A DNA stretch of 21,855 nt, from IMG/VR virus record IMGVR_UViG_3300034283_001048, positions 1-21,855 of that record. The stretch is one strand, 5' to 3'. The translations under genes and the position numbers were made by a program. Positions 1 to 21,855 of the stretch are shown here, in pieces. Each line of letters opens with the position of its first letter. Positions within the stretch are counted from its first letter, which is position 1. The stretch is from a virus. The notes beneath the pieces are model-generated. The model was given only the letters and a program-made list of their open reading frames with translations. It was not told where the DNA came from and did no database searches.

Positions 1-219
1 TATAAAGCGGTAGACGATGACGGCAATGAGATTCACTTTGGCGCTGAAGGGTATCGGATTAACCCCGGCACGGATGCAGGCAATTCTTACTGCGCTCGTA
101 GTAATGGCATCCCTTCTCCGAAAGGCTCGGCGAATTGGTGGGCTCGTCAGCTTTGGAGCTGCGAGGGGCGAAGGTCGGTAAGCGATAAACCTTTTTTTGG
201 CAGAATCGAATTGCCTTAG
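1..219 (+). CDS. 3' end of an unidentified phage protein (5'-truncated)
   Basis: An open frame enters from the left edge and ends at TAG 217-219, giving 72 C-terminal residues. The tail contains IHFGAEGY, then NSYCARSNGI, then ANWWARQLWSCEG. This spacing of an HFG motif, a SYCAR motif and a W-rich ARxLWxC motif is one I associate with the C-terminal part of small virion or head-assembly proteins in several phages, but the function of that module is not known to me. Its place directly ahead of the capsid gene fits a head-assembly role, such as a scaffold or maturation protein, but this is inference. The frame is closed by an intrinsic terminator about 50 bases downstream. The true start and size cannot be seen. 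Confidence 0.7.
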   Translation, partial: YKAVDDDGNEIHFGAEGYRINPGTDAGNSYCARSNGIPSPKGSANWWARQLWSCEGRRSVSDKPFFGRIELP

Positions 220-272
220 TATATTGCAGCTCGTTCTTTATTCGTTCATACCAATAGTTTAGGCACTATTTG

Positions 273-303
273 AAAAGGCTTGCAGAAATGCAGGCTTTTT
301 TTA
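273..303 (+). terminator. Intrinsic terminator after the left-edge gene
   Basis: Bases 273-284 pair with 289-300 around a GAAA tetraloop (285-288), giving a stem of about 12 pairs with two G-U pairs. A T-run covers 296-302. It separates the left-edge gene from the capsid transcription unit, whose promoter begins two bases later. Confidence 0.8.
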
Positions 304-304
304 T

Positions 305-312
305 TATCTTTG
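305..312 (+). promoter_or_regulatory. Promoter -7 box (TATCTTTG) for the capsid gene
   Basis: TATCTTTG matches the Bacteroidota -7 consensus TAnnTTTG. A TTG at 280-282 lies 22 bases upstream, a little far for an ideal -33 element. Transcription would start near 318 and give a leader of about 90 bases before the ATG at 410. Confidence 0.7.
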
Positions 313-332
313 CACCATCTATGATGTAGTGA

Positions 333-386
333 GCCGCAACTTATCGCGGCAAAGTAGGCGCAACTTCCAGCCTTTGTAATTGGAAG
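333..386 (+). promoter_or_regulatory. Two hairpins in the capsid mRNA leader
   Basis: GCCGC (333-337) can pair with GCGGC (346-350), and CTTCCA (364-369) with TGGAAG (381-386). Both lie in the untranslated leader between the promoter and the ATG at 410. Such leader hairpins often stabilise abundant phage mRNAs; that role here is inferred. Confidence 0.45.
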
Positions 387-409
387 GTCTCTTTAATACT
401 ACATTAATC

Positions 410-1456
410 ATGTCTATATCTCGCATTTTATCAGAATGCCCGAATGTGCAAATGAGCCTTTCGGAGTTATTCATCGAAGTAGGGCAACGCGAGCAGCTCC
501 CATTCTTGGAGTTTCTTCTTTCGCCTGAAAACGCAAAACTAATCCGCACTGAGGTTGCACCCGGCGGCGGTAAATTAAAAACAGTACAAGCTCGTTGGAT
601 TCAGCGTTTACCTGAGACCGAAGTAGAAGAGGGTGGCGAAATCCTTACTTGTACTTCAACCAATACTTACGGCGATTCAACAACCACTTACACGCTTGAC
701 ACGACTGACACGTACCAAGCATCTCAGCTGATCAATGCTGCTGACATCGCTCGCCATTGCCAAGAGAACTCTCGCTATGTGCTTGAGTCGGTAATGCGTT
801 TGATGGATGTACTTGACCGCAAGGTTGCTTCTGCTGCCGCTGTTCAGGCTGTTGCCGACATCGGAAGTTGGGGTACTGAGGTGTCAGGGTACTACACTGT
901 AAGCGGTGACTGCTTGCGCGTTGCTACTCGTCAGAGTGGTGGTCAGGCATTGAACGAGTTCGCTTTGGCTGACATCCTTCAGGCTACGCGCATGGCTAAC
1001 TATCCGGGTGCGCCTGTGGTATTTGGCGGTGCTGAGATGCAGCGTTATGCTAACGCGGTGCAGGCTGGTTGCTGCACTCAGTTCGGCATCGACTTGTTGG
1101 CGATTAGCCAGCAGAACGGTTTCGGATTCGCTTACGATTCTCGCGTTGCAGCGGCTCAAGGTTCGCAGCTTAAGAACTTGGTAACTACTGCCGGAGCAAT
1201 CCAGTGGTTATCATTTAATCTTGCTGATTGGAATCAGGGCATCACGCCTGTGGCTGGTTCAAACTACTCTAAGACCTTGGTGTTCACACCAGCTGGAGTT
1301 CCAGTAGATTTGACCATGAAGGATGATTGCGGTAACTTGTCAATCGTGTTGACTACAACTGGAAAGATTGTAACTCTTCCGACTGACATTTACGAAGCAT
1401 CTGACAAGTATGCTGGCGTTAACTACGTTAACTGCGTTGAAATCGCAAACCCGTAA
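410..1456 (+). CDS. Probable major capsid protein
   Basis: 348 residues, taking the ATG at 410; the frame extends upstream to a TTG at 380, but that codon lies in the leader hairpin. The protein is rich in Ala, Gly, Thr and Val, has no membrane segment and no enzyme motif. I do not recognise a diagnostic HK97 motif, so the call rests on context and expression signs. It has its own promoter, a structured leader and a strong terminator. Its codons lean to GCT, GGT, CGC/CGT and GTT much more than the neighbours do, as expected for the most abundant virion protein. It sits at the head of the structural block and is followed by connector-like and fibre genes. The C-terminal half (for example GAIQWLSFNLADW) resembles capsid-like proteins I recall from other Bacteroidota phages. 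An abundant tail tube protein is the main alternative. Confidence 0.65.
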   Translation: MSISRILSECPNVQMSLSELFIEVGQREQLPFLEFLLSPENAKLIRTEVAPGGGKLKTVQARWIQRLPETEVEEGGEILTCTSTNTYGDSTTTYTLDTTDTYQASQLINAADIARHCQENSRYVLESVMRLMDVLDRKVASAAAVQAVADIGSWGTEVSGYYTVSGDCLRVATRQSGGQALNEFALADILQATRMANYPGAPVVFGGAEMQRYANAVQAGCCTQFGIDLLAISQQNGFGFAYDSRVAAAQGSQLKNLVTTAGAIQWLSFNLADWNQGITPVAGSNYSKTLVFTPAGVPVDLTMKDDCGNLSIVLTTTGKIVTLPTDIYEASDKYAGVNYVNCVEIANP

Positions 1457-1458
1457 TC

Positions 1459-1525
1459 GGGTTAATGAGCCTGCTATCCCAAGCGGATGAGGACTTGTTA
1501 ACCCAAGACGGATTAGATAATCTAA
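1459..1525 (+). other. Structured 3' untranslated region of the capsid transcript
   Basis: GGGTTAA (1459-1465) is a perfect complement of TTAACCC (1498-1504), enclosing 32 bases. A smaller stem TTAGA/TCTAA (1513-1517 and 1521-1525) follows. Both lie between the capsid stop codon and the terminator at 1535-1564, so they would fold in the 3' end of the mRNA and may protect it. Confidence 0.4.
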
Positions 1526-1534
1526 CCACGCAAT

Positions 1535-1564
1535 AAGAGGGGGGCTTCGTGCCCTCCTTTTTTT
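1535..1564 (+). terminator. Intrinsic terminator of the capsid unit
   Basis: A G-rich arm (1535-1545) pairs with GCCCTCCTTTT (1551-1561) around a five-base loop TTCGT. A T-run from 1558 to 1564 follows directly. This is the clearest terminator in the window and makes the capsid gene a separate transcription unit. Confidence 0.85.
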
Positions 1565-1565
1565 A

Positions 1566-1573
1566 TATCTTTG
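1566..1573 (+). promoter_or_regulatory. Promoter -7 box (TATCTTTG) for the tail/connector operon
   Basis: TATCTTTG matches TAnnTTTG and begins two bases after the T-run of the preceding terminator. The next start codon is at 1588, so the leader would be only about 8-10 bases. No TTG at the expected -33 spacing is seen. The same terminator-then-promoter arrangement occurs at 273-312. Confidence 0.7.
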
Positions 1574-1587
1574 TAAAAACTAAAGAG

Positions 1588-2634
1588 ATGTGCATTGAAT
1601 CACTACTCGGATTAAGAGGCTGCGAATCACCAGAGCCATCGACTGGGCTCTACATCGATGACCTCGGCATTAACCAAACCTTTCTCGGGCAACTAATCAC
1701 GGACCAATACCGCAATGGTGTTGAGCTGTTCGAAGATAAACGAGCCTTCGCATGGCGCAAACTATCATCCGATGTGCTGACTAAACTCAGCCCAATGATG
1801 AAGAGCGACACGATCATCGAGAGTAAGCGCGTTGGGCAAGTTTTGTCCAATTATGCCAACGTGCAGACCGCGCTCGGTGCTGGCAACTATGGCGGCATCA
1901 GGTTAAAGATTGACCCGAACACGGTTACCTATCTCAACTTTTACCTGGCAGATATTAACCTTGCAATCGACTCGGCGAATGTGAACGTGCCGGTGCTTAT
2001 CTTCGATATGACCACTGGCAAGTTGATTGAAACCATTACCTATGCCGAGGGCGCGCTCGATCAGTTCATCGGTAAGACATTCACCTCGGCAAAGCGCAAG
2101 ATGGACATCGCCATCGTATATGAGTCGGATGTCAATACGGTTAAGTTCACGCCAAAGAGAGGCACTTGCACAAGTTGCGGGGGCGGGATTAAGGAATCGC
2201 ATATCTGCCCATTCGTGGATGCGATAGGCATCGAGCTCACAACAGATGGCACGAACGTGCTGACAAGCAAATCGAGTAAGTACACCACAGGCATGAGCCT
2301 CACCTATAATGTGAACTGCGATCGCCAAGGATGGCTGTGCTCGGTAGGTGGCACGATGGCATTAGCGTTAGCCTATGCCACAGCGGTTGAGATTTACAAC
2401 TATGCGCTAACGATTAGCCCGAATCAGCGAGTGAATACAACGGTAATTGTTAATCGGGGTTCGAAGCCCTTTGCCACTGCCGATGCTTTCGAGGGTATTG
2501 TTGCAGCTCGCGACATCGCAGCAACAAGGTACAGCGAAGACCTCGGCGCTACGTTGCAGAACATGCGCCTGCCTGACGATACGCATTGCTGGGATTGCAA
2601 GCGCAATATGAAGTACGTTACAGCCCTGCCATAA
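1588..2634 (+). CDS. Structural protein of unknown role (connector or tail candidate)
   Basis: 348 residues from the ATG at 1588. A GTG further upstream in the same frame (1549) lies inside the terminator hairpin and is rejected. The N-terminus has STGLYIDDLGI, a short signature I associate with structural genes next to the capsid gene in Bacteroidota phages. The middle has a Cys cluster (TCTSCGG, then HICPF) and the C-terminus another (HCWDCKRNM), which could bind a metal or form disulphides. No catalytic motif or membrane segment is visible. The gene is first in its operon, with the next ATG one base after its stop. A neck, connector or tail sheath/tube role is plausible from position only. 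Confidence 0.6.
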   Translation: MCIESLLGLRGCESPEPSTGLYIDDLGINQTFLGQLITDQYRNGVELFEDKRAFAWRKLSSDVLTKLSPMMKSDTIIESKRVGQVLSNYANVQTALGAGNYGGIRLKIDPNTVTYLNFYLADINLAIDSANVNVPVLIFDMTTGKLIETITYAEGALDQFIGKTFTSAKRKMDIAIVYESDVNTVKFTPKRGTCTSCGGGIKESHICPFVDAIGIELTTDGTNVLTSKSSKYTTGMSLTYNVNCDRQGWLCSVGGTMALALAYATAVEIYNYALTISPNQRVNTTVIVNRGSKPFATADAFEGIVAARDIAATRYSEDLGATLQNMRLPDDTHCWDCKRNMKYVTALP

Positions 2635-2635
2635 C

Positions 2636-3190
2636 ATGCCGACACCCGCTGAAATTCAAAAGAATCTTGATGCGCTTTATGAGGGGTGGACATCCAAGTT
2701 CACAGCTTTGTATGGTCCTGTTCGTGAATTGAAGCGCATCATGTTTAAGCGCATATTCGGCACTGGCTCGAGCGGAGGCACGAACACGGCGGGCGAGAAA
2801 TTGCCAACTGTGCCATATAGCACTAAGCCGATATATGTCAGCCCTCGAGCGTTGGCATCGGCACCAAGCAAGTACAAGGTTGGCAAACGTGGTGAGCCGA
2901 TTAAGTCGCTTTACTTTCCCGGCGGTTATGCCGAGCTAAAGAAAGGCACTTCGAGAAAGTTGCCTTTGGAGTTAACCGGAAGATTGAAAGGCGGCTTCCT
3001 TTCGTCCGATGTATTGACCGAAGGATTGGAGGCAGCGATAACAGTACCCGCATCCGAGGAGGGCAAGATTGATGGCTTAGAGGCGAAATACGGCACTATC
3101 TTTTTGCCGACACCTGAAGAGCAAGCCGAGATGCTTGAAGACCATGCAGCCGAGCTTGTGCAACAAATCATTAACGCAATGAATAAATGA
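2636..3190 (+). CDS. Putative neck or tail-completion protein
   Basis: 184 residues, starting one base after the preceding stop and overlapping the next gene by 4 bases. It has a basic N-terminal half, a PLELTGRLKGGF segment near residue 115, and an acidic helical C-terminus ending in ELVQQIINAMNK. A pattern of 'TGRLxxGF' followed by a short beta region and a C-terminal helix is found in phage virion-morphogenesis and tail-completion proteins of the gpG and HK97-gp10 type. The match here is weak and made by eye. Position between a capsid-linked gene and the fibre gene supports a head-tail joining role. It could equally be a minor structural protein with no homologue I know. Confidence 0.5.
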   Translation: MPTPAEIQKNLDALYEGWTSKFTALYGPVRELKRIMFKRIFGTGSSGGTNTAGEKLPTVPYSTKPIYVSPRALASAPSKYKVGKRGEPIKSLYFPGGYAELKKGTSRKLPLELTGRLKGGFLSSDVLTEGLEAAITVPASEEGKIDGLEAKYGTIFLPTPEEQAEMLEDHAAELVQQIINAMNK

Positions 3191-5481
3191 ATATACTTTC
3201 TACCATTCTCGACAGGCTAAACCAGCGCATTGAGGTCGGCAATATCTTCGATAAGATTTACGGCCTTAGCGAGCTTGTAGGCGAGGGCAATGATAAGGCG
3301 TGGGCGTTCTACATCGGCAACGGCCAAGCGATTCCTGTAACCGATTACGATGCGAAACAGGGCACGCTCTTTTGGGCGAAGCGTGGCAAGATTAACGTAA
3401 CCAAAAACGATTCGCTAAAGCTGGCAGGCTGCCGCTCAATCTATGAGACACGCTTCAGCATGACAGCATACGCAATGGTGCGAAAAAGCCACCTACCTTG
3501 CGACTCAGCCGATGCACAGGATTGGGTGGCTTCGCGGGTGCTTCGTTTAATTAGCGGCACAGACCCGCAGTTTAAGACTGCCATCGGGGCAATCGCTTAT
3601 GAAGTAGTGCCAAGCGGGTACGCGAATGAGATTAAATACTTGCCAGTAAACTATGAGTGGGCAGCGGTTGCAATTGATGTGGATGTGAATGTCAGCACCT
3701 CATCTGAGGACGGCTGCTATGACACTTGCCAAACTGGAGACATTCCCCTGCCGGATTTCGAACCATGCGAGCCTTGCCTTACCGAGGTTGCTGTCGATGG
3801 CGTTACAATCACAGGCAACGGCACACCAGCCGACCCGCTTGTCGCAATTGGTGGCGGTGGTGGAACACCATTGCGCACTCAGAATGAAGGCACCAACGTA
3901 AGCACCAACACAACAACGCTGAACTTCACAGGCGCTGGCGTGACTGCTTCGCTTACTTCGCCCGGATTGGTTGAGGTGAATGTGCCGGGCGGTGGCGGTG
4001 TAACATCCGTAACAGGCACAGCCCCGATTGCCTCAAGCGGTGGGGCAACTCCCGATATCAGCATTACGCAAGCCGACTCAACCACGGACGGCTACCTCAG
4101 CTTTGCCGATTGGAATACCTTCGATGGCAAGTTCGATGTGCCAACAGGAACGAGCTCAGACTATCTCGATGGCACCGGAACGCCAACGCTATTTCCAACC
4201 CTCACAAATGGCACGGTTACATCGGTTGCGGCAACAGTACCTAACCCGACAAACCCAGCATTCAGCGTTGCAGTACCTAACTCAACCACAACGCCAAGCA
4301 TTGACATAACTGCCAATGGAGTTGTGAGCCAGTACGTGCGTGGCGATGGCTCACTCGCTAACTTCCCTTTGGGCGGTGGTGGTGGCGCATCGGTTAACTA
4401 TTATCTCAACGGCTCGATAAGTCAAGGCACGATTGGAGGAAATCAATATTTCCAAATGAGCCGCGTGCCGATTCTCGGAGCTGGCACGAACTTCACACGA
4501 ACAAACGCGCAGGGCAATGGCTACATCGCGCAATTCATAACCGATGCAGGCGACCCAAACCTTTTGGCAATCCCTTCAGGAAATTGGAACTTTGAGACCT
4601 ACTTCAATGCTTCGAGTGGCGGTGGCAACCCGAGCTTTTACATGGAGCTTTACAAGTACGATGGCGCAACCTTTACGCTTATCTCATCAGGGTCAACAAA
4701 CCCAGAAGCGATTACAGGCGGCACGGTGGTCGATTTGTATGTAAGTGCGCTTGCAGTACCTTCGACTGTATTGGCTGCAACTGATAGGCTCGCAGTGCGC
4801 ATTTTTGTAACTACATCGGGGCGTAACATTACGCTGCATACTGAGGACAATAACCTTTGCCAAGTAATCACAACATTCACCACAGGGCTAAACGCATTGA
4901 ATGGCTTGACTGCGCAAGTTCAGAACTTCGCAACTGGCACGAGTGGCACCGACTTCGGCATCAGCTCGGCAAGCACTACCCATACATTCAACCTACCAAC
5001 TGCAAGCGCAAGCAACAGAGGCGCATTAAGCAGCGGCGATTGGACTACATTCAACGGCAAGTTCAACACCCCAACAGGCACAACTTCGCAGTATGTTCGC
5101 GGTGATGGCTCGCTTGCTTCATTGCCTTTCGAGCTTGTGGTGGCTGCATCGGATGAAACAACGGCTCTGACAACCGGCACCGCAAAGATTACATTCAGGA
5201 TGCCGCGAGCTGTTACTCTTACATCCGTTCGCGCATCGCTCACAACAGCCCAAGCATCGGGCAGTATCTTTACAGTTGACATCAATGAAGCTGGCACAAG
5301 TATATTGAGCACTAAGCTAACCATCGATAACACTGAAAAGACAAGCACAACGGCTGCAACGCCTCCAGTCATAAGCGATACCGCTTTGGCAGATGACGCA
5401 GAAATGACAATCGACATCGACCAAATTGGAGACGGCACGGCAAAGGGCTTAAAGGTTACATTAATCGGCACAAGGGCATGA
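3187..5481 (+). CDS. Multidomain tail fibre protein fused to a connector-like N-terminal domain
   Basis: 764 residues; its ATG overlaps the previous stop (ATGA). Residues 1 to about 190 form a compact, non-repetitive domain that looks like a tail-completion or connector protein. A Cys-containing linker and a Gly-rich stretch (about residues 220-227) follow. From about residue 230 onward the protein is a classical fibre: VTSVTGTAPI and ATPDISITQADS, DWNTFDGKF and QYVRGDGSLA cassettes, a central domain from about residue 400 (VNYYLNGSISQGT to FTTGLNALNGLT), and a C-terminal domain from about 650 with RASLTTAQASG, ILSTKLTIDNTEKTS and ADDAEMTIDIDQ. I know these fibre modules from many Bacteroidota phages. 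It probably attaches the fibre to the tail and presents it to the cell surface. The adjacent genes to 6982 are likely further fibre parts. No chaperone or reverse transcriptase is seen. Confidence 0.85.
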   Translation: MNILSTILDRLNQRIEVGNIFDKIYGLSELVGEGNDKAWAFYIGNGQAIPVTDYDAKQGTLFWAKRGKINVTKNDSLKLAGCRSIYETRFSMTAYAMVRKSHLPCDSADAQDWVASRVLRLISGTDPQFKTAIGAIAYEVVPSGYANEIKYLPVNYEWAAVAIDVDVNVSTSSEDGCYDTCQTGDIPLPDFEPCEPCLTEVAVDGVTITGNGTPADPLVAIGGGGGTPLRTQNEGTNVSTNTTTLNFTGAGVTASLTSPGLVEVNVPGGGGVTSVTGTAPIASSGGATPDISITQADSTTDGYLSFADWNTFDGKFDVPTGTSSDYLDGTGTPTLFPTLTNGTVTSVAATVPNPTNPAFSVAVPNSTTTPSIDITANGVVSQYVRGDGSLANFPLGGGGGASVNYYLNGSISQGTIGGNQYFQMSRVPILGAGTNFTRTNAQGNGYIAQFITDAGDPNLLAIPSGNWNFETYFNASSGGGNPSFYMELYKYDGATFTLISSGSTNPEAITGGTVVDLYVSALAVPSTVLAATDRLAVRIFVTTSGRNITLHTEDNNLCQVITTFTTGLNALNGLTAQVQNFATGTSGTDFGISSASTTHTFNLPTASASNRGALSSGDWTTFNGKFNTPTGTTSQYVRGDGSLASLPFELVVAASDETTALTTGTAKITFRMPRAVTLTSVRASLTTAQASGSIFTVDINEAGTSILSTKLTIDNTEKTSTTAATPPVISDTALADDAEMTIDIDQIGDGTAKGLKVTLIGTRA
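4090..5130 (+). repeat. Diverged internal repeat cassettes in the fibre gene
   Basis: Three related segments occur: 4090-4176 (GYLSFADWNTFDGKF, then PTGTSSDYLDG), 4319-4371 (SQYVRGDGSLANFP) and 5021-5130 (GALSSGDWTTFNGKF, then PTGTTSQYVRGDGSLASLP). The third combines the features of the first two. They flank the central domain and probably form repeating trimeric shaft units that allow recombination between fibres. Confidence 0.7.
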
Positions 5482-6266
5482 GTTTCATTGTCAATCCTTA
5501 TTGGTACGCAAGTGCTGGTTGCGCTGATGCAGATGCAAATGCTTTCCTAACAGCAGCAGGCATCACAAATCCAACGATAAGCGGTGCAATATGTACGTTG
5601 GTAACAAGCCTGAAGGCGCAAAGTTTATGGACAAAGATGTATGCTATTTATCCATTTGTTGGTGGAACGGCTACAACGCATAAGTTCAACCTAAAAAATC
5701 CAGCCGACACCAATGCTGCATATCGATTATCATTTGTAGGTGGATGGACGCATAGTGCTAACGGTGCTTTGCCGAACGGCACGAATGGATACGCGAACAC
5801 CAATTTAAACATTGCCAACAATCTGATTCTAACCAATCACTCATTCGGAATTTATTCTCGCACCAATCAAGTTGGTGGCAATTTCGTTTATGGTGGATTC
5901 GATGGAGGTGCATATTTCTTGCAAAACAATTATGGTGCTGGTAACTTTGTTTCGGGCGCAGTAGGTAACATTGTTTCATATACAGCCAATCCATCGACCA
6001 ATTTATTGATGGGCTCACGTACAGCGGTGAATGCTTTTAGGGGTTACCGAGGCACTACATTGCTCGCAACAAATACAGTTAACATCGGAGCACTTCCGCC
6101 AGTAGTATTCTTTTTAGGTGCGAGAAATAATAATGGCTCACCAGTATTTTACAACTCAATTGAGTATGCATTCGCATTCTTAGGCGAAGGTTTAAGCACT
6201 ACCGAGCAACCTATCTTCCATTCAATTGTCCAAACCTTTCAAACCACTTTATCTCGCCAAGTATGA
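5478..6266 (+). CDS. Tail fibre-associated protein with LamG-like domain
   Basis: 262 residues, overlapping the fibre gene by 4 bases (ATGA). After an N-terminal stretch (ADANAFLTAAGITNPTIS) comes YPFVGGTATTHKFNLKNP, followed by a beta-rich region with LSFVGGWTHSANGALPNGT and NGYANTNLN. It ends in SIVQTFQTTLSRQV. This order is one I recognise from fibre-tip proteins of many Bacteroidota phages, in which the central part is a concanavalin/LamG-like jelly roll that may bind glycans. Trp, Tyr and Asn are frequent, as usual for carbohydrate binding. It is coupled to the fibre gene upstream and to a small fibre-linked gene downstream. It is probably a receptor-binding or accessory fibre protein; the ligand cannot be deduced. 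Confidence 0.75.
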   Translation: MSFIVNPYWYASAGCADADANAFLTAAGITNPTISGAICTLVTSLKAQSLWTKMYAIYPFVGGTATTHKFNLKNPADTNAAYRLSFVGGWTHSANGALPNGTNGYANTNLNIANNLILTNHSFGIYSRTNQVGGNFVYGGFDGGAYFLQNNYGAGNFVSGAVGNIVSYTANPSTNLLMGSRTAVNAFRGYRGTTLLATNTVNIGALPPVVFFLGARNNNGSPVFYNSIEYAFAFLGEGLSTTEQPIFHSIVQTFQTTLSRQV

Positions 6267-6469
6267 TAACAGTTTACCAACTTACACCCGAACAAGCTGA
6301 GCAATTAATCGGTGTGCAATATGTCGCAGATATGACATTCAACCCGATCGAAGATGCGAATGGCAATTGGATAATAAGCGGCGAAGAGGTAAGCAGCACA
6401 ACCATCGACTGGGTTAAGGAATTGCCAGCGATTGAATATATTCCAAAAGAATCACTACCTTTGTTCTAA
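6263..6469 (+). CDS. Small conserved fibre-cluster protein
   Basis: 68 residues; the ATG overlaps the preceding stop by 4 bases. The sequence has MTFNPIEDANGNWIISGEE and a C-terminus WVKELPAIEYIPK. Short proteins with 'FNPIxDxxGNWIIS' and 'WVKELPxIEY' commonly follow fibre genes in Bacteroidota phages. Function is unknown; a fibre assembly factor, a tip subunit or a structural cap are possible. No membrane segment or enzyme motif is present. Confidence 0.65.
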   Translation: MITVYQLTPEQAEQLIGVQYVADMTFNPIEDANGNWIISGEEVSSTTIDWVKELPAIEYIPKESLPLF

Positions 6470-6484
6470 TCAAAATCATTCATT

Positions 6485-6982
6485 ATGGCAGGCGTAAAAG
6501 TAACCGACCTAACACCCTTAGCAACGGCAGCAAGCGATGACATCTTCTACATCGTTGATACAAGCAGCAATACATCCAAGCAGATTGAGGTGCAAAACAT
6601 CTACGATGGGATGCCGCAGTTTGAAAGCGGTGTTTATACGCCTACTGTATCGGACGAGACTAACGGCGTGGTAGTAAATCTTGCAAAAGGTTTTTATTCG
6701 CGTGTCGGCACTATCGTAACCGTGTCATTCTTTTTGGAGGTTCAGCTCGATACTGGACAAACATCTGGCTCATTCAATTTAGATTTGCCTATTGCCTCAA
6801 ATTTTTCAAGCGATAAAGACTATACAGGGACAATTTGGTACAAAGACCCAAGCGAATTGCTTGCTGATAGTTATGCACAATCTGATGGGACAAACCAAAA
6901 GATAAGTGTATTTTTGATTTCAAACACGACTGCATTCAATTACCTTTACCTAACCATCACAGGCCAATACGAGATACTTTAA
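6485..6982 (+). CDS. Tail fibre/baseplate accessory protein
   Basis: 165 residues. The N-terminus MAGVKVTDLTPLATAASDD followed by FYIVDTSSNTSKQIEVQNIY is a module found at the start of many Bacteroidota phage fibre proteins and probably anchors the protein to the tail. It continues with FESGVYTPTVSDETNGVV and a beta-rich C-terminus (residues about 60-165) that looks like a small receptor-binding or capping domain. The gene lies 15 bases after the preceding one, and the endolysin ATG begins two bases after its stop, so it closes the structural block. Exact role is inferred from module and position. Confidence 0.7.
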   Translation: MAGVKVTDLTPLATAASDDIFYIVDTSSNTSKQIEVQNIYDGMPQFESGVYTPTVSDETNGVVVNLAKGFYSRVGTIVTVSFFLEVQLDTGQTSGSFNLDLPIASNFSSDKDYTGTIWYKDPSELLADSYAQSDGTNQKISVFLISNTTAFNYLYLTITGQYEIL

Positions 6983-6984
6983 TA

Positions 6985-7443
6985 ATGCGCAGCACCTCAA
7001 TTCTCGGGCTTAATCTGATTAAGAAGTACGAGGGATTGAGGCTCTCAAGCTACCTATGCCCCGCCGGAGTGCCGACCATAGGCTACGGCTCGACACGCTA
7101 CCCGAATGGCAAGAAGGTAATGCTCGGCGAAAAGCTGAGCGGCGAAAAGGAAGCAACGCAATTGCTACTATCCACGCTTGACCCATTCGAGTCAGCCGTC
7201 AATAAACACCTACCTAACCTCAACCAATGCCAGTTCGATGCGCTTGTGTGCTTTGCGTATAACGTAGGAACTGGCGCGTTGGTTAAGTCTACGTTGCTGA
7301 AGAAAGCCAAAGCCAACTCAGCCGACCCAAGCATCCTCGATGAATTCCTTCGTTGGAACAAGGCAGGCGGGAAGGTGCTCTCAGGGCTAACGAACCGCCG
7401 CCGCGAAGAGGCGAATCTCTATTTTTCATTGTGTAATATTTAG
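6985..7443 (+). CDS. Endolysin, GH24 lysozyme (T4/P22 type)
   Basis: 152 residues. It cleaves the beta-1,4 bond between N-acetylmuramic acid and N-acetylglucosamine in peptidoglycan. The catalytic pattern E-x8-C-x5-T is complete: E16 in IKKYEGLRL, C25 and T31 in PTIGYGST. The C-terminal signature FAYNVGTGAL and RWNKAGGKVLSGLTNRR is typical of phage GH24 lysozymes, and the length is normal. Cys rather than Asp in the second position is found in the R21 and P22 branch. The N-terminus is short and lacks a signal peptide or SAR anchor, so export should depend on a holin. The next gene, about 45 bases downstream, encodes a holin-like protein, giving a lysis cassette. Confidence 0.93.
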   Translation: MRSTSILGLNLIKKYEGLRLSSYLCPAGVPTIGYGSTRYPNGKKVMLGEKLSGEKEATQLLLSTLDPFESAVNKHLPNLNQCQFDALVCFAYNVGTGALVKSTLLKKAKANSADPSILDEFLRWNKAGGKVLSGLTNRRREEANLYFSLCNI

Positions 7444-7488
7444 CGGCATCTTGCCCCAACGCCGCAAGGGCTTTCGCGTATATTAGGT

Positions 7489-7692
7489 ATGCGAAAAAGG
7501 GCTACCAAACCAAGGCGAATACTCGATGTGATTGTGAAGCACTGGCGCGGCACAATCGGTTCGCTTATGATTCTGGTGTCCATCTTTTTGCTTATCTTCA
7601 AAGTGATAACAGCCGAGACATTAACCGCCATAATTGCAGCACTCATAGCCGCAGGGTACATACCAAAAGCAAAAAGCGATGCAACAGATTAG
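7489..7692 (+). CDS. Holin-like small membrane protein
   Basis: 67 residues. A very basic N-terminus (MRKRATKPRR) precedes two hydrophobic segments at about 22-40 (GTIGSLMILVSIFLLIFKVI) and 44-59 (TLTAIIAALIAAGYI), followed by a charged tail. Size, topology and the position just after a signal-less GH24 endolysin fit a holin that opens the inner membrane at lysis. Holins share little sequence, so the call rests on these features. The next gene starts inside its 3' end (overlap of 14 bases). Confidence 0.7.
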   Translation: MRKRATKPRRILDVIVKHWRGTIGSLMILVSIFLLIFKVITAETLTAIIAALIAAGYIPKAKSDATD

Positions 7693-8071
7693 AAGAGATA
7701 CCATCAAAGTAGTGCGCCACAGCAAGCTCAACATTGACACGATGAGCTGGGAGGCTGCTAATGCAGACACCTCATTCGCCCAGGCGAATCGTGAGAGCTT
7801 TCAGGCGGTCATGGCACAGCCGCCAAAGCCGAAAGTGCTAACAGCATTCGACACGATTCAGCCGTGTGATGTATCTTTATATCCAGCCGCCACGTATTAC
7901 ATCCCGAAAACTCACGCTGTAAGAAACGAGCCGGAAATGCCAACGCCTATGAATTACGATATACTTGCTAATGGAATTGTGCTGACATTCACGATGCTGC
8001 TTACCATCAAGTATGCGCTCGGATGCGTGCCTGCATGGCGTTCATTAATTGCGGATTTGCGTTCGGTTTAA
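7679..8071 (+). CDS. Single-pass membrane protein of the lysis region, function unknown
   Basis: 130 residues, starting within the holin-like gene. The first 90 residues are hydrophilic and start with a basic segment (MQQIRRDTIKVVRHSK). One hydrophobic segment lies near the C-terminus at about 95-113 (LANGIVLTFTMLLTIKYAL). This looks like a C-terminally anchored protein. I recognise no family. Position between holin and a histidine-kinase-like gene could mean a lysis regulator or spanin-like subunit, but no lipobox or coiled coil supports that. A promoter for the next gene overlaps the region just after its stop. Confidence 0.6.
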   Translation: MQQIRRDTIKVVRHSKLNIDTMSWEAANADTSFAQANRESFQAVMAQPPKPKVLTAFDTIQPCDVSLYPAATYYIPKTHAVRNEPEMPTPMNYDILANGIVLTFTMLLTIKYALGCVPAWRSLIADLRSV

Positions 8072-8073
8072 CG

Positions 8074-8081
8074 TATCTTTG
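8074..8081 (+). promoter_or_regulatory. Promoter -7 box (TATCTTTG) five bases before an ATG
   Basis: TATCTTTG matches the Bacteroidota TAnnTTTG box and lies directly after the stop of the preceding gene. The next ATG is at 8086, so transcription would start at or next to the start codon. No TTG is seen at the best -33 spacing. It suggests that the PAS-HisKA gene can be expressed apart from the lysis genes. Confidence 0.65.
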
Positions 8082-8085
8082 CAGC

Positions 8086-8652
8086 ATGGCATCGCTGCAC
8101 ATCCTTGAGTCATCAATTGACCTCTTCTATGTGATTACAGATAAGGATGGCAACATCGTCACCACGAATGACTTATTTCGCGAATACTCAAGCCACATAA
8201 AGCCCGGCAACATACTCGACATCGCAGCGCAAGATAGCGACCGCGATGAACTGCTTGCAGCCATTCGCAAGGCGCAAACCAAATCGCCCGACCCGATTCG
8301 GGCATACGCGAAGACTAAGCAGAAGATAAGCTCGGAGCGGTTCAATATGTGGAATGTTTATTCCATTGTTGATATGCTGCACTTTATCGGCATTCAATTG
8401 GTCGATGTTACTTCCATCAGCAACCACGAATACGAACGGCAAAAGATGCTACTGGAAGAGTTTCGCTTTACCCTATCGCATGAACTGCGCCAACCATTGA
8501 CATCGATCGGTGGATTGGTGAAAATGATTAACGAGCATACATGGGCAACCGATCAGGAGCGCGATGGCGTGATGAAGATGCTCGAGGACAGCGTTGAAAA
8601 GCTCGACAATGTGATTCGGCTATTGGTAAAGAAAGCAACAAGGCAATTATGA
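8086..8652 (+). CDS. PAS-HisKA protein (histidine kinase fragment without ATPase domain)
   Basis: 188 residues from the ATG at 8086; an earlier in-frame ATG at 8023 lies inside the preceding gene and upstream of the promoter box, so it is rejected. Residues about 1-115 resemble a PAS sensor fold (DLFYVITDKDGNIVTTNDLF at the start, FIGIQLVDVTSISNHEYE at the end). Residues about 120-185 form a HisKA dimerisation domain with the H-box FTLSHELRQPLTSIGGL, in which H132 is the expected phosphate acceptor. The protein stops at ATRQL: there are no N, G1, F or G2 boxes of the HATPase domain, so it cannot phosphorylate itself by known chemistry. It may dimerise with, or take phosphate from, a host kinase. 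The following gene overlaps by 4 bases. The family assignment is firm; the role is inference. Confidence 0.82.
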   Translation: MASLHILESSIDLFYVITDKDGNIVTTNDLFREYSSHIKPGNILDIAAQDSDRDELLAAIRKAQTKSPDPIRAYAKTKQKISSERFNMWNVYSIVDMLHFIGIQLVDVTSISNHEYERQKMLLEEFRFTLSHELRQPLTSIGGLVKMINEHTWATDQERDGVMKMLEDSVEKLDNVIRLLVKKATRQL

Positions 8653-8843
8653 GCAACCTACCGGCCACCGATTGCGAATGCGATGAGCGACTTGTGAAGG
8701 TGCTGGCAGTTTACATTGCCGAGAAGTCGATGCCGATTAAGGTGGCGGGTGATATATTGCTCAACGAGCTGCGCGATAAGAGCACCTACCTCAAACGATT
8801 AAACGAACTAATCAAATGCAGCAAAGCAACATCAGCACGTTAA
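8649..8843 (+). CDS. Small helical protein, function unknown
   Basis: 64 residues, coupled to the PAS-HisKA gene by ATGA overlap and overlapping the following gene by 28 bases. It begins MSNLPATDCECDERLVKVL and is mostly helical, with an acidic N-terminal part and a basic C-terminus. No membrane segment or known motif is seen. Tight coupling on both sides supports it being a real gene. It might act with the histidine-kinase-like protein, but nothing in the sequence shows this. Confidence 0.55.
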   Translation: MSNLPATDCECDERLVKVLAVYIAEKSMPIKVAGDILLNELRDKSTYLKRLNELIKCSKATSAR

Positions 8844-9463
8844 GCCTGTTGGCAATATGCCTATTTCTTTTGCTGCTTTTGATGCGAACTTGCGGGGCGT
8901 TAGGTGAGGCCGAAAGCAATGCGATGTATCTCGATTCGCTTAATAATGAGTACGCTGTGCGTATCGCGAGAGATAGTACTCGAATGTACTCGCAAGGCGT
9001 GCAGCTGGCAGCGGCAGGCACCAAGCTCCGAGCCTTGGAGCTGAAAGAGCCGGAGGTTGTTGTAAGATATCAGACGCGAACCAAGGTGGTGACGCAAGTC
9101 GAGCTCGGCGAGACTGTGTACATTGATAGCTTTCCGCACCTTCGACTGCCGCGTTACTTCCATCGGCCGGGTAAGTGGCTCGAGATAGGTGGGCAAATAA
9201 GCCGCGCAGGACGGCTTCAGTTGGATTCAATTATCATTCCGGTAAGTTATACCGTTGCAATCGGAGATACGTTGCGTAAAGGCTTCCTATTGCGTAAGCG
9301 CGATAAGGTGGTTCGCCTTGGCATCGATAACCCTTATGTAACCGTTACCGGCATGAACAATATAATCGTGGCCGAGCCGCCGAAGAAGTGGTATGAGACA
9401 CGCGCATTCGCTTTCGCACTTGGTGGGCTTGTTGGTGTCGGTATTGCAAGGGCGCAAAATTAG
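8816..9463 (+). CDS. Membrane-anchored periplasmic protein, lysis-region type
   Basis: 215 residues. The start at 8816 is kept because it includes a strong N-terminal membrane segment (about 8-23, LLAICLFLLLLLM). Residues about 30-75 form a probable helix or coiled coil. A beta-rich domain follows (VVRYQTRTKVVTQVELGETVYIDS, residues 82-105, through IIIPVSYTVAIGDTLR), and a second hydrophobic segment lies at about 196-212. Proteins of this layout, with a 'TVYIDS...W' beta domain, are common beside lysis genes in Bacteroidota phages but have no proven function that I know. A spanin-like envelope role is possible. It is the last gene before an AT-rich gap with a promoter. Confidence 0.65.
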   Translation: MQQSNISTLSLLAICLFLLLLLMRTCGALGEAESNAMYLDSLNNEYAVRIARDSTRMYSQGVQLAAAGTKLRALELKEPEVVVRYQTRTKVVTQVELGETVYIDSFPHLRLPRYFHRPGKWLEIGGQISRAGRLQLDSIIIPVSYTVAIGDTLRKGFLLRKRDKVVRLGIDNPYVTVTGMNNIIVAEPPKKWYETRAFAFALGGLVGVGIARAQN

Positions 9464-9488
9464 GCGCGTTGTAAATCAGCACTTTATA

Positions 9489-9516
9489 AATTATTTCAAA
9501 AAATAATTGCTTTTTT
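9489..9516 (+). terminator. Possible weak intrinsic terminator
   Basis: AATTATTT (9489-9496) pairs perfectly with AAATAATT (9501-9508) around a four-base loop. Six Ts follow at 9511-9516. The stem is all A-T, so it would be weak. It lies between the lysis/membrane genes and the promoter at 9530-9559, a sensible place for transcription to end. Confidence 0.4.
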
Positions 9517-9529
9517 CTTTGTTCGCGTA

Positions 9530-9559
9530 TTGCAGGTTCAAAAAAAGGATTTACATTTG
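9530..9559 (+). promoter_or_regulatory. Full Bacteroidota-type promoter of the replication block
   Basis: TTG at 9530-9532 and TACATTTG at 9552-9559 are separated by 19 bases, the spacing known for Bacteroides -33 and -7 elements. This is the only box in the window with a good -33 partner. It gives an A-rich leader of about 25 bases before the ATG at 9591. It probably drives the early genes. Confidence 0.75.
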
Positions 9560-9590
9560 TCAAACAAAACAACGAAAAAAACACACAGCC

Positions 9591-9758
9591 ATGAAAACAC
9601 AACTTGCAATCGTAAACAGAGGTCAAAAATTCGGAATGCTTTTCGGAGTAATTACCAAAAACGAAGAAATCCACGCAATCATCTTTAAGGCTATTAAAGA
9701 AAATAGAGCAAAAAAAATTGTGGATACTGATACAACCTTGGCCTACAAAATAAACTAA
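9591..9758 (+). CDS. Small protein, function unknown (first gene of the early block)
   Basis: 55 residues from the ATG at 9591. The frame extends upstream to a TTG at 9507, but this lies before the promoter. It begins MKTQLAIVNRGQKFGMLFGV and is basic overall, with a run IKENRAKKI in the C-terminal half. No family is recognised. As the first product of a strong early-type promoter with an A-rich leader, it could be a host-takeover protein, a frequent role of small early phage proteins; this is inference. Confidence 0.6.
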   Translation: MKTQLAIVNRGQKFGMLFGVITKNEEIHAIIFKAIKENRAKKIVDTDTTLAYKIN

Positions 9759-9765
9759 CCCCACC

Positions 9766-9784
9766 GGGCGGCTAACTACCGCCC
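9766..9784 (+). other. GC-rich intergenic hairpin (copy 1)
   Basis: GGGCGG (9766-9771) and CCGCCC (9779-9784) form a six-pair stem with loop CTAACTA, eight bases after the stop codon. No T-run follows, so it is not a standard terminator. A hairpin with almost the same arms lies at 11066-11088. It may stabilise or punctuate the mRNA. Confidence 0.5.
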
Positions 9785-9804
9785 ATTCACCTTAAACTTT
9801 CAAA

Positions 9805-9815
9805 CCTTTATACAC
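9805..9815 (+). promoter_or_regulatory. Leader motif CCTTTATACAC (copy 1)
   Basis: An 11-base motif seven bases before the ATG at 9823. An identical copy directly abuts the next ATG (10057-10067). Shared only by these two neighbouring genes, it could be a translation-initiation element, a protein-binding site or a trace of duplication. Confidence 0.4.
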
Positions 9816-9822
9816 TTACACA

Positions 9823-10047
9823 ATGAACACAATCACACAAATTACCGCAATTACCAAGTCAGGCATGAACCTTATTTGGCACGAGACGATGAACGATTTC
9901 ATCGCTTACGAACTCGAGGTACCAAACACCGACCTCTCAGAGCTTCCAATCGCAAAGGCAAAGGCAGCACAGTACCCGCTAATCGTTGAAGTATCAGCCG
10001 TCATAATTGATGCCGACACTTACCAACTAATCGAAGTAATCAAGTAA
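9823..10047 (+). CDS. Small protein, function unknown
   Basis: 74 residues, beginning MNTITQITAITKSGMNLIWH and containing an acidic middle (ELEVPNTDLSELPIAKAK). The second half is beta-rich (YPLIVEVSAVIIDADTYQLIEVI). No catalytic motif, Cys pair or membrane segment is present. The leader shares an 11-base motif with the next gene, suggesting joint control. I recognise no family. Confidence 0.55.
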   Translation: MNTITQITAITKSGMNLIWHETMNDFIAYELEVPNTDLSELPIAKAKAAQYPLIVEVSAVIIDADTYQLIEVIK

Positions 10048-10056
10048 TTTCTTAAG

Positions 10057-10067
10057 CCTTTATACAC
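10057..10067 (+). promoter_or_regulatory. Leader motif CCTTTATACAC (copy 2)
   Basis: Identical to 9805-9815 and immediately before the ATG at 10068. No Shine-Dalgarno sequence is present at either site. Confidence 0.4.
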
Positions 10068-10367
10068 ATGGACACAAGTACCACATTCCAAAACTACGAG
10101 CGCACAGAGTTCTACCATTACGATCACCTCAGCGGTGTTATGACCTTGCTCGTTTCTCACGGATGCCAAAAGGGCATTCACACACGCTGCGATTCAGGCG
10201 CTGCAAACATGGCGCGTAAGTTCCACCGCGAGCAAGTCGAGGGCGTACCAGTTGAACATCGACTATTCGAGCCATTGTCTCGCGCTGATTATATCGATAG
10301 GTTTACCAGCGTAATCGATGGCATCAACCGCGACCTTATCCATTCACTCGAATCTGACAACCTTTAA
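10068..10367 (+). CDS. Hypothetical early protein
   Basis: 99 residues. It begins MDTSTTFQNYERTEFYHYDH, has many His and Arg residues (HGCQKGIHTRCDSGAANMARKFHREQ) and a helical C-terminus (YIDRFTSVIDGINRDLIHS). The two Cys residues are 9 apart and do not form a classic zinc motif. No family is recognised. Start choice is supported by the leader motif it shares with the previous gene. Confidence 0.5.
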   Translation: MDTSTTFQNYERTEFYHYDHLSGVMTLLVSHGCQKGIHTRCDSGAANMARKFHREQVEGVPVEHRLFEPLSRADYIDRFTSVIDGINRDLIHSLESDNL

Positions 10368-10369
10368 TC

Positions 10370-10382
10370 TTTAACAGTTAAA
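10370..10382 (+). promoter_or_regulatory. Palindrome TTTAAC-A-GTTAAA, possible operator
   Basis: A perfect 13-base palindrome lies in the 25-base gap before the SSB-like gene. A small repressor could bind here, but AT-rich palindromes of this size also arise by chance. Confidence 0.25.
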
Positions 10383-10392
10383 CATTTATATC

Positions 10393-11058
10393 ATGGCTTT
10401 AACAGCACCCATTGGCGGTTCATCGAATCGTCAAATCGCACCCGAAGGCAGCTACCCTGCACGCTGCTATCAAATCATTGACCTCGGAACCACTGAGCAG
10501 GGCGGTAACTATCCAGGTAAAAAGCGCAAGGTTCAATTCTTATTCGAACTACCTACCGAGCTGGCGGTATTCGATGAAGCGAAAGGCAGTCAGCCGTACT
10601 ACGTGCGCAGCATCTACACGCTTTCGATGAATGAGAAAGCATTACTACGCCGCGACCTTTCGGCATGGCTTGGTAAAAAGTTAAGCGATGCCGAGGCAGC
10701 AAAGCTCGATATTTTTAAGATGCTCGGTAAAACTGGAATGGTTAACATTGCTCACGTAACGAAAGGCGAGAATACCTACGCAAACATTATCAGTTTCGCG
10801 CCGCTGATGAAGGGCTACGAATGCCCAGCGGCAATCAATGAGGCATTCACCTACACGCCAACCGCGCACGATCAAGAAGTATTCTCGAAGCTGCCCGAGT
10901 TCATTCAGGATAAGATTAAAGAATCGGATGAATACATCGCAATGAGTCGCAATGAGCAGAAGTCAGCGTTCAATAAACCGCCGCAAAACATTGAAGAGCT
11001 GCCGGACATTGACGATATCTTTGGACAGAAAGCGGCGAATGATTTACCTTGGGATTAA
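10393..11058 (+). CDS. SSB-like single-stranded DNA-binding protein (phage OB-fold type)
   Basis: 221 residues. The N-terminal half has IAPEGSYPARCYQIIDLGTT, then KRKVQFLFELP, a pattern I know from phage proteins treated as ssDNA-binding or recombination-mediator proteins. The C-terminus is acidic and ends in NDLPWD, comparable to the acidic tip with a hydrophobic residue that recruits partners in SSB (DIPF) and T7 gp2.5. A Pro/Asn-rich linker with ELPDIDDIF precedes it. It would coat ssDNA during replication and recombination, together with the nucleases at 12709-13281 and 14844-15227. The OB-fold is inferred, not seen. It could also be a non-SSB phage protein of the same family. Confidence 0.62.
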   Translation: MALTAPIGGSSNRQIAPEGSYPARCYQIIDLGTTEQGGNYPGKKRKVQFLFELPTELAVFDEAKGSQPYYVRSIYTLSMNEKALLRRDLSAWLGKKLSDAEAAKLDIFKMLGKTGMVNIAHVTKGENTYANIISFAPLMKGYECPAAINEAFTYTPTAHDQEVFSKLPEFIQDKIKESDEYIAMSRNEQKSAFNKPPQNIEELPDIDDIFGQKAANDLPWD

Positions 11059-11065
11059 ATAAATA

Positions 11066-11088
11066 AGGGGCGGTAAAGCGCCGCCCCT
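11066..11088 (+). other. GC-rich intergenic hairpin (copy 2)
   Basis: AGGGGCGG (11066-11073) pairs with CCGCCCCT (11081-11088), eight pairs, loop TAAAGCG, starting eight bases after the stop codon. No T-run follows on the + strand. Arms and position relative to the stop match the hairpin at 9766-9784. Confidence 0.5.
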
Positions 11089-11109
11089 CTAACAATAATA
11101 GAAACAAAC

Positions 11110-11769
11110 ATGAACACTTTGACAAAGGTACAAATACCAATTGAAAAAATCTACTTAGCGATTAATTCGCCTAAAACATTAAACGCGCAATCTCTAATCG
11201 CTGCGAACAAAGGCATACTAATTAACAACGTGAGTGAATACAACGCAATGACAGCATGCGTTAAGGAGATAAGCGATGCAGTTAAGGCAATCGAAGCAGC
11301 ACGTAAGGAAGTAACAACGCCGCTCGATGCGTTTAAAAAGGAATTGATGAAGCTCGAAAAGGATACCATCGCACCGCTCAACGAGTTTATCGAATCGGCA
11401 AAGCAGCGCATGGTCGATTACCATGAGAAGCTGGCAGTTGAACGCGCTGCGGCTGAAGCACGATTGAGAGAGGAAGCAGAGGCATCAATGCGACAAGCGC
11501 AATCAATTAACGATGTTATGGCATCGTTTACGGATAGCCTATACACTACCAGCGTTGAGACGAATCACACTAAGAACGTGCGCACCACCATTAAGGCGCG
11601 CACCATTGGCGAGGTGGATTGGTTGAAGGTGCTATCTGTTCAATTCGCATTTGGCAACCTAACCGCTGAAGACCTATTGACCGGACTGCCTAAAGCAATG
11701 AAGGAGCTCGGCGTGGATAGCATCGATGGCATTGAACTTTACGAATCTAAAACTCAAATAATCAGATAA
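11110..11769 (+). CDS. Coiled-coil phage protein (DUF1351-like)
   Basis: 219 residues. A central helical region (about 50-135) is rich in Lys, Glu and Ala, with KAIEAARKEVTTPLDAFKKE and AVERAAAEARLREEAEA, and should form a long coiled coil. The C-terminal 65 residues are globular (VRTTIKARTIGEVDWLKVLS). The layout is like that of the DUF1351 family, found next to SSB and recombination genes in many phages. No catalytic residues are visible. It ends two bases before the next ATG. A role with the SSB-like protein in recombination or replication is suggested by context only. Confidence 0.6.
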   Translation: MNTLTKVQIPIEKIYLAINSPKTLNAQSLIAANKGILINNVSEYNAMTACVKEISDAVKAIEAARKEVTTPLDAFKKELMKLEKDTIAPLNEFIESAKQRMVDYHEKLAVERAAAEARLREEAEASMRQAQSINDVMASFTDSLYTTSVETNHTKNVRTTIKARTIGEVDWLKVLSVQFAFGNLTAEDLLTGLPKAMKELGVDSIDGIELYESKTQIIR

Positions 11770-11771
11770 AC

Positions 11772-12299
11772 ATGGAAACAAATCAAAAAAACACCCTTTC
11801 AGGCGCAATTGCAACAAGGCCAACAATTACGATTAAGAACGCACTTTTAACGCATGACACTGAAAAGGTCAAACAAAACTATTCTGATGCAGAATATTAT
11901 AAACAGACAGGCGTTCGTTTATTAGGCGAAAAGTATAAATTTTCGCCTTATACCCACTCTGAAATGATTTATATATTAGAGAATAATAGAAATGCGCATA
12001 AAATAAATAAGTCAAAATTGTCTAATTTGGCCGGTTATTCTGCAACGTGCTACACTAATTTGTTAAAGGGAAAAAGATTTAGTTTAAAATCATTTCTTCG
12101 GTTTTTAAAAGTCTTTAAATTAGACATAAATCAATATTTGTATCCAGCGTACCGCAATAAATACAAGGATGATTTATTTACTCAAGAGCCTGTCAAAAAC
12201 CAAAGCGATGATCGCATAACGCTCGAAGCCGCGATTCAAATGGTTAAGGATGCCGGATATAGAGTTTACAAACGTATTGAAAACTGGGAGGAAATCTAA
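11772..12299 (+). CDS. HTH (XRE-like) DNA-binding protein, AT-rich gene
   Basis: 175 residues. Residues about 78-120 form a Cro/CI-type helix-turn-helix: KINKSKLSNLAGYSATCYTN, then LLKGKRFSLKSFLRFLKVF. The C-terminus ITLEAAIQMVKDAGYRVYKR looks like a short helical tail seen in related phage proteins. From about 11860 to 12190 the DNA is visibly richer in A and T, with Lys, Asn and Tyr codons ending in A/T, unlike both neighbours. This suggests a recent insertion of the gene or its middle part. It is coupled to the next gene by a TAATG overlap. It may regulate phage genes; target sites are unknown. Confidence 0.65.
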   Translation: METNQKNTLSGAIATRPTITIKNALLTHDTEKVKQNYSDAEYYKQTGVRLLGEKYKFSPYTHSEMIYILENNRNAHKINKSKLSNLAGYSATCYTNLLKGKRFSLKSFLRFLKVFKLDINQYLYPAYRNKYKDDLFTQEPVKNQSDDRITLEAAIQMVKDAGYRVYKRIENWEEI

Positions 12300-12712
12300 T
12301 GAAAATCAACGAAAACTCAGCCTACATGGAGGACACTTGCGGCAATAGGATAATTGTAAATCGCAACAATCAGAGGTTAACCGTATCGATTCAATTAGCC
12401 AACAACGAATTAAACCCGAAGCCGAAATACATCGGAGACATCGACATGACCAGCCGCACGTTAATCGTTAAGCGCAGCCGGATGAAGCACTTGCTAATTA
12501 AACGCAACGCCTATGGACTCAATCATAAACTAATCACAGAGGCAACGCGATTCGATACGGTGCGCATCATTGATGAATATGCAACGTGGAATATACCGCG
12601 TGAGTTTATCGTTGAGCACGGACAGCCGTTGCTCTTCACAAGGTACTGCCACGAGCTGCAAATATTCATTTCACTTGAGCAGATTGAACAATTCAAAGAA
12701 GTGAAGCCATGA
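12299..12712 (+). CDS. Hypothetical protein of the recombination block
   Basis: 137 residues, starting in the TAATG overlap and ending in an ATGA overlap. It is basic in the middle (TLIVKRSRMKHLLIKRNAYG) and has a mixed beta/helix pattern. WNIPREFIVEHGQPLLF and a C-terminal helix with LEQIEQFKEV follow. No catalytic motif is recognised. Tight coupling to the HTH gene and the PD-(D/E)XK nuclease suggests a nucleic-acid role, perhaps as a nuclease partner. This is inference from position and charge. Confidence 0.55.
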   Translation: MKINENSAYMEDTCGNRIIVNRNNQRLTVSIQLANNELNPKPKYIGDIDMTSRTLIVKRSRMKHLLIKRNAYGLNHKLITEATRFDTVRIIDEYATWNIPREFIVEHGQPLLFTRYCHELQIFISLEQIEQFKEVKP

Positions 12713-13281
12713 CACGCGAACAATACATTAAGCACCCAGCAACGAGCGCGAGCCGTATCAAACGCCACTATACAGGCGATATAAGCTACGCACAAGCCGC
12801 GCTCGATGCCGGTGCTGCGTTTCACTTCGACCTACTCGAGCAGCCATTCATTAAGATGCCTGAGCCTGTGCGCAATGTTTACACAGCGATTAACGAATTG
12901 CCGATGCTTGCTCGATTGTTCAATGAATCGGAGCACGAATACATCAAGCTCGGAAGCGTTGAGGTAAACGGCATTGAACGCGAGGCGAAGGGCATGATGG
13001 ACTTGTGCTGGATAAGCGAAGGCATCATTGCCGATGTTAAGACCACAAGCGCGCCAACGATGCAGGCATTCGCCGAAGATATGATACGACACCTCAACCA
13101 CGTTCAGGCGGTATGGTACTCGATGCTGATGGGCTTTAACCCTGCCAACTTTTACTACATCGGCATCCCGCCAAAGGTGAAGCAGTCAGGCAAGTTCAGC
13201 GACCTATACCTATACCGGCATAATGCGCTCGAGATTGAGAACGCGAAGCAGTTAATAAGTAAATATTTCGAACAATTATGA
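12709..13281 (+). CDS. PD-(D/E)XK nuclease (RecE/Cas4-like phage exonuclease)
   Basis: 190 residues. Expected motifs appear in order: GAAFH with H39, GMMD with D98, DVKTT with D109 and K111, and the helix HVQAVWYSML with Q133 and Y137. This is the H-D-(D/E)xK-QxxxY layout of RecB/RecE/Cas4-type nucleases, which resect DNA ends and need two divalent metal ions. The protein is smaller than typical (often 250-300 residues), so it may be a compact phage form. A separate annealing protein (RecT, Erf) is not recognised, though the SSB-like and coiled-coil genes upstream could help. ATGA overlaps link it to both neighbours. Confidence 0.78.
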   Translation: MTREQYIKHPATSASRIKRHYTGDISYAQAALDAGAAFHFDLLEQPFIKMPEPVRNVYTAINELPMLARLFNESEHEYIKLGSVEVNGIEREAKGMMDLCWISEGIIADVKTTSAPTMQAFAEDMIRHLNHVQAVWYSMLMGFNPANFYYIGIPPKVKQSGKFSDLYLYRHNALEIENAKQLISKYFEQL

Positions 13282-13514
13282 GCGCGGCACCTGACTTAGG
13301 CAACCTGAGCGAGTTCATCGATCACAATTATAAGAATGTGGCATCGTATCTCATGGCTTGTGGTTTCGATTATTATGAATCGAACTATAAATATCGGAAG
13401 TTCTACAACGATTATCAGAACAATCGCTGCATCGTTATAGACCTCTACGATGATGCTGAACGCCTTAATAAGGTCGAGCTGGTACGAATGATTGATAAAG
13501 TTTATTCGCGATGA
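13278..13514 (+). CDS. Small acidic/aromatic protein, function unknown
   Basis: 78 residues with many Tyr and Asn residues (YYESNYKYRKFYNDYQNNR) and a helical, charged C-terminus (DAERLNKVELVRMIDKVYSR). It overlaps the nuclease gene and the methyltransferase gene by 4 bases each, so it is clearly part of the operon. No motif is recognised. A DNA-mimic or anti-restriction role comes to mind because of its position, but the charge is not extreme and nothing proves it. Confidence 0.55.
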   Translation: MSAAPDLGNLSEFIDHNYKNVASYLMACGFDYYESNYKYRKFYNDYQNNRCIVIDLYDDAERLNKVELVRMIDKVYSR

Positions 13515-14857
13515 CACACGGCAGCTTATTCAGCGGAATTGGCGGCTTTGATTTAGCCGCTGAGTGGATGGGGTGGGAGAACATATTCCATTGCGAGTGG
13601 AATTCATTCGGGCAAAAAGTATTAAAATATCACTTTCCAAATTCAATAAGTTATGAAGACATTACCAAAACAGATTTCACTATTCACCGAGGACGAATTG
13701 ACATCCTCACAGGAGGATTCCCCTGCCAGCCCTACTCAATGGCCGGAAAGCGACTTGGAAAAGAAGATGAGCGACACCTCTGGCCGGAGATGCTTAGAGC
13801 GATTCGAGAAATTCAGCCGCGTTGGGTTGTGGGCGAAAACGTTCTCGGCCTTGTTAATTGGTCAGGAGGGTTGGTCTTCCACGAGGTGCAGGCTGATTTG
13901 GAAGCTGAAGGGTACGAAGTACAACCGTATGTACTTCCAGCTTGTGCCGTCAACGCACCGCACCGAAGAGACAGAGTTTGGTTTGTTGCTAAAAACACCA
14001 AGTGCGATGGATTCGTATTCGGAGAACCTAACCAAGAAGGAGCAGAAATTCGGGAATTCGGGAACGCTTGCACAGGAAGTTCAGTCGGGATTCATTTATC
14101 AGAGAGGTCTGCTTCCAACCCCACAGGCAATGGATATGATGCAAAACCCACCCCGGCAAATAACTCAATCGGGCAGAATAATAAGCAATCAAGGACACAA
14201 CGGAAGCGCACCATTGAAGGACTTAGCGATGAACGGCCTACTCCCCACCCCAACGGCAATGGACTCAACGAACGCAACGGCAACGATGAAGAGCAGCCAG
14301 GTGAAGGAGGGCTCGATGCACAGTGTAATCCTTTGCCGAGCAATGGCAATGGGGATGTTGCCGACACCGCAAGCCAGAGACGAGAAGAACGGGAGCAAAT
14401 TGAAGGACGGCAGAACACAACGGAAAATAGAACAAAAATGGACTTTTGGTCTGAACGATTTTGCGAGCATGGGGATGTTGCCGACACCAAACACAAGGGA
14501 TTGGAAGGACAATGTAGGAAACGGAAAAGATGCTCCGAGCATAGGAGTAACGAGGGGATATTCATTGGGTCAGAAAGTAAATTCAATGCTACCGACACCA
14601 ATGGCATCCGATTGCGGAGAGAAAGTAACGGGATTGGAAAATCAAGATTCACTAACGAAGCGGGCGAGATTGGAAACTGGCACAACTTCCCAACTCAATC
14701 CCCGGTTTGTACTGGAAATGATGGGCTTTCCTCCAGACTGGACTCTATTACCTTTTCTAAGTGGCGAAACGAATCCATCAAAGCCGGAGGAAACGCCATA
14801 GTGCCTCAAGTGGTTTACCAAATTTTTAAAGCAATTGAGCAGTATGAGAAAGGCTAA
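13511..14857 (+). CDS. C5 cytosine DNA methyltransferase (Dcm-type)
   Basis: 448 residues. It would transfer a methyl group from SAM to C5 of cytosine, probably to guard phage DNA from host restriction. Motif I is GSLFSGIGGFDLAAEW (4-19), motif IV is GGFPCQPYS with catalytic C72, motif VI is ENV (109-111), and motif VIII is HRRDRVWFVA (151-160). Motif X, GNAIVPQVVYQIF, is at 427-439. Between about 165 and 415 the protein is hydrophilic and repeat-like (NPTGNGYD, HPNGNGLNE, NGNGDVADT, GDVADTKHKG), where the target-recognition domain should be. That stretch also carries a long open frame in the +3 register (13653-14801), see that entry. A typical motif IX is not obvious in this frame. No cognate restriction enzyme is recognised beside it. 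The recognition site cannot be deduced. Confidence 0.92.
   Translation: MTHGSLFSGIGGFDLAAEWMGWENIFHCEWNSFGQKVLKYHFPNSISYEDITKTDFTIHRGRIDILTGGFPCQPYSMAGKRLGKEDERHLWPEMLRAIREIQPRWVVGENVLGLVNWSGGLVFHEVQADLEAEGYEVQPYVLPACAVNAPHRRDRVWFVAKNTKCDGFVFGEPNQEGAEIREFGNACTGSSVGIHLSERSASNPTGNGYDAKPTPANNSIGQNNKQSRTQRKRTIEGLSDERPTPHPNGNGLNERNGNDEEQPGEGGLDAQCNPLPSNGNGDVADTASQRREEREQIEGRQNTTENRTKMDFWSERFCEHGDVADTKHKGLEGQCRKRKRCSEHRSNEGIFIGSESKFNATDTNGIRLRRESNGIGKSRFTNEAGEIGNWHNFPTQSPVCTGNDGLSSRLDSITFSKWRNESIKAGGNAIVPQVVYQIFKAIEQYEKG
13653..14801 (+). CDS. Out-of-frame protein nested inside the methyltransferase gene (LPTP-repeat protein)
   Basis: A 382-codon frame from ATG 13653 to TAG 14799-14801 lies wholly within the methyltransferase gene, one base ahead of its frame. 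It has protein-like features that a shadow frame would not be expected to show: a segment GLWAKTFSALLIGQEGW (58-74), then WKLKGTKYNRMYFQLVPS (83-100), five LPTP repeats (154, 197, 236, 276, 313), usually followed by xAxD, plus a KTPSAMD variant at 114-120, and SQLNPRFVLEMMGFPPDW (346-363). I recall similar proteins in other Bacteroidota phage genomes and metagenomes, which suggests conservation, but I cannot check. The last segment resembles motif IX of C5 methyltransferases, so it may supply DNA-recognition function. No Shine-Dalgarno is present. The region is also stop-poor on the minus strand, so composition contributes. Whether it is translated is unproven. Confidence 0.6.
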   Translation: MKTLPKQISLFTEDELTSSQEDSPASPTQWPESDLEKKMSDTSGRRCLERFEKFSRVGLWAKTFSALLIGQEGWSSTRCRLIWKLKGTKYNRMYFQLVPSTHRTEETEFGLLLKTPSAMDSYSENLTKKEQKFGNSGTLAQEVQSGFIYQRGLLPTPQAMDMMQNPPRQITQSGRIISNQGHNGSAPLKDLAMNGLLPTPTAMDSTNATATMKSSQVKEGSMHSVILCRAMAMGMLPTPQARDEKNGSKLKDGRTQRKIEQKWTFGLNDFASMGMLPTPNTRDWKDNVGNGKDAPSIGVTRGYSLGQKVNSMLPTPMASDCGEKVTGLENQDSLTKRARLETGTTSQLNPRFVLEMMGFPPDWTLLPFLSGETNPSKPEETP

Positions 14858-15227
14858 AGAATCAGATATCTACTTTGCAATCGCGAAGTTTATGAAGCTA
14901 AAGCATCCGAGAGTACTATGGCGCTTCGACTTCAGCGCTGGCGTGAAGATGAGCATCGGGCAGGCGAAATCGCACAAGGGATTGAACCCTCATAGGGGCT
15001 ACCCTGACCTCTTCATCTGCCAGCCATCGAACGGTTATGCAGGGCTATACATCGAAATCAAAAAGGAGGGCGAACGAACGCAGCGCAAGGATGGCACGCT
15101 CTACGCCGATCAGCACCTTGAAGAGCAACACGCAATGCTGAACCACCTTAACATGGTAGGCTATAAAGCGGTATTCGGTATTGGGTTAATGGAGTGCATT
15201 GAAATAATTGAAGAGTATTTAAGATAA
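14844..15227 (+). CDS. VRR-NUC domain nuclease
   Basis: 127 residues from the ATG at 14844, overlapping the methyltransferase by 14 bases; an in-frame TTG at 14835 is less likely. VRR-NUC proteins are PD-(D/E)XK nucleases that cut branched or structured DNA. Core residues are visible: RGYPDLFI with D55, GLYIEIKKEG with E71 and K73, a later Gln (Q95), and the closing helix GYKAVFGIG. A stand-alone domain of about 100-130 residues is usual in phages. It probably resolves replication or recombination intermediates before packaging. Overlap with the methyltransferase suggests shared expression, though a restriction role is not supported. Confidence 0.87.
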   Translation: MRKAKESDIYFAIAKFMKLKHPRVLWRFDFSAGVKMSIGQAKSHKGLNPHRGYPDLFICQPSNGYAGLYIEIKKEGERTQRKDGTLYADQHLEEQHAMLNHLNMVGYKAVFGIGLMECIEIIEEYLR

Positions 15228-15239
15228 ACAACCAAACAC

Positions 15240-15497
15240 ATGAAAACAATTTACACAATATTCGCCGCTGCGATGTTATTCACCAGCTGCGAGCGATGCT
15301 TTGAATGTCGAATAATGCAGAGCAGCACCAATCAATACGGGCAGATGCAGCCTCAGCCGCCTGTTATTATTGAGCAATGCGGCATGACACGGCGTGAGAA
15401 TAAACAATACATTGAGCAGATGACAACCAGCACAACGGTAATCATTAACAATAAAAAATACACTACCGATACGCGGGTGTCGTGCAAGGAGTATTGA
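15240..15497 (+). CDS. Small phage-encoded lipoprotein
   Basis: 85 residues. The N-terminus MKTIYTIFAAAMLFTSC is a lipoprotein signal peptide with lipobox LFTS-C, so Cys17 would be lipidated after cleavage. The mature part has four more Cys residues (ERCFECR, EQCGM, VSCKEY), many Gln and Thr, and no catalytic motif. Host-like small Cys-containing lipoproteins are common in Bacteroidota. In a phage, such a protein could alter the cell surface to exclude superinfecting phages or support lysis; both are inference. It starts 12 bases after the VRR-NUC gene and is the last gene before the structured RNA. Confidence 0.75.
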   Translation: MKTIYTIFAAAMLFTSCERCFECRIMQSSTNQYGQMQPQPPVIIEQCGMTRRENKQYIEQMTTSTTVIINNKKYTTDTRVSCKEY

Positions 15498-15506
15498 ATT
15501 ATTTTG

Positions 15507-15514
15507 TATATTTG
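15507..15514 (+). promoter_or_regulatory. Promoter -7 box (TATATTTG) upstream of a structured RNA
   Basis: TATATTTG matches TAnnTTTG and lies ten bases after the lipoprotein stop. No ideal -33 TTG is seen. Transcription would begin near 15520 and run into a GC-rich, structured, non-coding stretch that ends in a T-run. Confidence 0.6.
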
Positions 15515-15519
15515 AGCGT

Positions 15520-15631
15520 TTGGAAGTCGAACCCCGAACTAATGTAAAACATTTGAAGCCCTTTGGGGGCTGCGAGGCAAGGGTAAAACCGAGCCGGTTC
15601 GACCGCAGCCATCAAAGGGCAATTTTTTTTT
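15520..15631 (+). ncRNA. Candidate structured small RNA ending in an intrinsic terminator
   Basis: The 137-base gap between genes is much richer in G and C than its flanks and holds several perfect stems. 15526-15533 (GTCGAACC) pairs with 15596-15603. 15541-15545 pairs with 15549-15553 as a small hairpin. 15558-15565 (GCCCTTTG) pairs with 15613-15620. 15568-15574 (GGCTGCG) pairs with 15604-15610. The first stem crosses the last two, so a pseudoknot or two alternative folds are possible. Nine Ts follow (15623-15631), and a -7 box lies just upstream. This fits either a phage small RNA of about 110 bases or a leader that controls transcription into the gene at 15635, whose ATG is three bases after the T-run. 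It is not a tRNA: GGTTCGACC looks like a T-loop but has no matching arm. I recognise no known RNA family. Confidence 0.62.
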
Positions 15632-15634
15632 ACA

Positions 15635-15832
15635 ATGGAAACTAATTATTTAGAAAAAATCGAAGAGGCATTAATCAATGCAGCGATTGAGAAAGAAATC
15701 GAATTGGTGCGTAATTTTTATGAAGGTACTGAAGAACACGCTAAATATCTTGAATCTTTATTAAGAAATAAAAAAAGAGAATACTGGATAAAAAGAGGCA
15801 TTGAGTTGTTTGGTAAAAATTTACCATTTTAG
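15635..15832 (+). CDS. Small helical protein, function unknown
   Basis: 65 residues, AT-rich, strongly helical and highly charged (METNYLEKIEEALINAAIEK, then ESLLRNKKREYWIKRGIEL). No known motif. The ATG is three bases after the T-run of the structured RNA, so its expression depends on readthrough or on transcription from upstream. It ends two bases before the replication-initiator-like gene, suggesting a replication link. Confidence 0.55.
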   Translation: METNYLEKIEEALINAAIEKEIELVRNFYEGTEEHAKYLESLLRNKKREYWIKRGIELFGKNLPF

Positions 15833-15834
15833 CC

Positions 15835-16503
15835 ATGTTTGAGTATTTTAATAATTTTTGGGCTTGGGCTGATGACAACCCCGAAAAAATCGACCCTTAT
15901 ACAATAGCTGTTTATATGGTTATTCTATCTCGCGCAAATCGATTAGGGTGGAAAGATAAATTTTCAATTGTTTTAATTGACCTTCAAGAATCAACTGGGA
16001 TAGCATCGAGAACAACAATGCTTAAATGCTTGCTGAAATTAGAAGAAAATGGATTTATAAGTACGGTATCTTACAGCAAAAATCAATACAAAAATAGAAT
16101 CATTTGCCTTCCATTAAATGAAAAGCACTTGAATAGCACGCGAAAAGCAAATGAAAAGCAATTGGAAAGCACGCGAACACATCATAAGACTATAAAGACT
16201 ATAAAGACTTATAAGAGTATTGATGAAATAAAAAAGGAGCATTTCGCTGATGAAAAAATAAACAGCTTATTTATCCAATTTTTATCCGAACGTATCGCAC
16301 GTAAGAAATACCCAACAGACAACTCGATTGAATTGCTAATTAAAAAAATGCGTAAAATTTATAAAACCAAAGAGGAAGTAATTGAAGGGCTCGAGGAAGC
16401 AATCGCCAACGGATGGAGCGGTTTATTTGAAATTAAACGCAACAACTCTAAACAACCAGCACCAACAAAGACACGCGCCTCGATGGGCGTTAAAATGGAA
16501 TAA
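15835..16503 (+). CDS. Replication initiator-like protein (winged helix, DnaD/O-like)
   Basis: 222 residues. The N-terminal 95 residues look like a winged helix: PYTIAVYMVILSRANRLGW, IDLQESTGIASRTTMLKCL and LLKLEENGFISTVSYSKN. A basic linker (about 96-135) with repeats NEKHLNSTRKA / NEKQLESTRTH and KTIKTIKTYKS follows. The C-terminal part has ELLIKKMRKIYKTKEEVIEG and IANGWSGLFEI, as found in phage replisome organisers. It sits just upstream of the DnaB-type helicase, matching the O-P or initiator-helicase order of other phages. The DNA of the linker holds direct repeats that could be the origin. The gene is more AT-rich than its neighbours. It would bind origin DNA and load the helicase; this is inferred from fold and context. 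Confidence 0.7.
   Translation: MFEYFNNFWAWADDNPEKIDPYTIAVYMVILSRANRLGWKDKFSIVLIDLQESTGIASRTTMLKCLLKLEENGFISTVSYSKNQYKNRIICLPLNEKHLNSTRKANEKQLESTRTHHKTIKTIKTYKSIDEIKKEHFADEKINSLFIQFLSERIARKKYPTDNSIELLIKKMRKIYKTKEEVIEGLEEAIANGWSGLFEIKRNNSKQPAPTKTRASMGVKME
16118..16177 (+). repeat. Two iteron-like direct repeats inside the initiator gene
   Basis: 27-base units at 16118-16144 and 16151-16177 are identical at 24 of 27 positions and lie 33 bases apart, about three helical turns. The core reads ATGAAAAGCA then TTG, and ends AGCACGCGAA. Their place in the linker of the initiator gene is like that of the lambda origin in gene O. They also encode a repeated peptide, so a protein-level cause is possible. 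Confidence 0.5.
16184..16218 (+). repeat. Tandem AT-rich 9-mers beside the iterons (possible unwinding element)
   Basis: ATAAAGACT occurs twice in tandem (16192-16200, 16201-16209), flanked by the degenerate copies ATAAGACT (16184-16191) and TTATAAGAGT. It lies directly 3' of the larger repeats, and A/T richness next to iterons is typical of a melting site in replication origins. Confidence 0.4.
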
Positions 16504-16523
16504 AAGCACTACGTATTAAAAAA

Positions 16524-16531
16524 TACCTTTG
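16524..16531 (+). promoter_or_regulatory. Promoter -7 box (TACCTTTG) just before the helicase gene
   Basis: TACCTTTG matches TAnnTTTG and ends four bases before the ATG at 16536. No -33 TTG is seen at the ideal spacing. If used, transcription would start inside or at the start codon, giving a leaderless mRNA for the helicase. Confidence 0.5.
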
Positions 16532-16535
16532 ACCT

Positions 16536-17924
16536 ATGAACATACCAAAGATAGAACAGGCTCTTATGTTCCTCTGCCTTAACGGCGATGATAACTATAA
16601 GGAAATCGCGCCGCAGCTTATCGATGAACACTTCGCAGACAATACAGCACTCAAAGCCTTTAAGGTTATAAACGCCATAATGAAGGACGGCAAGCAGCCG
16701 ACATTCGTTACCTTCGGAAAATACGCATTGACTGAAAAAACACTCACGGCTAATGAGATTGCCAGCGTTACCCAGTGGGGCAATGAGCTGAGTTACTCCG
16801 AGCCGATCAATGAGTACATCAGCATTCTTAAAGATGAACACATCAAGCGCAATATAAACCACATCCTAACCGAAGAGGCACTCGGACTCGGCAAGCTAAA
16901 GAGCGGCGGTGAAACAGCCGTAAACATCATTAAGCGACTCAACACCCTGATCGAGAATGGCAGCCCTACCGATAACATCATAACAACACTTCAACTTACC
17001 CACGAAGAGCGTCAAGCATACTACCGCCGCGCTGCATTGCACCAAAGCGGTAAGACAAGCGGGCTCAATACCGGCATCGCAGCACTTAACCGATTCACCG
17101 GCGGCTTCCATCCCGAACTTATAATCTTAGCAGGCAGGCCATCGATGGGTAAGACTGCCCTCGCATTGTACCACGCCTGCCAGTTCAATGAGCCGGGCAT
17201 ATATTTCAACCTGGAGATGAATCAAAGCCAGCTCTGCCAGCGGCTCATACTTCAACACGCGAACGATGCGATTAATAGCGCACGGCTACGCGATGGGAAC
17301 CTATCGCAGCCCGAGCTACACGCATTCGAAACCACGATCGGATTAGTTGAGAAGCTACCCATCACAATCTACGATAAGCCGCGATGCGGTGTGCATGAGG
17401 CAATACGCATAATGCGGCGCGAAGCACGTAAGAATAATTGCAAATGGGCAATCATTGACTATCTTCAGCTGATGACCATAGAGGGCTTCAGAGGCGGTAA
17501 TCGAGAGGCTGAGGTTGCAGAGATAAGCCGAACATTGAAAGCCGCACAAAAAGAGTTAAACATTCCAATAATCGCACTTGCCCAGTTAAGCAGGCAAGTC
17601 GAGCAACGCGCTGATAAGCGACCGATACTCTCAGACCTTCGCGAATCGGGAAGCATCGAACAGGATGCCGACACGGTTATGTTCGTCTATCGACCTGAAT
17701 ACTACGGATTGAATGATGAAGCAGGCAACGCTTATAGCTCCGATGTATTTTACCTGTTCGAGAAGCATCGGCAAGGCTCAACCGGTGAGGTACGCTTTAA
17801 GCATAACAGCACGCTCACGAGCTTTGACGATACCGGCTCGAGTGGTGGCAGTACTTTTCTACCAGTTGAGCTCGAGCCGAAAGCAATGCAGCCGAATGAA
17901 AGTTTTGATATAAGCCCCTTCTAA
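16536..17924 (+). CDS. Replicative DNA helicase, DnaB-type
   Basis: 462 residues. The N-terminal domain (about 1-165) is helical and shorter than in typical DnaB. The RecA-like domain has Walker A AGRPSMGKT (199-207), Walker B AIIDYLQLM (305-313), and the C-terminal signature LSDLRESGSIEQDADTVMFV with an Arg in VYRPEYY as arginine-finger region. FNLEMNQSQLCQRLI and ALAQLSRQVEQR are also diagnostic. It would unwind the phage replication fork as a hexamer. No primase domain is visible in this protein, so priming probably relies on the host primase. The initiator-like gene is immediately upstream. It overlaps the next gene by one base (TAATG). Confidence 0.95.
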   Translation: MNIPKIEQALMFLCLNGDDNYKEIAPQLIDEHFADNTALKAFKVINAIMKDGKQPTFVTFGKYALTEKTLTANEIASVTQWGNELSYSEPINEYISILKDEHIKRNINHILTEEALGLGKLKSGGETAVNIIKRLNTLIENGSPTDNIITTLQLTHEERQAYYRRAALHQSGKTSGLNTGIAALNRFTGGFHPELIILAGRPSMGKTALALYHACQFNEPGIYFNLEMNQSQLCQRLILQHANDAINSARLRDGNLSQPELHAFETTIGLVEKLPITIYDKPRCGVHEAIRIMRREARKNNCKWAIIDYLQLMTIEGFRGGNREAEVAEISRTLKAAQKELNIPIIALAQLSRQVEQRADKRPILSDLRESGSIEQDADTVMFVYRPEYYGLNDEAGNAYSSDVFYLFEKHRQGSTGEVRFKHNSTLTSFDDTGSSGGSTFLPVELEPKAMQPNESFDISPF

Positions 17925-18160
17925 TGACAATCGAAGAGCAACTAATTGAGCGCATGAATAACTACCATCCGAGCGAGGCAATGATAACCGATGGGTGCGT
18001 AAAATACCACAGCACCACGCGAACGCATCGAAGCTACGCAGCGCACTTAAAACACGCACCTAATGGCTCATTCGTGCGCAAGGCATACCTCAAACGCTGC
18101 TATGGGTGGCTGATGCTTTTGAAAAAAAACGGCATCGAAATGCATCACGCAATCAAATAA
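17924..18160 (+). CDS. Small basic protein, function unknown
   Basis: 78 residues, coupled to the helicase by a TAATG overlap. It is rich in His, Lys, Arg and Tyr (VKYHSTTRTHRSYAAHLKHA) and ends GWLMLLKKNGIEMHHAIK. The charge suggests nucleic-acid binding. No family is recognised. A promoter for the next gene follows its stop. Confidence 0.55.
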   Translation: MTIEEQLIERMNNYHPSEAMITDGCVKYHSTTRTHRSYAAHLKHAPNGSFVRKAYLKRCYGWLMLLKKNGIEMHHAIK

Positions 18161-18165
18161 ATACT

Positions 18166-18173
18166 TATCTTTG
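18166..18173 (+). promoter_or_regulatory. Promoter -7 box (TATCTTTG) before the RHH-like gene
   Basis: TATCTTTG matches TAnnTTTG, seven bases before the ATG at 18181. The -33 element is weak or missing. Its position at a gene gap and exact match to three other boxes in the window (305, 1566, 8074) support it. Confidence 0.65.
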
Positions 18174-18180
18174 CAATTGA

Positions 18181-18393
18181 ATGGAAAGTGAAAACATAAA
18201 GACAGGTCGAGGGGGTTACCGCGAGGGCGCTGGAGCGAAGCCGCTATATGGCGAGCCAACGGTTAACATTACCTTCCGCGTGCCTGAGTCGCATAAGTCA
18301 ACGATTCGCCGGATGGTGTACGATTACATGGATGGATTAAAGACAAACCCTAAGAACGAACCTAAGCATAATATTCCTGAGTATGGCTGCTGA
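18181..18393 (+). CDS. Putative ribbon-helix-helix DNA-binding protein
   Basis: 70 residues. GRGGYREGAGAKPLYGEPTV at the N-terminus is the GGxRxGAGxKP motif found in many small phage regulators and terminase-linked proteins. VNITFRVPESHKSTIRRMVY follows and fits the strand-helix start of a ribbon-helix-helix fold, with the beta strand contacting DNA. It has its own promoter and could control the next genes. It overlaps the following gene by 11 bases. The fold call is by motif resemblance. Confidence 0.6.
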   Translation: MESENIKTGRGGYREGAGAKPLYGEPTVNITFRVPESHKSTIRRMVYDYMDGLKTNPKNEPKHNIPEYGC

Positions 18394-18766
18394 CTTATTA
18401 ACCATACCATGTGCGATTGAATCGGTAGCCACGCGCCGCGATAAGACGATTAAGGTAACTATCGGAACGCAGGAGCTTTCACCCGAGCAAACGAGCGCAC
18501 TGTTCAACCAGTGGATGGGTGGCGTGGGTGTGATGGCATTCAAAGGCGAGCAGTTCAACTACAACGATGAACAGCTACTAAACAACCTGAAGCTCGATGC
18601 CGCCGAGCTTGGAAGTAAGACACCGAGCCAGCGGTTACGATCAACACTCTACGTGCTATTCGAACACGCACCCGAAGGGCATAAAGACTTCAACAGCTTC
18701 TACGCGGCAATGATGGAGCGATTCATTGAGATGGTGAAGAAACGAATAGACACATACCAGTTATGA
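18383..18766 (+). CDS. Conserved phage protein, function unknown
   Basis: 127 residues. Features are TRRDKTIKVTIGTQELSPEQ, SKTPSQRLRSTLYVLFEH and a C-terminal helix FYAAMMERFIEMVKKRID. I recall this combination, especially 'KTPSQRLRSxLYVxxE', from many Bacteroidota phages, where it is annotated as hypothetical. It is one of a set of small genes between the replication and packaging blocks. No catalytic motif is visible. An ATGA overlap ties it to the next gene. Confidence 0.65.
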   Translation: MAADLLTIPCAIESVATRRDKTIKVTIGTQELSPEQTSALFNQWMGGVGVMAFKGEQFNYNDEQLLNNLKLDAAELGSKTPSQRLRSTLYVLFEHAPEGHKDFNSFYAAMMERFIEMVKKRIDTYQL

Positions 18767-18966
18767 AGCAGACAGCATTAGAGTGGTATCATACAAAATT
18801 AGCAGAGCCAACAACTCAAGCAAAAGATGTAAATACAATATTCCTATTAGCCAAAGCAATGGAGAAGGAGCAGATAATAGATGCTTTTGATACTGGATTA
18901 GAAGAATGGACACCAATTGAATATTCAGATGGGCAACATTACTACAACGAAACATACAACCTATGA
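18763..18966 (+). CDS. Small conserved phage protein, function unknown
   Basis: 67 residues, AT-rich. It has TALEWYHTKLAE, then IFLLAKAMEKEQIIDAFDTG, and ends HYYNETYNL. Short proteins with 'AKxMEKEQIIDAxxxG' and a YYNETY tail are frequent in phages of Bacteroidota; none has a known role to my knowledge. Overlaps of 4 bases on both sides place it in an operon. Confidence 0.65.
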   Translation: MKQTALEWYHTKLAEPTTQAKDVNTIFLLAKAMEKEQIIDAFDTGLEEWTPIEYSDGQHYYNETYNL

Positions 18967-19334
18967 CAAGCAGACTAAGAGCCGGAGTATTGATAGATTC
19001 AGAGGTGAACGGAAAGCCGCATTATTTCGGCTACCTTACGCATCCCGGATTGGAGTACGATATAGCCGTGGCATTTACTGAAAAGGATTTGAAAGGCTTT
19101 GCAGAGGTTAACAAGTTGATACTGCCAACCGATGAACCCGAGTATAAATTCGGCGTTATATTGCCAACCGAAGACCGCGATAAGAACAATGCCTACACAT
19201 GCAAAGTATTCGCATCAGGAAAGCTACACAGCCTCGTTATCTACCCACGGCAATACAATCAAATCGTTACCAATGGGCACAGCCTTAACGCACAGCACGA
19301 AGGCCGTATATTCACCGAACTAATCACAGCATAG
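18963..19334 (+). CDS. Hypothetical protein, function unknown
   Basis: 123 residues, mostly beta-rich, with LRAGVLIDSEVNGKPHYFGY, YDIAVAFTEKDLKGF and SLVIYPRQYNQIV. No catalytic motif, metal site or membrane segment is seen. It lies between a conserved small gene and packaging genes, with a one-base gap before the next short gene. I recognise no family. Confidence 0.5.
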   Translation: MTSRLRAGVLIDSEVNGKPHYFGYLTHPGLEYDIAVAFTEKDLKGFAEVNKLILPTDEPEYKFGVILPTEDRDKNNAYTCKVFASGKLHSLVIYPRQYNQIVTNGHSLNAQHEGRIFTELITA

Positions 19335-19335
19335 C

Positions 19336-19476
19336 ATGCCACTATTTCAAGGAGACAGTCAAGAGGTCATTTCGATGAATATCCGCAAGCTAATAGGCGA
19401 GGGATATCCACCGCAGCAAGCGCAGGCAATCGCACTGGCAGAGGCTGAGAAGTACCGAAAAGCACGTAGGAGGTAA
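19336..19476 (+). CDS. Short phage protein (46 residues)
   Basis: The ATG at 19336 follows the preceding stop by one base and the frame ends with TAA 19474-19476. The protein begins MPLFQGDSQEVISMNIRKLI and continues GEGYPPQQAQAIALAEAEKY, ending in a basic tail RKARRR. The pattern 'MNIRKLIxEGYPxxQAxAIAL' is a recurring small helical unit in phages, often near head and packaging genes. Function is unknown. It fills the gap before the terminase-linked gene. Confidence 0.65.
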   Translation: MPLFQGDSQEVISMNIRKLIGEGYPPQQAQAIALAEAEKYRKARRR

Positions 19477-19496
19477 ACAGGGATAAAACAGGGAAA

Positions 19497-19811
19497 ATGC
19501 CAAAGGGAATACCACCAGAGCACACCAAGTTCAAGAAGGGCGAAAGCGGCAACCCCAGCGGCCGACCGCCAAAGCTACCCGAGCTTCATGTGCTTTTGGC
19601 TAACGTGCTCGGCAAGGAAGGCAAGGATGGGCTGACAGCCGCTGAAGAGATACTCAACGCGCTGCACGCAAGGGCGAAGAAGGGCGATACCCGCGCCGCC
19701 GAGTTGTTGCTCGACCGCGCATACGGCAAGCCGAAGCAGACCAACGAGACCACGCTCAAGACTACCGAGCCGTTGGTGATAATCAAGACGAAAGAGGATG
19801 GCAATGCTTAA
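19497..19811 (+). CDS. DUF5681-like protein, candidate small terminase
   Basis: 104 residues. The N-terminus has TKFKKGESGNPSGRPPKLPE, the hallmark of the DUF5681 family. The rest is helical (GLTAAEEILNALHARAKKGD, AAELLLDRAYGKP). Such proteins often lie directly before large terminase genes and may act as small terminase subunits that recognise phage DNA. Here one tiny membrane gene lies between it and TerL. No classic TerS HTH is visible, so the role is inferred from family and position. Confidence 0.7.
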   Translation: MPKGIPPEHTKFKKGESGNPSGRPPKLPELHVLLANVLGKEGKDGLTAAEEILNALHARAKKGDTRAAELLLDRAYGKPKQTNETTLKTTEPLVIIKTKEDGNA

Positions 19812-19929
19812 ATCAATTGGCATCGGAGTGCTGTTCACCCTGTTTATGCTTGGGCTTGCTTACTGCCTGGTGCTGGTGCTTCGCCACATTATCGACTGCA
19901 TGCCCGACCCGAATGATGAGGAGGATTAA
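19804..19929 (+). CDS. Tiny single-pass membrane protein before the terminase
   Basis: 41 residues from ATG 19804 (another in-frame ATG is at 19798) to TAA 19927-19929. Residues about 5-26 form one hydrophobic helix (IGIGVLFTLFMLGLAYCLVL), followed by RHIIDCMPDP and an acidic end. It overlaps the upstream gene by 8 bases and the TerL gene by one base (TAATG), so translation would pass from one to the next. Function unknown; a membrane tether or a second lysis/holin-like protein is possible. Confidence 0.6.
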   Translation: MLKSIGIGVLFTLFMLGLAYCLVLVLRHIIDCMPDPNDEED

Positions 19930-21206
19930 TGAACTTCGAACTCACCGGCAGGCAGACCACAGCATTCGAGGCAATTGAGTCAGGCGCATACCGTGTCATC
20001 GTATTCGGTGGGGCCATACGAGGTGGAAAAACGTATTGGCTGTTGCTAACTCTCAGCTACCTTGCTTTGCAATACCCGCGCAGCCGATGGGTGATTATTC
20101 GCCGCAGCCTGCCCGACCTGAAGCGCACAACCTTCCCGAGCTTCAACTCGATACTTGAAGATGGCGTGAATCAGTACGTGGAAAGCTGGAACCGCGACAC
20201 GCAAGTGGTGACCTTTATCAATGGCAGCGAGTTGCTGTTCATGGCCGAGAGCTTTGACGATGACAAAGACCTCAACCGCTTCAAGGGCCTCGAGGTGAAT
20301 GGCGCGGGCTTGGATGAGGTGAACGAGCTGCAAGAGCAAACATTCTACAAGGTCCAAGAGCGCATCGGAAGTTGGAACAAGGCAATAGGCCAGCCGCCGA
20401 TCGTGTGCCTGGCAACTTGCAACCCGGCGAACAACTGGGTGAAGTCAATCATTTACGAGCGCTACAAGGAGGGTACGTTGCCCGAGCGGTGGACATTCAT
20501 CCCGAGCAAGATTACCGATAACCCGCATATCCCAGCTGAATACCTCGAGAGCCTGAAAGAGCTCCCGCCTGTGCAGTACGCACGATTCGTGGAGGGCGAT
20601 TGGGATGTCATGGACGATGTGGCGAATCCGTTCCTCTACGAGTGGAGCGATGATAAGCACATCGATGACAGCGTGCAGCTGAACCGCAACATGCCAGTGC
20701 ACATCAGCGTTGACTTCAACATTAACCCGCTGTGCGCCTTGGTGCTTCAGCACGTTGGCAGAGGCGCGGTGGTAGTGGATGAAATAAAGATTGAGAAGGG
20801 CAGCGTGGATGCGTTCTGCGATGCTGTGCTTGCGTTGGGTATCCCGATGGGTCTGATACGCATCACAGGCGATGCGATGGGTAAGGGTGGCACGGTTCAA
20901 CAGCGTGACAACTCCAGCGCGTACACGATGATAAAGCGGCGGCTCGGCATGAGCGACAGTCAGTTCCTGATTCCGGCCAACCCAACGCACTACAATAGCC
21001 GCATCGATTGCAACGCAGCACTACGGAAGTTGGATATCCGCGTGAACTCCAAGCGCTGCAAGGGATTCGTATTCGATGCGAAGCAAGTGCAGTGCGATGC
21101 GAATGGGTCCATCATAAAGACCAATCGAAAAAACATTGCCGAGCGTGCTGACTTCTTAGATTGTTTTCGTTACTTTGTGAACGCAATACTAAAGCGATAC
21201 CTATGA
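19929..21206 (+). CDS. terL: Terminase large subunit (packaging ATPase and nuclease)
   Basis: 425 residues, full length for this family. The ATPase has Walker A GGAIRGGKT (27-35), a Walker B-like GAGLDEVNE with D129-E130, and the coupling motif CLATCNPANNW. EGDWDVMDD marks the linker to the nuclease. The RNase H-like nuclease has acidic residues D262 (SVDFN), D315 (TGDAMGK) and D411 (ADFLDCFRY). It pumps DNA into the prohead and cuts the concatemer. It is coupled to a tiny upstream gene and to the downstream gene by ATGA overlap. The packaging mode (cos or pac) cannot be told by eye. Confidence 0.95.
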   Translation: MNFELTGRQTTAFEAIESGAYRVIVFGGAIRGGKTYWLLLTLSYLALQYPRSRWVIIRRSLPDLKRTTFPSFNSILEDGVNQYVESWNRDTQVVTFINGSELLFMAESFDDDKDLNRFKGLEVNGAGLDEVNELQEQTFYKVQERIGSWNKAIGQPPIVCLATCNPANNWVKSIIYERYKEGTLPERWTFIPSKITDNPHIPAEYLESLKELPPVQYARFVEGDWDVMDDVANPFLYEWSDDKHIDDSVQLNRNMPVHISVDFNINPLCALVLQHVGRGAVVVDEIKIEKGSVDAFCDAVLALGIPMGLIRITGDAMGKGGTVQQRDNSSAYTMIKRRLGMSDSQFLIPANPTHYNSRIDCNAALRKLDIRVNSKRCKGFVFDAKQVQCDANGSIIKTNRKNIAERADFLDCFRYFVNAILKRYL

Positions 21207-21550
21207 GCGTATGTTCACCATGTTTCGATTCAGGCATCAGCGTTGCGGCTTGCAATGGCGGCATTCAGTTCGGCTATGTAACACCGGAAGAGTCTTACAC
21301 CATAACGCTAACGCACAACGCGACCAAGCGGATGCAGACATTCATCGCAACATCCGAACTGGATGGCACACTGATGATCGAGGGCGCGAAGATTGACGCG
21401 CTGCAAGGCTACACGATTCGACTGGATGGCTGCGCAAAGTTCACCATCTGCGAGGTTGAGTATGACTGCATCAGCTTCAGCGTTGTGAATAAGGACATCG
21501 TAACTGAGGAACCCGCTTTTGTAAATCTACTGGAATGCTTAGAATGCTAA
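21203..21550 (+). CDS. Phage protein next to terminase, function unknown
   Basis: 115 residues from ATG 21203, overlapping the TerL stop (ATGA); an upstream TTG at 21161 lies in the TerL gene and is unlikely. It has several Cys residues (SVCSPCFDSG, VAACNGG, DGCAKFTICEVEYDC, LLECLEC) and a beta-rich pattern (ESYTITLTHNATKRMQTFIA, then DGTLMIEGAKI). This looks like a small structural domain with metal- or disulphide-capable Cys residues. A head or tail role is possible from position. Confidence 0.6.
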   Translation: MSVCSPCFDSGISVAACNGGIQFGYVTPEESYTITLTHNATKRMQTFIATSELDGTLMIEGAKIDALQGYTIRLDGCAKFTICEVEYDCISFSVVNKDIVTEEPAFVNLLECLEC

Positions 21551-21753
21551 AGAAACTTAAGAGCATCGCACACGGCTGGGCGCTGTGGGCGTTCGACACG
21601 AAGGAGAGCCGCGAGGTATCGAAGCCGCGCATGGAGATTTGCAAGACATGCCCCTACCGTATCAAGCTGACTGACACTTGCCGCGAATGCGGATGCTTCC
21701 TACCGGCTAAGACTCGAGTGCCTGATGAAACCTGCCCGCTGCTCCGTTGGTGA
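21535..21753 (+). CDS. Zinc-ribbon protein (DUF6171-like)
   Basis: 72 residues. A zinc ribbon is clear: C-x2-C in ICKTCPYR and C-x2-C-x-C in TCRECGCFLPAKTRVPDETC, with a final PLLRW. This pattern of 'CxECGCxLPAKTRVPDExCPLxxW' is common in phages of Bacteroidota, next to terminase or portal genes. It begins with a basic helix (MLRMLKKLKSIAHGW). An ATG at 21544 is an alternative start. Function unknown; zinc-dependent protein or DNA contact is likely. Confidence 0.78.
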   Translation: MLRMLKKLKSIAHGWALWAFDTKESREVSKPRMEICKTCPYRIKLTDTCRECGCFLPAKTRVPDETCPLLRW

Positions 21754-21754
21754 C

Positions 21755-21855
21755 ATGATGACCGGCTTCATCTTGGTTAGTGCCTTGCAGCACAAGGATG
21801 AAGTGGACGAGCTGCTCGACAAGGATGAGCGATGGCTTGACCTGATTGTTAACAC
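21755..21855 (+). CDS. 5' end of an unidentified gene (truncated by the window edge)
   Basis: ATG 21755 opens one base after the zinc-ribbon stop and the frame stays open to the end, giving 33 residues starting MMTGFILVSALQHKDEVDEL. It is acidic and probably helical. It is too short to identify. A portal or connector gene is often found here in other phages, but these residues do not show it. Confidence 0.5.
   Translation, partial: MMTGFILVSALQHKDEVDELLDKDERWLDLIVN

Follow-up and report, generated by a model that had tools for sequence, protein, structure and literature searches.

Multispecific C5 methyltransferases of the Bacillus phages phi3T, SPR and rho11 carry several recognition units in series, in one chain and in one frame. 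Other enzymes of this type are divided, and Lee et al., in 1995, are said to have located the small gene of M.EcoHK31I inside the large one, in another frame. M.EcoHK31I (YGGCCR) is a two-polypeptide C5 methyltransferase with motifs I-VIII and X in the larger chain and only motif IX in the smaller, and its recognition domain has been placed in the larger chain (PMC3404938). M.AquI (CYCGRG) is also a split C5 methyltransferase, and its second polypeptide contains the recognition-region sequence together with motif IX (PMC3404938).

In the 21.9 kb viral record analyzed here (the whole of it is referred to as the window), a C5 DNA methyltransferase gene, alpha, contains a complete second open reading frame, beta, on the same strand. 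The two probably make up one C5 methyltransferase of two subunits, in which the part for target recognition and motif IX is read from a second frame of the enzyme's own gene, a reading to which a probability of about 0.84 is given. Compared with earlier records, the new element would be the role proposed for the nested protein from its sequence; the nested frame itself was already annotated, its copies appearing as “g50 internal gene” (Redbud) and “Mte8-like” (K1G). No paper in the literature collection searched describes or explains the phage nested pair, and absence there is not proof.

Beta is a conserved gene nested in the methyltransferase gene

Alpha (13511..14857, plus strand, 448 aa) was assigned as a C5 DNA methyltransferase chain by PF00145 (E 2e-43), phrog_363 (E 3e-68) and TIGR00675. 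All of the motifs claimed for it in the preliminary description were present on the plus strand: motif I (LFSGIGGFDLA, 13526..13558), motif IV with the catalytic PCQ (GGFPCQPYS, 13712..13738), motif VI (GENVLGL, 13832..13852), motif VIII (HRRDRVWF, 13961..13984) and motif X (GNAIVPQ, 14789..14809), the last extending beyond the end of beta. The SAM motif I, the catalytic PCQ, ENV, motif VIII and motif X of PF00145 were thus found in this chain. Motif IX was absent when the motifs of the alpha chain of the window were read. Alpha therefore does not hold motif IX and a recognition domain in one chain, and its dN/dS was 1.7–1.9 from motif VIII to the motif-IX region.

Beta (13653..14801, plus strand) opens with an ATG 142 bases into alpha and continues for 382 codons in the +1 register, giving an overlap of 1.1 kb that lies fully within the 448 codons of alpha. 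A profile search placed it by score in phrog_1008 (E 8.7e-34). So long a frame had been described as very rare by chance, and this proved correct: the chance of 382 open codons was 1e-9 in random sequence of the same base composition. A stricter test was carried out by permuting the synonymous codons of alpha, and the beta span was free of stops in one of 20,000 permutations (p = 5e-5), when 7.2 ± 1.8 stops were expected. The remaining forward frame (+2) of alpha was unremarkable under codon permutation (longest run 35 codons, p = 0.93), and in five further long genes in the window the longest +1/+2 runs were of 33–98 codons.

Relatives of beta were detected in 259 viral contigs in a single scan, at 95 genome places, mostly of Bacteroidota, and in 70 phage records. 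More distant relatives were found in phages of Lacticaseibacillus, Paenibacillus, Escherichia, Salmonella, Klebsiella and Edwardsiella. The offset of beta to alpha was +1 in all of the first 83 loci (83/83). When relatives were collected via the N-terminal part of alpha alone, as an unbiased sample (n = 81), the +1 frame was open for at least 100 codons in 78, and stops in methyltransferase homologues therefore do not occur at the expected rate. The +1 run exceeded codon permutation (p < 0.05) in 98% of 98 non-redundant nested loci, and the +2 frame in 3%; long +1 runs also arise by chance in GC-rich relatives. The expected conservation in other phages was thus confirmed, whereas the pair had wrongly been considered rare, since it is common and in part already annotated. 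A plasmid search for the Enterobacterial restriction-linked pair detected nested pairs in phage-like plasmids only.

Some individual copies deviate from this pattern. A stop within beta, with alpha open, was observed in L037/L170, L049 and L185, which are decaying copies or assembly errors. The contig of one further relative (L154) was assigned to a Nitrososphaeraceae archaeon by binning and is probably a mis-binned phage.

Selection was analyzed for each frame by simple pairwise counts of dN/dS, with changes scored by their effect in both frames, and beta showed values of about 0.15–0.4 over most of the overlap, to be read against a non-overlapping control of 0.65–0.89, not 1. Constraint was weak in beta residues 1–57 (0.27–0.68). 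In residues 58–105, within the conserved N-terminal part of beta, the values were 0.31–0.33 for beta and about 0.20 for alpha, and the catalytic half is therefore common to two constrained proteins. In the LPTP array the values were 0.18–0.20 for beta and 1.7–1.9 for alpha, so that the array belongs to beta, and alpha is there a passenger that only avoids stops. Around motif IX, where the values were 0.15–0.24 for beta and 0.28–0.45 for alpha, the region is therefore once again shared by both frames. The third-position diversity of alpha, 0.43 upstream of the overlap, was 0.19–0.32 within it from codon 91 and was not lowered at codons 61–90. The extra synonymous-site constraint looked for in the overlap is thus present. 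The preliminary description had also proposed a methyltransferase constraint on the N-terminal part of beta and a more protein-like second frame in the middle of alpha, and both statements held when tested. Beta is therefore a real, conserved protein-coding gene, as had been claimed.

In 60 of 65 non-redundant relatives, an ATG occupies the position of the beta start codon (TTATGAAG, 13653..13655, plus strand) or of the codon after it. The deciding third base was T in 23/27 and 37/38 cases, versus 40% at comparable positions elsewhere, and single other sites are T-rich too. No Shine-Dalgarno sequence was seen before the ATG in the window. A conserved hairpin follows (STRCRLIWKLKGTKYNRMYFQLVPS, 13878..13952, plus strand; pLDDT about 87), over the part of alpha directly upstream of motif VIII; its +1 pattern is partly dictated by conserved residues of alpha. 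The putative target-recognition array (13986..14690, plus strand) comprises six TP units; the first (LLKTP) begins at 13986 and the other five (LPTP) at 14109, 14238, 14355, 14475 and 14586. The peptides quoted for the nested frame were all found, as were five LPTP units, accompanied by one LKTP unit, and SQLNPRFVLEMMGFPPDW. Motif IX of beta, LNPRFVLEMMGFPPDW, lies at 14691..14741 (plus strand), where beta reads QLNPRFVLEMMGFPPDW and the alpha frame of the same DNA reads FPTQSPVCTGNDGLSSRL, both frames being constrained. An AlphaFold model of beta alone reached a pLDDT of 55 and was confident only in the hairpin and the motif-IX helix, which would be compatible with a chain requiring a partner. 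Searching the PDB sequences with a profile of beta gave no matches.

One-chain relatives and the location of motif IX

In gp69 of mycobacteriophage Ramsey, LPTP units and motif IX are found between motifs VIII and X in a single chain. Compared by profile with one-chain enzymes of this type from actinophages, beta aligned from LPTP to motif IX (98.9% probability, E 1.8e-17), and phrog_1008 matched both the nested betas and residues 177–361 of a one-chain enzyme. Judged by these sequence comparisons, the LPTP and motif-IX part of beta is homologous to the one-chain segment between motifs VIII and X. Because this segment holds recognition and motif IX in the one-chain enzymes, beta most likely represents the piece of the enzyme that alpha lacks. 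An AlphaFold model of a one-chain relative matched M.HhaI and M.HaeIII.

Some genes carry in the frame of alpha LPTP units that are 59–90% identical to units in the +1 frame of other genes, in one case across phyla. One unit in the frame of alpha shared 90% identity over 31 aa with a unit in the +1 frame of another enzyme. The LPTP peptide is kept in two frames relative to the catalytic domain and has therefore been selected as a peptide. The array is, from the comparison of its units, modular and reshuffled: 57 unit families occurred in 78 arrangements in 87 non-redundant betas, the largest family being over-split by the pattern.

The location of motif IX was determined by pattern in 140 non-redundant loci. 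Alpha carried it in 17 and the +1 frame in 102, no locus had it in both or in the +2 frame, and 21 were left unassigned; on reading these 21, six more had motif IX in the +1 frame and about three in alpha, the rest being mostly truncated contigs. In the redundant locus set, raw pattern matches occurred in both frames at two loci.

Four architectures were distinguished. The enzyme is one chain in mycobacteriophages, and on an Embleya plasmid (L411) it is split in tandem, with a catalytic ORF at 777–1586 and an LPTP unit with motifs IX and X in an ORF at 1552–1995. In actinophages the array is nested and motif IX remains in alpha, while in this window and the majority of the others both the array and motif IX are nested. 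Motif IX was found in the frame of alpha, with the array in the +1 frame, at L297, L292, L319 and L323. In an unrooted tree of the catalytic part of alpha, a long, fully supported branch parts an actinophage clade, holding all of the one-chain LPTP forms, from nearly all of the nested forms, and the location of motif IX needs two changes on it. Additionally, four actinophage genes (L281, L290, L271 and L278) have LPTP units upstream in the +1 frame and downstream in the frame of alpha.

A separate observation concerns the active site of alpha. In 10 viral contigs (L413–L422), the exact hexamer TAACTA separates the P codon of the catalytic PCQ from its C codon and introduces an in-frame stop; L034 and L420 are the same contig, as are L080 and L417. 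TAA was an ordinary stop elsewhere in 6/6 checked contigs of this set, and no suppressor tRNA was found for them. Past the hexamer, alpha was open for 239–352 codons through motif X in the contigs holding it whole, with a dN/dS of 0.36 versus 0.34 in relatives without the hexamer. The stop could be read through or recoded, alpha could be made in two pieces, or a loss of activity could have been selected. Moreover, the ORF downstream of the pair in the window (14835–15227) resembles a VRR-NUC nuclease, under the curated cut-off, and a VRR-NUC gene is likewise found close to the pair of Bacteroides phage BS-TP4.

A putative two-subunit enzyme and its alternatives

In the proposed enzyme, alpha would be the catalytic chain, with the SAM site, the PCQ nucleophile and motifs VI, VIII and X. 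Beta, translated from its own ATG, would supply the N-terminal hairpin segment, the LPTP array in the place of the recognition domain, and motif IX. The binding of alpha to beta would then give the active enzyme, with each LPTP unit probably acting as a recognition module, and by analogy every unit may have a target of its own. Methylation by this enzyme would shield the phage DNA from host restriction.

That the open +1 frame is an untranslated by-product of the codon and amino-acid usage of alpha is extremely improbable. The N-terminal pattern of beta does follow the conserved residues of alpha in part, and chance runs do occur in the GC-rich relatives, but neither would account for the permutation result in the window, nor for significance in nearly all nested loci versus very few for +2. 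Furthermore, beta is constrained in the array and alpha is not, and LPTP and motif IX are found in the frame of alpha in other enzymes. A chance open frame was rejected on permutation, on retention in relatives and on per-frame dN/dS.

There are two other alternatives. Programmed frameshifting, into +1 downstream of motif VIII and out of it again upstream of motif X, would produce a single long chain with LPTP and motif IX; two of the actinophage genes with LPTP units in both frames (L281 and L290) would suit it, as would the four loci in which motif IX is in the frame of alpha and the array in +1. It would nevertheless require two shifts per molecule and leave aside the conserved N-terminal region and the kept ATG that beta has of its own, and it is considered unlikely. 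It is also quite improbable that beta is a separate protein merely descended from a methyltransferase segment and performing another task, such as inhibiting host restriction or serving as a decoy. A host-interaction protein would be expected to vary strongly, as the array does, but motif IX, which alpha lacks, is strongly conserved in beta, and the two never carry it together in the non-redundant set.

The two-subunit enzyme may, with even odds, represent a widespread class of phage methyltransferases in which specificity resides in a shuffled array of recognition cassettes that is encoded in a nested frame and serves a fixed catalytic chain in trans. Specificity would then evolve fast in one frame, with the catalytic frame as a stop-free passenger there, and the overprinting would have run in opposite directions in the two halves, with beta laid over alpha in the catalytic one and alpha over beta in the array. 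A long, full same-strand overlap in which selection is visible for each frame and one-chain relatives allow the function to be deduced is unusual among overlapping genes. Since gene callers retain one frame, the recognition half of a large phage methyltransferase family frequently goes without annotation or is entered as a second “DNA methyltransferase”, which constitutes a systematic blind spot. The pair allows a direct test of whether alpha-beta methyltransferases whose recognition modules can be swapped exist in nature.

Comparison with known systems

By score beta is a member of the PHROG family phrog_1008, whose label (DNA methyltransferase) is silent on nesting. The one-chain LPTP methyltransferases, Ramsey gp69 and its relatives, share with the pair the LPTP units and motif IX, placed between motifs VIII and X, with the difference that everything is in one frame and one chain. 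The array of beta also resembles the serial recognition domains of the multispecific phage methyltransferases, a likeness in layout. M.AquI differs in that its second chain also has motif X, whereas here motif X stays in alpha and beta is nested; a tandem split like that of M.AquI does occur in this same family, on the Embleya plasmid. As in M.EcoHK31I, compared by motif layout from its description, motif IX is in the smaller polypeptide and motifs I-VIII and X are in the larger. By contrast with that enzyme, the recognition-like array is here in the nested beta, a longer chain of 382 aa with a modular build.
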